Below are positions 1 to 64,000 of a DNA stretch of 64,000 nucleotides, in pieces (position 1 is the first letter of the stretch; the number at the start of each line of letters is the position of its first letter). The DNA is from Aquisphaera insulae (GTDB taxonomy: Bacteria; Planctomycetota; Planctomycetia; Isosphaerales; Isosphaeraceae). Where the stretch lies: the NCBI RefSeq assembly GCF_011064615.1, contig NZ_JAALJH010000009.1:62001-126000 (forward strand). Direction: 5' to 3'. The notes below the pieces were generated by a model, which saw only the letters and a list, made by a program, of their open reading frames with translations, did not search any database and had not been told where the DNA came from. Made by a program: the position numbers and the translations under genes.

Positions 1-1
1 C

Positions 2-856
2 GAGGGGGTCGTCTTCCGCCCGGGCGTCAACGTCGGCGTCGACGTCGCCGCGGCCAAGATCCTCGCCGAGTTCGACGCCGTCTGCCTCTGCGGCGGCGCC
101 ACCCAGCCGCGGGACCTCCCGATCGAGGGCCGCGACCTCGACGGCATCCTCTTCGCCATGGACTTCCTGACCGCCCAGAACCGGCGCGTGGCCGGCGACG
201 GGAGCCAGCATCACGTGCACACGGCGGAAGGTAAGCACGTGATCATCATCGGCGGCGGCGACACCGGCGCCGACTGCCTGGGGACCTCCCACCGGCACGG
301 CTGCAAGACCGTCCACCAGTTCGAGATCGTCCCCCGGCCCCCGGACGACCGGGCCCCCACCAACCCGTGGCCCCAGTGGTCGAACGTCTTCCGGGTCTCG
401 TCCGCCCACGAGGAAGGGGGCGATCGCGTCTACTCGATCAACACCCGCCGATTCGTCGGCGAGGGGGGGCGGGTCAAGGCCCTGGAGACGATCGAGGTCG
501 AGATGAAGGTCGAGAACGGCCGCCCCAGGTTCGTCGAGGTCCCGGGCACCGAGAAGGTCTACCCGGCCGACCTGGTCCTCCTGGCCATGGGCTTCACCGG
601 CCCCGAGAAGAACGCCCTGCTCGAGCAGTTCGGCGTCGAGCTCGACCCGATGGGGAACGTGAAGGCGGACGCGGCCAAGCGGACGAGCGTGCCGAAGGTC
701 TTCACGGCCGGGGACATGACCCGCGGCCAGAGCCTCATCGTCTGGGCCATCGCCGAGGGCCGTCACGCCGCCCACTCGATCGACAAGTTCCTCATGGGGG
801 ACACCCAGCTCCCGAGCCCCCTCGATTTCGGCAACCATGCGAGGCCGTTCGCCTGA
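2..856 (+). CDS. gltD: Glutamate synthase (NADPH) small subunit, 3' part
   Basis: The reading frame is already open at the window edge, so only about the last 284 residues are present. GltD carries electrons from NADPH through FAD to the large subunit of glutamate synthase, which makes glutamate from glutamine and 2-oxoglutarate. The visible part has the second nucleotide-binding motif (VIIIGGGDTGADCLG), the downstream stretch RPPDDRAPTNPWPQW typical of GltD, and the C-terminal flavin motif FTAGDMTRGQSLIVWAIAEGR. The N-terminal iron-sulfur region lies outside the window. It sits at the head of a nitrogen-assimilation cluster. A secreted protein of unknown function follows 22 bases after its stop codon. 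Confidence 0.96.
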   Translation, partial: EGVVFRPGVNVGVDVAAAKILAEFDAVCLCGGATQPRDLPIEGRDLDGILFAMDFLTAQNRRVAGDGSQHHVHTAEGKHVIIIGGGDTGADCLGTSHRHGCKTVHQFEIVPRPPDDRAPTNPWPQWSNVFRVSSAHEEGGDRVYSINTRRFVGEGGRVKALETIEVEMKVENGRPRFVEVPGTEKVYPADLVLLAMGFTGPEKNALLEQFGVELDPMGNVKADAAKRTSVPKVFTAGDMTRGQSLIVWAIAEGRHAAHSIDKFLMGDTQLPSPLDFGNHARPFA

Positions 857-878
857 TCACCCGGAGGTCGCGGACACG

Positions 879-2114
879 ATGCCCGGCAGCCGTCGTCAGC
901 TCCGTCACGCCCTGGGCCTGGTGGCCTGGCTCTCCCTGGGCCTCGGCCTCTCGGGGGCGGCCCGCGCGCAGGTCGGTCCGACGTATTCGGGCCTGTTCGA
1001 CGACCCCCCGCGGACCGACCGGCTCGCCCCGGCCGATCTCGCGAACCTCGGCCGCCTGGTGGTGCTCGAAGCCACCTCCATGTATGACCACGCCCGGTCG
1101 GAGTTCCTCAATAGCCCGGCCGGCCCGCCGCTCCTCGCGGAGATTCAGGAGGTCTGGCGAGCCGGAGACGACTTCACCGCGGCCATCGCGTTCAGCCCGG
1201 ATCGGCCGAGCGGCCTCGAGGCCGGGCGGCTCGCCTATCCGGCCCTCGAGCAAGCGTATGCGAGGCTCCGGGACCGGATGGACAACACGCCCGGCGGAGG
1301 CTCATCGAGGTCGAGGAGGAATTTCCTGCAGATGACCCGGGTCATCGCCGTCATCCCCCCGCTGCTGGCCTCCTCGCCGGAGCCCCAGCCGGTGGCCGTC
1401 GCCGCGACCGATCGCGCCCGAGTGGACGAGACGGCCCGCGTCCTGGCCCAGGAAACGCGCAGCCTGCTGGCCGCGCTCGAGGCCGATGCGACCACGCCCG
1501 AGGGGCCGAAACGCGACGTCCGAAGGCTCGGCGAGCTCGCCGAGGGCTTCGCGCGGATCGCCGCCGCCGGCGCGGACGATTCGACGGTCGTCGCCGGGCT
1601 CAGGCCGCTGGCGGACGTCGCCGGGTCGCTCGATCTCGAGTTTCAGCGGCCCGCGTTCGCCGCCGGTGTCCGGGAACGATGGAGGCGGGTCCGGCGAACG
1701 GTCGATTCGCTGGCCGCGAGATTCCGGCTCCCGCGGCAGATTGTCCTCGCTCGACCCCGCCAGGACGTCCCGCTCGAAGGGGCCGTCGCGCCGATCGACG
1801 AGGCCATTCGGCGGCTCGAAGGGTGGATCGGCAACGATCCCGCGGCGAGCCGCGCCGTCCCCGTTGCGGAGGTGCCACGGGACGCGGCCGGGCGTCTCCT
1901 CGCTCGCCTGCTCCTGCTTCGCCAGGACGTGATCGGCGGACAGCCCGCCGCCGTCATCGGCAGCGACCTCGACGGCGTCGAAACCGCCCGCGTCCCGCTC
2001 CGGCCCGATGTCGTGGGCCGAGGACTCCGCCCCGAGGCGGTCGCCCTCGACCAATCGCTGGGACGGGCGGCCGCGGCCCTCAGGACGCCTCCGGGTCGGA
2101 AAGACGCCCGTTGA
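879..2114 (+). CDS. Secreted protein of unknown function
   Basis: This 411-residue protein is not recognised. The start at 879 is chosen because GGAGG lies 11 bases upstream and because it begins a good signal peptide: MPGSRRQLRHA, a hydrophobic stretch LGLVAWLSLGLGLSG, then AARA before the predicted cleavage. The mature part is rich in Ala, Arg, Leu and Glu and looks largely alpha-helical, with no Cys and no clear catalytic motif. It follows gltD by 22 bases on the same strand, so it may be cotranscribed. Its 3' end overlaps the convergent GDPD gene by 35 bases. Confidence 0.7.
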   Translation: MPGSRRQLRHALGLVAWLSLGLGLSGAARAQVGPTYSGLFDDPPRTDRLAPADLANLGRLVVLEATSMYDHARSEFLNSPAGPPLLAEIQEVWRAGDDFTAAIAFSPDRPSGLEAGRLAYPALEQAYARLRDRMDNTPGGGSSRSRRNFLQMTRVIAVIPPLLASSPEPQPVAVAATDRARVDETARVLAQETRSLLAALEADATTPEGPKRDVRRLGELAEGFARIAAAGADDSTVVAGLRPLADVAGSLDLEFQRPAFAAGVRERWRRVRRTVDSLAARFRLPRQIVLARPRQDVPLEGAVAPIDEAIRRLEGWIGNDPAASRAVPVAEVPRDAAGRLLARLLLLRQDVIGGQPAAVIGSDLDGVETARVPLRPDVVGRGLRPEAVALDQSLGRAAAALRTPPGRKDAR

Positions 2115-3045
2115 TGCGTTCCGAGACGGCCCCGGGGTCGTCGGTGATGATCGCCGCGACCCCGATCGCCGCGAGATGCTCGGCCAGCCCCCCCTGACGT
2201 GAGTCATTGACCGTGTAGACCAGGGTGGGGATCGAGGCCCGCCTCAGCTCGGCGACCTCGGCCCCGCACAGCGAGGCGGCGGAAGGGGACCGGCGGTAGG
2301 CGATCGACCCGGCCCCCAGGCAGTCCGCGGAAGCATGAAAGGTCTGTGCCCCGACGATGTCCCGGATGTACTCCGCCGGCCGGAAGAGGGGCGTATCCAC
2401 GAGGATCCCCCGCGGCGGGCAAGTTCCCCCCGCAGCCATGTGGACGAGCCTTGCGACGTCGCGATGATCGAAGCTCGAAAGCAGAACCCGCCCCTCCGTC
2501 CCCGTCCGGCGGATCGCCTCCACGACCGCCTCGACGAGGCCGGGAGGAGACTCGGGGAAGGACTTCAGCTCCACATTGACCAGCCAGTCCAGCTCGGATG
2601 TCAGGGCGAGCGCCTCCACCAGGGTTGGGATCCGGATCCTGCCGGACTCGAAGAAGGCCCGGCGATCGGCCTCGATCCGCTCGAGCGTGCCGAATGCGAC
2701 GGCCGTCCGGCGCCCACCCGAACGTTGAACGAACCAGCTCCCCGCGTCGAGCGAGGCGACCTCATCCCGGTCGAAATCGGATAGCCGGAATCCCCCCGAA
2801 CCGCGAGCATCCCCCTCGAACCGCCGGGCGACGTCCGTGGTCCGGACCAGGAATTCGTCATGCAAGACCACGGGCACCCCATCCCTCGTGAGCTGCACAT
2901 CCAGCTCCCACGCGGCGGCCCCGCACGCGTGGGCGAGCCGGGCGGCCTCGAGCGTGTTCTCCGGGGCGAGGCACGAGCATCCCCGATGCGCGATCACCGC
3001 GGGCTGCCTGGATTCGGAAAGAAGCTCCAGGAAAGGATTGTTCAC
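2080..3045 (-). CDS. Glycerophosphodiester phosphodiesterase (GDPD family)
   Basis: GDPD enzymes hydrolyse glycerophosphodiesters to sn-glycerol 3-phosphate and an alcohol using a metal-dependent TIM barrel. The N-terminal signature is intact: the HRG motif (IAHRGCSCLAPENTLEA), then ELDVQLTRDGVPVVLHDE, which carries the metal-binding Glu/Asp and the second catalytic His. The C-terminal VYTVNDSRQ and IITDDP strands also fit. I place the start at the GTG at 3045 because GAAGGGGG stands seven bases upstream; an ATG at 3087 would add 14 residues. No signal peptide is seen, so it is probably cytoplasmic. The gene is monocistronic between a convergent gene and the divergent amt gene. Confidence 0.9.
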   Translation of the reverse strand: MNNPFLELLSESRQPAVIAHRGCSCLAPENTLEAARLAHACGAAAWELDVQLTRDGVPVVLHDEFLVRTTDVARRFEGDARGSGGFRLSDFDRDEVASLDAGSWFVQRSGGRRTAVAFGTLERIEADRRAFFESGRIRIPTLVEALALTSELDWLVNVELKSFPESPPGLVEAVVEAIRRTGTEGRVLLSSFDHRDVARLVHMAAGGTCPPRGILVDTPLFRPAEYIRDIVGAQTFHASADCLGAGSIAYRRSPSAASLCGAEVAELRRASIPTLVYTVNDSRQGGLAEHLAAIGVAAIITDDPGAVSERINGRLSDPEAS

Positions 3046-3104
3046 GAGTTTGCCCCCTTCACATGGGAAGCAGTCGAGGCACCGCATCGAACCCTCACGG
3101 ATCC

Positions 3105-3120
3105 TGGCATGTGACTTGCC
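3105..3120 (+). promoter_or_regulatory. Sigma-54 type -24/-12 promoter for the first amt gene
   Basis: The sequence TGGCATG-TGAC-TTGC matches the RpoN consensus TGGCACG-N4-TTGC with exact spacing and one mismatch. Transcription would start near 3131, leaving a leader of about 170 bases before the amt start at 3304. The box lies just upstream of the GDPD gene on the opposite strand. Related boxes precede the other nitrogen genes of the window. Confidence 0.6.
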
Positions 3121-3303
3121 CTAGGAGACTCTTCGTCGTGCTCTCTCCTCACCGCGGTCCTGCGACGACTATCGGAGCAGGTTACACAATCCCTTTTGAA
3201 TTCACCACTTGCGCGGTAGCGCGGGATTGTGGTGCTGAACCTCTAGGGCGAGGCAGCGAATCATCGATCCGGCATCGTGCCCATTTCCTGAAAGGAACTG
3301 CTT

Positions 3304-4695
3304 ATGAAGCGTGCAGTGACACCGTTGATCCTCCTCATCGGCCTGGCGGTCCTGGCGCTGGCGCCAAATTTGTTCGGGGGCGAGGCGCTGCCGGACGGGG
3401 ATGCGCTGAGCGCCGGCGACACGGCGTGGATGCTGACGGCGTCTGGGCTAGTGCTTCTGATGACCCCCGGCCTTTCGTTCTTCTACGGCGGCATGGTCGG
3501 CTTCAAGAATGTCGTCTCCACGATGCTTCAGAGTGTGATCGCCCTGGGCGTGATCAGCCTGCTCTGGGTCCTGGTGGGCTTCAGCCTGGCCTTCGGCCCC
3601 GATGTCGGCGGATACGGGCTGATCGGGAACCCGTTCACCCACTACATGCTCAACGGCGTGGGCGAGAAGACCGTGACCATGGGGGCGGGGGAGGGGGCGA
3701 TCAAGTTCACGATCCCGTTCCTGGTCTTCTGCATGTTCCAGCTCAAGTTCGCGATCATCACACCGGCGTTGATCACGGGCTCGTTCGCCGAGCGCGTGCG
3801 GTTCTCCGCGTACCTATTCTTCATGGTCCTGTTCAGCCTCCTGATCTACTGCCCGCTGGCCCACTGGACCTGGCACCCCCAGGGCATCTTCTTCAAGTGG
3901 GGTGTCAAGGACTTCGCTGGCGGGACCGTGGTGCACATGTCGGCGGGGTTCGCGGCGCTCGCCGGGGCGATGCTGCTCGGGCGTCGCAAGGCTCACCTCG
4001 CCAATGAGGCCCACGAGGCCTACAACGTCCCCTACGTCCTGCTCGGGACCGGGATGCTCTGGTTCGGCTGGTTCGGCTTCAACGCCGGCTCCGCCCTGGG
4101 GGCCAATGGCAGCGCCGCGCTGGCCTTCGCCACGACCAACACGGCCTCGGCCTGTGCGATGCTGGGCTGGATGTTCTTCGACTGGGCGAAGGGCCGCAAG
4201 CCGTCGGCGATGGGCGCCTGCATCGGCGCCGTGGTCGGCCTGGTGGCCATCACTCCGGCCGCCGGTTTCGTCACCATCCCCCAGAGCATCGTGATCGGCC
4301 TGGTCGCGAGCATCATCAGCAACGTGGCCTGCCATTTCAAGAGCAAGTCCACGCTGGACGACACGCTCGACGTCTTCCCGTGTCACGGGGTCGGCGGCAT
4401 GGTCGGCATGGTCGCGACGGGCATCTTCGCCAAGGACGTCGGACTCTGGTACGGCAAGACCGAGACCTTCATGTACCACATGATCGCCCTGGTCATCGTC
4501 GCGGTCTTCGCGTTCGTCGGCTCGATCATCCTCTACAAGCTGACCGACCTGATCATCCCGCTCCGCGTGACCGAGAGTCAGGAGCACGAGGGCCTGGATC
4601 AGAGCCAGCACGGGGAGTCGGCCCTGGCGATCAGCTCCTTCACGAACGGCAACGGCCATGCCTACGCCAAGGTGCCGGCCGACATCCTCGCCTGA
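3304..4695 (+). CDS. amt: Ammonium transporter (Amt/MEP/Rh family)
   Basis: Amt proteins are trimeric inner-membrane channels that bring ammonium into the cell. The 463-residue protein starts with a signal-like helix (MKRAVTPLILLIGLAVLALAP) and then has the eleven-helix Amt core, beginning TAWMLTASGLVLLMTPGLSFFYGGM. Both pore histidines are present, in VVHMSAGF and in FPCHGVGGMVG. The C-terminal tail keeps the EHEGLDQSQHGES motif used for P-II contact in this family. AAAGGA lies eight bases before the ATG. The length is typical, whereas the second Amt of this cluster is about 110 residues longer. A sigma-54-like box lies upstream and an intrinsic terminator follows. Confidence 0.97.
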   Translation: MKRAVTPLILLIGLAVLALAPNLFGGEALPDGDALSAGDTAWMLTASGLVLLMTPGLSFFYGGMVGFKNVVSTMLQSVIALGVISLLWVLVGFSLAFGPDVGGYGLIGNPFTHYMLNGVGEKTVTMGAGEGAIKFTIPFLVFCMFQLKFAIITPALITGSFAERVRFSAYLFFMVLFSLLIYCPLAHWTWHPQGIFFKWGVKDFAGGTVVHMSAGFAALAGAMLLGRRKAHLANEAHEAYNVPYVLLGTGMLWFGWFGFNAGSALGANGSAALAFATTNTASACAMLGWMFFDWAKGRKPSAMGACIGAVVGLVAITPAAGFVTIPQSIVIGLVASIISNVACHFKSKSTLDDTLDVFPCHGVGGMVGMVATGIFAKDVGLWYGKTETFMYHMIALVIVAVFAFVGSIILYKLTDLIIPLRVTESQEHEGLDQSQHGESALAISSFTNGNGHAYAKVPADILA

Positions 4696-4752
4696 GGCCG
4701 TCGCATAGGGGTCGATGAGAACCGGCCCCATCATAACTTCCGGCTGCCGAAG

Positions 4753-4786
4753 AGCCGCCCCGGGATTCATGCCGGGGCGGCTTTTT
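4753..4786 (+). terminator. Intrinsic terminator of amt
   Basis: An 11-bp perfect stem (AGCCGCCCCGG / CCGGGGCGGCT) with an 8-base loop is followed by a T run, 58 bases after the amt stop codon. This is the strongest rho-independent terminator in the window. Confidence 0.9.
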
Positions 4787-4873
4787 CTGGTTCATCCGGC
4801 CGAAGCGTGCGCCGGATGAGCGGCGGGGCAGTGCACCTCCCGCCAGGGAGTCTCTCCTCAGGGTGAGACCGTC

Positions 4874-4912
4874 CTTTGTAGGGTGCGTCAAGCGGAGCGC
4901 AGACGCACCGGA
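4874..4912 (+). repeat. REP-like palindromic element, copy 1
   Basis: The element contains GTAGGGTGCGTCAAGCGG and continues to GACGCACCGGA. It can fold on itself through GGTGCGTC / GACGCACC. The same 35 bases (4878-4912) recur in inverted orientation at 5001-5035. The GTAGGGTGCGT core resembles dispersed REP-type repeats common in bacterial intergenic DNA. Confidence 0.75.
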
Positions 4913-5000
4913 TCGGATCGGCACCAGGATGGCGAGGATTCCCCATTCGGGCAAGGCACAGTGACCTCAGATCGCTCGCTCGTCCACCATGCCTCGGCGG

Positions 5001-5040
5001 TCCGGTGCGTCTGCGCTCCGCTTGACGCACCCTACGAAAG
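5001..5040 (-). repeat. REP-like palindromic element, copy 2 (inverted)
   Basis: This is the reverse complement of the element at 4878-4912, identical over 35 bases and then differing by a one-base insertion. The two copies are about 90 bases apart and head toward each other, so the pair could form one long hairpin, as in paired REP arrangements. Confidence 0.75.
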
Positions 5041-5875
5041 GCTCATCCGGCGGAGGCGAGCGCGGGCTTCAGGACGAGGCCAAATCCGGCTCTCCCCCTT
5101 GGTAAGCGGGGAACGATTTCTGTCTCGGCCCGCCCCGGCAAGTGAGACCGAGACGGCCTCGGGACTCGCAACGATCACCTATCGTCGCTCGAGCTCAAGG
5201 CCCCGGCCCGCTTCCCTCACCTGGCCACCCGCTTCTTCCCTGAAGGCCGTCCTGCCCCTTCGACCGTGAGCCTCCGATCGGACGCGCGCTCCTCCTGGAT
5301 GAACCCTTTTTGTGCCCCAGACCGGGCCGTCGCCTTCAGGACTGTCGACACGGATCCGGCACGCCGGGACTCGAGAAGAGCCGGCCGCCTTGGACGTCCC
5401 CGCGGTTCCTGTTACCGATCAGGCCGGTCGACGATCGATCACCGATCAATCGGTGCTTTCGTCGATGCCGCCGCGGCTCGTCCCTTCTCCAGATCCGGAG
5501 GTGCCGAGATCCCGGAACGTGGATCATGAGAATGCCATGACCGCCCCAACCACGGCCAGGAAGAGGAGGATTTCCTTGATCAGCTCGTTCTCTCGAAGCT
5601 TGGCGTTCAAGGTGCGCGGTCCTCGAGCTTGATCGGCCTGCGTCGCCGATCCGGAATTCTTGTTCGCATCAGGGCGAGTTGTCCCTGAAGGAAAGCTCAT
5701 ACCAAATGCAGGAAATTGCCGGTCCTCGTCGCAACAACCTGCAAGTGGTTTTCGGTCAGCGAGTTTCGGCACCGACGAGGCGAAGAGAGGCGGGACGACG
5801 CAGCTTCCTCGGGAACGCTCCGTGGATTTGAGCAAACGAATGGGGCACTTCTGTCTGAAAAGTGCGCTGGAGATG

Positions 5876-5907
5876 CAAAAGAGGGCGGTCCCGGTGGACC
5901 GCCCTCT
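5876..5907 (-). terminator. Intrinsic terminator of the second amt gene
   Basis: A perfect 12-bp stem (AGAGGGCGGTCC / GGACCGCCCTCT, four-base loop) is followed on the minus strand by TTTTGC. It begins 37 bases past the stop codon of the second amt gene. Confidence 0.85.
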
Positions 5908-5944
5908 GAGGGTTGTCAAGGTTCTCGCTCGGGCGGACGATCCG

Positions 5945-7669
5945 TCACGAGTGGTGAACCGGAGTCCTGGATTCCGTCTTGCCGACGTTGCTCGGGACCC
6001 CGGGGCCGTAGGTGGAGATGTGCTCCGCGCCGGCGTTCTGGATGTGGATCGGATCCTCGTCGACGTACCCGAGGACGCCCATTTCGGGGATGTCCAGGCC
6101 CTCGATCTCGATCTTGGCCGAGACACGATTGCCGATCGTCTTCTCGATGATCAGGAAGCTGATGTACGCCACGGGGAAGACCCAGAGGATATTTGCCAGG
6201 ACGCCGATCGACTGGGCGGCGAGCTGGCCGAATCCGCCGCCGTAGAAGAGGCCGAGCGGGGCCTTGTCGGCGACGCCGTTCCAGCCGGCGCCGTACTTGC
6301 CGTCGGCGAAGAGGCCGATCGCGAGGCAGCCGAACGCACCGCAGACCCCGTGGACGCTGATCGCGCCGACCGGATCGTCGACCTTCAGGACGCGTTCGAT
6401 GAAGAGCACGCTCCAGATGACCAGCACGCCCGCGATCCCGCCGATGATCACCGCGCCGATCGGGTTCACGAAGGCGCAGGGGGCGGTGATGGCGACGAGG
6501 CCGGCGAGGAGGCCGTTGCAGGCCATGGTCGGATCGGGCTTGCCGAAGACCATCCACATGTAGGTCTGGGCGGTGAAGAATCCGGCGGAGCCCGCGAGCA
6601 TGGTGCAGACGCAGACGCTGGCGATCCGGCCGTCGGCCAGGGAGAGGGTGCTACCGCCGTTGAATCCGAACCAGCCGAAGGCCAGGATCAGGGTCCCGAG
6701 CACGACCATCGCGATGTTGTGGCCGGGGATCGCGTTGGCGGAGCCGTCCTTGTTGAACTTGCCGATTCGAGGACCGAGGATGATGGCCCCCGCCAGGGCG
6801 GTGACGCCGCCCGTCATGTGCACGACCGAGGATCCGGCAAAGTCGCAATGGCCGTTGCCCAGCCCGAAATTGGCGCCCAGGTCGGCGAGCCATCCGCCGC
6901 CCCAGACCCAGCAGCCGTAGACGGGATAGATGAGCATCGAGATGACGAATCCATAGACCACGAAGGCCGAGAACTTCCAGCGTTCCGCCATGGCCCCGGT
7001 GGGGATGGTCGCGGTGGTGTCCATGAACACCATCTGGAAGAGGAAGAGCGTCAGCACCGACATGTCGTTCGCATCGCCGGCCAGGAAGAAGCCCGAGTAG
7101 CCGAGCACCTCGAACGGCTTGCCGAAGAGCTCGAACTTGACCATGTTGTGGAGGACGTCGGGCCCGTTGAAGACCCCGATCGGCCCGAAACCGCCCATCT
7201 GAAAGGCGAAGCCGCAGATGAAGTAGCCGAGCATGCCGATCCCGTACACGGCCAGGTTCATCGCCATCGTGTGGGCCATGTTCTTGTGCCGGGTCAGCCC
7301 CGTCTCGACGAGCGCGAACCCCGCCTGCATGAACATGACCAGGAAGCCGGCGATCAGGGCCCAGATCATGTTGCCGTTGATCTTGAGCATGGCCACGTCC
7401 CGCGTGACCGTATCGATGTTCGCCTTGCCGTCGGCGAGCGTGAGCGCCCCGGTGGTGCCGGCCCCCGTGTAATTGCCCGTGGAATCGGGCGAAGTCGCCG
7501 ACTTGGTGACGTCGGGAAGGGCTGGAGCGGGGGCCGCCGCGGGAGCCGGGGCCGCCGCGTCCGGCACTTGACCCCTCGCGGTCAGTCCGCCTTGCCAGTA
7601 AGACACCAGCCCAAACCATGCGAACATCGCTAGCCCGAGGACTAACCGTCGGGAGAGGGGACGCTTCAT
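5945..7669 (-). CDS. amt: Ammonium transporter with long N-terminal extension
   Basis: This second Amt paralogue has 574 residues, long for the family. Residues 1-34 look like a cleavable signal peptide. They are followed by an Ala/Pro-rich stretch and a soluble segment to about residue 95, and then by the channel core starting at NMIWALIAGFLVMFMQAGFALVE. The two pore histidines are in SSVVHMTGG and ISVHGVCGAFG, and the tail has the family motif EIEGLDIPEMG. GGAGAATTCAGCCG precedes the ATG. It is divergent from the P-II gene 8429-8776, the partner that usually blocks Amt channels when nitrogen is plentiful. The core is closer to the NMIWALIAGFLV type of Amt than to the first paralogue, so the two are not a recent duplication. 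Confidence 0.96.
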   Translation of the reverse strand: MKRPLSRRLVLGLAMFAWFGLVSYWQGGLTARGQVPDAAAPAPAAAPAPALPDVTKSATSPDSTGNYTGAGTTGALTLADGKANIDTVTRDVAMLKINGNMIWALIAGFLVMFMQAGFALVETGLTRHKNMAHTMAMNLAVYGIGMLGYFICGFAFQMGGFGPIGVFNGPDVLHNMVKFELFGKPFEVLGYSGFFLAGDANDMSVLTLFLFQMVFMDTTATIPTGAMAERWKFSAFVVYGFVISMLIYPVYGCWVWGGGWLADLGANFGLGNGHCDFAGSSVVHMTGGVTALAGAIILGPRIGKFNKDGSANAIPGHNIAMVVLGTLILAFGWFGFNGGSTLSLADGRIASVCVCTMLAGSAGFFTAQTYMWMVFGKPDPTMACNGLLAGLVAITAPCAFVNPIGAVIIGGIAGVLVIWSVLFIERVLKVDDPVGAISVHGVCGAFGCLAIGLFADGKYGAGWNGVADKAPLGLFYGGGFGQLAAQSIGVLANILWVFPVAYISFLIIEKTIGNRVSAKIEIEGLDIPEMGVLGYVDEDPIHIQNAGAEHISTYGPGVPSNVGKTESRTPVHHS

Positions 7670-7815
7670 CGGCTGAATTCTCCAGTGGGGGGTCGGACGG
7701 ACTGCGCGCAGACTCGACGAGCGTCGAGCTGGCGACGTCGCACGGAACGCTCGAAGTCCAGGCTGCTTGGGGAGACAGGTAGGACAGCCGGACCGGCATC
7801 TTTCCGGATCCTAGA

Positions 7816-7830
7816 GGAAAACCCGTGCCA
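7816..7830 (-). promoter_or_regulatory. Weak sigma-54-like promoter for the second amt gene
   Basis: TGGCACG-GGTT-TTCC has a perfect -24 element and correct spacing, but the -12 element is TTCC rather than TTGC, losing a highly conserved base. The predicted start near 7804 would leave a leader of about 135 bases. Confidence 0.3.
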
Positions 7831-7858
7831 CAGGCCAGCGAGCGATTCCTCCCCGCCC

Positions 7859-7881
7859 GTTAATTCGCGTTAATCATTAAC
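7859..7881. promoter_or_regulatory. GTTAAT half-site cluster, possible operator
   Basis: GTTAAT occurs at 7859-7864 and again at 7869-7874, ten bases later, and in inverse form at 7876-7881, making a perfect 13-base palindrome GTTAATCATTAAC. It is an A/T-rich island in GC-rich DNA, upstream of the second amt gene. Confidence 0.35.
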
Positions 7882-8199
7882 CCGAAACAACTTACACACG
7901 AACATGTTGTCAATGATCTTCCGCCTGCCGGGATCAATGTCCGGTGAACAGCAGGTATCGTGCGCGCCTCTCCGGCACCCCTGTCCGGAATCTGAGCGAC
8001 GAGTTCCGCGATGCGAACATGAAAACCCGCAATTCGCTGACAAACCGAGCGTGATTGTTCGACGATGTAACGCCTCGGTGGGCGACCGCGACGCGAGCAT
8101 TTTGCAGGCGCGTCCCTCGGTTCGTCACCCCTCCGATGCGCTCGGGCGGTCGGGCCGGAAGCCTCGGCGTGTTGTCCGATCACGCCCGGCCTGGATCGG

Positions 8200-8215
8200 T
8201 GGCATGGGACGTGCT
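8200..8215 (+). promoter_or_regulatory. Sigma-54 type promoter for the P-II gene
   Basis: TGGCATG-GGAC-GTGC fits the -24/-12 spacing exactly, with the invariant GG and GC pairs present. It resembles the box of the first amt gene (TGGCATG-TGAC-TTGC). The predicted start near 8226 gives a leader of about 200 bases. Confidence 0.5.
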
Positions 8216-8428
8216 CCCTGCGTGAAATGGACAACACGGGCCGGGAGACACATCGCAAGGCTCCGACCGCGGCGCGATCGCTCATCGCTGGGCGACCTGG
8301 ATCCCGCAAGACTTCGAGTGCCTCCCCGCGGCTCGACGATCGGCCCCCTGGATCGGATCGCGACAACTTTGAATCGACTCTCCTCCTGGCCATGCCGCCT
8401 GGCCGCCCAACGGAGCATGTGAGCAGCC

Positions 8429-8776
8429 ATGAAATTGATCATCGCGGTCATCCAGCCGGAGATGCTCGAATCGATCCAGGCGGCATTGACTGATGTTGAG
8501 ATATTCAGGCTAACCGTCGTCGAGGCAAGGGGCTTCGGCCGCCAGCTCGGATTCACCGAGGTCTACCGGGGCCAGGAGTATCGCGTTAATCTCCTCAAGA
8601 AGGTGCAGATCGAGATCGCCGTGAACGACGACTTCGTTCAGGCCGCGCTCGACGCGATCGTCCGTGGCGGCCGGACGGTTCCCGACGGGAAGATCGGCGA
8701 TGGAAAGATCTTCGTCCTGCCCCTTGAGGAGTGCGTCCGGATCCGGACGGGTGAGCGCGGGTCGGATGCCATCTGA
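8429..8776 (+). CDS. glnB/glnK: Nitrogen regulatory protein P-II
   Basis: P-II trimers sense ATP/ADP and 2-oxoglutarate and control nitrogen metabolism, including ammonium transporters. The 115-residue protein has the usual features: the start MKLIIAVIQP, RGFGRQ with Gln39, the T-loop with Tyr51 (the residue uridylylated in many bacteria) in EVYRGQEYRV, Lys58, and the C-terminal motifs GKIGDGKIFVLP and RIRTGERG. The ribosome-binding site is weak; GGAG lies about 17 bases upstream. It is divergent from the second amt gene and follows a sigma-54-like box. Sequence alone does not decide between GlnB and GlnK; the amt neighbour favours GlnK. Confidence 0.96.
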   Translation: MKLIIAVIQPEMLESIQAALTDVEIFRLTVVEARGFGRQLGFTEVYRGQEYRVNLLKKVQIEIAVNDDFVQAALDAIVRGGRTVPDGKIGDGKIFVLPLEECVRIRTGERGSDAI

Positions 8777-8886
8777 CCCCACAACCCGAGCATGCTGCAG
8801 GCACGCCTCACGACTCGGGGCGGCCACCAATCGGGGATGAGCGCCTGCCGGTTGCGGATCGCAGGCCGTCCCCGGAGAATCCCCCA

Positions 8887-10365
8887 GTGAATCGACCCGC
8901 CCGAATCCACGTATTCCGGCTTTTCCTTCCGATCGTCGTCGCGATGGCCGTCCTGGCCCCGGACGTCCGGGCCCAGTCGGCCACGCAAGCCGGGACGGCC
9001 GTCCAGACCGCTCACGAGTCCGCCGCGAGCGGCCCGGGCGTGTCGGCGGCCGAGGCACACGAGGACACGATCGCCCCGGTCCTGCTCGGCGTCATGGTGA
9101 TCATCCTGGCGGCGCGGGTGGGGGGACACGTCTTCGAGGTCCTCCGGCAACCCCCCGTCCTCGGCGAGCTCGTGGTGGGAGTGGTCCTCGGGAACCTGTC
9201 GCTGGTCGGTTTCCATGGGCTCGATTTCCTCAAGCTCGAGACGCCCGCGGCGGCGGCCGGGCTTCCGGAACATCTGCGGCTTGCCGGGATCTCCATCGAC
9301 CACCTGTCTCGAATCGGGATCATCCTGCTCCTCTTCCAGGTCGGCCTGGAGGCCCATCTCGCGGATTTCCGACGCGTCGGCCTGTCGGCCTTCCGCGTGG
9401 CGGTCCTGGGCGTGATCGCGCCCTTGATCCTGGGATTCGGCGCGGGGGCGATCCTGCTGCCGTCCCGGGGCTGGCCGGTCTTCCTCTTCCTGGGGGCGGC
9501 CCTGAGCGCGACGAGCGTCGGGATTACCGCCCGGGTCCTGCGAGACCTCGGCAGGGCGTCGACCCGCGAGTCCCAGATCGTCCTGGGCGCCGCGGTCATC
9601 GACGACGTCCTCGGGCTCCTCGTCCTCTCGGTGGTCCAGGGGATCGTGCTCTCCCTCGGGGATTCGTCGGGGGGGTTCAGCCTGATCGACGTGGTCGTCA
9701 TCGTCTCGAAGGCCGTCGGCTTCCTGATCGGCGCCCTGGCCGCGGGACAATTCGTGAGTCGGGCGGTCTTCAAGGCGGCCAGCTACCTGCAGGGGGGCGG
9801 GATGTTGACGGTCACCGCCCTGGCCATCTGCTTCTTCTTCGCCTGGCTCGCCTCGCGGATGGGGCTGGCCCCCATCGTGGGCGCGTTCGCGGCCGGCCTG
9901 ATCCTGGAGAAGGTGCAGTATCGAGAGCTCGCGCGGAGGCAGGAGAGGCACGAGCTCGAGGACCTGATCCGCCCGATCGCGGACCTCCTGGTCCCGATCT
10001 TCTTCGTCATGATGGGCCTCCAGGTGGACCTCCGCACCCTGGCCGACCCCCGCGCGATGGGGCTGGCGGCCGTCCTCTTCGTCGCGGCCGTCGTCGGTAA
10101 GCAGGTCTGCTCCTTCGGAGCCCTCGAGAAGGGCCTGGACCGGCTGAGCATCGGCATCGGGATGATCCCGCGAGGAGAGGTCGGGCTCATCTTCGCCGCG
10201 ATCGGCAGGCGGCTGCAGCTCAATGGGACGAATGTCGTGGACGACGGGACCTACTCCGCGCTGGTCCTCGTGGTGATGGCCACCACCCTGGTGACGCCGC
10301 CGCTGCTGAAGATCTCGGTCCAGCGTTACGAGACGGCGCGTGCCGTCGCGAAGCCCTCGGCGTAG
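8887..10365 (+). CDS. CPA2-type cation/proton antiporter
   Basis: The protein belongs to the Kef/NapA-like CPA2 family, which exchanges Na+ or K+ for protons across the inner membrane. Its 492 residues start at a GTG with GGAGA upstream. There is a signal peptide (cleavage near RAQSATQ), a short linker to about residue 58, then about 12-13 helices. The family features are seen in LLLFQVGLEAHL, the ALSATSVGITARVL helix and AAVIDDVLGLLVLS, whose Asp-Asp pair is the ion-binding site of CPA2 members. There is no C-terminal RCK/TrkA-N domain, so it is not full KefB/KefC. It lies 110 bases after the P-II gene; a link to ammonium-driven pH or charge balance is only a guess. Confidence 0.88.
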   Translation: MNRPARIHVFRLFLPIVVAMAVLAPDVRAQSATQAGTAVQTAHESAASGPGVSAAEAHEDTIAPVLLGVMVIILAARVGGHVFEVLRQPPVLGELVVGVVLGNLSLVGFHGLDFLKLETPAAAAGLPEHLRLAGISIDHLSRIGIILLLFQVGLEAHLADFRRVGLSAFRVAVLGVIAPLILGFGAGAILLPSRGWPVFLFLGAALSATSVGITARVLRDLGRASTRESQIVLGAAVIDDVLGLLVLSVVQGIVLSLGDSSGGFSLIDVVVIVSKAVGFLIGALAAGQFVSRAVFKAASYLQGGGMLTVTALAICFFFAWLASRMGLAPIVGAFAAGLILEKVQYRELARRQERHELEDLIRPIADLLVPIFFVMMGLQVDLRTLADPRAMGLAAVLFVAAVVGKQVCSFGALEKGLDRLSIGIGMIPRGEVGLIFAAIGRRLQLNGTNVVDDGTYSALVLVVMATTLVTPPLLKISVQRYETARAVAKPSA

Positions 10366-10396
10366 CGGCGATCTTGGGAATAACTCGCCTTCGAAA

Positions 10397-10440
10397 TGAT
10401 CGGTCCCCGCTCCGTCCCGGGGACGTGCGGGGACCGATCA
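10397..10440. terminator. Bidirectional hairpin between convergent genes
   Basis: A 14-bp perfect stem (TGATCGGTCCCCGC / GCGGGGACCGATCA) with a 16-base loop sits between the antiporter and porin genes, which converge here. Only a weak T run (ATTTCG) follows on the minus strand. Confidence 0.65.
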
Positions 10441-10455
10441 GGCTCGCGACCATGC

Positions 10456-12117
10456 TCAGAAGATGAAGATCGCGTCAACCGCCAGGGTAAACTGCGAGTT
10501 CCTGGTGTTGTTGCTGTACGACGGGTGGAACTGGGACCAGTCGTACCGCGCCTCCGGCCGGATCCAGAGCCATTCATAGGGCTTGATCTGACAGCCCAGG
10601 GTCTGCTCGTAGTAGGTATCGCCCACGAGCAGGCCGGTGCGAGCACCGTTCGTATCCCAGAAGACTTCCGACCGCCAGACCCCCATGAGCTTGTCGCTGA
10701 AGGCGTAGAGGAACCAGTTGCCGAAGCTGTACCAGGTCTCCTGCTTGGGCTTCGCGTTCTGGACGACGCCGTCGACCACCGGAGCACCGAGGCCGGGGAC
10801 GTCCCGCTCCCACCCCTGGTCGGTCTCCAGGACCTGGGTCAACTTGTCATTCCACTTATGCGTGAGCACCGTGGTGAAGAGGGTGCGGTCGTTGCGCTTG
10901 TAGCCCGGGTTGTTCAGGCCAGCAACGGACGGGATGTTGATGTAGCCCGTCGGGTAGATCTGCTGGTTGGCCGGGAGGAAGCTGGGATACTGATTCGGTC
11001 CCCAGACGCACGTGAAGGCCAGGCTGGTCTTGTCGTCCTGAGAGGTCCAGGCGAATCCGCCCATATACCCCCAGATGTAGCGGTCGTTGATCCACCGATC
11101 CCAGCCGTTGATCGTGCCGTTGAAGAGGTTGATCTTGTCGGTCAGGTGGAGCGTGGTCATCAGGCCGACGTGGGTGAACGGTTGGCCGTAGTTGAACATG
11201 TAGGGCACGGAGAGCAGCGGGCGGGCGACGGCGGGCACCACTTCGTAGCCGGCAAGCGTGTAGAACCGACCGCCCTTGACGTCGAGGCCGCCCTTGGTGA
11301 GGAAAGGCAGGTGGACCTCGCCATAAAGCTGGGCCATGTCGTAGCCCGAGAACTGGCCGGGCCGGAAGGCGCCGTTGAAGAGGCCCTGCATGTAGTTGAA
11401 CTGCCAGTCGTTGCCGAACAGGTTATCGATGCGGAAGCCCCAGTTGACCTCGTCGTTCTGCTTGAGCGGCTTCTCGAGGATGAGGTAATACTGGTTACCC
11501 ATCCACGAATTCGCCTTGTAGTTCGGATTCACTCCGAAGTTGAAGCCGTTGCCGAAGCCGTTCGTGTTGCCGGTATAGCTGTTCTGGATCCAGCCGTAGA
11601 CCTTCCAGTCCGAATCGGCCGGAATGTCCAGGAACTTCATGAGAAGGCCCCGGGTGTCCTCATTCCCCGCTTCGGCCTCCTCGCCGGCCGCGGCAGAGGC
11701 CGTCGGCTCGCCGCCGCCGAAGGCCCGCTCCGAGGCCGGGAGGCTGAGATCGCTGGTGTTGGCCCCCGGGACGCCCGGCTCGGCATTCACGGCCGCGTCG
11801 GGCGAAACCGGCGGCTGGGTCGCCGGCGCGGGGGGCTGGACCTCGATGACCGGAGGTTGAGGAGCGGCCTCCGTGCCCGGGGTCTGAACTTGACGGACGG
11901 CCCGGTCGAGCAGGCCGTGGCTGCCGGGCAGGTAGCCGGGCTTCCCGCCGATATTCCCGTAAGGCACCGAGCCCGCGCGACCCGTTTGCGCGGCCTGGGA
12001 TCCGGAGCGAGTGCTCGATCCGTACGAATCCTGAGCGCGAACCGAACCGCTGTGTATGGAAAACAGCAGGGCGAAAGCGGCCCCGCCGGAAAATGCCTGC
12101 ACCCACGGAGATCTCAT
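10456..12117 (-). CDS. Outer-membrane beta-barrel porin, BBP2/OmpL-like
   Basis: The 553-residue protein has a signal peptide (cleaved near SVRAQDSYG), a low-complexity Ala/Pro/Gly region to about residue 155, and then a barrel of alternating aromatic strands (for example DWKVYGWIQNSYTGN and QFTLAVDAIFIF). It ends in Phe, as many outer-membrane barrels do. The fold and the stretches NYGQPFTHVGLM and GRFYTLAGYEVV match the putative beta-barrel porin-2 family. GGGAGGAGC lies five bases before the ATG. BBP2 porins are often found beside amt and P-II genes, so a role in uptake of a nitrogen source is inferred. The substrate is unknown. Confidence 0.85.
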   Translation of the reverse strand: MRSPWVQAFSGGAAFALLFSIHSGSVRAQDSYGSSTRSGSQAAQTGRAGSVPYGNIGGKPGYLPGSHGLLDRAVRQVQTPGTEAAPQPPVIEVQPPAPATQPPVSPDAAVNAEPGVPGANTSDLSLPASERAFGGGEPTASAAAGEEAEAGNEDTRGLLMKFLDIPADSDWKVYGWIQNSYTGNTNGFGNGFNFGVNPNYKANSWMGNQYYLILEKPLKQNDEVNWGFRIDNLFGNDWQFNYMQGLFNGAFRPGQFSGYDMAQLYGEVHLPFLTKGGLDVKGGRFYTLAGYEVVPAVARPLLSVPYMFNYGQPFTHVGLMTTLHLTDKINLFNGTINGWDRWINDRYIWGYMGGFAWTSQDDKTSLAFTCVWGPNQYPSFLPANQQIYPTGYINIPSVAGLNNPGYKRNDRTLFTTVLTHKWNDKLTQVLETDQGWERDVPGLGAPVVDGVVQNAKPKQETWYSFGNWFLYAFSDKLMGVWRSEVFWDTNGARTGLLVGDTYYEQTLGCQIKPYEWLWIRPEARYDWSQFHPSYSNNTRNSQFTLAVDAIFIF

Positions 12118-12614
12118 CCTGAGCTCCTCCCGTTATCCTGTCGAAAGTCCATTGAAACAGTTGGCGATCCTGAACTAGCAAACCAAGTGGCCGGGCACCT
12201 CGGTCGGAGCCGGCACTTTCCTGGACCTAACGATCGCTTCATTCCGCGGTTACGCCCGACGAGTGGGCTACTCACTCCGTTTCACTGAACTTCCTGATCC
12301 TCGCAATACTGCGAGGCCGACGGCGAGCGCAACGGCTCGGCCTACGTCCATCCGAGTCTCCGCCAGGCCACGCCGGAGAGATCCTGACGCGAGAATTACA
12401 CGTAAAATCAAATCGGATGAGCGGCCGTGTCAATTTAGAGGATTCTCAGCAAGAGCATGAAAGCCCGGGATCTTCCGTGAGGATGGGAAGCTCGTGCAAT
12501 TTCTGAGGCGCCGGACGCGAGGGTTCGAACGAGACGGGGCCCTCCCCCCGAGGACTGGCCAAGGGAAGAGAGCCCCTTCGAATCGAGGACGCGGCCTTCA
12601 GGCCCGCGATCCGA
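12118..12614. other. Intergenic region upstream of the porin gene
   Basis: No gene is supported in these 497 bases. On the minus strand TTGACA at 12433-12428 is followed after 17 bases by TGATTT, a poor -10 box; it may be the porin promoter with a leader of about 280 bases. A short GC hairpin follows the glutamine synthetase stop codon. Confidence 0.35.
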
Positions 12615-14801
12615 TCACTTGATGAAGAGCATCTCCTGGTAGGTCGGGAGCGGCCAGAGGTCGTCGGCGATTAGCGTTTCGAGCTTGTCGCCGGCGGCCC
12701 GGACGGCATTCATCGCGGGGATGATCGCGTCCCGGGAGTGCTTGGCATGGTCGAGCGAATCGCCCTTCGAGGGCTCGTCGATGGCCTCGTTGAGCTTGTC
12801 GACGGCCGACTGGAGGTCGTCGATCCCCGAGACGAGCTCGGCGAGGTGCGCCGACTGGCCCTTCGGGACCGCGACGCCGCTGTTCTTGAGGTTGGCGATC
12901 GAGCCGGCGACCTCGGCCTGGTAGCGGAGGGCCGCCGGCAGGATCTGGCGTTGGGCGATCTGGAGGGTCAACTGGGATTCGATGTTGATGGTCTTGGTGT
13001 AGTTCTCGAGGAAGATCTCGTAGCGCGAATGGAGTTCCCGCTCGGAGAGGACACCATACTTCGTGAAGAGCCCGAGCGACTTCTCGGAGACCAGGTCGGG
13101 GAGGCTGTCGATGGTGCTCTTCCGGTTGGGGAGGCCCCGCTTCTCGGCCTCCTTGTGCCAGGCCTCGCTGTAGTTGTCGCCGTTGAAGAGGACCGCCTTG
13201 CTCTCCTTGATGGCCTGCTGGAGTAGCTTCTGGATCTCGGTATTGAGGTCCTTCTTCTCAGCAACAGCCTTCTCGAGGACGGTGGCGAACTCATCGACGG
13301 CCTCGGCGACGATCGTGTTGAGAACCACGATCGGGCCGGCGATCGACTGGGCGGAGCCGCAAGCCCGGAACTCGAACTTGTTGCCGGTGAAGGCAAACGG
13401 GCTGGTCCGGTTGCGGTCGCCCGCGTCGCGAGGGAGGGTCGGCAGGACGGTGACGCCGATCTTCATCTCGCCGCCCGCCTTGGCCGACTTGGCGCCGCCG
13501 GCCTCGATCTGCTCGACGATGTCCTGGAGCATGTCGCCCAGGAAGATCGAGATGATGGCCGGCGGGGCCTCGTTCGCCCCGAGGCGGTGGTCGTTGCCGG
13601 CGTGGGCCACGGCGACGCGGAGCAGGTCGGAGTGCTTGTAGACGGCCTTGATGACGGCCACGAGGAAGATCAGGAACTGGGCGTTGTCGTGGGGGGTGGC
13701 GCCCGGCTTGAGGAGGTTGTTCCCCTGATCGTCGGACATCGACCAGTTCAGGTGCTTGCCGGAGCCGTTGACGCCCGCGAACGGCTTCTCGTGGAGCAGG
13801 AGCTGCAGGCCGTAGCGATCCGCCACCCGCTTCATGGTCTCCATGACCAGCATGTTGTGGTCGGTGGCGACGTTGGCGCTCTCATAGAGCGGGGCGATTT
13901 CGTACTGGGCGGGCGAGACCTCATTGTGCCGGGTCTTTACCGGAACGCCCAGCTTGTAGAGCTCGGTCTCGGTCTCGAGCATGCAGGCCAAGACCCGCTC
14001 CGGGATGGCGCCGAAGTAGTGGTCCTCCATCTCCTGGCCCTTGGGCGGCTTGGCGCCGAAGAGCGTCCGCCCGGCGTTCATGAGGTCGGGGCGGTTGTAG
14101 TAGAAGTTCTTGTCGATCAGGAAGTATTCCTGTTCGGGGCCGGCCGTGGTGTAGACCGTGTTGGCCGTCGAGCCGAAGAGGCGGAGGATGCGGAGGGCCT
14201 GCTTGGAGAGGACCTCGACGGAGCGGAGCAGGGGGGTCTTCTTGTCGAGGGCCTCGCCGGTCCACGAACAGAAGGCCGTCGGGATGCAGAGCGTCGTGCC
14301 GTTGGGATTCTCGAGGATGAACGCCGGGCTGGTCGGATCCCACGCCGTGTAACCGCGGGCCTCGAAGGTGGCGCGGATGCCGCCGGAGGGGAAGCTCGAC
14401 GCGTCGGGCTCGCCGCGGATGAGCTCGCCGCCGCTGAACTCGGCGATGGCGCCGCCCCCCTCGGTGGGGGCCAGGAACGAGTCGTGCTTCTCGGCCGTGA
14501 GGCCGGTCATCGGCTGGAACCAGTGCGTGTAGTGGGTCGCCCCTCGCTCCAGGGCCCAGTCCTTCATGGCCGCCGCGACGACGTCCGCAACCGAGGGATC
14601 CAGGGCGACGCCCTTGCGGAGCGTCTCGCGGATCGCCTTGTAGACGTTCTCCGGCAACCGGGCCCGCATCTGGTCGTCCGAGAAGACGTTGCTGCCGAAG
14701 AGCTGTCGTATGGTCGACGACGATTTCGGGGCCCGCCGCCCCGTGGTCGGCCACGTGGTCACGGATTCGATCGCCGCCTGTCTCGCCCTTGGATGTTCCA
14801 C
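12615..14801 (-). CDS. glnN: Glutamine synthetase type III
   Basis: GSIII forms glutamine from glutamate and ammonia with ATP, as a dodecamer unrelated in length to the shorter GSI/GSII. The GTG start at 14801, with CAGGAG seven bases upstream, gives 728 residues, the usual GSIII size. The frame stays open further upstream, but that part shows no GSIII similarity. Family signatures include the N-terminal [16 protein letters not shown], the substrate-binding [33 protein letters not shown] and [19 protein letters not shown]. It completes the GS-GOGAT route with gltD. A partial sigma-54 box lies directly upstream. Confidence 0.96.
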
Positions 14802-14834
14802 GGAATGGCTCCTGAGTTCAGGGAGTCTGGGATC

Positions 14835-14850
14835 CGCCGCGCGCATGCCA
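14835..14850 (-). promoter_or_regulatory. Partial sigma-54-like promoter for glutamine synthetase
   Basis: TGGCATG-CGCG-CGGC has the same -24 element as the other nitrogen genes, correct spacing and the invariant GC of the -12 box, though CGGC replaces TTGC. The predicted start near 14824 is only 23 bases from the GTG codon, still leaving room for the AGGAG site. Confidence 0.35.
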
Positions 14851-15480
14851 CGGGAAGGTCCCGCGATCTCATCCGCAACCTCGACCCCGACCCGATTTGC
14901 CGCGCGGATGGTAACTCCGCTTCGGCAGATCCGCGGCGCGATGGGCAAGGACGATTCGATTCAAGGATGCGCACCTAACGCGATCGGATGGAAATTTGGA
15001 GCTAGCCGGAAAGCCTCTGCACTCGAACGGTCCCACCGGTAGGACGCCCGGAGCCTGCGATTCACGAAGAGCTTCGGATTGCGAGGAGATTCGGGGCGGT
15101 TCGCTGGACCCGTCCGATCGAGAACCAGGCTCGCGAGAGAGGTGGAGCGGCTCGCCACGCATCGCGGGATCCGGAGCCCCCGGGAGGGCCTTCGCATTCC
15201 CAACCAACGCCGCGATTCACCCCACGTCTTCGTTTCGGCGCGGGAGAGGACGCCGAACCTGGGATCGTGGTCAGGGAACGCTCGCTCATCGAGCGGCTTG
15301 ATGTCCCATTCTCGAAGTTTCAGATTATATCGTGCGAACGATTGACTCGCCAGCCCCCAATCCGGCCCCAACGCTCGATTCGGCACATGCTTGCGCAATC
15401 CGGTACGGACGGGCGGGGGGATGGCGGCGACCCCGGCCGGGGTCGATCCTCGGCGAGTGACGCGACCGGGGAAACAGGCC
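14851..15480. other. Intergenic region without supported genes
   Basis: About 630 bases upstream of the glutamine synthetase gene. A perfect 18-base palindrome (CGACCCCGGCCGGGGTCG, 15428-15445) lies 35 bases past the stop of the next lipoprotein gene and could form a short hairpin; no T run follows. Open frames here are Arg/Ser/Pro-rich and look like chance products of GC-rich DNA. Confidence 0.4.
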
Positions 15481-16005
15481 TCACTTCTTGTTGAGCTTCG
15501 CAAGGATGCCGGCCGGGTCCTTCTTCGCCTTCGGACCGCAAGCGTCGCAGCATAGATAGACGTCACGCCCCTCGAGGGTCAACTTGACCGGCTTGTCCAT
15601 GGCGCCCAGGTGGTCGCCGCTGACGGGGCAGACCGCCTGCTTGAGGGCGGCCGCCTGCTCGGCCTCCGGCAACAACTTGACGTTGGCGATCTCCGCGGCG
15701 GTGAGGGTGACCTGGGCAGACTCCGTGGCCCCCGACTTCGGCTCCTCGAGCGGGGGCAGCTCCCCCTTGCCGGCGTCGGCGGCGGGCTTGGACTCGGCCT
15801 TCGCCGGTGCCGGGGCGGGGGCGGGGGCGGGAGCGGGGTCCGCCGGCTTCTTCTCGTCGGCCGGCTTGGCGGGCGACGGTGCCGGCACGGCCTTGAGCTC
15901 CTTCTTGGCCGTCGCGGGGGCGCCCGGCTCTTCCGCCACGTCGCCGTTGCAGCCGCCGAGCGCGAGCACGACCGCGAGGCCTAGAATTCCTTCACGCGTT
16001 TTCAT
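15481..16005 (-). CDS. Lipoprotein with Pro-Ala linker and YHS-like metal-binding domain
   Basis: The 174-residue protein starts at 16005, where AAGGAA lies six bases upstream. It has a lipoprotein signal MKTREGILGLAVVLALGGC with the lipobox LGGC. A long low-complexity region rich in Ala, Pro and Lys follows, including six Ala-Pro pairs in a row. The C-terminal 50 residues contain CPVSGDHLG, GRDVYLCCDACG, a Cys pattern like YHS/TRASH domains that bind a metal ion. It is probably anchored to a membrane with the metal-binding domain on a flexible stalk. A function in copper or heavy-metal handling is an inference from the domain. Confidence 0.8.
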   Translation of the reverse strand: MKTREGILGLAVVLALGGCNGDVAEEPGAPATAKKELKAVPAPSPAKPADEKKPADPAPAPAPAPAPAKAESKPAADAGKGELPPLEEPKSGATESAQVTLTAAEIANVKLLPEAEQAAALKQAVCPVSGDHLGAMDKPVKLTLEGRDVYLCCDACGPKAKKDPAGILAKLNKK

Positions 16006-16117
16006 CAGCATTTCCTTGTTGAATGGAGAGAGTCGTCCCGCGGCAGGGAGGGCCGACTTGCGTCGTGAGTGCCCGCCGGCCATTCTAACCGCCGCCTCGG
16101 AGGGCCGCCAAGCGCGG

Positions 16118-17164
16118 TCAGGACAGGGGCGCGCGGTCCTCGGCCGCGGCCGCCTCGTCGGGGATCCCCTTGTAGATCCGCCGATTATCCAGCCCGTACA
16201 CCCTGTCCGTGAACTCGTCGAGCGTGTTCGACTGCATCCGCTGCCGCGCGACGATGTTCATCTTGGCGTCGAGCTCGTCGATGAAGTTGACCAGGATGGC
16301 CTCGACGGTCTGGGGCAGGACCGGCGCCCCGTACTCGTGGCGACCGTGATGCGCCAGGATCGCATGTTCCAGCAGCAGCAGCGTCTCCTCGGGGAAGCCC
16401 TCGATCTTCCGGGCCATGTCGCGGACCATGTCGCGCCCCATGAGGATATGGCCCACGAGTCTCCCCTCCTTGGTATAGCGGGCCTCCACCGGGTTGTAGA
16501 GCAGCTCCCGGAGCTTGCCGATGTCGTGGAGGATCACCGCGGCCATCACCACGCCCTTGTCGAGGGGTGGATTAAGCTCGCTGTAGTAACTCGCGTAGTG
16601 GAGGATCAGCGACTCCGCCACCCTCGACATGCTCCAGACGTGCTCGAGCAGGCCGGCCGTGTACGCATGATGCATGGCCTGTGCGGCCTGCATCTTGGTG
16701 AAAAGGCCCTCGTGTTCCTCGAGGACCCGGGTGACCAGCTCGTGCAACTGGGGCTGCGTGATGAATCGATCGATGCGCGACCGGATCGCCTTCATCAGCG
16801 TCTTCGGCTCGTACCGACTGCTCTCGACGAGGTCGAAGAAATCGTACCCGTCCGGCTCGTCTTCCTCGGTCGCCGGCCGGATCCCCAGGAGCTCGATCTG
16901 CATCCCGTAGCGGAGGTCGTGCTTGCCGCGCACCTCCAGGCGATACGGCTGGCCCTCGGCCCAGCCCTCGGCGTCGGGGAAGAAGCGGTGATCGTGCCAC
17001 AGCATGGACTCGTACTGGACCCGCTTGTCGCGGAAGATGCAGCGTACGAAAGGCTGGTTCCTCGCGGTCATCCCCCGGTGCTTCTTGACCAGCGCCGCAT
17101 AGCAGACCGCCTCCTGGGCGTCCACCAGGTCGGAAAGCCGGATGACCACGGAACCGATCGCCAT
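16118..17164 (-). CDS. HD-domain 3'-5' exoribonuclease, YhaM-like
   Basis: The 348-residue protein has the YhaM layout: an N-terminal OB-like nucleic-acid-binding domain (about 1-125) followed by an HD phosphohydrolase domain. Metal ligands are seen in MHHAYTAGLLEHVWSM, the HD pair in VILHDIGKLREL, HAILAHHGRHEYG, and a C-terminal Asp in NFIDELDAKM. YhaM trims RNA and DNA from the 3' end in Firmicutes. GAGAGGTGGGG lies upstream of the ATG. The gene is monocistronic, 113 bases upstream of the lipoprotein gene on the same strand. Substrate range here is not known. Confidence 0.85.
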   Translation of the reverse strand: MAIGSVVIRLSDLVDAQEAVCYAALVKKHRGMTARNQPFVRCIFRDKRVQYESMLWHDHRFFPDAEGWAEGQPYRLEVRGKHDLRYGMQIELLGIRPATEEDEPDGYDFFDLVESSRYEPKTLMKAIRSRIDRFITQPQLHELVTRVLEEHEGLFTKMQAAQAMHHAYTAGLLEHVWSMSRVAESLILHYASYYSELNPPLDKGVVMAAVILHDIGKLRELLYNPVEARYTKEGRLVGHILMGRDMVRDMARKIEGFPEETLLLLEHAILAHHGRHEYGAPVLPQTVEAILVNFIDELDAKMNIVARQRMQSNTLDEFTDRVYGLDNRRIYKGIPDEAAAAEDRAPLS

Positions 17165-17418
17165 GACGTCCCCACCTCTCCACGTTTCGAACTGTCGATC
17201 CCCGGGAACCAGTCATCGCATGTCTAGTACTACCAGTCTACAACATCCTCACGAAATGCAATCCTCCGCGATGAGTCCGGGCGGGGCGATGGTCCGGCGA
17301 TTCCCCATATCCAGCCGACTCGGCGCAGGGTATTTTCGGCGTGAGCCGGAATTCCGAGGGCGCGAAGGCAGGTCGATCCGATCATCTGAAATCCTTCTCT
17401 TATCGGACCTTAGAGATC

Positions 17419-19035
17419 ATGGGAACCACACCTGGCGGGAACCAATCGACCCTGGATACGCTCGGGGCCATCGAGCATCGCGATCCCGCGAGGGCCTTCG
17501 CGGCCAGGAACTGGGACGCGATCGTGATCGGGGCGGGGCATAACGGCCTGACGTGCGCGGCGTACCTGGCCAGATCCGGCCAGCAGGTGCTGGTGCTCGA
17601 ATCGAGGAATCGGGTGGGGGGGGCCTGCACGATCGACGAGCCCTGGCCGGGCTATCGGGTCTCGCCGTGTGCCTACCTCCTCGGCCTGCTCCACCCGCTC
17701 GTGATCGATGAGCTCAGGCTCCCCGCGTATGGCCTCGACTGGACTCCGGCGACGGCCGGCCTGTTCGTGCCGTTCGAGGACGGCAGCAGCATTCAGCTCT
17801 GGGACGATGACGCCCGTTGTGAGGAGGAGATCAGACGGTTCTCGGCCGTGGACGTGGACGGCTGGAAGGACTTTTCCGCCGCCAAGGCCAGGCTCCGCGA
17901 GGCCGTCAGGCCCGCCGGCTCGGGGGACCTCTGGGTAGGCCCCGCGCCGACGATGGAGGAGCTCGAAGAGCGGATCGGCGGCGATCACGAGGCCCGCCAC
18001 ATCCTCTTCGAATGGTCCATGGTGGAGTGCGTCGAGCACTACTTCCAGGATGAGCGCCTCCAGATGGCCTACCTGGGCCAGGGGGTCATCGGGACGAACG
18101 CCAGCCCCCATGATCGCGGCACCGCGTCGATCCACTTCCATCATCAATCGGGGAGGCTCGGCGGCACTCCCGGGATGTGGGGTTATGTGAAGGGAGGGAT
18201 GGGCATGGTCTCGTTCCTCCTCTGCGACATCGCCAGGGATCTGGGCGTGACCGTCGCGACCGGCGTCCCGGTCGCGCGAATCGTGCCGGGAGAGGGAGTC
18301 GAGCTGGCGGGAGGCGAGCGTATCCGGGCTCGCCACGTGATCTCCAACGCGGACCCGCGTGCCACGGCGGGCCTGCTCGGCCCCGCCGCGGACCCGGGCT
18401 GGGTCAGCCGCGTGCAGTCCATCCCGCAGAAGGGCTGCACGGTGAAGTTCAACGTGGCCATGCGGCAACTCCCCAGCTTCAGGGCCCGCCCGGGGACGTC
18501 GATGCCACACCATCAGGGGCAGATCAACACCCCTCTCACCAAGCAGGAATGGGCCGACACGTTCTCCGAGGCACGCGCGGGGAGGCTCCCGGGCCGACTC
18601 TGGACCGAGCTCTACTTCCAGACCGTCCACGATCCCTCGGTCGCCCCGGCGGGCGTCCACACGATGAGCGTCTTCGGCCAGTACGTCCCGAACGAATTCT
18701 CGGCCGGGGATTGGGACTCCCGACGCGACGAGGTCCGCGACGTCGCCATCGGCTCGATTGCCCGCTTCTGCGAGGGTTTCCCCGAGTCGGTGATCCAGGT
18801 TCAGGTGCTCGGCCCGCCGGACATCGAGGAGTCGGTGGGCCTGACCGGCGGGCAGATCTTCCAGGGGGAATGCCTGCCCGAATTCATGTGGGAGCGCCGG
18901 CTCACCCCCCGGACGCCGATGCCCGGAGTCTTCCTCTGCGGGGCGTGCACCCACCCCGGTGGCAGCGTGATCGGCATCAACGGCCGGAACGCGGCCATGG
19001 AAGTCCTCGGCCAGAACCGCAGGCCGGGGCGATGA
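17419..19035 (+). CDS. Phytoene-dehydrogenase-like FAD/NAD(P)-dependent oxidoreductase
   Basis: This 538-residue flavoprotein begins with a Rossmann dinucleotide site, DAIVIGAGHNGLTCAAYLARSG, followed by the flavin-contacting VLVLESRNRVGGAC. The C-terminal FAD motif is PGVFLCGACTHPGGSVIGINGRNAAMEV. The arrangement matches the CrtI/PYROXD2-like group of amine oxidase-fold enzymes rather than true carotenoid desaturases, and no crt gene is nearby. I prefer the ATG at 17419; a GTG at 17341 would add 26 residues without similarity. The substrate cannot be stated. Confidence 0.85.
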   Translation: MGTTPGGNQSTLDTLGAIEHRDPARAFAARNWDAIVIGAGHNGLTCAAYLARSGQQVLVLESRNRVGGACTIDEPWPGYRVSPCAYLLGLLHPLVIDELRLPAYGLDWTPATAGLFVPFEDGSSIQLWDDDARCEEEIRRFSAVDVDGWKDFSAAKARLREAVRPAGSGDLWVGPAPTMEELEERIGGDHEARHILFEWSMVECVEHYFQDERLQMAYLGQGVIGTNASPHDRGTASIHFHHQSGRLGGTPGMWGYVKGGMGMVSFLLCDIARDLGVTVATGVPVARIVPGEGVELAGGERIRARHVISNADPRATAGLLGPAADPGWVSRVQSIPQKGCTVKFNVAMRQLPSFRARPGTSMPHHQGQINTPLTKQEWADTFSEARAGRLPGRLWTELYFQTVHDPSVAPAGVHTMSVFGQYVPNEFSAGDWDSRRDEVRDVAIGSIARFCEGFPESVIQVQVLGPPDIEESVGLTGGQIFQGECLPEFMWERRLTPRTPMPGVFLCGACTHPGGSVIGINGRNAAMEVLGQNRRPGR

Positions 19036-19067
19036 CGGCCCTGCACCCGGCGATTCGTATTCGGGGA

Positions 19068-19838
19068 TCAGTGCTGGGGCGAGGCGAGCGGCGGCCTCGG
19101 GGGGCTCCCTTCGGGGAGGCCGGACAGCCATCGAGCCGGCGGCGCCCACCCCTGGTCCTCGAGCCTCAGGTGCTTGTTCAGGTAGAGATTGAGCGAGGTC
19201 GGATAGAAGAAGTCGCACGGATAGGTGGCCGTCGGCCGGGCGGTCTCGCGATCGATGATGCCGGCGTAGGCACAGGATTCCATGACCAGCTCGGAGCAGA
19301 ACCACTTGGGGCGTTCCCCGATCGGCTGGCCGACGAACCAGGTCTTGATCGGCCCTCGGACCCGCAGCGGCGTCAACTGGCCGAACCATCTTGCCAGGGC
19401 GAACGGCTTGCCCTCCTGGGCCGAGGCGAACTCCGTCAGCCTGGCCGATTGCTCCGCCGTCAGCGGCAGCTTGCGGCGACGGATCCAGACGCGATCCCCG
19501 GCCTTCACATGATTCATCATGTGCTGATACGGGTCCATGACCTCGACCGTCGTCTTGTTGAAGGGCCCCGCCTCGATCAGGCCGAGCCGGCCGTCGGCTC
19601 GTCGGAAGACCAGCCCGGAATGGTGGAAGCCGTTGGCCCCGGCGATCAGGTGGCCCCAGCGGAACCAGAGTCGCTGGTCCGTGGCCAGGAAGATGTCACC
19701 GGGCTGCGGCGTGTACGACTCGAGCGGGCCGCGGATCTCCCAGTCCCGGGAGTACGACGGCTGGCAGAGATACGATCCTGTCTCGGGCACCTGCGTCAGC
19801 ATGGACGCGACCAGGAATCCCAGGATACTCGGGCACAT
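19068..19838 (-). CDS. YiiX-like NlpC/P60-fold cysteine hydrolase
   Basis: The 256-residue protein fits the permuted papain-like YiiX/YebB group. The start of the domain is QPGDIFLATDQRLWFRWGHLI, the putative catalytic His lies in NGFHHSGLVF, an acidic residue in LIEAGP, and the Cys in KWFCSELVMESCAYAG. A short hydrophobic N-terminus (ILGFLVASMLTQV) may export it. Such proteins act on peptidoglycan-type or lipid amide/ester bonds; the substrate here is unknown. It converges with the oxidoreductase gene, 32 bases away. Confidence 0.8.
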   Translation of the reverse strand: MCPSILGFLVASMLTQVPETGSYLCQPSYSRDWEIRGPLESYTPQPGDIFLATDQRLWFRWGHLIAGANGFHHSGLVFRRADGRLGLIEAGPFNKTTVEVMDPYQHMMNHVKAGDRVWIRRRKLPLTAEQSARLTEFASAQEGKPFALARWFGQLTPLRVRGPIKTWFVGQPIGERPKWFCSELVMESCAYAGIIDRETARPTATYPCDFFYPTSLNLYLNKHLRLEDQGWAPPARWLSGLPEGSPPRPPLASPQH

Positions 19839-20009
19839 CCATGAGCCCCAACGGGTGAGGGTGGTGGGTGGGAAGGACGTTCTGGCTCTATCTTCGGACG
19901 CGATCGCAGCGTTCTTGACGTGCCTCCGCGATGCTCGGATCGCGCCGGGGCGGAGGGGCTACGGTCGGACGGATTGTACGGCCTGAAGCGGCCAGGAGGG
20001 CGACCCGCG

Positions 20010-20927
20010 ATGAGACTTCAGCTCCTGGATCTTGATGGTGGCGTGGAGCTTCCGAATGTCGTGGGGACGGATTCGTCCCCCGGGACGGTCATCCCCGCCC
20101 GCGACTGGGGGCCGCGACTTCGGCTCGCCGTCAACTTCGCGGCCTTCGACCGCTTCTCCGGCTGGCTCGACAAGCAAATCCCCGAGGACAACCCCACGGT
20201 CACGGCCTACGGCTCGGGCGACTTCCACCACGTCACGCTGGCGCTCCTGCGGCGAATCCGCGGACCCTTCAATCTGCTCATCCTGGACAAGCATCCGGAC
20301 TGGATGCGCGGCATCCCGTTCCTCCACTGCGGCACCTGGGTCCGCCATGCGCTCCGGCTACCCGGGCTGAACCGCGTCTTTCATTGCGGGGGGGACCTCG
20401 ACTTCGACAATGCCTATCGCCACCTGGCCCCCTGGCGAGACCTCGAAAGCGGCCGGATCGTGGTCCTCCCGGCGCGGCGACGATTCGTCCGCGGCCGATG
20501 GAAACGAATCGAGCACGGCCCGCTCCTCGTCCGCGAGGGGCTCGATCCCGATCAGCTTGCCCTCCGCCTCGATCCCCTTCGAACCGACCTGGCGAGGTTC
20601 CCGCTCTATGTCTCCATCGACAAGGACGTCCTCCGCGCCGAGGACGCGGCGGTGAACTGGGACTCGGGCTACCTCCGAATCGACCAGGCGACGGCCGTCC
20701 TCCGGGCGTTCCTGGACGCGGCCTCCGGTCGACTCGCGGGCGCCGACCTCCTTGGAGATTGGTCGCCCGTCATCCTGGACACGACGTTGAACCGCCTCTG
20801 CGATCGCCTCGACCATCCCAGCCCGCAGCATGATCCCCGGGAGGCCGCACGCCGGAACGAGACGGCCAACCGGGCGTTCCTGGACCTGCTTTCGAGCGCC
20901 TTCGAGCTCGGCTCCAACTCGAGCTGA
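20010..20927 (+). CDS. Arginase/ureohydrolase-fold protein
   Basis: The 305-residue protein starts at 20010, with AGGAGG ten bases upstream. Ureohydrolase-like metal motifs are visible: GSGDFHHVT, LILDKHPDW (D-x-H-x-D type, with Lys inserted) and YVSIDKDVL (S-x-D-x-D). This is the order found in arginase and agmatinase, which use two manganese ions to hydrolyse guanidino compounds. The sequence is divergent and the first motif, which is GGDHS in true arginases, reads GSGDFHH. A deacetylase or another metal hydrolase of the same fold is also possible. It ends 16 bases before the convergent permease gene. Confidence 0.75.
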   Translation: MRLQLLDLDGGVELPNVVGTDSSPGTVIPARDWGPRLRLAVNFAAFDRFSGWLDKQIPEDNPTVTAYGSGDFHHVTLALLRRIRGPFNLLILDKHPDWMRGIPFLHCGTWVRHALRLPGLNRVFHCGGDLDFDNAYRHLAPWRDLESGRIVVLPARRRFVRGRWKRIEHGPLLVREGLDPDQLALRLDPLRTDLARFPLYVSIDKDVLRAEDAAVNWDSGYLRIDQATAVLRAFLDAASGRLAGADLLGDWSPVILDTTLNRLCDRLDHPSPQHDPREAARRNETANRAFLDLLSSAFELGSNSS

Positions 20928-20943
20928 GCCGCGGGTATCCCCG

Positions 20944-22272
20944 TCACCGGGCGCCGATCCGGATCGTCTCCATCGGTGCCAGCCTGGAAGCGTGCCAGGC
21001 GGGGTAGAGGCCACCGAGCCCCGAGAGGATCAGGGACAGGCCCAGCCCCAGGGCGAGGTGAGCCGGCGAGGTCACGAGCCGGAATCCTCCCTCGAGAAAG
21101 GGACCAGCAATCGCAAATCCGGCCGCCGCGAGCGAGCAGCCGATGAGCCCCGCGACCAGCCCCAGGCAGAGGCTCTCCGCGAGGACCAGGGAGAGGACAT
21201 TCCCCCGCGACCAGCCGTTGGCGCGGAGGATCCCGAACTCGGCCAGCCGCTCGCTGGTGCTCATGAGCATCGTGTTCAGGACGCCGATCGACCCCACGGC
21301 CAGGGCCAGGCCGATGAGGATCAGCAGCAGCCGATCGAGCTTCGACAGCATGCGTCCGACGCCCACCCGGAAATCGGCCGTCGTGCGGGCATCCACGCCC
21401 CTGATCATCGCCTTGATCCTCGAGGCCACCTCGGCCGTCCGGGAACGGTCGGCTGGCTCCACGTGGAAACAGGAGACGGTCTCGTCGCCCGTGTTCGTGA
21501 TTCGTCGGGCCGTCGCAATGTCCATGAGGATCGTGCCGTCGAGGATCACGGACCCGGTCTCGTAGATGCCGACGATCGTGAAGTCCTCGCCGGCCATCCG
21601 GAGCGAGTCCGCGACGACCCTGGGGCGTCCGTCCTCGTGAGCGTATTCGCGGGCGATCGTGGAGCTGATCACGACGTTCGTCGTCCCGCGGTCGCGGTCG
21701 TCGAGGAACCTCCCCCCGCGAGCCCCGGGCAGGAGTCGGTCGCGATGGACCTCGTGCCGGAGCCTCGCGTGAGCCGGGATATCAAGCCCTTCGATCTGCA
21801 CGGCCTTGAGCAGGTCGAGGATCGGATGTCGCCAGGCCTGTCCGGAGTCGCGATCGCGACGACGCGGGGCGGTCCGCCGGCCCTCGATGGTCGGCGCGAG
21901 CTTCCAGACCTGGGGTGCCACCACGCGGACGCCCGGGACCCTGCCGAGCTGACCGGCCATCGCCGCGGGGAGTTCGCTGAAGAGGTCCACCGGTGCGTTC
22001 TTGCGGAGGACGAGGATCCCCTGCACCTGCCCGAGCGTGTCGTCGATCAGGCCCCGGAGGCCGTCGGACAGTCCGAGCATGCCGATGGCCCCCAGGATCG
22101 GCACCGAGAGGCCCACGATCGCCAGCAGGGTCCGGGACGGCCGCGACCGGAGATTCCGGGCCGCGAAGCCGGCGATGGCCGCGGCCGCTACGCCGCGTGC
22201 CCGCACGCCGCGTGCGGGGCTCGTCCCCCGAGGGCCCACCTTCGCCGCGGTATCCCCATCCCCGCTTGACAA
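20944..22272 (-). CDS. FtsX/MacB-like ABC transporter permease
   Basis: The 442-residue protein has one N-terminal membrane helix (TLLAIVGLSVPILGAIGML), a periplasmic domain of about 220 residues, and three C-terminal helices, the standard FtsX-family permease topology. The C-terminal motif LYPAWHASRLAPMETIRIG is typical. The start is TTG, supported by GGGAG nine bases upstream. No ABC ATPase or adaptor gene lies beside it. It follows the RND pump gene by 37 bases and may be cotranscribed with it. The transported substrate is unknown. Confidence 0.87.
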   Translation of the reverse strand: MSSGDGDTAAKVGPRGTSPARGVRARGVAAAAIAGFAARNLRSRPSRTLLAIVGLSVPILGAIGMLGLSDGLRGLIDDTLGQVQGILVLRKNAPVDLFSELPAAMAGQLGRVPGVRVVAPQVWKLAPTIEGRRTAPRRRDRDSGQAWRHPILDLLKAVQIEGLDIPAHARLRHEVHRDRLLPGARGGRFLDDRDRGTTNVVISSTIAREYAHEDGRPRVVADSLRMAGEDFTIVGIYETGSVILDGTILMDIATARRITNTGDETVSCFHVEPADRSRTAEVASRIKAMIRGVDARTTADFRVGVGRMLSKLDRLLLILIGLALAVGSIGVLNTMLMSTSERLAEFGILRANGWSRGNVLSLVLAESLCLGLVAGLIGCSLAAAGFAIAGPFLEGGFRLVTSPAHLALGLGLSLILSGLGGLYPAWHASRLAPMETIRIGAR

Positions 22273-22309
22273 GTGCGTTCGCTCCCGAGAGACCTGGGGC
22301 CGGGATGGG

Positions 22310-25300
22310 TCAGTCGACCTGGTCGAGCCGCGAGGGGACGGCCAGGAACTCGTCCGCGTAGTGCGACCCCTCCACCAGTTCGCCCGATCGCCCCACGCCT
22401 CGAGGTGCGGGGAAGAAGCTGTAGAGCACCGGCATCAGGTATCGGGTGAGGAAGAGGGTCACGAGCATCCCACCCACGACGACGATGGCGAGGGGCTTCT
22501 GCGCCTGCGAGCCGATCGAGGTCGCGATGGCCGCGGGGAAGAGCCCCACCGCGGCGGTGAGGGATGTCATGACGACGGGCCGGACGCGCAGCTCCGCCCC
22601 CCGGAGGATCGACTCGCGGACGCCCCGGTCGGCCGATCGCATCTGGTTGAAGTACGAGATCAGGAGCACGCCGTCCTGGACGGCGACGCCGAAGATCGAG
22701 ACGAAGCCGACGGCGGCCGAGATGCTGAAGGGCGTGCCCGTGATCCAGAGGGCCCACACGCTCCCCATCGCCGCCTGGATGACGTTCACCATCACGAGGA
22801 GCGCATCCTTGATGTTGCCGAAGGCGCCGTACAGCAGGACCATGATCAGGCCCACGGAGACGGGGACGATCATCATCAGCCGGGCGTTGGCCCGTTCCAT
22901 CTGGGCGAACTCTCCCGACCAGTCGATCTTGTAGCCTTGCGGCTGCTTCACGCCGGTCGCCGGATCCTCGACCCGCCGCTTGGCCTCGGCGATCGTGGAG
23001 GCGAGGTCCCGGCCGCGGACGCTGAACTTGATGGGGATGTAGCGGCGGTTATTCTCCCGGTAGATGTACGAGGCCCCGGGCCGGTGCGGGGCGATGTTCG
23101 CGAGCTGGGAGAGCGGTATCCGGACGGCCGGCAGCTCGGGACTCGCCCCGGGCACGGTCACGGGGATCCGGCTGATGACCTCCGGATCGTCGCGCATCTC
23201 GAGCGGGAGGCGGAGCACGATGTCGAAGAGCTTCTCCCCCTCGACCATCTGCGAGAAGGCCTTGCCGCCGATGGCGACCTCCACCGCGGTCTCCACGTCG
23301 GCGATGTTCACCCCGTAGCGGGCGCAGGCGTCGCGATCGATGCGGATCTCCAGATTCGGCTGCCCGACGATGTGGAAGAGGCCCGCGTTCTCGATCCCGG
23401 GCACCTTGCGGATGACCTCCAGGACGTCCTTGCCGACCTTCTCGAGCGTCTCCAGGTCGCTGCCGAAGAGCTTCACCGAGTTGGCCCCCTTCACCCCGGA
23501 CAGGGCCTCCTCGACGTTGTCTCGGATGAGCTGGGAGAAGTTGAAGTTGAGACCGGGAAATTCCGCGAACTGCCTCGCGAGCTCGTCCTGGATCTGCTCC
23601 CGGGTGATCGGCCGCCCCCAGCGGTCCTTCCGCCACTCTTCCATCGGCTTGAGGGGGACATTGAACTCGATGTTGAAGAATCCGGTCACGTCGGTGCCGT
23701 CGTCCGGCCGGCCGATCTGCGACATCACCCCGCGGACCTCCGGCGCCGAGGCGATGATCCTCCGCAGCCGCGGGGCGATCCGCGCGGCCTGCTCCAGCGA
23801 CGTGGTCCGGGGCATCACGGCGCGGATCCAGAGGTTCCCCTCCTCGAGCTGCGGCATGAACTCGCCCCCGAGCCTGAGGAGCAGGCTGGCCGTCCAGGCC
23901 AGCAGGCCGATCATCACGAGCACGGTGACGTACCGGTATCGGAGGACCCGGTCCAGGTTCCTCAGATATCGCTGCTTCATGATCCGATCGACGATCGTGT
24001 CCTTCTCTCGCATCGCGTCGTGGAAGAGGAGCGAGCAGAGCACCGGCGCCAGCGTGACCGCCAGGAGCAACGCCCCGCAGATCGCGAAGGCGTAGGTCCG
24101 TGCCATCGGCCCGAAGAGGGCCCCCTCCGGCCCGGTCATCGAGAAAAGGGGGATGAATGCACAAATGATGATCGTCGTCGAGAAGAAGAGGGCGCGCTCG
24201 ATCTCGTGCGAGGCGTCGGCGACCCGGTCCAGGAACGGCCGGGATCGATCCGCCCCCTCGGTGGCGATGTGTCGGTAGATGTTCTCCACGATGATCACGG
24301 AGCTGTCCACGATGATCCCGAAGTCGACCGCCCCGAGCGAGAGCAGGTTCGCCGACTCGCCCGTCAGGTAGAGCAGGGTCACCGAGAAGAGCAAGGCCAG
24401 CGGGATCATCACCGCCACGAGCGCCGCGCTGGTCAGGTGGCCGAGGAAGATGAAGAGCACCGCGATCACCAGGCCCATGCCGAAGAGGAGATTGTGCAGC
24501 ACGTTGTGGGTGGTCACGTGGATCAGGTCGGTCCGGTTGTTGAACAGCCGGACCTTCATGCCTTCGGGCAGGATCTTCTCGTCGTCGATCTGCGCGAGTT
24601 TTTTGAGGACCTCGTCCGCGGTCGGCCGGGACTTCTCATACTTCCGCATCAGGACGATGCCCTCGACCACGTCGTTCTCGTCCGAGCCGGCGACCCCGCG
24701 GTCCTCCGGCGTGGCGCGACCGACCATCCCCAGCCGCGGTTGATGGCTCACCACGACCCTGGCGATGTTGCGGACGAAGATCGGCGTCCCGTCCGCCTGG
24801 TTCGCGATCAGGACCCGGTTGATGTCCTCGAGCTTCTTCGCCTCGAGTTGAAGCGCGGAGCCCGCATGGACCGGATCGAGGGTGTCGATCCCCTCGCCGA
24901 TCAGGCCGAGTGCGCGGACGTTGTGGGCCTGGCTGCCGATCGTCAGGACATTGCCGCCGACGTTGGCGTTCGCCCCCTGGATCGCCTGGCTCACCTGCGA
25001 GAGCGTGACCCCGAACTGCCGCATGAGGCCGGTATCGAGCAGGACCTGGTATTCCTTGACCGTGCCGCCGAAGCCGGTGACGTCGATGACGCCGGGGACC
25101 TGCTTGAGCTGCCTGGTCAGCACCCAGTCCTGCACCGCCTTGAGCTGGTTCAGGTTGTAGGCCGGCCCTTCCAGGACGTAACGGACGATCTCACCCGTGG
25201 GGCTCCACGGCGAGAGCCCGGGGGACACGCCGTCGGGCAGATTGGAGACGAATCCGAGGCGGTTGATGACCTCCTGACGCGCCTCCCAGTAGTCCACCCC

Positions 25301-25597
25301 GTACTCGAAGACGCACTTGATATCGTTCAACCCCGCGAGCGACGTGCTCCTCAGGTATTTCAGGCCGTGCATCCCATTCAGGGCCGTCTCGATCGGGATC
25401 CCGACGAGCCTCTCCATCTCCTCCGGGCTGGCGCCCGGGTTCTGCGAGATGACCTCGACCAGCGGGGGGGTCGGGTCGGGATAGGCCTCGACGTCGAGGT
25501 TGCTCGCCGAGTAGAGCCCCATGGCCACCAACGCGGCCACGCCCAGCAGCACGACCATGCGGTTGTGCAGGCTCCACGAAATCAGATATCGGACCAT
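22310..25597 (-). CDS. RND efflux transporter, heavy-metal (CzcA/CusA-like) group
   Basis: The 1095-residue protein is a full-length RND pump with twelve predicted helices and two large periplasmic loops. The start (MVRYLISWSLHNRMVVLLG, then NLDVEAYPDPTPPLVEV) and the helix-4 motif DFGIIVDSSVIIVENIYR place it in the CzcA/CusA group, which export divalent or monovalent metal ions driven by protons. The Asp of helix 4 is kept. AAGAG lies eight bases before the ATG. Unusually, no membrane-fusion or outer-membrane partner gene is adjacent; upstream is a UDP-glucuronate decarboxylase-like gene and downstream an FtsX permease. Confidence 0.93.
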   Translation of the reverse strand: MVRYLISWSLHNRMVVLLGVAALVAMGLYSASNLDVEAYPDPTPPLVEVISQNPGASPEEMERLVGIPIETALNGMHGLKYLRSTSLAGLNDIKCVFEYGVDYWEARQEVINRLGFVSNLPDGVSPGLSPWSPTGEIVRYVLEGPAYNLNQLKAVQDWVLTRQLKQVPGVIDVTGFGGTVKEYQVLLDTGLMRQFGVTLSQVSQAIQGANANVGGNVLTIGSQAHNVRALGLIGEGIDTLDPVHAGSALQLEAKKLEDINRVLIANQADGTPIFVRNIARVVVSHQPRLGMVGRATPEDRGVAGSDENDVVEGIVLMRKYEKSRPTADEVLKKLAQIDDEKILPEGMKVRLFNNRTDLIHVTTHNVLHNLLFGMGLVIAVLFIFLGHLTSAALVAVMIPLALLFSVTLLYLTGESANLLSLGAVDFGIIVDSSVIIVENIYRHIATEGADRSRPFLDRVADASHEIERALFFSTTIIICAFIPLFSMTGPEGALFGPMARTYAFAICGALLLAVTLAPVLCSLLFHDAMREKDTIVDRIMKQRYLRNLDRVLRYRYVTVLVMIGLLAWTASLLLRLGGEFMPQLEEGNLWIRAVMPRTTSLEQAARIAPRLRRIIASAPEVRGVMSQIGRPDDGTDVTGFFNIEFNVPLKPMEEWRKDRWGRPITREQIQDELARQFAEFPGLNFNFSQLIRDNVEEALSGVKGANSVKLFGSDLETLEKVGKDVLEVIRKVPGIENAGLFHIVGQPNLEIRIDRDACARYGVNIADVETAVEVAIGGKAFSQMVEGEKLFDIVLRLPLEMRDDPEVISRIPVTVPGASPELPAVRIPLSQLANIAPHRPGASYIYRENNRRYIPIKFSVRGRDLASTIAEAKRRVEDPATGVKQPQGYKIDWSGEFAQMERANARLMMIVPVSVGLIMVLLYGAFGNIKDALLVMVNVIQAAMGSVWALWITGTPFSISAAVGFVSIFGVAVQDGVLLISYFNQMRSADRGVRESILRGAELRVRPVVMTSLTAAVGLFPAAIATSIGSQAQKPLAIVVVGGMLVTLFLTRYLMPVLYSFFPAPRGVGRSGELVEGSHYADEFLAVPSRLDQVD

Positions 25598-25687
25598 GTA
25601 AAAAACTCTTTGAACGACCCCGGACGCGTCGGCGACGGTCGCCCCCGATCCGGCGGAGGTGCCCCGGAGCCGCGGCCCGAGCTCGCG

Positions 25688-26620
25688 TCACAGGACGGTG
25701 CGGAAATATTCGAGCGTGCGCCGCAGGCCGTCCGCCCGATCGACCGTCGGATTCCAGCCGAGGAGGGTCTGGGCCTTCGTGATGTCCGGCTTGCGACGCT
25801 TCGGGTCGTCTTCCGGGAGGTCGTGGTAGACGACCGTGCTTTTCGTCCCCTCGACCAGGTCGATGATCTCCCGGGCGAGCTGGGAGACCGTGATCTCCGT
25901 CGGGTTACCGATGTTCACCGGCAGGCTGTAATCCGAGAGCAGCAGCCGGTAGATCCCTTCGACCAGGTCGCTCACGAAGCAGAAGCTGCGGGTCTGCTCG
26001 CCCTTGCCATAGATCGTGATCGGTTCGCCTCGGAGGGCCTGATGCATGAAGTTCGGCAGCACCCGGCCATCGTTGAGCCGCATCCGGGGCCCGTACGTGT
26101 TGAAGATACGGACGATCCGGGTCTTAACCCCGTGGAACCGATGGTAGGCCATCGTGATGGCCTCGGCGAACCGCTTCGCCTCGTCGTAGCAACCCCTCGG
26201 GCCGATCGAATTGACGTGCCCCCAGTAGTCTTCGCGCTGGGGATGAACCTCCGGGTCGCCGTAGATCTCGGACGTACTGGCCAGGAGGAACCGGGCCTCC
26301 TTCGCCTTGGCCAGCCCCAGCGCATTGTGGGTGCCCAGCGAGCCCACCTTCAGGGTCGGGATCGGGTGGGCGAGGTAGTCCGCCGGGCTGGCCGGGCTCG
26401 CGAAATGGAGCACGGCATCCACCGCTCCATCGACCTCCACGGGCTCGGAGATATTGTGCTCCATGAACCGGAACCGCGGATTCGCGGCGAGATGCTCGAT
26501 GTTCCGCAGGCTCCCCGTCAGCAGGTTGTCCACGCAGAGGACCTCGTGGCCCTCGGCGAGGAATCGTTCGCAGAGGTGAGACCCGACAAAGCCCGCGCCG
26601 CCCGTGATCACCGCTCTCAT
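25688..26620 (-). CDS. UDP-glucuronate decarboxylase-like SDR
   Basis: The 310-residue protein is an extended short-chain dehydrogenase. NAD binds at [15 protein letters not shown], and the active site has [15 protein letters not shown] and the YxxxK motif in [12 protein letters not shown]. The overall sequence ([43 protein letters not shown]) is that of UDP-xylose synthase, which turns UDP-glucuronate into UDP-xylose for surface polysaccharide. AGGAG stands six bases before the ATG. It is 90 bases upstream of the RND pump gene, with no evident functional link. Confidence 0.92.
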
Positions 26621-26837
26621 GTCATGCTCCTGAATCGCCCGGCATCCTTCGAGACGAGTCGACGCTCTCCGTCGTCACGGGCCCGGTTGCCATGATACTG
26701 TCGCGTGCCCGCCGTCGAAACACGAGGTCAGTCGTCGGATCGAGGACGCGTTGGGAGCCGGCATCGCTCGCGGCCGATGCCAGGACTCTCTCCTCGACCG
26801 CCTCCCGAGTCTTCCATCATCGTGCCGGGCCCGAGAG

Positions 26838-27452
26838 TCAGCCCTCCGGCGGGAGCTCTCCGGATCGTCGGCGGCTGCTCCAGCCGGCAACGCGTCGGAC
26901 GATTGCGGCGAGCCTCTCGGGCCAGCTTCGGAGCCTCAGCGCCGGGGTCGGACACTCCGGCTCGGAGGCCGCCAGTTCCTCGATCCACTCGTCGACGTTG
27001 ATCCCGAACGGCCGGTAGACGACCGCCAGGCCGTGTTCCCTGAGCGCCCTGCACATCACGCCCGCCGCCTTCACGTTGTGGGTGTGGATGACGAAGAGCG
27101 TGTCGTGAAATTGCCCCGCGGGCCTCGAGACGATCCAGCGGACCACCTCCATGCCGCAATCGGAGCGTCCTGAATCCACGTACACCTCGCCGCCAAGGTC
27201 GTGATCGAGATGGACCTCATCCCAGGGATCTTCGAGCCGCGAGACGCAGGCCTCGGCGGTGCTCACGGCGACTGCATGCGGGTTGATTTCCAGGAAGCTC
27301 CGCGTCCGCCTCGGATCGTCGTCGAGGAAGAGGAGGCGGGCGGCATGCGGGACGGCATCGCACTCGCGACTGGATTCGGCCGACGTGGGTGAGTTCGGCT
27401 CGGGCCGTGGTGGGGAGTCGATCCCCATGCGAGTCATGCCTTTCCGACTCAC
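26838..27452 (-). CDS. Cyclic-phosphate-processing receiver-domain protein
   Basis: The 204-residue protein has a stand-alone receiver-like domain with an acidic cluster in LLFLDDDPRRTRSFL, a second Asp motif in EVHLDHDLGGE, and the His-containing VIHTHNVKAAG. This pattern fits the cREC group, predicted by others to process cyclic phosphate ends of nucleotides or RNA rather than act in two-component signalling. Its GTG start overlaps the TGA of the preceding gene (GTGA), so translation is probably coupled. The C-terminal 50 residues are Arg-rich and poorly structured. It is the last gene of the thrC-dapB operon. Confidence 0.7.
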   Translation of the reverse strand: MSRKGMTRMGIDSPPRPEPNSPTSAESSRECDAVPHAARLLFLDDDPRRTRSFLEINPHAVAVSTAEACVSRLEDPWDEVHLDHDLGGEVYVDSGRSDCGMEVVRWIVSRPAGQFHDTLFVIHTHNVKAAGVMCRALREHGLAVVYRPFGINVDEWIEELAASEPECPTPALRLRSWPERLAAIVRRVAGWSSRRRSGELPPEG

Positions 27453-27853
27453 CGAGGGGAGTCGCCTCGACGGTCCGCGCCGCCGTTCGGGCCCGCGGCC
27501 GTCTCGGTCCCCGCTCGATCCCTCAGAGGATATTCGAGGATCGGCAGCCCGAGCCGCACGACCTCCGCCAGGCGCAGGTAACCGGCGGTCACCCTCGCCT
27601 CCTCGCGAGTCACGAAGTCGGGATCGAGCTCGGCCCTGGCGAACGGTCCGTCCACCAGGACCGGCGGGAACCCGGGGGCTGCGATGAACTGGGCCAGGAC
27701 GGGATTGCAGACGATGTGACGCTCCGGGAGTCGATGGAGGAGGTCGGGGTCGACCTCTCCCAGGACATAGCGAAGGTAGAGGTCGGACTCGACGATGCCC
27801 TCGACATCCCGGCCGCAGACTTCGCAGCGATATCCCTGGTCACACTTGGCCAT
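27449..27853 (-). CDS. Small Cys-rich protein of unknown function
   Basis: This 134-residue protein is not recognised. The start at 27853 has GGAGG nine bases upstream. The N-terminus reads MAKCDQGYRCEVCGRDVEGI, three cysteines that could form part of a zinc ribbon with Cys in RHIVCNPVLAQF. The rest is mainly helical (FVTREEARVTAGYLRLAEVV). It lies 55 bases after dapB, and its stop codon overlaps the start of the receiver-domain gene, so the two products are likely made together. Confidence 0.7.
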   Translation of the reverse strand: MAKCDQGYRCEVCGRDVEGIVESDLYLRYVLGEVDPDLLHRLPERHIVCNPVLAQFIAAPGFPPVLVDGPFARAELDPDFVTREEARVTAGYLRLAEVVRLGLPILEYPLRDRAGTETAAGPNGGADRRGDSPR

Positions 27854-27908
27854 CGCGAGCCGCCTCCGCCTCGTCCCGGTCCGCCGGCCTCTCAACGGGC
27901 CGCCGCCG

Positions 27909-28709
27909 TCAGTCGCCCAGGACCTCCGCCATCGTGTAGACCCTCGCCGGCTTGCCGGCCAGGAACTTCGCCGCATCGATGGCGCCCCGGACGAAGCCGT
28001 CACGATTGAGCGCCCGATGGCTCAGCTCCAGGGATTCGCCCATCAGCCCGAAGATCACGGTGTGGTCGCCCGGAGAATCGCCGGCCCGGACCGCATGGAT
28101 GCCGATCTCGTCCCGAGGCCGCTCGCCGACCTGCCCCTGGCGGCCGTGGACGAATCGCGAGATCCCCGCGCCCCGGGCCGCGACCTCCGCGAGCCGAAGG
28201 GCCGTCCCGCTGGGCGAGTCCTTCTTGTGGCGGTGATGCCGCTCGACGATCTCGATGTCCACATCCGGGCCGAGGGCCCGGGCCGCTTCCCCGACCAGCT
28301 TCATCAGTAGGTTCACGGCCCGGCTCATGTTGGGCGAGATGAGGATGGCCGTTCGCGCCCCCAGCCCCTCGAGTCGCCGCTTCTGATCCGGTTCGAACCC
28401 CGTCGTCCCGACGACCAGGGGGATGCCGTGCCCGGCGCAGAACTCCGCACAGGCCAGCGAGGCCCCGGGCTGCGTGAAGTCGATCATCGCGTCGAGATCG
28501 GGCGGAGCATCCTCGAGAGTCCCGAGCCGCACGCCCAGCGGCGGCAGGCCCGCCAGGCTCCCCGCATCCTCCCCCAGCTTGGAATGCCCGCCGCGCTCCA
28601 CGGCGCAGGCCAGACGAACGTCCGGATCCTGGGCGATCAACTGGATGAGCCGCGTCCCCATCCGGCCCGAGGCTCCATGCAATCCCAGGGATAGTCTCGT
28701 CGCCGCCAC
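27909..28709 (-). CDS. dapB: 4-hydroxy-tetrahydrodipicolinate reductase
   Basis: DapB reduces hydroxy-tetrahydrodipicolinate with NAD(P)H in lysine and diaminopimelate synthesis. The 266-residue protein has the nucleotide-binding LGLHGASGRMGTRLIQLI, the VVGTTGFEP strand, and the substrate-binding signature IEIVERHHRHKKDSPSGTA. The start is GTG, with AGGGAG seven bases upstream. It lies 50 bases after thrC on the same strand, a sensible pairing because both enzymes use aspartate-semialdehyde-derived carbon. Confidence 0.97.
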   Translation of the reverse strand: MAATRLSLGLHGASGRMGTRLIQLIAQDPDVRLACAVERGGHSKLGEDAGSLAGLPPLGVRLGTLEDAPPDLDAMIDFTQPGASLACAEFCAGHGIPLVVGTTGFEPDQKRRLEGLGARTAILISPNMSRAVNLLMKLVGEAARALGPDVDIEIVERHHRHKKDSPSGTALRLAEVAARGAGISRFVHGRQGQVGERPRDEIGIHAVRAGDSPGDHTVIFGLMGESLELSHRALNRDGFVRGAIDAAKFLAGKPARVYTMAEVLGD

Positions 28710-28759
28710 TCCGGATCTCCCTCTTCCTGTCCCAAAACGTTCTTACAGGATGCCGGTCG

Positions 28760-30244
28760 TCACTCGGACGCACGTCGATCGCCGCTCCCCGTGGGGGATT
28801 CGCCCCGCGAGCGGAGCTCGATCGCGCGGATGATCTCGTCAAGGTCGTTGGCCACGCCCACGGGCCGATTTGCGAACGACGCCTGGTTGACGCCGCGGGC
28901 GCCCAGGACCTTGGCGAAGTTCTCGGCGTCGGTCCCGTGATAGGCCACCGTCGCCGTCGGATCCTTGAGCTGATGCCCGGTCAGGATGCAGACGACTCGA
29001 TCCGAGGGGGCGATCACGCCCTCCTCGCGGAGCCGCCGGGCGCCGGCGACGCTCGCCGCGCTCGCGGGCTCGCAGCCCAGCCCGCCGCCGCCGACCTGGG
29101 CCTTCGCGTCCATGATCTCCTGGTCGCTGACCTGGCGGACCACGCCGTCGCAGAATTCCAGGGCACGCAGGCACTTCTTGAGGTTCACCGGACGGTTGAT
29201 CTCGATCGCCGAGGCGATCGTCGAGGCCTTGATCGCGTCCCGATCGAGCCGCCCATAGTAGGCCTCGACGCGATCCATGTCCGGCAGGCCGCTCCGCCAG
29301 GTGACCCCCTGCCGGCCGTGCAGCTCCTCGAGCGTCCGGGCACCCTCGGCGTTGATCACCGCCAGGCGGGGGACCCGGTCGATGAGCCCGAGATGCTTCA
29401 GCTCGATGAACGCCTTGCCGAAGGCGCTCGAATTCCCGAGGTTCCCCCCGGGCACGACGATCCAGTCCGGCACCTCCCAGCCCAGGGCCTCGAGCACCCG
29501 GTACATGATCGTCTTCTGCCCCTCCAGCCGGAAGGGATTGACCGAGTTCATCAGGTAGATCCCCATCCGCCCGGCCACCTGCTGCACCCGGGCCATGGCA
29601 TCGTCGAAATCGCCGACGATCTGGATCGTCAGGGCGCCGTGATCCAGCGCCTGGGCCAGCTTGCCATAGGCGATCTTCCCCGACCCGATGAAGATGATCG
29701 CCCTGAACCCGAGCTTCGTCGCCGAGCAATAGACCGCCAGCGCCGCGGAGGTATTCCCGGTGCTCGCGCAGGCCACCCGCGTCGCCCCCACCATCCGAGC
29801 ATGGGTGAAGGCGGCCGTCATGCCGTTGTCCTTGAAGCTGCCGGATGGATTCATCCCCTCGTATTGGAGGAGAAGGCGGCCAGCGTCCAGGCCCACGAAG
29901 CTGCCGACCTTGTCGGCCTGCTGCAGCAGGGTCTGACCCTCCCCAATCGTCACGACCATGGGCGCCGGGGCAAACGGGAGCAGCTCGTGGAACCTCCAGA
30001 CGCCGGAGAAACAGAGCGGATCGAGCCGGCGGGACCATTTGCGCTCGAAATCGGAAAGCCGGGCCGGCACGGGGAGGCGATCCCATTCGTACACGACATC
30101 GAGGAGGTTGCCGCAGGATGGGCACGAGAAGTGCACTTCCTCGACGCCGAATGTCGCGCCACAGGCCGGATGGATGCACTGCTGATAGACGGCCTCGGTC
30201 GTCCGTAAGTCCCGAGGTGTGACCATCGTCGCTGCTCCGGACAT
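28760..30244 (-). CDS. thrC: Threonine synthase
   Basis: ThrC converts O-phosphohomoserine to threonine with pyridoxal phosphate. The 494-residue protein begins with a zinc-ribbon-like segment ([11 protein letters not shown] and [11 protein letters not shown]), common in this subgroup. The PLP-binding lysine is in [11 protein letters not shown], the phosphate-binding loop is [11 protein letters not shown], and LTGHQLKDP ends the catalytic domain. AGGAGG precedes the ATG. It is the first gene of an apparent four-gene operon: thrC, dapB, the Cys-rich protein and the receiver-domain protein. Confidence 0.96.
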
Positions 30245-30612
30245 CGGGCCGGTTCCTCCTGCTCGTCACGCCCGGCGGGAGCGGCGACCCCGCGGACTCC
30301 CGAGATCCTACCAAACGTTCAGATTACTCTAACGGCCTGGGCCGGCCCGCCACAAGCCGGACCCGACGGTGCGGACAACGCGAGGCCCGGCGGACCAGCC
30401 GCAATGTCAATCACGTATGCCGATTCCAAGAATTCATATCGCGACAGGATTCAATTGAATGAAAGTGCCAGGAGGGGTTGACGCTTTCGACGCGCAATCC
30501 TATCATGAACTTTAACGATTCATAGCTGCCGATGTCGCGATCCGACGGGCCCTCTCCTCGGCCCCCGTGCGGAGTGTCCTAAGTCCCTTGATTTCAGGCG
30601 ATTGAGACAAAA
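30245..30612. other. Divergent intergenic region between thrC and arsR-like gene
   Basis: The 368 bases hold the plus-strand promoter at 30478-30506. I see no gene and no clear promoter for thrC. Confidence 0.45.
30478..30506 (+). promoter_or_regulatory. Sigma-70-type promoter of the arsR-like gene
   Basis: TTGACG and TATCAT are separated by 17 bases, each one base from the housekeeping consensus. Transcription would start near 30513, 100 bases before the coding region. Confidence 0.6.
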
Positions 30613-30945
30613 ATGGCTGCGACCACCACCCGCTCGTCACGCTCGTCCAAGGCCGCGGCGTCCGGCCGATCCCTCGCGGAGATCCGTCGGGTCGCGGAGC
30701 TGCTCAAGCAGGTCTCGGATCCGACGCGTCTTCAGGTGCTCATGTTGCTCAGTGAGAAGGAACGGAACGTTTCGGAGCTGTGCGCCGACCTCGGGACCCA
30801 GAGTCAGCCCGCGGTCAGCCACCACCTCGCGCTCCTGCGGCACGGCCGCCTGATCGAGCCTCGCCGCTCCGGCAAGCACAATTTCTACGCCCTGACCGAG
30901 GCCGGCCGCGAGCTGGCCGATGTGGTCGTGTCCGTGGTCGGCTGA
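30613..30945 (+). CDS. ArsR-family transcriptional regulator
   Basis: The 110-residue protein has the ArsR winged-helix fold: VAELLKQVSDPTRLQVLMLL, then ELCADLGTQSQPAVSHHLALLRHGRLIEPRR as the recognition helix, and the wing SGKHNFYALTEAG. No cysteines resembling the ELCVCD metal site are present (ELCADLG has one Cys), so direct metal sensing by the classic site is unlikely. The first 20 residues are Ser/Ala/Arg-rich and probably disordered. No target gene is adjacent on the same strand. Confidence 0.88.
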   Translation: MAATTTRSSRSSKAAASGRSLAEIRRVAELLKQVSDPTRLQVLMLLSEKERNVSELCADLGTQSQPAVSHHLALLRHGRLIEPRRSGKHNFYALTEAGRELADVVVSVVG

Positions 30946-31019
30946 GCGAAACGTCCGGCCCGACGGGCGGGGTCATGGGATCGCCCATCGGCCCGGCTTG
31001 GTTGGCGCGGTTTATCATG

Positions 31020-31047
31020 CGAGCCGCCCCCTCGTGGGGGCGGCTCG
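31020..31047. terminator. Hairpin between convergent genes
   Basis: A perfect 12-bp stem (CGAGCCGCCCCC / GGGGGCGGCTCG) with loop TCGT sits between the arsR-like gene and the convergent sugar isomerase gene. It lacks a clear T run on either strand. Confidence 0.6.
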
Positions 31048-31053
31048 CGTCGC

Positions 31054-31914
31054 TCAATCGCGGAGGCAATCGCGCAGGAAGCCCAGCCCTTCCTTCACGT
31101 CGCGAAGCCGGCCCGCCTGGTCTCCCACCTCCCGCTCGATGATGAGCGGTCCTTGAAAGCCCACCCGCTTCAGGGCCCGCAAAAACTCGGGGATGTTCAC
31201 CTCTCCACGCCCCAGCGGGACTTCCTCTCCCCAGGCGCCCGGGCTCTTCGGGCGGATCGCATCCTTGACGTGGACCGAGCGGATGTCGGGGCCCAGGATC
31301 TCGACGGCCCGGATCGGGTCTCCCATGTCGTAGAGGAGCATGTTCGCCGGGTCGAAGTTCACCTTGATGTGGGGCGACGCCAGGTCGTCGAGCGTCCGCC
31401 GAAGGAGATCCGCCGACTCCTGGCCGGTCTCGAAGGCGAGCGTCACGCCCTTGCCGCCGGCGAGCTCGCCGGCCCTCGCCAGCGTGTCGAGGAATGGCCC
31501 GCGCCCCGGATCTCCGATCTCGGGCAGGAATCCGGCATGGAGCGTGAGGTCCGAGAGCCCCAGCGCCCTCGTCCGATCGAGGGCCCATTCGAGACGCTCC
31601 AGCCGTTCCGCACGCCAGGCGGGCTTGCCGAAGCCCCCCGTCTCCTTGATCGTCTCGGGCGTCGTGTAGTCCTCGCCCGGGAATCCCAGCATCGCGCCGG
31701 CCATCTCGATCCCGGACGCCCTGGCCACCTGCGGCAAGTCATCCCCCTCGACCCATGAGGCGTGGTGCGGGTCGCCGCAGGCGATCTGGATGAGGTTCAC
31801 ACTGAGGATCGAGAGCAGGTCCTTGAGCTCCGGGATGCTCGTCACCTGCAAACTCCAACTGCACACGCCCAAACTGAAGGGGGCCGGGGCGGACGTCGAC
31901 ACGGGCTGGGTCAC
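31054..31914 (-). CDS. Sugar phosphate isomerase/epimerase (xylose isomerase-like TIM barrel)
   Basis: The 286-residue protein has the AP-endonuclease-2/xylose isomerase barrel. The metal ligands are visible in order: VTLAFETGQES (Glu), KVNFDPANML (Asp), IRSVHVKDA (His) and PLIIEREVGD (Glu). The first strand, FSLGVCSWSLQV, is typical of this group. The start is GTG with AGGTGA upstream. Members isomerise or epimerise sugars and inositols; the true substrate cannot be read from the sequence. It is monocistronic. Confidence 0.88.
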   Translation of the reverse strand: MTQPVSTSAPAPFSLGVCSWSLQVTSIPELKDLLSILSVNLIQIACGDPHHASWVEGDDLPQVARASGIEMAGAMLGFPGEDYTTPETIKETGGFGKPAWRAERLERLEWALDRTRALGLSDLTLHAGFLPEIGDPGRGPFLDTLARAGELAGGKGVTLAFETGQESADLLRRTLDDLASPHIKVNFDPANMLLYDMGDPIRAVEILGPDIRSVHVKDAIRPKSPGAWGEEVPLGRGEVNIPEFLRALKRVGFQGPLIIEREVGDQAGRLRDVKEGLGFLRDCLRD

Positions 31915-32031
31915 GGCGATTCACCTACCTGATCGATCGGAGTGGAGGTCTCATCCGAGCCACGAGGCCCGTATCCGTTCGATCTTAACCCCGGCGGACG
32001 GCCCTGGCGACGGCCCACCTCCCGTTTGCCG

Positions 32032-33018
32032 CTAGACCGCGAGGATGGAGACGCAGCCGTCGACCGATTCCGTCTTCCCGAACGGGGTTCCCACCGCGGA
32101 CTTGGCGCAGACCACCCGATTTCGCCCCGTCCGCTTGGCTTCGTAGAGGGCCCGATCTGCCTGAGTGATCAGCTCGGACAGGCCCCCCGAAGCACCCTGC
32201 TGGCGGAAGGCGACCCCGATGCTCATCGTCACCCGGATCGACCGGCCATCGATCGCCACGGGGGTCGCGGCGAGCGCGGAACGGAGCCGTTCCGCCCAGT
32301 TCATGGCCTGCTCCAGCGACCCGATCGGGAGGGCGAGGATGAATTCCTCTCCCCCGTAACGCGCCAGAAGGTCCTCCGATCGCGTCGACTCCCGGAGGAT
32401 CGCGGCGACCTTCCGCAGGACGAGATCCCCCGCATCATGCCCGTGGGTGTCGTTGATGTCCTTGAAACGATCGATATCCGCCATCAGCACGGCCAGGCCC
32501 AGAGACGACATCGCGTTCAGCTCGGCAAGCGGCCCGACCTGGCTCAGGAAGTAGCCCCGATTGTAGAGCTCGGTCAGGTTGTCCCGGACCGCTCGCTCGT
32601 ACATGATCCGCTGGAAATCCTCCTCGCAGGAGTCCAGGGCGACGAACTTCAGGAGCGTGGCGTCGCCGACCTGGAGACGGTTTCCGTCTCGAATCCGGGT
32701 CGGCGTGTTGGGCGACAGCCTGCGCCCCTCGACGAACGTGCCGTTGGTGCTCCCCAGGTCGGTGATCCAGGCGTGCCCCTGGCCATCGATGGTGATCACG
32801 GCATGGCGGCGGGAGATCGTCCCGTCGGAAAGCTGGCAGGTGTTCTCGACCGCTCGACCCAGGCTGCTTACCTTCTTGACCAGCCGGAACATCGTCCCCG
32901 GGACCCCGCCCCGGACGACGATCAGGTACTGCATGAGGGGCCCGGCGGCGGGGACCGTAGGGAAGTCCTCGCTGGTCACGGGGGAGAGACTGATCTGCGT
33001 CTCGCATCGGATGTCCAC
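32032..33018 (-). CDS. FHA-domain diguanylate cyclase
   Basis: The 328-residue protein joins an FHA phosphothreonine-binding domain (about 30-125, with SLGRAVENTCQLSDGTISRRHA and LGSTNGTFVEG) to a GGDEF domain (about 145-310). The active-site loop is GGEEF at 222-226, and an RSED inhibitory site lies five residues before it, so the enzyme should make cyclic di-GMP and be product-inhibited. The GTG at 33018 is chosen because GGGGAGG lies just upstream; an in-frame GTG at 33069 is too near the predicted transcription start to carry a ribosome-binding site. The protein has no membrane segment. Confidence 0.93.
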   Translation of the reverse strand: MDIRCETQISLSPVTSEDFPTVPAAGPLMQYLIVVRGGVPGTMFRLVKKVSSLGRAVENTCQLSDGTISRRHAVITIDGQGHAWITDLGSTNGTFVEGRRLSPNTPTRIRDGNRLQVGDATLLKFVALDSCEEDFQRIMYERAVRDNLTELYNRGYFLSQVGPLAELNAMSSLGLAVLMADIDRFKDINDTHGHDAGDLVLRKVAAILRESTRSEDLLARYGGEEFILALPIGSLEQAMNWAERLRSALAATPVAIDGRSIRVTMSIGVAFRQQGASGGLSELITQADRALYEAKRTGRNRVVCAKSAVGTPFGKTESVDGCVSILAV

Positions 33019-33085
33019 GGTGCCTCCCCTGGTTGCCGCGACCTCAATCCCCCAGTTCTCTACCTCCACAACCGCCCTTTACACG

Positions 33086-33113
33086 AGTCTAGGTCGCGTG
33101 TACGGCCTGTCAA
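33086..33113 (-). promoter_or_regulatory. Sigma-70-type promoter of the FHA-GGDEF gene
   Basis: TTGACA (33113-33108) and TAGACT (33091-33086) are 16 bases apart on the minus strand. Transcription would begin near 33080, about 60 bases before the preferred GTG start. Confidence 0.6.
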
Positions 33114-33282
33114 ATCCGCGTGACACTCGGCCGGCCCGGGCGCTGCCGCCGTCCTACGCCCCCGGATCGACGATGAAATGGATCATCACGATCGGCTAGA
33201 GTGGACCCGTCGACGAGGCTCCACGATGGGGCGCGGGCGCGTGGCTCGCCGGGGCTCGAGGCGGTGGAGGCATTCGAGTCGC

Positions 33283-34416
33283 ATGTCCTGGTCCCTGAAA
33301 CTCGGCCGGGTGGCCGGCATCCCGATCTTCGTGCACTGGACCTTCCTGATCCTGCTGGGCTGGATCATGCTGGCGCAGTGGGGGCAGAATCACGAGCTGA
33401 CCGCGGCCCTCGCGGGGGGCCTCTTCCTTATCACGCTCTTCGCCTGCGTCGTCCTCCACGAGCTCGGCCACGCCCTGATGGCCCAGCGGTTCGGCGTGCC
33501 GACCTCCGACATCACGCTCCTGCCGATCGGCGGCGTCGCCCGGCTTCAGCGGATCCCGGAGCATCCGGGACAGGAGCTCGCCATCGCCGCCGCCGGCCCC
33601 GCCGTCAACGTCGCCATCGCGCTGGTCCTCTACCTGGGCTTCGGAGTTCCGTTCCCGGGCACGCTGGACGACGCCGCACACCTGGAACGTGGCGCCTTCT
33701 GGCCGAGGATCCTCGAGGTCAATGTCTTCCTGGTCGCCTTCAACCTGATCCCGGCCTTCCCCATGGACGGCGGCCGGATGCTGCGGGCACTGCTGGCCAT
33801 GCGCCTCCCTTACGCGAAGGCGACCCGGCTGGCCGCGTCGATCGGCCAGGCGCTGGCGATCGGCTTCGCATTCGTCGGGATCCAGTCCAACCCGATGCTC
33901 ATGCTGATCGCCCTCTTCGTCTGGATCGGCGCCGAGGCGGAGGCCCGCCAGGTCGAGGATCGCATGGCGCTTCGCGGGCTCCGCGTCCGGGACGCGATGC
34001 TCACGGACTTCCATACGTTGAACCCGTCGGATTCGCTGGGCCGGGCGGCTGACCTGCTCCTGGCCGGCACCCAGCACGATTTCCCCGTGGCCACGCCGGG
34101 CGATAGTGAGTTCCGCTCGATCCTCACCCGGGCCGACCTGATGGCCGGGCTCGCCAGCGCCGGGAGAGAGAGTCCGGTCTCGGACCATGCCGTCACCGAG
34201 CTCCCCGCGTTCGACGTCTCCTCCGACCTGGAACAGGCCGTCGCCTCGCTCCGGGACCAGCAGCTCCGGTGCCTCCAGGTCACCGAGAGAGGCCGGACCG
34301 TCGGGCTGCTCTCGCTCGAGAACGTCGGCGAGTTCCTCCTCGTCCGCTCCGCGCTCGGCGGCCCGGAGTCGGCCCCGCCCGGCCCCGGCCAGCGACTCCT
34401 CGCCGCCGATGCCTGA
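33283..34416 (+). CDS. Site-2 protease-type M50 metallopeptidase with CBS domains
   Basis: This 377-residue membrane protease has the M50 zinc motif HELGH at 59-63 inside a helix and the third ligand in NLIPAFPMDGGR at 154-165. Six or so helices are predicted up to about residue 230. A pair of CBS domains follows (LRVRDAMLTDFHTLNPSDSL and AVTELPAFDVSSDLEQAV), which may bind adenosine nucleotides and regulate cleavage, as in the SpoIVFB/CBS-type group. The start at 33283 is the first Met directly before the conserved N-terminus SWSLKLGRVAGIPIFVHWTF. An HNH gene begins 15 bases later. Confidence 0.92.
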   Translation: MSWSLKLGRVAGIPIFVHWTFLILLGWIMLAQWGQNHELTAALAGGLFLITLFACVVLHELGHALMAQRFGVPTSDITLLPIGGVARLQRIPEHPGQELAIAAAGPAVNVAIALVLYLGFGVPFPGTLDDAAHLERGAFWPRILEVNVFLVAFNLIPAFPMDGGRMLRALLAMRLPYAKATRLAASIGQALAIGFAFVGIQSNPMLMLIALFVWIGAEAEARQVEDRMALRGLRVRDAMLTDFHTLNPSDSLGRAADLLLAGTQHDFPVATPGDSEFRSILTRADLMAGLASAGRESPVSDHAVTELPAFDVSSDLEQAVASLRDQQLRCLQVTERGRTVGLLSLENVGEFLLVRSALGGPESAPPGPGQRLLAADA

Positions 34417-34431
34417 CGGAGGCTCGCGGTC

Positions 34432-34794
34432 ATGAACCAGGGTGAGATCCTCTCGAGAGTCGCGGCCACCGATGGCACCTTCCGCCGGGAGGGCCCGAAC
34501 TGGGTCGGGAAGTGCCTGATCTGCAACGGTCCACTCGCGTTCGACGCCCGGACCGGAGAGGGGGCCACCCTCGAGCACATCCGCGCCCGGAGCCGGGGTG
34601 GCGGGCAGGACCTCGCCAACCTCGCCGTCGTCCACGACCGGTGCAACGGGGAGAAGGGGCGTCGCTGGGATCCCAGGAAGCGGCGCTCTCAGGAAGAGTA
34701 CGACACCTTCGTCGCGCGACTGCTCAACCGCCGTCAGGAACGATGGCGAGACGTCGAGCCGCCCCGGAAGCCCGCACCTCCGGGGCGGACCTGA
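34432..34794 (+). CDS. HNH endonuclease-like protein
   Basis: The 120-residue protein contains an HNH nuclease motif: CLICNGPL as the first Cys pair, ATLEHIRARSRGGG with the catalytic His, NLAVVHDRCNGEKG with Asn and the final Cys. Zinc is probably held by the two Cys pairs, of which the second is represented by one Cys only (DRCNGEKG). GGAGG lies nine bases before the ATG. It is 15 bases after the protease gene and probably cotranscribed. A general nuclease or DNA-processing role is likely; no restriction partner is nearby. Confidence 0.85.
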   Translation: MNQGEILSRVAATDGTFRREGPNWVGKCLICNGPLAFDARTGEGATLEHIRARSRGGGQDLANLAVVHDRCNGEKGRRWDPRKRRSQEEYDTFVARLLNRRQERWRDVEPPRKPAPPGRT

Positions 34795-34840
34795 ACGGCT
34801 CGCACTCTCGCCATTCCTGATTCGCGTCCGCTCGCGGGCC

Positions 34841-36925
34841 TTACTCGCCCGTGAGCTCCTTGACGAGCCGGTCGGTCTTGTAAATGGACCGGAGCGCCTC
34901 GACGATGCCTCGCGAATCCACCGACACGGCCCGGGCGACCTTGTCGTCGTAGCCGAAGTCCAGGACGAGCGACTGGATGTTGCCGTCGAAGATCAGCCCG
35001 ACGACCTCGTTGTTCCGGTTGACCACCGGGCTCCCCGAGTTGCCGCCGATGATGTCCGCCGTGGAGACGAAGTTCAGCGGCGTTTCACCCTTCAGCTCGC
35101 CGGATTCCCTGGCCTTGTGCCAGGACTCCGGCAAAACGTATGGGTCCTTGTTGCCGTGGGCGTCCGCGTGCTGGAAGGCGCCCGCCATGGTGGTGAAGGG
35201 GGGGATCGTCTTGCCGCCGACCCCGTAGCCCTTGACCGTCCCGAAGGCCAGCCGCAGGGTGAATGTGGCGTCGGGGTAGACCCTGTCCCCTCGATCCTCG
35301 AAGAGGGCCCGGGCGATCAGCGCGTAGTTCGTGGCCTCCACGCTCTCCACCTTGTCTTCCCGCTCCTTGCGGACGGCCCGTGCATCGGCGTCGACCGCCA
35401 GCGCCAGCTTGATCATGGGGTCGTCGGAGGCAGCGATCCCGGCCTTGCCCTCCGCCGCCAGCTTCTTGCGTACCGGGACGTGCGCCAGCTTGGATCCGGA
35501 GACGAAGTCGTGCGCGGCCGCCTCCGGCGAACGTCCCCGCAGGACCTGCTCGACGAGCGGATGGTCGGGCATGACCTTCTTCCAGTATGCCAGCGACTGG
35601 GCGAGCTTCGCCTCCTCGTACTCGGGATAGATCGGCGCGTCCGAGAAGAGCCGGAGCTCCAGCGAGGCCATGCCCGACTCGCGGAATTCCTTGAGCCGCT
35701 CCGAGTTCGGCTTCGCCTTCTCGTCCGCCAGCCGGACCAGGATGCGGGCGATCCGGAAGAGGTCGGAATCGAAGGCGAATCCGCGCTCGAGGAACGAATA
35801 CGGACGAAGGATCGCCGCGGCGTGCTCCTGGGCCTTGGCGATCCGGTCCCAGGCCTTGTCGTAGAGGGCCTTCTTCTCCGGGTTGGCGGCGATCCTCGAG
35901 CGAAGCTCGTTCTCGCCCTGGGCCTTCCTGGCCATGAACGACTCGTCGCGGAGGCCTTCATGGCCCCCCACGCGGGCCTTGCGGCTGTTCTGGATGCTGA
36001 AGAGGTCCTCCTTCGACTGCCGATACGCCTCGGGCCCCTTCTTGCCATACTCGAGGAGGAACGCCTCCTTGGTGTGGAGGTAGTCCAGCAGGACCGGCAT
36101 GGCCTGGTCCCGCATGTAGTGAAGGCTCGCCAGCGTGTTCAGCCGATCGGTCCGGCCGGGGTGGCCCGCCACGAAGACGAGCTCTCCCGCCTTCGCGCCG
36201 TCCTTGCTCCACTTCAGATAGTTCGCCGGCCGGGCCGGCTTGCCGTCCTCGTAGGCCCGGAAGAAGCAGACGTCCAGGTCGTAGCGTGGATACTCGAAGT
36301 TGTCCGGATCTCCGCCGAAGAAGGCCGACGCGAATTCGGGCGCGAAGACCAGTCGCACATCGGTGTACTTCTTGAACGTATAGAGATGATACTGTCCCCC
36401 CTGATAGAGGGTGACCACGTCGCTCCGGAGCCCGGTCCTGTCGGTCGATTCCTTCTCGATCTCCGCCATGGCCTTGCGGCGGGCCTTCTCGACGCTGGCG
36501 TCGTCCTGGCCGGGCTCGATCGCCGCATTCACCCGGGCGGTGACGTCCTCGATCCCCACCAGGACGTTCAGCTCGAGGTCCGGCGCCTTGACCTCCTCCT
36601 CGCGGGTCTTGGCGAAGAAGCCGTCGCGATAGTAGTCCTTCTCCTTGTTGCTCAGCTTCGCCAGGGTGTCCGCCCCGACGTGGTGATTGGTCATGATCAG
36701 CCCGTCCGCCGAGACGAACGACCCGGACCCGCCGCTGTTGAACCGGACCGCGGACGACCTCAGGTGATCGGCCCAACCCGGGGGCGGGACGAAGTCGTAC
36801 TTCGCCTTGAGTGTTTCAAGGGGCAGGTTATTGAAGACCCACATCCCCTCGTCGGAATAGCCCGCCGTGCTGAGGATCATGATCGCCAGTCCACCAAGAA
36901 GCCCGTGCCGAGCACCGGTACGCAT
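34841..36925 (-). CDS. S46-family dipeptidyl-peptidase (DPP7-like)
   Basis: S46 peptidases remove dipeptides from peptide N-termini in the periplasm of Gram-negative bacteria. The 694-residue protein starts at 36925 (GAGGGAG upstream) and has a signal peptide to about residue 23. The catalytic His is in MTNHHVG (about 81), Asp probably in YPRYDLDVCFFRAY, and Ser630 in GGNSGSP. Eighteen residues after that Ser is Gly648 (IFDGN). In characterised enzymes Gly at this place goes with DPP7-type preference for hydrophobic residues, Arg with DPP11-type preference for acidic ones. The length fits the family. Confidence 0.93.
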   Translation of the reverse strand: MRTGARHGLLGGLAIMILSTAGYSDEGMWVFNNLPLETLKAKYDFVPPPGWADHLRSSAVRFNSGGSGSFVSADGLIMTNHHVGADTLAKLSNKEKDYYRDGFFAKTREEEVKAPDLELNVLVGIEDVTARVNAAIEPGQDDASVEKARRKAMAEIEKESTDRTGLRSDVVTLYQGGQYHLYTFKKYTDVRLVFAPEFASAFFGGDPDNFEYPRYDLDVCFFRAYEDGKPARPANYLKWSKDGAKAGELVFVAGHPGRTDRLNTLASLHYMRDQAMPVLLDYLHTKEAFLLEYGKKGPEAYRQSKEDLFSIQNSRKARVGGHEGLRDESFMARKAQGENELRSRIAANPEKKALYDKAWDRIAKAQEHAAAILRPYSFLERGFAFDSDLFRIARILVRLADEKAKPNSERLKEFRESGMASLELRLFSDAPIYPEYEEAKLAQSLAYWKKVMPDHPLVEQVLRGRSPEAAAHDFVSGSKLAHVPVRKKLAAEGKAGIAASDDPMIKLALAVDADARAVRKEREDKVESVEATNYALIARALFEDRGDRVYPDATFTLRLAFGTVKGYGVGGKTIPPFTTMAGAFQHADAHGNKDPYVLPESWHKARESGELKGETPLNFVSTADIIGGNSGSPVVNRNNEVVGLIFDGNIQSLVLDFGYDDKVARAVSVDSRGIVEALRSIYKTDRLVKELTGE

Positions 36926-37140
36926 CGAAGTCCACTCCCTCAACCCCGTCGCCGGGGGGCCAGTCCATCCTCCGGGCGTCGGCGACCATGGCCGGGGCCC
37001 GCCTATGGCTTCACCTCGCGTAGAAAAGAGCCATCGCGAGGCTTGCAAGTCGTCGTCGCTGCGGGCTGTCGAGCAGTCCCTCCATGCCGACGTCCAGGAA
37101 CCTCATGATGCGAGCCCCCCGGATGCACTGTCAAGGCAGA

Positions 37141-37189
37141 GGCCGGAAGCTCCGGCCGCCCGACGCACCTGCTCATGCGTGAGCAGGTG
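37141..37189. other. Two consecutive hairpins downstream of the Dph6-like gene
   Basis: GGCCGGA-AGC-TCCGGCC (37141-37157) and CACCTGCTCA-TGCG-TGAGCAGGTG (37166-37189) lie between the S46 gene and the stop of the BtuF/Dph6-like operon. The second could end that operon, but no T run follows on the minus strand. Confidence 0.4.
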
Positions 37190-37213
37190 AGGGGGAAGCC
37201 TCTTCACGGAATG

Positions 37214-38083
37214 TCACGCCCGGGCCTCGTTCGGGACTTTCCCCTCGTCGACCGCAGACTCCCCGTCAAAGGGACAGTGGCGGCATCCGCTCCCGCAGCA
37301 GTAGCCGCGTCTCCGGTGATACGCCGCGGTGAAGACCCACCGACCCTGCTCGACGTAGTAATCCACCCCCTCGACCAACGCCGCAGGCTCGCGGCCCTGC
37401 CGGGGCCACTCCGATACGGGGAGGACGTCGGCGAAACAGAAGCCGTCCCGCTCGACCGTCTCGCCGACGGTGATGGAGATCGAGGATTCGAACATCGGTC
37501 CCGCGTGGCAGAACGTGTGGAACTCCCCGCGTTCGCCGCACGGGTCGACCGACGCCGGCAATTCGTCGATCAGCCCGAGATCGAACGTACGCCCGGCGAA
37601 TCTCGCCTCGAGCTGCCGCGGATCCACGCAGGTGAGGGTCGCTCGGAGCCCGGACGCGATCATCTCCCGTGCCAGCCGCGGCGTATCCTCGGGCCGTCCC
37701 CAAACCGGGAACAGCGGCTCGAGGCCCGTCCCGGCCAGTTTCTGCTCGCGGTAGGCTCGGATGTCGGCCAGGTGTAGATCGCCGAACGCGAACGCGCGGA
37801 CTCCTTGATCCCGGGCCCGCTCGACAACGGCCCGCATTCGCGCCTCGTAAATGTCATTCGAACAGGGCCATGGCAGGGGGACGGCCCAGAGCGGGAGTCC
37901 GGCGGCGCTGGCCTGGCGCTGGACCAGCTCCATGCGGACCCCGTGCATGGCGACGCGTCCGAACGCCTCGTTGTACGTCGTCACCAACCCGACCACCTCG
38001 ACGTCACCCCGCTGCCGCAACAGGTGGAGCGCCCACGCACAGTCCTTGCCAGAGCTCCACGACAGCAGTGCCTTCGGTCTCAT
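37214..38083 (-). CDS. Dph6-like ATP pyrophosphatase fused to a DUF5522 domain
   Basis: Residues 1-235 form a PP-loop ATP-binding domain of the diphthine-ammonia ligase type: LLSWSSGKDCAWALHLL, CSNDIYEARM, FGDLHLADIRAYRE and RGEFHTFCHAGPMF. Bacteria do not make diphthamide, so the true substrate must differ. Residues 241-272 are a separate small Cys-rich module (YYVEQGRWVFTAAYH, then GYCCGSGCRHCPF) matching the DUF5522 pattern, with four to five clustered Cys that could bind a metal or cluster. The ATG overlaps the TGA of the preceding BtuF-like gene (ATGA), showing translational coupling. Confidence 0.82.
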   Translation of the reverse strand: MRPKALLSWSSGKDCAWALHLLRQRGDVEVVGLVTTYNEAFGRVAMHGVRMELVQRQASAAGLPLWAVPLPWPCSNDIYEARMRAVVERARDQGVRAFAFGDLHLADIRAYREQKLAGTGLEPLFPVWGRPEDTPRLAREMIASGLRATLTCVDPRQLEARFAGRTFDLGLIDELPASVDPCGERGEFHTFCHAGPMFESSISITVGETVERDGFCFADVLPVSEWPRQGREPAALVEGVDYYVEQGRWVFTAAYHRRRGYCCGSGCRHCPFDGESAVDEGKVPNEARA

Positions 38084-39027
38084 GAGGGAACGCCTTCCGC
38101 CACGCCCAGGTCCAGAGGGGTCAGCCGCTGCGCCAGGGGCATACCGGGCGGCGGTGGATGGATGTCGGGGTGGAGCACGTGGGCAAGGATCTCCAGACTG
38201 TCCACCAGTCGCGGCCCCGGCCGGCTGAAATAGGCGTTCCCGTCCACGACGTGGACACGCCCCGCGCGGACACAGGCCAGGCTGCCGAACTCTCGATAAC
38301 CGGCAAGGATGGGTAGATCCTGCCTGGTCCGCTCGGCATCGAATCCACAGCAGGCGATGACCATGACTTCGGGATCGGCGCGGAGAACGTCCGACCAGGA
38401 GATCGTCCGGGAGCGTTCACCCTCCCGGCCGATGAGCTCGACGCCGCCCGCGAGCCGGACCAGTTCCGGGGACCAGTGCCCGCAGCAGAAAGGAGGATCG
38501 ATCCACTCCAGAAGGACCACCCGGGGGCGGGACGTCGCGGCGCGAGACCGGCCCGCGACGGCCTCCACTCGCTCCTGAAGCCTGGCGACGGCCACCCGAC
38601 CCAGTTCCGGCGCCCCGGCCGCCTCGCCGACGAGGTTGAGGCACTCGAAAACGTCGGCCAGCCGGGTGGGTTCCAGGTTAATGACCTTCGGCCGTCCGGG
38701 CAGCCGGCAGGCGGCGGCGGTGACCTCCGACTCGGCCACGGCGCACACGTCGCACAGGGCCTGGGTAACGATCAGCTTGGGTTCGAGCCGTTCGAGCGTC
38801 GGCAGGTCGAGGCTGTAGAGGGCCCTTTCGGTCTTCAGCCGCTCGCGGACCAGGCCGTCGATGTCCCGGCTGGACGCGATCTCCGGGATCAGCGTCCGCG
38901 TCACCCTGGGGAGCCGCCGCACGAAAGGCGGATAGTCGCACTCGTGCGTGACGCCAACAAGCTGGTCGGCGAGCCCGAGCTCGCAGACAATCTCGGTCGC
39001 GCTCGGGAGCAGAGAGACGATTCGCAT
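38080..39027 (-). CDS. BtuF-like cobalamin-binding protein without signal peptide
   Basis: The protein has the two-lobed helical-backbone fold of periplasmic vitamin B12 and siderophore receptors: RIVSLLPSATEIVCELGL, VGVTHECDYP, and LEWIDPPFCCGHWSPELVRLAGG. It has no export signal, and no TonB receptor, BtuC or BtuD gene is adjacent, so it probably acts in the cytoplasm, unlike classic BtuF. The preferred start is the ATG at 39027, matching the usual family N-terminus; an upstream ATG at 39072 adds 15 residues. It is cotranslated with the Dph6-like gene, and the pairing suggests a shared corrinoid- or metal-related task. Confidence 0.82.
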   Translation of the reverse strand: MRIVSLLPSATEIVCELGLADQLVGVTHECDYPPFVRRLPRVTRTLIPEIASSRDIDGLVRERLKTERALYSLDLPTLERLEPKLIVTQALCDVCAVAESEVTAAACRLPGRPKVINLEPTRLADVFECLNLVGEAAGAPELGRVAVARLQERVEAVAGRSRAATSRPRVVLLEWIDPPFCCGHWSPELVRLAGGVELIGREGERSRTISWSDVLRADPEVMVIACCGFDAERTRQDLPILAGYREFGSLACVRAGRVHVVDGNAYFSRPGPRLVDSLEILAHVLHPDIHPPPPGMPLAQRLTPLDLGVAEGVPS

Positions 39028-39169
39028 GACGGATGCCGGTCCCGGGGAGGCAGGCAGATGGTGGAACGCCATTGCCGCCTGATTCTATCACCGGCCCTTG
39101 CGGAAAGCTCGGTCGCGAGAGTAGACCACCCCGTCCTCGCCCCTCGCCGAGCCTTGCGGCCGACGGATC

Positions 39170-40213
39170 TCATCGCCGCTCGGCTCGCAATTCCTTCAGG
39201 ATCGCCTCGCCGAGGTTCGTCTCCGGGGCCTCGGGTTCGTCGCGTGAGGTCAGCAAGCCGGTGACGTCCGGCGGGGTCGGGCGACGGGGAGAAGGCGACG
39301 CGGGGGGAGGGAGGCTCGCCGCTTTCGTCGCCTGCGGCGGGGAGGGGAGGGCGGAATCGGACGGGGTCCAGGTGGTGCCGTGGGCGGTGAGAACGAGACC
39401 GCAGGTCGCGATCGAAGTGGCGGCGAAGGCGAGTCCGAGCAGGAGCGAGTGCTTGGCGACGAGGGCATGGCCGGTGGAGAGCGACGCCAGCGCGGCCACC
39501 GAGGCGGAGGCAACTCTCACTCCTCCGGACTGAGCCATCGCGAGTTGAAGCGTACTCCGGGCGAGGGATGCGGGGAGGGCGGCCGGTATACGCGTTCCGG
39601 GCGAGGCCGAGGCGATCGTGATCGCGGGGGCCAGTCCGCGGCGTGTGAGGGCCTCGCGGAGCCGGCGTTTACCGCGGTCCAGACGGCTCTTCACGGTGCC
39701 GACGGGGAGATCGAGGAGGCGGGCGGCCTCGTCCTGCGTCAGGCCGCGGAGGTGGCACAGCTCAACGGGAGCCCGGAACTTGCCGGGGATCCGGGAGAGC
39801 TCGGTCGCGATGGCCGCGCGAAGGTCCTCTCGCTCGGCGATCTGGCAGGAATCTCCGTCGGCCGGCAGCCGCTCCGCGTCCGCGCCGACTGGATGGCGCC
39901 GGGCCTCGGCCCGGGCACGACAGGCGACCCGGGTCGCGACGCGTCGGAGCCACCCTCCCAGCGATTCGTCGACCCAGAGCGATGCGCCCTGGCGGGCCAG
40001 GATCAGAAATGTGGCCTGAAAGGCGTCTTCGGCCCCGTGGTAGTCGCCCAGGGTCCGCTGGCAGATCCCCCAGACGAGCGAGCCATGGCGGTCCACCAGC
40101 GTGGCGAACGCCGCCTCGGCCTCGTCGGGCGCGTCGTGCCGGTTCGCAAACCGATCGAGGAGCTGGCCGTCGGTCAAACCGCCGGTCGGGCCCGACGAGA
40201 ACAGAACCCCCAT
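39170..40213 (-). CDS. ECF RNA polymerase sigma factor with C-terminal membrane tail
   Basis: In this 347-residue protein, region 2 spans about residues 31-100 (FATLVDRHGSLVWGICQRTL, AEDAFQATFLILAR) and region 4 about 137-192 (LPVGTVKSRLDRGKRRLREAL). After region 4 comes an extension of about 150 residues with one predicted membrane helix (HSLLLGLAFAATSIATCGLVL, 255-275) and a Pro/Ser-rich tail, so the factor may be tethered to the membrane. Long tails of this kind are frequent in planctomycetal ECF factors. The start at 40213 is the likely one but has a weak ribosome-binding site; the frame is open further upstream. No separate anti-sigma gene is adjacent. Confidence 0.88.
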   Translation of the reverse strand: MGVLFSSGPTGGLTDGQLLDRFANRHDAPDEAEAAFATLVDRHGSLVWGICQRTLGDYHGAEDAFQATFLILARQGASLWVDESLGGWLRRVATRVACRARAEARRHPVGADAERLPADGDSCQIAEREDLRAAIATELSRIPGKFRAPVELCHLRGLTQDEAARLLDLPVGTVKSRLDRGKRRLREALTRRGLAPAITIASASPGTRIPAALPASLARSTLQLAMAQSGGVRVASASVAALASLSTGHALVAKHSLLLGLAFAATSIATCGLVLTAHGTTWTPSDSALPSPPQATKAASLPPPASPSPRRPTPPDVTGLLTSRDEPEAPETNLGEAILKELRAERR

Positions 40214-40445
40214 GTGACGAGGGGCGAGATTTCTGGTGCCATAAGCCAACGTATCATCCCCAGGATCGTGATTCGGCTCTCTACCTCTTGATATGCGGGG
40301 GATTCGGTGAGAGGGTCCCGATAATTCCCAGAAACGAGAATTTCCGAGGAGGCCGAGTCCATTGGCCTGATCTTCCGATCGCACGATGGCCCATCCTGGC
40401 ATCTCGGGGAAAGAAGGAAGCATGGCGAGCCGGGTCCGGCTTCCC

Positions 40446-42461
40446 CTATCGAGCCTCCCCATCAATTCCATTGGACCGGTATAACAAGTAGCTGCCGTCG
40501 GGGGAGAGGGCTAGGTCCGCGATCATCGGTGCTCTCGCCACCTGCTCGAGCTTCCGGAAGGATCCCGGCTTGCCGCGCTCGAACCGGTACAGACTCATCT
40601 CTCCCAACCGCGTCGCCGCGAAGATGCAGAGGCCGGTCCGCGGATCATAGACGACGTCGGACGGGGTCAATCCGGTCTGATTGGGACTCCCCCAGAGGAC
40701 TTCCTTCACCCGAGCGACCTCGGGATTGGAGACGTCGAGCAGGGCGATCGTGTGGCGGGTCTCCGAGCTGAGGACGGCCAGGAGCGTGTCGTCGTCCGTC
40801 CATTCGGGCGCCACCAGGAGGGTCCAACCAGGGGCTCGGATCTGACGGTGCTTGCCGGTGACGGGGTCCAGGATCTGGGCATTGAGGGGAGTACCGAAGC
40901 CGGAGATGAGCAGCTTCCGTCCGGACGGCGACCAGCGTGGCCCGCCGTAGACATTCAGGTAGCGCGGAGCCGTGCCGTCAGCCTGCATCACCCAGGTACC
41001 GGGTTCCTCGATGCAGTCGCCCCCAGAATTGGCCAGATATGCAATCTGCCGGCCGTCCGGCGAGAGCGAAGGGCAGTTGCCGGGCTTGTGTTCGACGAGG
41101 ACGGGCCTTCCGGCGACGAGCTCCACCGACTTGATGTGGGCCATCTGGAACAGGCCGACAGGGCTCGCGTCCAGGAAGATCCGACGGCCGTCATCCGACC
41201 AGGAGATCGACCCGCAGAAGGAGAGCCGATACCCCGGCTCATCCAGGACCGACACCGGCCGCCCGCCCGGGAGCTTCATCAGGAACACACGATCCCGGTC
41301 CGAGCCTTTCGGCCTCAGGATGGGGGCGCGTCTCAGTGCCTGCACCAGCTTCCCTGCTTCCTCGGAGGGCGAGCCGCCCGGTCCCGGCGGAGGCGGTTCC
41401 TGCGAGGGCCGGCCGCGGGGACGAGCGGGGCTGTCCGTGTGGAAGAGGAGATAGCGCCCGCCGGGCGAGAGTGCCAGGTCGCCGAGATTGGCGTCGAAGC
41501 CCGACGGCTCGACACGACGCGGTGCCCCGTGATCACCGACGAGAAATGTGTAGAGGGCCAGCCCCTGAGGCCGCTTGCCGACGAAGACGCAGCGCCGGGC
41601 CTCAGGGCTGAACGCGACCTCGACCGGGTCCAGATCATCGAGGTCGCCGGATTTCTTCCAGAGGGTCTCACGGACCACCGCATGCTCGGGATCGGAGACG
41701 TCGAGTCGGACGATCGCCGTCGGCGATTGTTCGCCGATCGCCGCGATGATGGAGTCGGCAGAAGCCCAGTCGGGGATCGAGAGGATGCGTTGGCCCTCGA
41801 CCTCGACCGACCGATACTCGCCCCCCGATGCGTCCATCATCCAGAGCGGCGGCGACGCACCCGGATCGGCCACCATCATCCTGCGGCCGTCGGGCGACCA
41901 GCGGGGCCGCCCCTGCTTTCCCAGCCAGCGTCCCGCGGAGCCGTCGGTCCGCATCGTCCAGACTCCAGGCGCATCCTTCCGATCGGACCTGGGGACTAGG
42001 GAGAAGGCGATCCGGTCCCCTGCGCGGGAGAGGCAGGGGAATCGCCCGGAGCCGAGATCCTTGATCGTCGGTATCCCTCCGACGAGCTCCAGCGACTCGA
42101 TGCGAGAGAGCTGCCAGAGGTCGAGCGGCGCGGCGTCGAACACGATCCGCTTGCCGTCCGACGACCAGCACGGCGAGCCGCACCGCGCCCGCCCTCGTTC
42201 GAGCTCGTCGACGACGGGCACCGCCTCGCCCGTTTCGAGGTCGGCCACGAAAAGCCGGAACCGATCCGACTCGGCCGGCCTCTCGATCGGGGCGAGGCGG
42301 AGCCCTTCAGCCAGTCTTTGGATGGCATCGCGGGTTGCAGGCGGCACGTCGGGCGGATTAGAAGGTGCGATCTCCTGCGAACGCAACAACTCCGGTGCCG
42401 TCACCCACGACAGGACGAAGACTGGCAAGATCCAGAATCGCGAGGGCCTGCTGCGAGTCAT
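40446..42461 (-). CDS. Secreted TolB-like beta-propeller protein, internally duplicated
   Basis: The 671-residue protein has a signal peptide (WILPVFVLSWVTAPELLRSQ) and two homologous halves, each of about 300 residues. Compare CGSPCWSSDGKRIVFDAAPLDL with CGSISWSDDGRRIFLDASPVGL, and LVGGIPTIKDLGSGRFPCLS with LVAGRPVLVEHKPGNCPSLS. Repeats such as WSPDGRRMMV and LALSPGGRYLLF are TolB/PD40-type blades. The start at 42461 has GAGGTG four bases upstream. It begins eight bases after the preceding lipoprotein gene, so the two form an operon. Ligand and function are unknown. Confidence 0.85.
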   Translation of the reverse strand: MTRSRPSRFWILPVFVLSWVTAPELLRSQEIAPSNPPDVPPATRDAIQRLAEGLRLAPIERPAESDRFRLFVADLETGEAVPVVDELERGRARCGSPCWSSDGKRIVFDAAPLDLWQLSRIESLELVGGIPTIKDLGSGRFPCLSRAGDRIAFSLVPRSDRKDAPGVWTMRTDGSAGRWLGKQGRPRWSPDGRRMMVADPGASPPLWMMDASGGEYRSVEVEGQRILSIPDWASADSIIAAIGEQSPTAIVRLDVSDPEHAVVRETLWKKSGDLDDLDPVEVAFSPEARRCVFVGKRPQGLALYTFLVGDHGAPRRVEPSGFDANLGDLALSPGGRYLLFHTDSPARPRGRPSQEPPPPGPGGSPSEEAGKLVQALRRAPILRPKGSDRDRVFLMKLPGGRPVSVLDEPGYRLSFCGSISWSDDGRRIFLDASPVGLFQMAHIKSVELVAGRPVLVEHKPGNCPSLSPDGRQIAYLANSGGDCIEEPGTWVMQADGTAPRYLNVYGGPRWSPSGRKLLISGFGTPLNAQILDPVTGKHRQIRAPGWTLLVAPEWTDDDTLLAVLSSETRHTIALLDVSNPEVARVKEVLWGSPNQTGLTPSDVVYDPRTGLCIFAATRLGEMSLYRFERGKPGSFRKLEQVARAPMIADLALSPDGSYLLYRSNGIDGEAR

Positions 42462-42468
42462 GTCCACC

Positions 42469-43671
42469 TCAGTTCCTACAGGTTGACGAACGGCCCGACT
42501 CGATGATACGGCCGGGGAGGAGTCGATCGCCACGCGGGCTGGATCGTCTCGGCTCGATGCCGTGATCCCCCGCGAGCCGGAGCCACCCGCGGTGGTCCCT
42601 CGGCAGGGCCACCAGTACGAGCCGGCCGAGATCGGCGTCGGTAGGCTGACAAGCCCAGAGGCATTCCCCGCCCGCGGCGAGGGCGGGGGGCAGGTAGGTG
42701 GAGCACCTCTCGGCCAGCCTGACGTCCGTACCGGCGACGATTCGCGCCCGTCCCGACCCCTCGAACGAGAGGCGGACGGCGTGCAGCTCCCACCCGCCGG
42801 CCGCCGGTCGGTCGGTCGAGAGATACGCCAGGAAGAGGCCGCCATCTTCGGTCCGTCCCACCGAGGGTGCCCGCAGACTTCGGCCGGAGGTCGCATCCTG
42901 CAGGCCCGAGATCGGACCTGAATCGATGACGGCGTCCTCGGTCTCGGCCAGCCTGGCCCAGCAGAGCTGGTCTCCCACCGGATCGCTCGGTTCGGGTCCC
43001 ATGCGGGCCTTGATGACAAGAATGAGGATGTCCCCGAACCGAGCGTCCCGCAGCCAGGTAAAGTCCAGGACCATCGCGACATCCCCGGGCGGAAACGGAC
43101 TCCGCCAATCGAGCCGCTTCTGCCCGGACCGGCCCGCGTTGTCGATCTCGTCGCGGTCCGAAGCCGGCCACTTCGACCGAGCCCCGTCGAATAAACGTCG
43201 ATAGAGTCCACCATCTCCCGCGACGTAGAGCACCCGGGGCAGAGGGCCGGGAAGCCAGCAGGGCCGGCTCGTGGGTACCGCCTCGGTCTCGATGAAGTCG
43301 AGGATCTCGCCATCGGGGTATGAGATCCTGGCGAGCCCGACCGATCCCCGCGACGAATTCGCCGGGGTGCCGGAAAGCCGGCCGACGACCTGGAATCGCC
43401 CGAGTTCATCCACCCAGGGCGAGCAGGTAGCCAGGTCCAGGTCCATCCCCCCGGGCGGCGGCATGGCGACGATTCGGCCGGTGTCGGCCTCCGCCCAGAG
43501 CGTCGGCGGGCATGGGGTCCGCTTCCTCGCCGGACTGACAAGGACCGGGCCGGTCGCGGCCGCAATACCGGGCCGTCGGGACGCGGATGACGACGTTCCG
43601 ATGCACGCCGCCATCGCCGACATGATCACTCCCGCCGTCATCATGGCTCGAAACCACGGACTCGCAGGCAT
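42469..43671 (-). CDS. Putative lipoprotein of unknown function
   Basis: The 400-residue product starts at 43671 (GGGGGA five bases upstream) with MPASPWFRAMMTAGVIMSAMAACIG. That is a hydrophobic signal with a lipobox-like MAAC, suggesting a lipoprotein. The mature part contains strands that resemble a propeller (RIVAMPPPGGMDLDLAT, FQVVGRLSGTPANS, LFLAYLSTDRPAAGGWELHAV). I do not recognise the family. It lies immediately upstream of the duplicated propeller gene, and a joint extracytoplasmic role is inferred. Confidence 0.72.
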   Translation of the reverse strand: MPASPWFRAMMTAGVIMSAMAACIGTSSSASRRPGIAAATGPVLVSPARKRTPCPPTLWAEADTGRIVAMPPPGGMDLDLATCSPWVDELGRFQVVGRLSGTPANSSRGSVGLARISYPDGEILDFIETEAVPTSRPCWLPGPLPRVLYVAGDGGLYRRLFDGARSKWPASDRDEIDNAGRSGQKRLDWRSPFPPGDVAMVLDFTWLRDARFGDILILVIKARMGPEPSDPVGDQLCWARLAETEDAVIDSGPISGLQDATSGRSLRAPSVGRTEDGGLFLAYLSTDRPAAGGWELHAVRLSFEGSGRARIVAGTDVRLAERCSTYLPPALAAGGECLWACQPTDADLGRLVLVALPRDHRGWLRLAGDHGIEPRRSSPRGDRLLPGRIIESGRSSTCRN

Positions 43672-44163
43672 GGCGATCCCCCGCCCTGGCGTCAGAATTC
43701 GGAGGCCGGGCCACTCCGGTGAACGACTCCTGAATCCTCTATGCGGACGGAGCGCGAGATCGTTCCCGATTTCCTGGAGGATGTGCACAGGGTGAGGAGA
43801 TGCGAATGCACGGGCCTCGCAGAATTCGAGGCCGGCGATCAGGGCGGCGAGAGTCCAGGGATGTCGGCCGCGCTCGAGAACGACGACCGGTCGAGCCCGT
43901 GACGAGGGAAGGTCGCCCCGCGGGAAATGCTTGGCCTGGAAATCAAGGGGATCAGCGAGGTCGACCGCCTGCTCGCGGACGATCAACTTCCAGAAGAAGC
44001 CGGGCCAGAGGGGAAGGAAGAGCCCGTTACGCGGCGTCCTTCGCCGCAATCGTGAACTAGCTTCGAGCGTCGCAGGTCGACGGAGTTTTGTCGGAGAAAG
44101 TCGAGCCTAAGAGTTCGACCTTCTCCGACTCAACTCACTCGATCTCGCGGCAAGGAAGCAAAA
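43672..44163. other. Intergenic region between lipoprotein and tRNA-Pro genes
   Basis: The reading frame of the lipoprotein gene remains open upstream to 44049 but shows no recognised domain. An inverted repeat of 15 bases occupies 44090-44129 (GTCGGAGAAAGTCGA and its near-complement, 10-base spacer). It lacks a T run and lies about 35 bases past the tRNA, so it may be an operator or part of a tRNA terminator. Confidence 0.4.
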
Positions 44164-44238
44164 TCGGGCCGAGGGGATTTGAACCCCTGACCTCTAGCAC
44201 CCCAAGCTAGCGCGCTAGCCAAGCTGCGCTACGGCCCG
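44164..44238 (-). tRNA. tRNA-Pro (anticodon GGG)
   Basis: The 75-base gene folds into a full cloverleaf: acceptor CGGGCCG / CGGCCCG with discriminator A, D-stem GCGC / GCGC, anticodon stem CTAGC / GCTAG with loop TTGGGGT, and T-stem AGGGG / CCCCT with TTCAAAT. The anticodon GGG reads CCC and CCU. The 3' CCA is not encoded; the next bases are TTTT. Confidence 0.96.
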
Positions 44239-44294
44239 ATTCTAGCCAAGAAAAACAGCCCCGTGAGGGGCGGTCTGTTCTCGCCAGGAACTAG

Positions 44295-44322
44295 ATTGTA
44301 TGATAACGACACGGTCTGTCAA
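44295..44322 (-). promoter_or_regulatory. Sigma-70-type promoter of tRNA-Pro
   Basis: TTGACA (44322-44317) and TACAAT (44300-44295) are 16 bases apart, almost a consensus promoter, pointing at the tRNA 5' end at 44238. Transcription would start near 44288. It overlaps the alternative pyrF ATG at 44300 on the other strand, which favours the later pyrF start. Confidence 0.75.
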
Positions 44323-44347
44323 TGAGGATTGTCCGGAGTCCTGCACG

Positions 44348-45283
44348 GTGAACTTCGCGGACCAGCTCGTCGAGGCAGTGCGTCGCAAGGGAAACCCTGT
44401 GCTGGTCGGCATCGACCCCAGGCCGGAAGAGCTGCCGGACGGATTCCTCGATCGGTTCCCGGGGACCAGGGCGGGAGTCGCCCAGGCGCTCAAGGCATTC
44501 GGATGCGACGTGCTCGATGCCGTGGCTCCGCTGGTCCCGGCCGTGAAATTCCAGTCCGCCTTCTACGAGGCCTATGGACCCGAGGGGCTCGAGGCGCTGC
44601 ACGCGACGGTCGAACACGCCAAGACTCGCGGGGTACTGGTCCTCTTCGACGGCAAGCGGAATGACATCGGCTCGACGGCGGAAGCCTATGCTAGGGCCTA
44701 TCTTGGCAAGGTCCCCGTCGGCGGAGCCTTCGAGCCCCCGTGGCAGGCGGACGCCATCACCGTTAACCCCTACCTGGGGACCGACGGCATCACCCCCTTC
44801 GTCAAGGTCGCCGCCCGAGAGAACAAGGGGGTCTTCGTCCTCGTCCGCACGAGCAACGCCTCCGCCCGCGAGTTCCAGGACCTGGTGGCCGACGGCAAAC
44901 CCCTCTATCGTCACGTCGCCGAGAGGCTGATCGCGTGGGGTGCGGGACACGAGGGGGAATCGGGCTATAACCTCGTCGGAGCCGTCGTCGGCGCGACCTA
45001 CCCGCAGGAGCTGAGCGACCTCCGCGAGGCGATGCCCGGGATCCTCTTCCTCGTCCCCGGCTACGGCACGCAGGGAGGGACCGCGAAGGACATCGCCCCG
45101 GCCTTCGACGACAACGGGCTGGGCGCCGTCGTCAACAATTCCCGGGGCATCACCTTCGCTTACGAGCGGCCTCATTTCAAGTCCCGATTCGGCGGGGACT
45201 GGCAGGGAGCCGTGGCGGAGGCCGTCCGCGAAATGATCGCCGATCTCGCCGAGAATACCAGGGCCGGCCGACTGCAATCGTAG
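44348..45283 (+). CDS. pyrF: Orotidine 5'-phosphate decarboxylase, type 2
   Basis: PyrF makes UMP from OMP in pyrimidine synthesis. The GTG start at 44348 (CGGAG nine bases upstream) gives 311 residues with the usual N-terminus NFADQLVEAVRRKGNPVLVGIDPRPEEL. An ATG at 44300 would add 16 residues, but it lies on the -10 box of the opposite tRNA promoter. The catalytic Lys/Asp motif is LFDGKRNDIGSTAEAYA, and the phosphate-binding end is VPGYGTQGG with VNNSRGITFAY. The length and motifs fit the longer type 2 enzymes found in actinobacteria, myxobacteria and planctomycetes. Confidence 0.95.
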   Translation: MNFADQLVEAVRRKGNPVLVGIDPRPEELPDGFLDRFPGTRAGVAQALKAFGCDVLDAVAPLVPAVKFQSAFYEAYGPEGLEALHATVEHAKTRGVLVLFDGKRNDIGSTAEAYARAYLGKVPVGGAFEPPWQADAITVNPYLGTDGITPFVKVAARENKGVFVLVRTSNASAREFQDLVADGKPLYRHVAERLIAWGAGHEGESGYNLVGAVVGATYPQELSDLREAMPGILFLVPGYGTQGGTAKDIAPAFDDNGLGAVVNNSRGITFAYERPHFKSRFGGDWQGAVAEAVREMIADLAENTRAGRLQS

Positions 45284-45324
45284 CCCGACCGGGAGTCTGG
45301 GCGACGTCCGCCCGCCCGAATCGC

Positions 45325-45585
45325 TCAGAGCTCGGGCATCGTCCCGTTGCGCACCGCCCGTCGGACCAGGAAGGTGCCGGTGCCGAGCAGGCCGAGCGGG
45401 ACGGCCAGCATCAGGCAGATGCTCCAGTTGTAACCGCTGGCCATGCGAGAGACCTCCTCCGGCTGGGCGGAGACGGCTTCCTTGCAGTTCGGGCACGCCG
45501 TGGCCGACCCCGTCGACAGCAGCGAGACGGAGATCAAGGGGATCGCGGCAAGCAGCCGGGATGACCGGGCAAGGCGTCGCGGCAT
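45325..45585 (-). CDS. Small exported CxxC membrane protein
   Basis: The 86-residue protein starts at 45585 with GGGAG eight bases upstream. It has a signal peptide (LLAAIPLISVSLLSTGSATA), directly followed by CPNCKEAV, and a C-terminal membrane helix (WSICLMLAVPLGLLGTGTFLV). The CxxC could bind copper or haem, or act in thiol exchange, at the outer face of the inner membrane. I do not know the family. It lies past the surface-protein gene, downstream of the cytochrome oxidase operon on the same strand, so a link to oxidase assembly is possible but not shown. Confidence 0.7.
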   Translation of the reverse strand: MPRRLARSSRLLAAIPLISVSLLSTGSATACPNCKEAVSAQPEEVSRMASGYNWSICLMLAVPLGLLGTGTFLVRRAVRNGTMPEL

Positions 45586-45693
45586 GGGAGGGCTCCCTCG
45601 ACGGCGTGGACCTGCAACGCAACCGATTCTAACCCGCGCCCGCGCGACGGTCAAACGGCGAGCTGATCTCGGATCCGATCCGTTCCAGGCCGT

Positions 45694-48600
45694 TCAGCCA
45701 CGCTTGACCGACGACCCGGCGATCACCTTCACCGGCTTACTGGCCGCGGCATGCAGGCTCGTCCGCGAAACGACCTTCGTGGTGACCGGCTTCGTCAGCG
45801 CCTTCCCGTTCTTCTGCAAGAACGGATACTGCTTCACCGTGAAGCTTGATGCGGACATGTTCACGCGGATCTGGCCGAACTGCCCGAGGCCCTCGATGTC
45901 CTGCAGGGTCGTCGTCCGGGCCGCCCGGCCCCGCGTCTTCGCCACGCTCCCCGTCAGGACCGACTTCCCGGGGACGCCCCCCTGGAGTCGGAGGCTGAGC
46001 CCCTCTCCGGTCGCCGAGCGGAGGAGATCGAGATAGCCGCCACGCGTCACCTTGAGAGTGACGAGGTTGCCGCTGTCGTCGTAGTACTTCAGGCTCGTGC
46101 CGCGGCCGAAGAGGGCGACGTAGTTCGTCCCCGCCGGACCGGTCGCGGTCCCATCGAGCGCGTTGCCGGCCAGGTCCATCAGGCCCGCCGGGCCGCTCCC
46201 GGCGACGAGAATCCGGTAGAAATGCCCTGCGGCCAGCGGCTGGGACGGGATGAGGGTGACGACACTCCGAGTCGGATCGTACGAGGGCGTGTTCAACCCG
46301 ATGATCCTGGCGTCGCCCGGAGCAGGCCGCCCGCTGGTGCCCAGGTCGGCGAGCATGTAGGCGGCCGGGCTGGCGGCCATCGAGGCGACCAGGGGCTCGG
46401 TGAAGTTGATCTCGATGCGGTCGATCGAGGATGGCGAGCCGAACCAATGGACGTCGGCAACCTGGGGCGGGGTCAGGTCGGGGTCGATGTTCACGACGTG
46501 AAGCGAGGCCGTCGTCGGCCCGGCCAGGATGGCCCCGCCGGCGGGCGAGTCGAGCATGAGCGAGACATACTCGTCGCCCCGATCGTGAGGGTTCGCCAGG
46601 ACGGGCACGACGATGTTGGCAACGGTCTGCCCCGGGGCGAAGGTCAAGGTCCCCGTGGTCGGGATGTAATCGACGCCGGGCACGGCGTTGCCGCCGCCGG
46701 TCCAGTAGTGAACCGAGACCGTCCCGAGCGTGCCGACGGTCCGGTAGACGGGGAAGACGGCGGAGCCTGCGTTTTCGGCGACGGTCACCGCCGTGGTCCC
46801 GAGTGCCAGGGTCCCGGGGACGTTGAGGATTTCCGCGGTCGCCGTGGAGGCGTTGTTGTCGGTGCTGGGATCGAACAGAGGGCCGCTCACGCTGGCCGTC
46901 CAGGACGCGGGGCCGAAGGAACTGGCCAGGAGAGTGATCAGGACCGAGACGGCCCCTCCCGACGGGACCAGGCCGAGCGGAACCTCCAGGACTCCCGAAT
47001 CGAACGAGCAGGCTCGCGACCCCGCGTCGGCCGAGACGAACGAGGCGCCCGTCGGCACGGGGAGCCGGAACATGGCCCCCGCGGCGTCGGACGGGCCATT
47101 GTTGGCGACGGTCGCGACGAGGGTCAGGGCCTTGCCGACCTCGGGCGAGGGAGTGGCCACGGCGAGCTCGACCGCCAGGTCGGCGACGGGGTCCACGCGG
47201 ACCGAGGCCATGATCGAGCCCCCCCCGGGGCCGGGATCGAAGTCGTCGGCCTCGACGGCGGCCGAGAGCAGGAGAGTCGCCGGGCTCGAGGGGATCGGCA
47301 GGCCCAGCCTGACCAGGATCGTCACGGTCACCGTCGCCTGGTTGGGGATCGTGCCGATCGCGGCCTCGAAGAGACCCGGCAGCAGGACCGGCGCGTCGCC
47401 GAGGCTGGAGGTGGCGGAGAGGGGCGTGAGGCCGGGAACCATCGGCAGGGCGAGGACGACCCCGGTCGCATCCGAGGGCCCGTTGTTGATGACGCTCACG
47501 GTGTAGGTCAGGGAGCTCCCCTGGTAGGACGGGCCGGGGGGCATGGAGAGCGCCAGCAGGAGTCGAGACGAGGGGACGACCTGGACCGTGACGGCGGCCG
47601 AATGGTCGTCGGGCGTGGGGTCGATGTCGTCGGTCGTCAGGGTGCCGGCGATGTCTCCGGAGCCGACGTCCGCGGCGTCGAGGACGACGGTGACGGTCGC
47701 GGTCGAGCCGCCGATCAGGGTGCCGAGATTGACGGTCAGGATCCCGCCGTCATACGAGGCGAAGCCGTTCGTGGTCGTGGTCGAGTCGTACGAGAAGTCC
47801 GGGCCGACCGGGATCTGGAGGACGACGCCGTTGGCCGGAGTCGTCCCCTGGTTGGTCGCCAGGAAAGTGATCGAAAACGAGTCGCCGAGGCGGACCGTCT
47901 CGGGCGCCGAGGTGACGGCCAGGGAAACGTCGGACACGGCCCGGACCAGGGTCGACGACGTCGCGACGTTGTTCGACGGGACCGGATCGGGCTCGGCCAG
48001 CGTCACCGAGGCGGAGCTCGTCAGAGTCGTGCCCGGCAGGGCCGTGACCGTGCCGACGACGGTGACGGTCGCGGTCGAGCCGGCGGCGAGCGTGCCGAGA
48101 TCGGCCGTGATGGACCGGCCCGCCCGCGTCACGGAGACTCCCGGGCCCGCGGTGACGGACAGGACGGATAGGCCGCCGGGCAGGCTGTCCTGGAGCATGA
48201 CGCCGTGGGCGTCCACGAGACTCTTGTTGGTCACCGTGACGCGATAGGTGAGCGACTGGCCGGGAGTAACCTGCGAGGGACTGGCGTCGATCGTGACCGA
48301 AAGATCCGCGACACCCTGAATCTGGACGGCCGGGGAGAACTCGGATGTGTTCCCCCGCGAGTCGGTCGCGGTCGCCGAGAGGACCATGCCCGGCCTCGCC
48401 GACGAGGGGAAGCCCAGGTTGAACGCCGATCGACCGGTCGAGTCGGTGGAGACGCTCATGACGCTCAGCAGCGTGGTTCCCTCGCCGAAGCCGCTCGGAT
48501 CGGGCGTGGGGGAGCCGAAGAACTGGATCAGGTAGGTCGAGGACCGCACGCCATCGAGGATTCCGTTGACCGACATGCTGCCGCCGTCGGACCGGGCCAG

Positions 48601-49941
48601 CGAAAGCAACGGGTAGTTCTGGAAGTCGTTCGGTCCCTGACCCATGCCGGGCTGATGGTTGGGGGTAGGACCATTCCCCAGGTTGATGCCAAGCCCGGCG
48701 TTGTCGTGGATCGAATTGGAGAGGATCGAGTTCCGATCGACGAGCCCGACGAGCTGTACGCCGGCACCCAGGCTCCCGGTGCCGTTGAACGCGATGAGAT
48801 TCCCCGACTTCTCGGACGCGCCGCCGACGGAGTTCCCGCCGCTCGCCAGCGTCACGCCGTTGACCGCGTTGCCGAGCGGGTTCTTGCCGGAGGCGTCCGT
48901 GCCGATGAAATTGCCGAGGATCTCAACGCCTCCCTGGCCGCGGAAGACCTCGACCCCGCTCCCGAGATTGCCGCCGATCACGTTGCCGGCGCCCGCGTCC
49001 GCGCCGCCGATCGTGTTGGCCCCCGCGCCGTCGAGGTGGATCCCATCCTTGAGGTTGCCGAGGCCGAGCCGTCCATCCGCGGTCGTGCCGATGAAATTCC
49101 CCTGGATCAGGTTGGCCGCCGCGCCGGAGTTGACCAGGACGCCGTCCAGGACATTGCCGGAGACGACATTGCCGGAGACCCCCAGGACCCCGCCGACGAA
49201 GTTCCCGCTGGCCCCGGACAGCACGATGCCGGTCGAGCCGTTGCCGAGGGCCGCGTTGCCGTCAGCCGTGGTCCCCACGAGGTTCCGCTCGATGACGTTG
49301 GCGGTGGACGTGCTCGTGGAGATCGCCAGGCTCAGCCCGTTCCTGAGATTCCCCGAGATCAGGTTCCCGTCCCCGGCAGTCAATCCCCCGATCGTGTTCC
49401 TGGAGGCGTCGACCAGGCGAATCCCGTCCTGGTTGGGCAGGGCCGTGCGGCCGGTGGGATCGGCCCCCACATAGTTCCCCTGGATCACATTGCCGTCGCT
49501 GCCCTGGATCAGGATCCCCGCGCCCCGGAAGCCGCCGATCGCCAGGCCGCGAACCAGATTACCCCCGGCCTGCAGGACCAGCCCGTCCGACGCGACGCCG
49601 GATCCGGAACCATCGATCTTGATCAGCGGCCGGCCGGCATAGCCGGGCTGGGTGGTGCCGTCGATCGTCACCTGGGCGGTGATCGCCGGCAGCGGGCTGG
49701 TCAGCGAGATCGTCTGAACACCGCCGCCGTCGATGTCGAAGCCGATCGAATCCCCGCCATTGTCGAGGTTGGCCTGGAGGATCGCCCACCTTAAGGACCC
49801 GGGATCGAGGTCATCGGCCGTCCTCTGGACGAGGAGCGTCGTCAGCAGCCGCCGGGACTCCATGCGCTCGACGGCCAGTCGCGCCCGCCGCTGGCGTACG
49901 GGGCTGCATCGCGTTTGGGGTCCGGCGGGTGTGCGGGACAT
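45694..49941 (-). CDS. Large secreted surface protein: beta-helix, DUF11, Calx-beta and SbsA-like domains
   Basis: The 1415-residue protein starts RRARLAVERMESRRLLT, the LEPR-like N-terminal motif of exported planctomycetal giant proteins. SLRWAILQAN, seen at the head of many beta-helix surface proteins, follows. A right-handed parallel beta-helix with NVIQGNYVG-type rungs spans about residues 80-430. Four DUF11-type Ig-like repeats begin near 540, 667, 797 and 920 (for example DLSVTIDASPSQVTPGQSLT). Next come a Calx-beta-like domain near 1047-1150 (TVAENAGSAVFPVYRT) and an SbsA-type Ig domain near 1153-1260 (RIEINFTEPLVAS). It is probably an adhesin or cell-surface component; the ligand is unknown. 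Confidence 0.88.
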   Translation of the reverse strand: MSRTPAGPQTRCSPVRQRRARLAVERMESRRLLTTLLVQRTADDLDPGSLRWAILQANLDNGGDSIGFDIDGGGVQTISLTSPLPAITAQVTIDGTTQPGYAGRPLIKIDGSGSGVASDGLVLQAGGNLVRGLAIGGFRGAGILIQGSDGNVIQGNYVGADPTGRTALPNQDGIRLVDASRNTIGGLTAGDGNLISGNLRNGLSLAISTSTSTANVIERNLVGTTADGNAALGNGSTGIVLSGASGNFVGGVLGVSGNVVSGNVLDGVLVNSGAAANLIQGNFIGTTADGRLGLGNLKDGIHLDGAGANTIGGADAGAGNVIGGNLGSGVEVFRGQGGVEILGNFIGTDASGKNPLGNAVNGVTLASGGNSVGGASEKSGNLIAFNGTGSLGAGVQLVGLVDRNSILSNSIHDNAGLGINLGNGPTPNHQPGMGQGPNDFQNYPLLSLARSDGGSMSVNGILDGVRSSTYLIQFFGSPTPDPSGFGEGTTLLSVMSVSTDSTGRSAFNLGFPSSARPGMVLSATATDSRGNTSEFSPAVQIQGVADLSVTIDASPSQVTPGQSLTYRVTVTNKSLVDAHGVMLQDSLPGGLSVLSVTAGPGVSVTRAGRSITADLGTLAAGSTATVTVVGTVTALPGTTLTSSASVTLAEPDPVPSNNVATSSTLVRAVSDVSLAVTSAPETVRLGDSFSITFLATNQGTTPANGVVLQIPVGPDFSYDSTTTTNGFASYDGGILTVNLGTLIGGSTATVTVVLDAADVGSGDIAGTLTTDDIDPTPDDHSAAVTVQVVPSSRLLLALSMPPGPSYQGSSLTYTVSVINNGPSDATGVVLALPMVPGLTPLSATSSLGDAPVLLPGLFEAAIGTIPNQATVTVTILVRLGLPIPSSPATLLLSAAVEADDFDPGPGGGSIMASVRVDPVADLAVELAVATPSPEVGKALTLVATVANNGPSDAAGAMFRLPVPTGASFVSADAGSRACSFDSGVLEVPLGLVPSGGAVSVLITLLASSFGPASWTASVSGPLFDPSTDNNASTATAEILNVPGTLALGTTAVTVAENAGSAVFPVYRTVGTLGTVSVHYWTGGGNAVPGVDYIPTTGTLTFAPGQTVANIVVPVLANPHDRGDEYVSLMLDSPAGGAILAGPTTASLHVVNIDPDLTPPQVADVHWFGSPSSIDRIEINFTEPLVASMAASPAAYMLADLGTSGRPAPGDARIIGLNTPSYDPTRSVVTLIPSQPLAAGHFYRILVAGSGPAGLMDLAGNALDGTATGPAGTNYVALFGRGTSLKYYDDSGNLVTLKVTRGGYLDLLRSATGEGLSLRLQGGVPGKSVLTGSVAKTRGRAARTTTLQDIEGLGQFGQIRVNMSASSFTVKQYPFLQKNGKALTKPVTTKVVSRTSLHAAASKPVKVIAGSSVKRG

Positions 49942-50238
49942 TCGATGCTGCTCTGGTGGGTGTCAAACGGCGTTGTGGTCGACCATTCTTATTAAACCCG
50001 CGTGCATCCGTCGAGGTGTCGCAGCAATCACTCCGAATTCTATCCCACTTTCCTCGGATGCATCACGTCGAGGACGACTGACGGCTTCCCCGCGCCCATT
50101 CGAGCGGCCAGAACTCCTACGTTTCAGATACTCCCTTCTTCGATCCATCGCCAGGAATCCCAATGCGATGGTGCATTATAGCACGAATGCTTGGCCGTTC
50201 AAGGCAGTAGCCGGCCCTGAGAGGAGACCCTGTCCTGG

Positions 50239-51387
50239 TCAGAGCCCGCCGGAGCCATTCGCAACGGGCAGATGGTAGAGCATCAGGTAGATCACGACCC
50301 CGGTCACGGAGACGTAAAGCCAGATGGGGAAAGTGACCGCGGCCGCGCGGGCGTGGGCGGCGAAACGTCCGCGGAGTGCGCGGGAGAGTGTCACGAGGAC
50401 GAGGGGAACGACGCCGAAGGTGGCGAGTAGCGTGTGGGAGAGCAGGATGGTCAGGTAGCTCCAGCGAAGGGCACCGCTGCCGGGGAACTCCACGCTGCCG
50501 GCGAAATAATGGTAAATCAGGTAGCAGGAAAGGAAGACCGCCGACGTGAGCAGGGCGACGACCATGAAGAAGACATGGCCGCGGACGGCCGGCTGCTGGA
50601 GCAATCTCGCGTCGGGAACGTCGACGGATTGGGGGGAGCCAGGTGACCGTCGGGGTCGTCGGATCAGGTTCCATCCGGTGAGGAGGAACACGGCACAGAG
50701 GCCGTTGAGGCTGGCATTGACCGCCGGAAGGGCCCTCAGCCAGGAGGGGGCGGCGAGCCTCTTCGCCCGCTTGACGAGCCTGGCGACGGCCGCCGGGTCG
50801 TTCGAGTCGAACTCGCCGATGATCCGGCCGCGGTCCACGAGGGCCAGGCGGCTGCTATGGGCGATGGTCTCGATCTTGCCGTCGGCGGTCGGCACGGGGT
50901 TGGGATCGACCATGACGCTGAGCTTGAATCGGTCCTTGATCAGCGCATAAATCTGGTCCCGAGCTCCGGTCAGGAACCACCACCGGCCGGGGTCCGCCTG
51001 ATGGCGGTTGGCGTACTCGGACAGGACGGCCGGCGTGTCGTATTCCGGATCCACGGACAGGCTGACGAGCAGCACGTCGGTCCCCGCCAGCTTCCCCTGG
51101 ACGTCCTGCATGATCGCCGTGATCTTCGGGCACTGGAGCGGGCAGCGGGTGAAGATGAAGTCGACGATCGCCACGCGATCGGCGAGATCGGCCTGCGTGA
51201 TCTCCCGGCCGGAGCGTTCCGTGAGCCGGAACGAGTCCAGGCGCTCTCCCGCTTCGCCGAGATCCTCGGCCGCCGGACGAGATGCCGGGGCAAGGCTCCC
51301 GGGCAACAGCAGGATAGCCAGTCCCGAGCAGAGGAAGGTTCCGACAACAACGACGATGCCGCGGCGGTAGAGGTTGGTGAGATTCAT
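50239..51387 (-). CDS. Sco1-type copper chaperone fused to DUF420 membrane domain
   Basis: Residues 1-215 are a Sco/SenC thioredoxin-fold domain anchored by an N-terminal helix. Its copper ligands are Cys82 and Cys86 in FTRCPLQCP and His177 in ETIAHSSR. Sco proteins insert copper into the CuA centre of cytochrome oxidase. Residues 221-382 form a DUF420-type domain with four or five helices (VNASLNGLCAVFLLTGWNLI, FFMVVALLTSAVFLSCYLIYHYF), itself usually encoded beside oxidase genes. The fusion keeps both assembly functions in one chain. The start at 51387 is preferred for topology; a further ATG at 51438 has no better binding site. It ends the cox operon. Confidence 0.92.
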   Translation of the reverse strand: MNLTNLYRRGIVVVVGTFLCSGLAILLLPGSLAPASRPAAEDLGEAGERLDSFRLTERSGREITQADLADRVAIVDFIFTRCPLQCPKITAIMQDVQGKLAGTDVLLVSLSVDPEYDTPAVLSEYANRHQADPGRWWFLTGARDQIYALIKDRFKLSVMVDPNPVPTADGKIETIAHSSRLALVDRGRIIGEFDSNDPAAVARLVKRAKRLAAPSWLRALPAVNASLNGLCAVFLLTGWNLIRRPRRSPGSPQSVDVPDARLLQQPAVRGHVFFMVVALLTSAVFLSCYLIYHYFAGSVEFPGSGALRWSYLTILLSHTLLATFGVVPLVLVTLSRALRGRFAAHARAAAVTFPIWLYVSVTGVVIYLMLYHLPVANGSGGL

Positions 51388-51454
51388 GAGGAACAGCTTA
51401 TCACAACCAGCGGGCGGGATGCAGAGCCGCAAGGGCATCCGAGCCGATCGCGTC

Positions 51455-51862
51455 TCAGGCTACGATCCGGAAGGTCCCCGGATGGTCGATGGCGGGCGCG
51501 GGGACGTTCATGGTCTCTCCCTCGTCGAGCAAGTCCTCGGCCACGGGCTTCAGGGCGACATCGGGGCAGAGCATGATCGTCAGGAAGACGGCCAGGACGC
51601 AGGCCGGGATGATCATCAGGTAGACCCACTTCTTCTCGAACTTCAGGTGCATGAAATACCAGCCGACCAGACCGGCCTTCACGAGCGCCATGCTCAGCAG
51701 GCCGAGGAGCAGCAGGGCGAAGTGGTCCTTGACGATCATCGCATAGACGTACTCGACGAAGGTGAGCACGGCCAGCGCCAGCCAGACCCTGAAGTAAGGG
51801 GCGTGCGATTCGACCTGGAGCTCATCGGCCATCTCGGGAGTCAGGCTCTGGGGATCGGCCAT
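51455..51862 (-). CDS. coxD: Cytochrome c oxidase subunit IV
   Basis: The 135-residue protein has three membrane helices (VWLALAVLTFVEYVYAMI, FALLLLGLLSMALVKAGLVGWYFMHL, WVYLMIIPACVLAVFLTIML), and the WYFMHLKFEKKW stretch is characteristic of the small prokaryotic subunit IV. It stabilises the oxidase rather than carrying cofactors. The gene begins 25 bases after coxC and ends before the Sco-DUF420 gene. Confidence 0.92.
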   Translation of the reverse strand: MADPQSLTPEMADELQVESHAPYFRVWLALAVLTFVEYVYAMIVKDHFALLLLGLLSMALVKAGLVGWYFMHLKFEKKWVYLMIIPACVLAVFLTIMLCPDVALKPVAEDLLDEGETMNVPAPAIDHPGTFRIVA

Positions 51863-51887
51863 GATTCGGCTCCTTCGGGCTCATGGG

Positions 51888-52850
51888 TCAGACGAGATAG
51901 ACGATGGTGAACAGGATGATCCAGACGAGATCGACGAAATGCCAGTAAAGCCCGGCGTACTCGATCGTCTGGTAGTTCGTCTGGTTGTAGGCGCCCATCA
52001 GGGCCCGGATGAAGACGAGGATCAGGGTCACCACCCCGGCGGTCACGTGCAGGCCGTGGAAGCCGGTCATGGTGAAGAAGCAGGAGGCGAACAGGCTGAC
52101 CCACGGCCGGAAATGGCCGTTCGGGCTGATGCCCGGGGGGTAGTGTCGGCCGATCATCAGCTCGTAGTATTCGCTGGCCTGAACACCCAGGAAGATGCTG
52201 CCGAAGAGGATCGTCAGGCCCAGGAAGATCAGGCTCTTCTGCCGCTTCCCCTGCTGGATGGCGGAGAGCGAGAGGACCATGGTCACCGACGAGCAGATCA
52301 GGATGAAGGTGTTGATCGCGGTCAGGTTGATGCTCAGCGGGTTGGTCAGGTCGTCGTAAGGTTTGGGCCACTCGTGGGTGACGACCCCTTCGACCGTGGC
52401 CGTCACGCCGAGTCCGCCCAGGCTGGCGGCGAGCGAATCGGCCTTCGCCTTGCTCAGGTGATTGACGACCATCGGCTCGCCGGGCGCGGCCTCGGAGACG
52501 ATCTCGTGGGCCTCCTCGGCGGTGATTTCCGGGTTGGCCGCGCGGATGAGCTCGATGGCATGCTCGGGTTCGGAAGCCTTCGAGCGGAGGATCACACCGT
52601 AGGTGCCGTCGATATCCTTGAAGTTGGTGGTCGGTGCGTACAGGTTCGTGTACGAGGTCCGCGGGCTCCCCGCCCGGAGGACGATGTACGAGCCGATCAG
52701 GCCGGTGAAGAACATGATTTCCGTGGCCAGGAAGAGCCACATCGCGACCTTCCCCGGGGTCACCGGGGCGTGATGATCGTGGGAGTGCGACCTGCCCGGC
52801 GCTGGGCCGTGGGCATGCGCCGGGGTCGTGATGGAGGTTGCTTCGGCCAT
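51888..52850 (-). CDS. coxC: Cytochrome c oxidase subunit III with inserted bL12-CTD-like domain
   Basis: The 320-residue protein has the five-helix bacterial form of subunit III: KVAMWLFLATEIMFFTGLIGSYIVLRAG, NLTAINTFILICSSVTMVLSL, then three more helices ending YWHFVDLVWIILFTIVYLV. The N-terminus is His-rich (HAHGPAPGRSHSHDHH). Between the first helix and the usual WPKPYDDL segment lies an extra soluble block, residues 83-155. It starts YGVILRSKASEPEHAIELIR and runs through EEAHEIVSEA and LSKAKADSLAASL to GVTATVEG. This order resembles the C-terminal domain of ribosomal protein bL12. By subunit III topology the loop should face the periplasm. The gene follows ctaB in the cox operon. Confidence 0.93.
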   Translation of the reverse strand: MAEATSITTPAHAHGPAPGRSHSHDHHAPVTPGKVAMWLFLATEIMFFTGLIGSYIVLRAGSPRTSYTNLYAPTTNFKDIDGTYGVILRSKASEPEHAIELIRAANPEITAEEAHEIVSEAAPGEPMVVNHLSKAKADSLAASLGGLGVTATVEGVVTHEWPKPYDDLTNPLSINLTAINTFILICSSVTMVLSLSAIQQGKRQKSLIFLGLTILFGSIFLGVQASEYYELMIGRHYPPGISPNGHFRPWVSLFASCFFTMTGFHGLHVTAGVVTLILVFIRALMGAYNQTNYQTIEYAGLYWHFVDLVWIILFTIVYLV

Positions 52851-52916
52851 CGTGTGGATCCCTCGAAACGGGGCCGGTCGGAGAGGCGTCTCGAAGCCGG
52901 TGGACGCGTCGCGTCC

Positions 52917-53846
52917 TCAGGCCGGCGAGGGGTTCAGCAGCAGGAAGAGCAGGACCAGGGGCAGATACAGGAACGACATCCGGAGCAGGCGCCTGGCGTT
53001 CGCGTCCGAGATCTCGCGGAGGAACCGGACGGCCGCGGCCAGGTAGACCAGGCTCAGGACGAGTGCCCCGACGAAGTAGAAATCGCCGGCCAGGCCGATG
53101 ATGGTCGGGAGCAGGCTCGCGGGGACCAGGGCGAGGGCGTAGAGCGTCGCCTGGCGGGCCGTGATCGTGCCGTCGGGATCGACGTTCGGCAGCATCCGCA
53201 TGCCGCCTCGGGCGTAATCCTCGCGGTAGAGCCAGGCGATCGCCAGGAAGTGGGGGAACTGCCAGAGGAAGACGATGAGGAAGAGGGCGAATGCCTCGAT
53301 GCCGATCTTGCCGGTCGCCGCCGCCCAGCCGATCGCCGGGGGCAGGGCACCCGGGATCGCGCCGATGGCCGTGTTCAGGGTCGTCCGCGGCTTGAGCGGC
53401 GTGTAGACGAGCACGTAGAGCAAGAGGGTCGTTCCGGCGACGGCCGCCGCGGGACGATTGGCCCCGGCCAGGAGGATGGCCATGCCCGCCGACCCGAGGA
53501 TGACGCCCAGGATCGAGGCCTCGAGCGGCGAGACTCGCCGCCGGGGCAGGGCGCGGTTGGCCGTCCGCCGCATCCGGGCGTCGCGGGCCCGTTCCATCCA
53601 CTGGTTCAGGCAGCTCGCGCTGGCGGCGACCAGTCCGGTTCCCAGCAGCGTGAGGAAGACCGTGCCCGGGTGCGAGCTGCCGCGGGCGCCCATCAGGAAG
53701 CCGACCAGGACCGTGATCAGGACCATGAACACGATCCGCGGCTTGGTCAGCGAGACATAAGCGCGGAGCCGGTCCGCGACCGACGTCGCCGGAGACTCGG
53801 GCGACGGGGCAAGCTCCGGATGGACGAGGGAAACCGCCGATTTCAA
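52917..53846 (-). CDS. ctaB: Haem O synthase (protoheme IX farnesyltransferase)
   Basis: CtaB adds a farnesyl group to haem B, the first step toward haem A for the oxidase. The start is TTG at 53846, with GGAGG seven bases upstream, overlapping the ctaA stop codon as TTGA. The 309-residue protein has the UbiA-type Asp-rich motifs: NQWMERARDARMRRTANRALPRR near residue 80, and the second motif around WLYREDYARGGMRMLPNVDPDG. About nine helices are predicted. It acts in the inner membrane next to CtaA. Confidence 0.94.
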   Translation of the reverse strand: MKSAVSLVHPELAPSPESPATSVADRLRAYVSLTKPRIVFMVLITVLVGFLMGARGSSHPGTVFLTLLGTGLVAASASCLNQWMERARDARMRRTANRALPRRRVSPLEASILGVILGSAGMAILLAGANRPAAAVAGTTLLLYVLVYTPLKPRTTLNTAIGAIPGALPPAIGWAAATGKIGIEAFALFLIVFLWQFPHFLAIAWLYREDYARGGMRMLPNVDPDGTITARQATLYALALVPASLLPTIIGLAGDFYFVGALVLSLVYLAAAVRFLREISDANARRLLRMSFLYLPLVLLFLLLNPSPA

Positions 53847-54862
53847 GCGAGAGCCTCCAGGTTCGCCGGCGACGGACGTTCGCCGGCCGCGGGGCGTGGA
53901 TGATCCGGGTCGGGAAGGGCCGCCGCGACGCCGAGGTGCCGGGCGGCCCGCAGCGCCAGCACCACGCTCGACGCCAGCAGCAGGGCCGCGTTGGTCTGGT
54001 GGCCGGTGCGGAAGACCGCCTCGTAGAAGGTCACGGGCTTCGGCACGCCGCCGAAGGGGAGGATGTAGAGCAGGGCAATGATCCCGAGCGCCACCTGGAA
54101 CCACGCGGCGAGGACCAGCCAGCGGGCCGGCCCCGCGAGTTCCGGCAACTCCTGTCTGGCTCGGAAGGCGACCAGGCCGACGAGCGTGGCAAGCCCCAGG
54201 GCGGCCGCGGCGATCAGGGCATGGGCGACCAGCGATTCGAGCGTCCCGTAATGGCGCAGCCAGGCCCCCGCGGCGATCTGCGCGAGCACCAGCGCGAGCA
54301 TGGCGATCGACCGGCCTCGGAGTCGCCGACGATCCTCGATCGGCTCGCGACCTTCCAGCCAGTCCCTCCCCGTGACCACGGCCATCGCGACCATCAGCCC
54401 GAAGAAGGCCTGGGCCGTGAACCCGTGGACGGCCGCCAGCAGCGTGGAAATGAGCGTGACCCTCGTCCCGCCCAGGATCCCCTGGATGATCACCACGACG
54501 AGGGCCACGATCCCCAGGACCTTGACCCACCGGCGCGAGTCGAAGAGGAAGAGGGTGACCGCCAGCCCGATGGTCGCGAGGCCCACCGCGGAGCCGTAGA
54601 GGCGGTGCGAATGCTCCAGCACGACGCCGAACGAGGCATTGACGAAGTCGTAGAGGAACATGTTCATACCGAACGTCGTCGGCCAGTCCGGCACGGCCAG
54701 CCCGACGCGGTAGGTCGTGACCGAGCCCCCCACGAAGAGGAGGGGGAGCGTGAACAGGGCGGCGAGGACGGCCAACCAGTGGGGACTCCTCCGGTAGGCC
54801 GGCCGGGCGGGCGATCGCCCCGGGATTTCGTCGTCGGGATTCGTGCTGCGGGTCGCGGGCAT
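53843..54862 (-). CDS. ctaA: Haem A synthase (COX15/CtaA family)
   Basis: CtaA oxidises the methyl group of haem O to the formyl group of haem A. The 339-residue protein has eight predicted helices. Expected His motifs are seen in LEHSHRLYGSAVG, LAAVHGFTAQAFFGL, SLVAHALIAAAALG and RTGHQTNAALLLA, and the N-terminal loop VGGSVTTYRVGLAVPDWPTT is family-typical. I take the ATG at 54862; an in-frame TTG two codons earlier is possible. It is coupled to ctaB by the TTGA overlap and follows coxA by 42 bases. Confidence 0.93.
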   Translation of the reverse strand: MPATRSTNPDDEIPGRSPARPAYRRSPHWLAVLAALFTLPLLFVGGSVTTYRVGLAVPDWPTTFGMNMFLYDFVNASFGVVLEHSHRLYGSAVGLATIGLAVTLFLFDSRRWVKVLGIVALVVVIIQGILGGTRVTLISTLLAAVHGFTAQAFFGLMVAMAVVTGRDWLEGREPIEDRRRLRGRSIAMLALVLAQIAAGAWLRHYGTLESLVAHALIAAAALGLATLVGLVAFRARQELPELAGPARWLVLAAWFQVALGIIALLYILPFGGVPKPVTFYEAVFRTGHQTNAALLLASSVVLALRAARHLGVAAALPDPDHPRPAAGERPSPANLEALA

Positions 54863-54904
54863 GGGCAATTCATCGGGGCGAGGAACGCGGCGGTCTGGTT
54901 CGGG

Positions 54905-56767
54905 TCAGGCCATCACGGGATCGAGGACGATCCCCGAGGGGAGCGGAACGGTCTGGGGCAGGTAGTCCTGCTCCTGGCCCGGGACGCTGTACTCATAGGG
55001 CGGATGGTACACCGTCGGGATCCGGGCGAAGTTGTAATGGGGAGGGGGCGAAGAGGTGCTCCACTCCAGCGTGTTGGCGTTCCAGGGGTTCACGGGCGCC
55101 TTCGGGCCGATGAACAGGCTGGAGCAGAAATTATACGCGAAAACGATCTGGGTGACACCCAGGAGGAACGCGTTGATGGTCATGAACTGGTTCATCCCGA
55201 TCACCCCGGCCCGGTTCAGGTAATCGTAGACGAGCGGGTCGGCGATCCGCCGGGGGTGGCCGTGCATCCCGATGATGTGCATCAGGAAGAAGGTCCCGTT
55301 GAAGAAGATGAACGTCAGGAAGAAATGGATCATCCCCAGCCGCTCGTTCATCATCCGCCCGAACATCTTGGGGAACCAGTAGTAGATGGCGGCGAAGATC
55401 CCGAACGTGCTGCCGCCGAAGAGCACGTAGTGGATGTGGCCGACGATGAAGTAGGTGTCATGGATGAGGATGTCCACGGGCGTGGCCGCCATGAAGATGC
55501 CCGAGAGCCCGCCGATGATGAACATCGCCACGAAGGCCATGGCGTTGAGCATGGCCGAGGTGTACTGGATCCGGCCGCCCCACATCGTCCCCAGCCAGTT
55601 GAAGACCTTGATGGCCGAGGGGAGGGCGATCATCATCGTCGACAGCATGAACGTCGCGCCGAGTGCGGGGTTCATGCCCGACTGGAACATGTGATGGCCC
55701 CAGACGATGAAGCCGAGCCCGGCGATCCCGGCGATGGCGATCACCATCGGCTTGTAGCCGAAGAGCGGCTTCCGCGAGAACGTCGCGATGATGTCCGAGA
55801 CCATGCCCATGGCCGGCAGGATCATGATGTAGACCGCCGGGTGCGAGTAGAACCAGAAGAGGTGCTGGAAGAGCAGGGGGCCGCCGCCGCCGACCACCGG
55901 GGGGGAGTTGGCCACGGTCCAGGCGACCGGGCTGAAGAAGTTGGTCCCGGCCACCCGATCCAGGGTCTGCATGATCAGGGCCGAGGTCAGGACCGGCAGG
56001 GCGAACGCCTGGAGCAGGGCCGTGATGAACATCGCCCAGACCGTCATCGGCATCCGGAACATCCGCATCCCGGGGGCCCGCAGCATGACGATCGTCGTGA
56101 TGTAGTTGATCGAGCCCATCAGCGACGAGATCCCGGCGAACAGGAGCGCCATCAGCCAGAAGGTCTGGCCGTTGAGCGAGCCGGGGGTGGCCCATTTCGC
56201 GATCGAGAGGATCGGATAGCTCGTCCAGCCCGCCTCGGCCGATCCCCCCTCCACGAAGAACGAGTAGGTGATCAGGACGAACGCCGGCCACATGAACCAG
56301 TACGAGAACATGTTCAGCTTCGGGAACGCCATGTCCCGGGCGCCGATCATGAGCGGGATCAGGAAATTGCCGAAGGCCCCGGTGAGCAGCGGGATGATCA
56401 CGAAGAAGATCATGATCGTCGCGTGCATCGTGAAGAGCTTGTTGTAGAACTCCGGCGGCATGTGGTAGCCGAGGTTCGGGTCCGACCAGAGCAGGCGACC
56501 GAGGATGGGCATCGGCTTCCAGGGCCAGGCGAGCTGCCAGCGGACGGCCATCGCCAGCAGGCCCCCCAGGACGAAGAAGATCAGCCCCGAGAACAGGAAC
56601 TGGATGCCGATGACCTTGTGGTCCTGCGAGAAGACGTACTTCGTCAGGACGTTCGAAGGCGCCGGGTGGATGTGGTCGTGGCCGTGCCCGTCTCCATGAT
56701 CGTGGCCGTGGGAGGAAACCTGGGGCGTCGGGCCGCCGGGATCCTTGCCGATCGCTTCGGAGCTCAT
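54905..56767 (-). CDS. coxA: Cytochrome c oxidase subunit I, A2 type
   Basis: The 620-residue catalytic subunit reduces oxygen to water and pumps protons. Haem and CuB ligands are all present: His115 (FTMHATIM), His309 (FYSHPAVY), His358-359 (WGHHMF), His444 and His446 (VGHIHYVL). Tyr313 is placed for the His-Tyr crosslink. The helix VI motif is YSHPAVY, lacking the Glu of A1 enzymes (GHPEVY), which marks the A2 type with the Tyr-Ser pair as proton route. The N-terminus has a His-rich run (SSHGHDHGDGHGHDHIH). The gene starts four bases after the coxB stop codon. Confidence 0.97.
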   Translation of the reverse strand: MSSEAIGKDPGGPTPQVSSHGHDHGDGHGHDHIHPAPSNVLTKYVFSQDHKVIGIQFLFSGLIFFVLGGLLAMAVRWQLAWPWKPMPILGRLLWSDPNLGYHMPPEFYNKLFTMHATIMIFFVIIPLLTGAFGNFLIPLMIGARDMAFPKLNMFSYWFMWPAFVLITYSFFVEGGSAEAGWTSYPILSIAKWATPGSLNGQTFWLMALLFAGISSLMGSINYITTIVMLRAPGMRMFRMPMTVWAMFITALLQAFALPVLTSALIMQTLDRVAGTNFFSPVAWTVANSPPVVGGGGPLLFQHLFWFYSHPAVYIMILPAMGMVSDIIATFSRKPLFGYKPMVIAIAGIAGLGFIVWGHHMFQSGMNPALGATFMLSTMMIALPSAIKVFNWLGTMWGGRIQYTSAMLNAMAFVAMFIIGGLSGIFMAATPVDILIHDTYFIVGHIHYVLFGGSTFGIFAAIYYWFPKMFGRMMNERLGMIHFFLTFIFFNGTFFLMHIIGMHGHPRRIADPLVYDYLNRAGVIGMNQFMTINAFLLGVTQIVFAYNFCSSLFIGPKAPVNPWNANTLEWSTSSPPPHYNFARIPTVYHPPYEYSVPGQEQDYLPQTVPLPSGIVLDPVMA

Positions 56768-56771
56768 CCGC

Positions 56772-57596
56772 TTACCTCCCCTGGTTGTCCGTGGCCATCG
56801 AGAGCTGGGATCGGTTCTGCTCGGCGAGCATCTCAGCCTGCCACCTGGCGAATTCGTCGTCGGTCGCGTGGACCGTCACGTTGCCGCGCATCTTGTAGTG
56901 CCCCCAGCCGCAGAGCTCCGCGCAGACGAGCTCGAACTTGCCGGCGGTGTCGCTGTCGAACCAGACCGGGATGGTCAGCCCGGGGACGGCGTCCTGCTTC
57001 ACCCGCATCTGGGGCAGGAAGAACGAGTGGATCACGTCCGTCGACTTGAGGTTGATGAGCGTCTGGCGATCCTTCACGAAATGGAGGTCGTTCACCGTGA
57101 ACAGGTCATCCGCCGTGTAGAGCTTCCGGTCGGGGCCGGGATACCGCATCATCCACTGGAACTGGCGGGCCGTGATCTCCGCCGTGGCCGGGACCCTGGG
57201 CGCCGCGCTGCGGAACTTGATGCTGGCCCAGGTCCCCATCTGGTACAGGGCGATGAAGACGAGGATGGCCGCCGGGATGATCGTCCAGATGACCTCGAGC
57301 CGCTGGCTGCCGTGGAAGTATCGGGACTGGCGGACGGGCTTGCCGTCGGCGTCGAGCCGGTCGGCGAATCGGTGGGCCTCCCACACCAGGACGACCTGGG
57401 TCCCGATGAAGACGATGCCCGTGATCGCCAGGATGATCACGAAGAGGCTGTCGATCTCCCGCCCGAAGGTGGAGACGCTGTGGTGCATGTCGCCGGCGGT
57501 GTTGGGCAGCCACCAGTCGGGGGAAAGCGGGGCGTAGAGGAAGGCCCCCACGGAGAAGATCGCCGCGAGGGCGAACAGGACGCTCCAGTTACGCAC
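56772..57596 (-). CDS. coxB: Cytochrome c oxidase subunit II
   Basis: Subunit II takes electrons from cytochrome c through a dinuclear CuA centre. The 274-residue protein has two membrane helices (FVIILAITGIVFIGTQVVL and VIWTIIPAAILVFIALYQM) and a periplasmic cupredoxin domain. All CuA ligands are seen: His190, Cys225, Glu227, Cys229, His233 and Met236 in CAELCGWGHYKM. It lacks a fused cytochrome c domain, so the upstream dihaem lipoprotein may be its electron donor. The start is GTG with GGGGAG eight bases upstream. Confidence 0.97.
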   Translation of the reverse strand: MRNWSVLFALAAIFSVGAFLYAPLSPDWWLPNTAGDMHHSVSTFGREIDSLFVIILAITGIVFIGTQVVLVWEAHRFADRLDADGKPVRQSRYFHGSQRLEVIWTIIPAAILVFIALYQMGTWASIKFRSAAPRVPATAEITARQFQWMMRYPGPDRKLYTADDLFTVNDLHFVKDRQTLINLKSTDVIHSFFLPQMRVKQDAVPGLTIPVWFDSDTAGKFELVCAELCGWGHYKMRGNVTVHATDDEFARWQAEMLAEQNRSQLSMATDNQGR

Positions 57597-57675
57597 GTGA
57601 GACGCTCCCCTGATCGGTCGACTTTCGAGATCGTCCGCGGTCCGATGGCGATTAGCCGGCGGCCCCCGGCGGTGG

Positions 57676-58971
57676 TCAACGCGTGGCCACGGCTGAGGTC
57701 CCGGTCCCCGAATGGCCGGTCGACTCCTCGAGCAGCTCGGGCTCGAACGGCAGGGCCAGGACGAAGTTCACGAGGTCCCACACCTTCTTCTCATCGATGG
57801 TCGGGTAGTGGGCCGGCATCTGGGCCCCGGTGATCCCCTTGGCGATTCGCCAGTAGATGTCGATCGGCCGCCGGCCCCCCTTGTAGACGGTGTCCTTGCC
57901 CCGGTTCAGGTTCGCCGGGCGGAGGGGGTTGCCCCAGTCGTCCAGCTTCTGGCCCCAGAGGTCCTTCATCTCCGCCGGGAGGGCGTCGATCCGCTGCTGA
58001 CGCTCGCTCGGGTTGCCGCCGAAGACGACCTGGTTGAAGACGACCTGGGGGACGAAGCTTTTGCCATCGCCCCGGGCCTTCAGGCCGTGGCAACCGGAGC
58101 ACTCGAGCTTCTCCATCGTCTTCCCCAGGAAGAGCTCGCGACCGCGGAGGATGCTCTCGCGGGTGGCCTCGGTCCGCGGGATCGTCGGGTTGACGACCTT
58201 GGCCTGGTCGGCTTTCCAGCGGTTGATCACGGCGTCGGAGATCTCCTTCGCCGACTCGGAGGAGAGGGCGTTGATGTCGGTCTCGTCGGAGATCGCCCCC
58301 TCGTCGATGAGCGCAAGCTCCGTCTCGCCCCGGATGGACAGGAAGATCACGTAGTCGACGACCTGTTCGATCTCGAAGTCGGAGAGCAGCGCCTCGAACG
58401 CCGGCATGGACGTGCCGTGGAGTCCGTTGCGGACGGTCCGCTTCAGGTCCTCGCGGGCAGGCCGCGCCCCGTTGGGCGTCGAGGTGAACTTGAACAGCCC
58501 CCGCCGATAGTCACGCGGGTATGGATACAGGAAAGGGGCCGTCGGACCGTCCCCCGCGCCCGAGACGCCGTGGCAGTGCAGGCACTGGCGGCGATAGATC
58601 CCGTATCCGCCCGGGTAGGGCGTCGGCTTGCCGGAGGTCGAATCAAGGATTGCAGACCTCTTGACCGCACCGTCGATCATCTGGTAGTTCGCCAGGAAGG
58701 CCCCGCCGGTCATCAGCAGGTCCCCCATCGATTCCGGCACGCGGATCTGCTGAGGGCTGTCCCCGTAGAGGGTCGCAAGGTCCTTGCGCACCTTGTCCTG
58801 CAACCTCGGCTTGCCGAAGAGGCTGGACTTGCCGCCTTTCATCTCCTTCGTGAGGGCGTCATTCTCCACGTACTGGAGCGGGCCGGCGAGGAAACGATCG
58901 GAGCAGCCCGAGGCGACCGTGAACAGGAGGCAGAGGCCGATGACTCGATGGGGTCGACTCCGCAAGGTCAC
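57676..58971 (-). CDS. Dihaem cytochrome c lipoprotein
   Basis: The 431-residue protein begins at GTG 58971 (GGGAGG eight bases upstream) with a lipoprotein signal VIGLCLLFTVASGC. It has two c-type haem sites, CLHCH near residue 120 and CSGCH near 298. Candidate axial Met residues lie in GTSMPAFEALLSDFE and GAQMPAHYPTID. As the first gene of the cox operon it likely passes electrons to CoxB, or to it from an upstream quinol-oxidising complex not seen here. The two cytochrome domains are separated by a helical linker of about 100 residues. Confidence 0.92.
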   Translation of the reverse strand: MTLRSRPHRVIGLCLLFTVASGCSDRFLAGPLQYVENDALTKEMKGGKSSLFGKPRLQDKVRKDLATLYGDSPQQIRVPESMGDLLMTGGAFLANYQMIDGAVKRSAILDSTSGKPTPYPGGYGIYRRQCLHCHGVSGAGDGPTAPFLYPYPRDYRRGLFKFTSTPNGARPAREDLKRTVRNGLHGTSMPAFEALLSDFEIEQVVDYVIFLSIRGETELALIDEGAISDETDINALSSESAKEISDAVINRWKADQAKVVNPTIPRTEATRESILRGRELFLGKTMEKLECSGCHGLKARGDGKSFVPQVVFNQVVFGGNPSERQQRIDALPAEMKDLWGQKLDDWGNPLRPANLNRGKDTVYKGGRRPIDIYWRIAKGITGAQMPAHYPTIDEKKVWDLVNFVLALPFEPELLEESTGHSGTGTSAVATR

Positions 58972-59393
58972 GCGATCATCCTCCCCTCGGCGGGTCGAAG
59001 GCGACTGTCTGCGACCCGTCGGATCCGACAAGAGCGGAATTAGGCCGGGAATCCGGCCTCGCACGTAGCACCTGAAACGAGCAGATTCAAACCTCGAGAC
59101 GCACCTCGCGCGTCCCGCCAGGCCGCCCTCTTCGATGCCGGCCGCCGGGACGCAAGTCCTTGGCGACCAATGAGCGGGGTATTCTGACGACCGGCATTCA
59201 ACGCCGTCAAGGCGCGGACGACCCATTACCGGGAAGATATCCTAGTCATCTTCTACGAAGCCTACAAGACACCCGAAGATTTCGCGGAATTCGCCGAGAA
59301 TGAAATTTATGACGGGGCTGAAATCGATCGATAGAGAGGAAGACTCCAGTCCCGTTCCCGACCGCCCGATCGCATACCAATGTGCGAAATCCC
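58972..59393. other. Promoter region of the cytochrome oxidase operon
   Basis: The 422 bases between the cytochrome c gene and the divergent CPBP protease gene contain the candidate promoter at 59181-59210 and no supported gene. Confidence 0.45.
59181..59210 (-). promoter_or_regulatory. Candidate sigma-70 promoter of the cox operon
   Basis: TTGACG (59210-59205) and CAGAAT (59186-59181) are 18 bases apart on the minus strand. The start near 59174 would give a leader of about 200 bases before the cytochrome c gene. Confidence 0.4.
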
Positions 59394-60233
59394 ATGCCCT
59401 CAAGCCGTCGATCCACGCAAGAGAAGGACCGTCCGGCCCCCTATCATCGGGAGTACCGGCGCGGCAAGCGCCTGCTCGTCATCGAGTCGCCGGAGCCGCC
59501 GCCGGTGACCTACTGGTCCGCGACGCGTCGACCGCTCCCTTCGCTGATCCTGGTGGCCCCGCTCATCCTGGCGTATGAACTCGGTGTGATCTGGCTCGGG
59601 GGTGCTTCGTCCGCCGTCCGCACGGGGGCCGACGCCTGGATGCGGCGAGGGCTCTCCTCCGTCGGGATGACCGACCAGTGGCTCCCGCCGCTGGCGCTGG
59701 TGCTGATCCTGCTGGCCTGGCAGGTCTGCAGCCCGCGGAACTGGCGGTTCTCCCCCTCCACGCTCGTCGGCATGGTCCTGGAGAGTGGCGTCCTGGCCGT
59801 GGCACTCGTGGGGATCAGTCGGCTGATCGACGTGGGATTCACGTTCCTCGATCAGCATCCGCCGCCCACGCTGGCGATGGACGGTGCCTCCGCCTCGACC
59901 TACGCACCCCTGATCGGATTCCTGGGAGCGGGGGTCTACGAAGAGGCACTCTTCCGGCTCTGCCTGGTGCCCGTCTTCTTCTACACGCTCAAGCTGCTCC
60001 AGATGCCCCAGGTGCTGGCGAGTGCCCTGGCGGTCACGGGCTCCGCCCTGCTGTTCTCGCTCGCGCATCACGCCGGGACGCCGGGCGAAGCGTTCACCTG
60101 GTACGCCTTCGTCTTCCGCTGGATGGCCGGCGTGTACTTCGCCTGGGTCTTCATCGTCCGCGGTTTCGGCATCGCGGTCGGCACGCACACGGCGTACGAT
60201 ATCCTCGTCGGTTGGGTGGGGTGGCAGGTCTGA
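59394..60233 (+). CDS. CPBP-family intramembrane glutamic protease
   Basis: The 279-residue membrane protein has a cytoplasmic Arg-rich N-terminus of about 50 residues and about seven helices. The CPBP (Abi, Rce1-like) motifs are present: the catalytic EEALFR in GAGVYEEALFRLCLV, FSLAHHAG as the second motif, and GTHTAYDIL as the third. Rce1 relatives cleave peptides inside the membrane; bacterial roles vary. I use the ATG at 59394; a GTG four codons earlier is also possible. Neither has a clear ribosome-binding site. Confidence 0.87.
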   Translation: MPSSRRSTQEKDRPAPYHREYRRGKRLLVIESPEPPPVTYWSATRRPLPSLILVAPLILAYELGVIWLGGASSAVRTGADAWMRRGLSSVGMTDQWLPPLALVLILLAWQVCSPRNWRFSPSTLVGMVLESGVLAVALVGISRLIDVGFTFLDQHPPPTLAMDGASASTYAPLIGFLGAGVYEEALFRLCLVPVFFYTLKLLQMPQVLASALAVTGSALLFSLAHHAGTPGEAFTWYAFVFRWMAGVYFAWVFIVRGFGIAVGTHTAYDILVGWVGWQV

Positions 60234-60281
60234 GCCTCGCCGCCGACAGTCCCTCGTCTCCATCGAGGCGCCCCCACCGCC

Positions 60282-61175
60282 ATGCGCGCCCCCCCTTCGC
60301 TCCGGATCGTCCACGTCTCGGACATCCACTTCTGGCAGTACGAGTGGAACCCCCTGCGACTGCTTGGCAAGCGGGCCTTCGGGATGGCCGCCTTGCTGAA
60401 AGGACGAGCCGGGCGATTCCGCCTGGAGCGGATCGAGGACGTGGTCGCACGGGTGCTCTCGCTCGATCCGGACCACATCCTGATCACCGGCGACCTGACC
60501 ACGACCGCGCTCCCGGCCGAGTTCCGCGCGGCGAGGAAGGCGTTGGCGCCCTGGCTCCGGGAGCCGTCGCGGATCACGGTGATCCCCGGCAACCACGACA
60601 GGTACACGATCGGGGCCCACCGCAACCGCCGGTTCGAGACGTTCTTCGGCGAGTTCATGCCGGAGCCGACCTTCCCCTGGCTGCGCCAGCTCGATGAGTC
60701 GACCGCGATCCTCGGCCTCGACCCCACCCGGGCGGCGATCTCGGCGCGGGGGTTCTTGCCGGCCGAGCAGCTCGCGCGAGCGAAAGGGCTGGTCGAGTCG
60801 CTCGACCTGTCCGCGGTCCGCCTCATCGTGGCGTGCCATTATCCGCTGGAAGCGCCGACCCCCCTTCGACGCGAGTTGGCGGGCAAGGCGATGACCAATG
60901 CGGCCGTCGTCACGGAGTGGCTCGGCGGGATCGGGCCGCACCTCTTCTGCTGCGGCCATGTGCACGCCGCCTGGTCATTCCGACCGGCCGCGATCCCGGG
61001 GCAGCTCTGCCTCAATGCCGGAGCTCCGCTGCTCCGCGATCACTCCGGCCGGCACGCGCCGGGGTTCCTCGAGATCACGCTCGAGGCCGATCGCGCACGC
61101 GTCGATCACCATGCCTGGCGCGACGGAGCCTGGGTGGTTTCGACGCTGAGCGACCGCCCGGTCAGTGGCTCTTGA
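60282..61175 (+). CDS. Calcineurin-like metallophosphoesterase
   Basis: The 297-residue protein has the five metal-binding blocks of the family in order: VHVSDIHFW (D-x-H), LITGDLTTT (GD), VIPGNHDRYT (GNHD), VACHYPLE (H) and CCGHVHAAWS (GHxH). It has no signal peptide or membrane segment. Family members hydrolyse phosphomono- or diesters including cyclic AMP and UDP-sugar lipids; the substrate here cannot be deduced. It lies 48 bases after the protease gene and overlaps the convergent atpC by 14 bases. Confidence 0.9.
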   Translation: MRAPPSLRIVHVSDIHFWQYEWNPLRLLGKRAFGMAALLKGRAGRFRLERIEDVVARVLSLDPDHILITGDLTTTALPAEFRAARKALAPWLREPSRITVIPGNHDRYTIGAHRNRRFETFFGEFMPEPTFPWLRQLDESTAILGLDPTRAAISARGFLPAEQLARAKGLVESLDLSAVRLIVACHYPLEAPTPLRRELAGKAMTNAAVVTEWLGGIGPHLFCCGHVHAAWSFRPAAIPGQLCLNAGAPLLRDHSGRHAPGFLEITLEADRARVDHHAWRDGAWVVSTLSDRPVSGS

Positions 61176-61608
61176 CGCGGAGCATGGCCCGTGCGCGAGC
61201 GACGCCGCGGGCCTTGGCCGCGACTTCGTCCGGGGTGAGGGCGCGGGCCTTCTCGGCCTTCTCGAGGTCCGCGGCGGCGGCGGCCGCGTCGATCCGCTCG
61301 GCGGCGACGGCCCGGCCGGTGAGGACGGTGACCACGTTGTCGCGGATCTGGGCGAAGCCGCCATCCACGAAGTAGCGATGGGTCGTGTCGCCGGAGCGGA
61401 TGCGGAGCTCGCCGTAGCCGAGCCGCCCGATCACGGGGGCCCGGCCGGGGAGGACTCCGAGCTCGCCATCGTAGAGGGGGAGTGCGACGAAGTCCGCCTC
61501 CTGCTCCAGGACGGTACGCTCGGGCGTCACCACGACGATCTGCAGCCGCCCGTCCACGCCGCCGGAGGCCTTCTTCTTCTCGACGCCCACATCGACCACT
61601 TCGGCCAT
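61162..61608 (-). CDS. atpC: ATP synthase F1 epsilon subunit
   Basis: The 148-residue protein has the epsilon beta-sandwich (LQIVVVTPERTVLEQEADFVALP, GELGVLPGRAPVIGRLGYGELRI, FVDGGFAQIRDNVVTVL) and a C-terminal helical hairpin rich in Ala and Glu. It couples rotation to catalysis and inhibits the enzyme when ATP is low. A lysine-rich N-terminal extension of about 18 residues is unusual for the family. It is the last gene of the visible atp cluster, 65 bases after atpD; GGAGG is ten bases upstream. Confidence 0.95.
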   Translation of the reverse strand: MAEVVDVGVEKKKASGGVDGRLQIVVVTPERTVLEQEADFVALPLYDGELGVLPGRAPVIGRLGYGELRIRSGDTTHRYFVDGGFAQIRDNVVTVLTGRAVAAERIDAAAAAADLEKAEKARALTPDEVAAKARGVARARAMLRVKSH

Positions 61609-61673
61609 GATGGATCAACCTCCCCGACGCGACTCTTCAAGCTCGCGACTCGCCGCACCCTTGACTTCCGGGC

Positions 61674-64000
<2,327 letters not shown>

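Follow-up and report, generated by a model that had tools for sequence, protein, structure and literature searches.

RESULTS

The window (the whole 64,000-nucleotide stretch of Aquisphaera insulae DNA analyzed here) contains a cytochrome oxidase operon in which coxB, coxA, ctaA, ctaB, coxD, and sco are arranged around coxC (Table 1). The coxC frame begins with ATG and is unbroken, and residues 161-319 of its product are matched by the COX3 profile PF00510 in a Pfam scan (E 9.5e-23). Approximately 74 extra residues stand between the first helix of CoxC and its WPKPYD segment, with CoxC sequence on both sides; a sequence-only reading of this DNA had proposed a domain interrupting CoxC at just this point, which is borne out, albeit with residue 156 rather than 155 as its end. 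A full-length model of the protein (pLDDT 79.1; built from 41 sequences, two of them with the insert) consists of five helices, the domain lying between helices 1 and 2, and a fold search with this model returned oxidase chains in rows 1 to 43 and L7/L12 at row 44.

Table 1. Oxidase operon genes in the window and parts of the CoxC protein, in the direction of transcription
Feature	Position	Strand	Basis and remarks
Two-heme cytochrome c, first gene of the conserved operon, possible electron donor	57676..59226	-	PF13442, PF00034; start provisional
coxB, subunit II without fused cytochrome c domain	56772..57596	-	profile scan
coxA, subunit I	54905..56767	-	PF00115
ctaA-type heme A synthase	53843..54868	-	PF02628
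ctaB-type heme O synthase	52917..53840	-	PF01040; start codon provisional
coxC, five-helix cytochrome c oxidase subunit III with inserted domain	51888..52850	-	320 aa; PF00510; helix model; COX3 folds
CoxC first transmembrane helix, residues 32-61	52668..52757	-	model
Inserted bL12-C-terminal-domain-like domain, residues 83-156	52383..52604	-	profiles, predicted fold, absence in 14/44 orthologues
CoxC transmembrane helices 2-5, residues 174-319	51894..52331	-	model; COX3 match 161-319
coxD, prokaryotic subunit IV	51455..51862	-	PF03626
Sco protein fused to DUF420 membrane domain in one frame	50239..51438	-	PF02630, PF04238

The window CoxC shares its five helices and a conserved C-terminal half with five-helix subunit III elsewhere (PF00510; CtaE, CyoC, and QoxC type). 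It differs in carrying a folded domain at the site of a loop that, in the best 80 of 587 CoxC loci from the genome collection, measures 4 to 19 residues in 77 cases and 49 residues in two Bacteroidetes. By eye, the 49-residue loops of the latter (L058 and L059), which likewise lie between helix 1 and helix 2, are unrelated to the L12 insert; this loop therefore takes insertions elsewhere too. The domain is absent from 79 of the same 80 loci, and the single carrier, Paludisphaera soli (L032), belongs to the Isosphaeraceae within the Planctomycetia (NCBI). Thus, the domain is not a general feature of CoxC proteins, and alignment with CoxC of other planctomycetes found it in 30 of the 44 Isosphaeraceae genomes that have this coxC (fragments on short contigs counted; presence or absence assigned by eye from the alignment; G002, without this orthologue, falls outside the 44). 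In the 14 insert-free orthologues, a short loop joins helix 1 and WPKPYD. Misassembly as the source of the insert is ruled out by its occurrence at 30 of 44 orthologous loci. Its length ranges from 69 to 107 residues in 28 CoxC sequences (counted over window residues 82-156). Outside the Isosphaeraceae, no insert was seen among the matches listed for 397 Planctomycetia genomes, 392 genomes drawn from the phylum, or the best 80 of 587 CoxC loci; in the phylum sample, searched at E 1e-13, CoxC inserts were listed only for G000 (the window's genome) and G021, both Isosphaeraceae.

Some inserts carry additions of their own. In L112 and L028/L128 (G037 and G038, of one genus), there is an extra charged stretch of ca. 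35 residues between the first two helices of the insert, and L017, L019, L022, and L122 (genus g20) have an extra VVLVDS-type stretch before strand 2. The inserts of genus g20 are among the most acidic, with net charges of -11 to -12.

On a quick tree of coxA, coxB, ctaB, and sco from the 44 genomes, rooted on G011 by our own choice, the distribution of the insert needs 3 changes, against a mean of 12.0 for shuffled distributions (none of 500 was as low); five rows of the alignment have fewer than half of the columns filled, G005, G011, and G014 have long branches, and the starred branches force only one change. Most simply, there was one early gain in the Isosphaeraceae, followed by two losses.

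Within the fetched stretches, gene order around the coxC orthologue is alike in Isosphaeraceae with and without the insert, two genomes being split over contigs; the fetched stretch of G011 shows neither coxD nor sco near the gene, and that of G040 shows no sco. The window's genome encodes a second oxidase (L254, G000:C2:36000-54000) beside alternative complex III genes, in a stretch that comprises ActB-like, NrfD, Sco, a CoxB with fused cytochrome c (caa3 type), CoxA, and CoxC, with ActD also present; this neighborhood was checked in the window's genome only. The second CoxC has 233 residues and lacks the inserted domain. In the 21 genomes for which both match pieces of the second CoxC were listed (the others having one piece or none), these either overlap or are separated by 45 bases or fewer, a gap that could not accommodate the domain. 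Because these second copies have no room for it, the insert looks specific to one CoxC paralogue. Presence of alternative complex III was considered as an explanation and rejected, since ActD occurs in 41 of 45 genomes, both with and without the insert, and since the oxidase adjoining alternative complex III has its own insert-free CoxC. Nor does a bc-type cytochrome b (PF13631) discriminate, being present in 44 of 45.

Taken alone, the window copy of the insert resembles bL12 only faintly. PF00542 scores it at 13.6 bits (E 0.085; positions 3 to 66 of a 67-position profile) or, in a second scan, at 14.4 bits, below the curated cut-off of 25.9 bits. The same profile found no match in the whole window CoxC protein, and in a search of 45 family genomes the window insert was not among the matches listed for its own genome, even at E 10. 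A phmmer search of the PDB with this insert likewise gave no relative, the sole row (E 2.4) being a designed protein. The window copy is thus too weak by itself, and its relatives are needed to prove kinship with bL12.

These relatives are more informative. The PF00542 cut-off is reached by 7 of the 30 orthologous inserts, namely those of G012 (46.5 bits, E 1.7e-11), G013 (31.8 bits), G021 (30.0 bits), G008 (28.0 bits), and G027 (25.9 bits), together with those of G022 and G040, which pass only in combination with neighbors in the frame. In all, 22 of the 30 are among the matches listed, 15 of them under the cut-off, and 8 (the window's included) are not listed. When inserts were scanned singly, 19 of 25 matched PF00542 at an E value of 1 or less, the best at 2e-12. 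In the reverse direction, a profile of 25 inserts searched against the 397 Planctomycetia genomes listed 28 CoxC inserts first and bL12-sized frames thereafter, with a match at an E value of 0.01 or less in 375 of the 397 genomes and a best bL12-like frame at 3.5e-16; the later rows were called bL12 by frame length (plus coordinates for family members), not every row being inspected. Direct comparison of the inserts with 27 bL12 C-terminal domains (of 30 fetched loci) by hhalign gave 98.2% and an E value of 3.2e-14 over 65 columns, and the two-way profile matches cover the whole domain almost without gaps. Against an HMM of the same 27 Isosphaeraceae domains, the window insert scored 14.0 bits, compared with 10.1 bits for the best of 1,400 shuffled inserts, and 24 of the 28 real inserts outscored every shuffle. 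The insert alignment (A1) comprised 25 of 28 sequences, leaving out L022 (a near copy of L019) and the two long inserts, L028 and L112; the hhalign and column comparisons also used 25 of 28, without L024, L028, and L112 on account of length, and the shuffle test used all 28. Fragments or repeats of the same gene (L027 and L125 to L128) had been dropped from the set. Twenty-three of the 24 other inserts in A1 are merely 20 to 35% identical to that of the window, and the L12 features are kept in inserts across 13 genera.

An AlphaFold2 model of the window insert, for which two CoxC sequences and no L12 served as input, reached a pLDDT of 82.7 (62.6 to 82.7 across five models) and a pTM of 0.71, with the predicted order strand-helix-helix-strand-helix-strand (beta-alpha-alpha-beta-alpha-beta). 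The best Foldseek match to this model in the PDB, and the only one at an E value of 0.001, was the Mycobacterium tuberculosis L7/L12 of entry 8yeq (E 5.5e-4; TM 0.77 by target length). By title, the best 50 of 666 matches at E 10 are mostly L7/L12 or ClpS; they include six chains of ribosome entries whose titles are silent on the protein and two chains of 4o2x (“malarial protein”), which we take to be the ClpS of AhYoung 2016 as it is cited in PMC12419801.

Given that ClpS has the same fold, the ClpS profile (PF02617; cut-off, 23 bits) was run separately. The best insert match listed scored 11.6 bits (E 1.84), and when the inserts were scanned singly, 1 of 25 matched, at E 0.11. The ClpS adaptor therefore has its fold in common with the insert and almost no support from sequence, and as a nearer relative it is ruled out on that ground, alike though the folds are. 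In terms of sequence, the insert is best placed with L12 and not with ClpS.

We conclude that the insert and the C-terminal domain of ribosomal protein bL12 are homologous; they have in common the fold, the order of elements, the core residues, and the conserved glycines at bL12 positions 62 and 114. The resemblance that the sequence-only reading had noticed by eye is thereby confirmed through orthologue matches to PF00542, two-way profiles, and shuffles; the L12-family profile recognizes inserts on their own, and structure prediction with a fold search gave a bL12/ClpS-type fold whose best match is L7/L12. That reading had also allowed for convergence, in which a small alpha/beta insert merely comes to resemble bL12. 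Such an account could draw on the sub-cut-off scores of the window copy (13.6 and 14.4 bits) and its lack of a listing in its own genome, on the missing PDB sequence match, and on the existence of the same fold in ClpS. Set against these are profile matches in both directions (the G012 insert with PF00542 and, in reverse, the best bL12-like frame), the hhalign E value, the clear sequence preference for L12 over ClpS, and the 1,400 shuffles, which gave no sign of a composition artifact. We regard convergence as very improbable, and as ruled out by the two-way profile evidence.

The insert is unlike bL12 in its setting, a loop of a membrane protein, and in having no bL12 N-terminal domain beside it. 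A working bL12 has an N-terminal dimerization domain and a hinge before its C-terminal domain; neither precedes the window insert, and the genome has its own bL12 elsewhere (G000:C223, the sole PF00542 match at E 0.001). The inserts keep the hydrophobic core of bL12: its residue class is found in 385 of 400 cells at 16 core positions. We also compared eight bL12 positions (among them K65, K70, R73, and K84) that presumably make up the translation factor-binding surface, and here 63 of 200 cells retain the class and 20 of 200 are identical to bL12: K65 and K70 are each kept in 0 of 25 inserts, K84 in 3, and R73 in 9. Since the core positions were picked after the alignment had been seen, the contrast between core and surface is descriptive. 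It nonetheless suggests that the L12 scaffold has been kept and that the presumed factor-binding positions mostly have not; the domain appears to retain its shape without its role in translation. Two residues set the inserts apart from bL12. All 25 inserts begin strand 1 with a glycine, in place of the D of all 27 bL12 domains, and 18 of the 25 have a histidine ahead of strand 2, at a position occupied by K in every one of the 27; the window copy lacks this histidine. The inserts are net acidic in all 30 cases (mean charge, -5.2, versus +0.4 for the bL12 C-terminal domain).

Insert dN/dS values lie between 0.15 and 0.83, so that none of the 13 genome pairs compared (partly overlapping in the genomes used) reaches 1, a sign of constraint. 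Those of the CoxC core run from 0.04 to 0.24, one such estimate resting on 9 codons only, and in 13 of 13 pairs the insert exceeds the core. The insert also changes faster in every pair at the protein level, being 46 to 94% identical where the core is 82 to 97% identical.

In subunit III of known topology, the N terminus is inside and the loop between helices 1 and 2 is outside. Charges in the other loops of this CoxC are in keeping with such an arrangement: across 44 genomes, the helix 2-helix 3 loop has a mean of 2.4 K+R in ca. 8 residues, as expected of an inner loop, and the outer helix 3-helix 4 loop has 1.1 in ca. 22. The helix 4-helix 5 loop, expected to be inside, has 1.2 in ca. 13 and adds little. 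Homology and loop charges together indicate that the loop carrying the insert is very probably periplasmic. Were it cytoplasmic, the domain might recruit translation factors to the membrane as the ribosomal stalk does; L12 domains recruit GTPase factors, and the insert is a domain of this kind. This we consider scarcely credible, both because the presumed factor-binding positions are mostly lost and because the known topology of subunit III and the positive helix 2-helix 3 loop place the insert outside.

Co-variation of the insert with its possible partners was assessed in 22 genomes by five tests on distance residuals, with uncorrected P values. The lowest P value was obtained with the CoxC core (r = 0.22, P = 0.007). 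A weak association was seen with the two-heme cytochrome (r = 0.27, P = 0.017) and a marginal one with CoxB (r = 0.22, P = 0.052), and there was none with CoxD (r = 0.02, P = 0.41) or CoxA (r = 0.13, P = 0.15). The two-heme cytochromes are acidic as well (mean net charge, -7.2; n = 32, against n = 30 for the inserts), and their charge does not correlate with that of the insert (rho = 0.27, P = 0.22, n = 23). That both are acidic and their charges uncorrelated speaks against simple electrostatic docking of the two-heme cytochrome on the insert, a candidate for which the charge test thus provides no support.

No indel in CoxA, CoxB, CtaA, CtaB, CoxD, or Sco tracks the insert. A single alignment column does so in each of CoxA, CoxB, and Sco (more than 80% versus less than 10%), a pattern that shared ancestry alone could give. 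In the two-heme cytochrome, the stretch from the second heme motif to KGGRRP is 97 to 283 residues long in 8 of 9 insert-free genomes (69 in G010) and 67 to 72 residues long in 22 of 23 insert-bearing ones (97 in G008); these amount to 1 or 2 independent pairs.

DISCUSSION

In the current study, we found that a subunit III of cytochrome c oxidase carries a bL12-type domain in the loop between its first two helices. The reading that we favor combines this identity with a periplasmic position and a contact function, and we put the combination at roughly 40%. Most simply, a single early event in the Isosphaeraceae would have placed a bL12-type domain between helices 1 and 2 of one CoxC paralogue, and some lines would later have lost it. 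Its host is an aa3-type oxidase whose operon starts with a separate two-heme cytochrome c. Placed on subunit III, through which other bacterial oxidases contact complex III or alternative complex III, the domain would hold a periplasmic partner, the likeliest candidates lying on the electron-donor side: the two-heme cytochrome c or the complex feeding it. The L12 scaffold would have been retained for this purpose and most of the translation factor-binding surface replaced. As an account of function, an accessory protein-contact module of this oxidase is a tentative suggestion, drawn in part by analogy with other bacterial oxidases. According to a review (PMC8361435), alternative complex III of F. 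johnsoniae contacts its oxidase via a subunit III with five helices; the review adds that different partners may be accommodated through variation in subunit III. Given that subunit III is the contact subunit in that system, an extra domain there would fit a contact role.

The sequence-only reading had gone further and placed the insert near the site at which cytochrome c docks. Here, the evidence is divided: the weak co-variation with the two-heme cytochrome is in its favor, but the charge test is not. A bolder, and in our judgment rather unlikely, extension would make the L12 scaffold a partner-recruiting arm outside the membrane, one that catches electron carriers as it catches elongation factors on the ribosome.

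Two other accounts of the domain need no outside partner. It may be an element of assembly or stability that aids the folding or insertion of CoxC or its association with subunit I, or that shields the lipid cleft. That the lowest P value in the co-variation tests belongs to the CoxC core would suit such a role, as would the insert-specific glycine and histidine, which could face the rest of CoxC. We nevertheless think it somewhat unlikely, because 14 of the 44 orthologues manage without the domain in the same operon setting and because the window copy itself does without the histidine. More generally, the insert has most simply been lost twice without loss of the oxidase and is therefore not essential in those lines. 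Those losses can also be read, along with the high substitution rate (dN/dS of up to 0.83) and the lack of any partner indel that tracks the insert, as signs of a tolerated passenger. On this account, a copy of the bL12 tail landed in a permissive loop and, with no role of its own, persists solely because its disruption would cause the protein to misfold. Yet since short, domain-free loops are viable, loss of a passenger should have been easy, and the L12 features have instead been retained across 13 genera despite the low identity to the window's copy in 23 of 24 inserts. We would give this account, too, a minority share of the probability. The contact module remains our working suggestion for the oxidase, on the understanding that it is itself a cautious one.

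Searching the literature by title or abstract, we found no earlier report of an L12-type domain inserted in an oxidase subunit III; subscription papers and database annotation pages lay outside this search, so that some CoxC records may bear an automatic domain label. The nearest report (PMC12419801) describes one-helix membrane proteins, encoded beside Skillet-2 lipocone genes, that contain a ClpS-ribosomal L7/L12 domain. They resemble CoxC as membrane proteins that bear an L12/ClpS-type domain away from the ribosome; they differ in that the domain is described as cytoplasmic and fused to an HTH domain, whereas the CoxC insert occupies an oxidase loop predicted to be periplasmic. In CoxC, an L12-type domain thus stands in a predicted extracytoplasmic place, for which the literature searched yielded no precedent. 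Although subunit III is part of the conserved core of heme-copper oxidases, its outer loop carries a folded, ribosome-type domain in much of this one family. Relatives that share the operon but differ in whether they have the domain amount to a natural experiment, which makes it directly testable what the outer face of subunit III does in bacterial supercomplexes.

L12-like pieces have also been put to other uses in the Isosphaeraceae. Four frames, L250, L251, L248, and L249 (from G031, G030, G040, and G041, respectively), have a zinc-ribbon-like start followed by two short half-L12 repeats (of the IEAIKVYREATGVGLKEAKDAVE type) and then a hydrophobic stretch.
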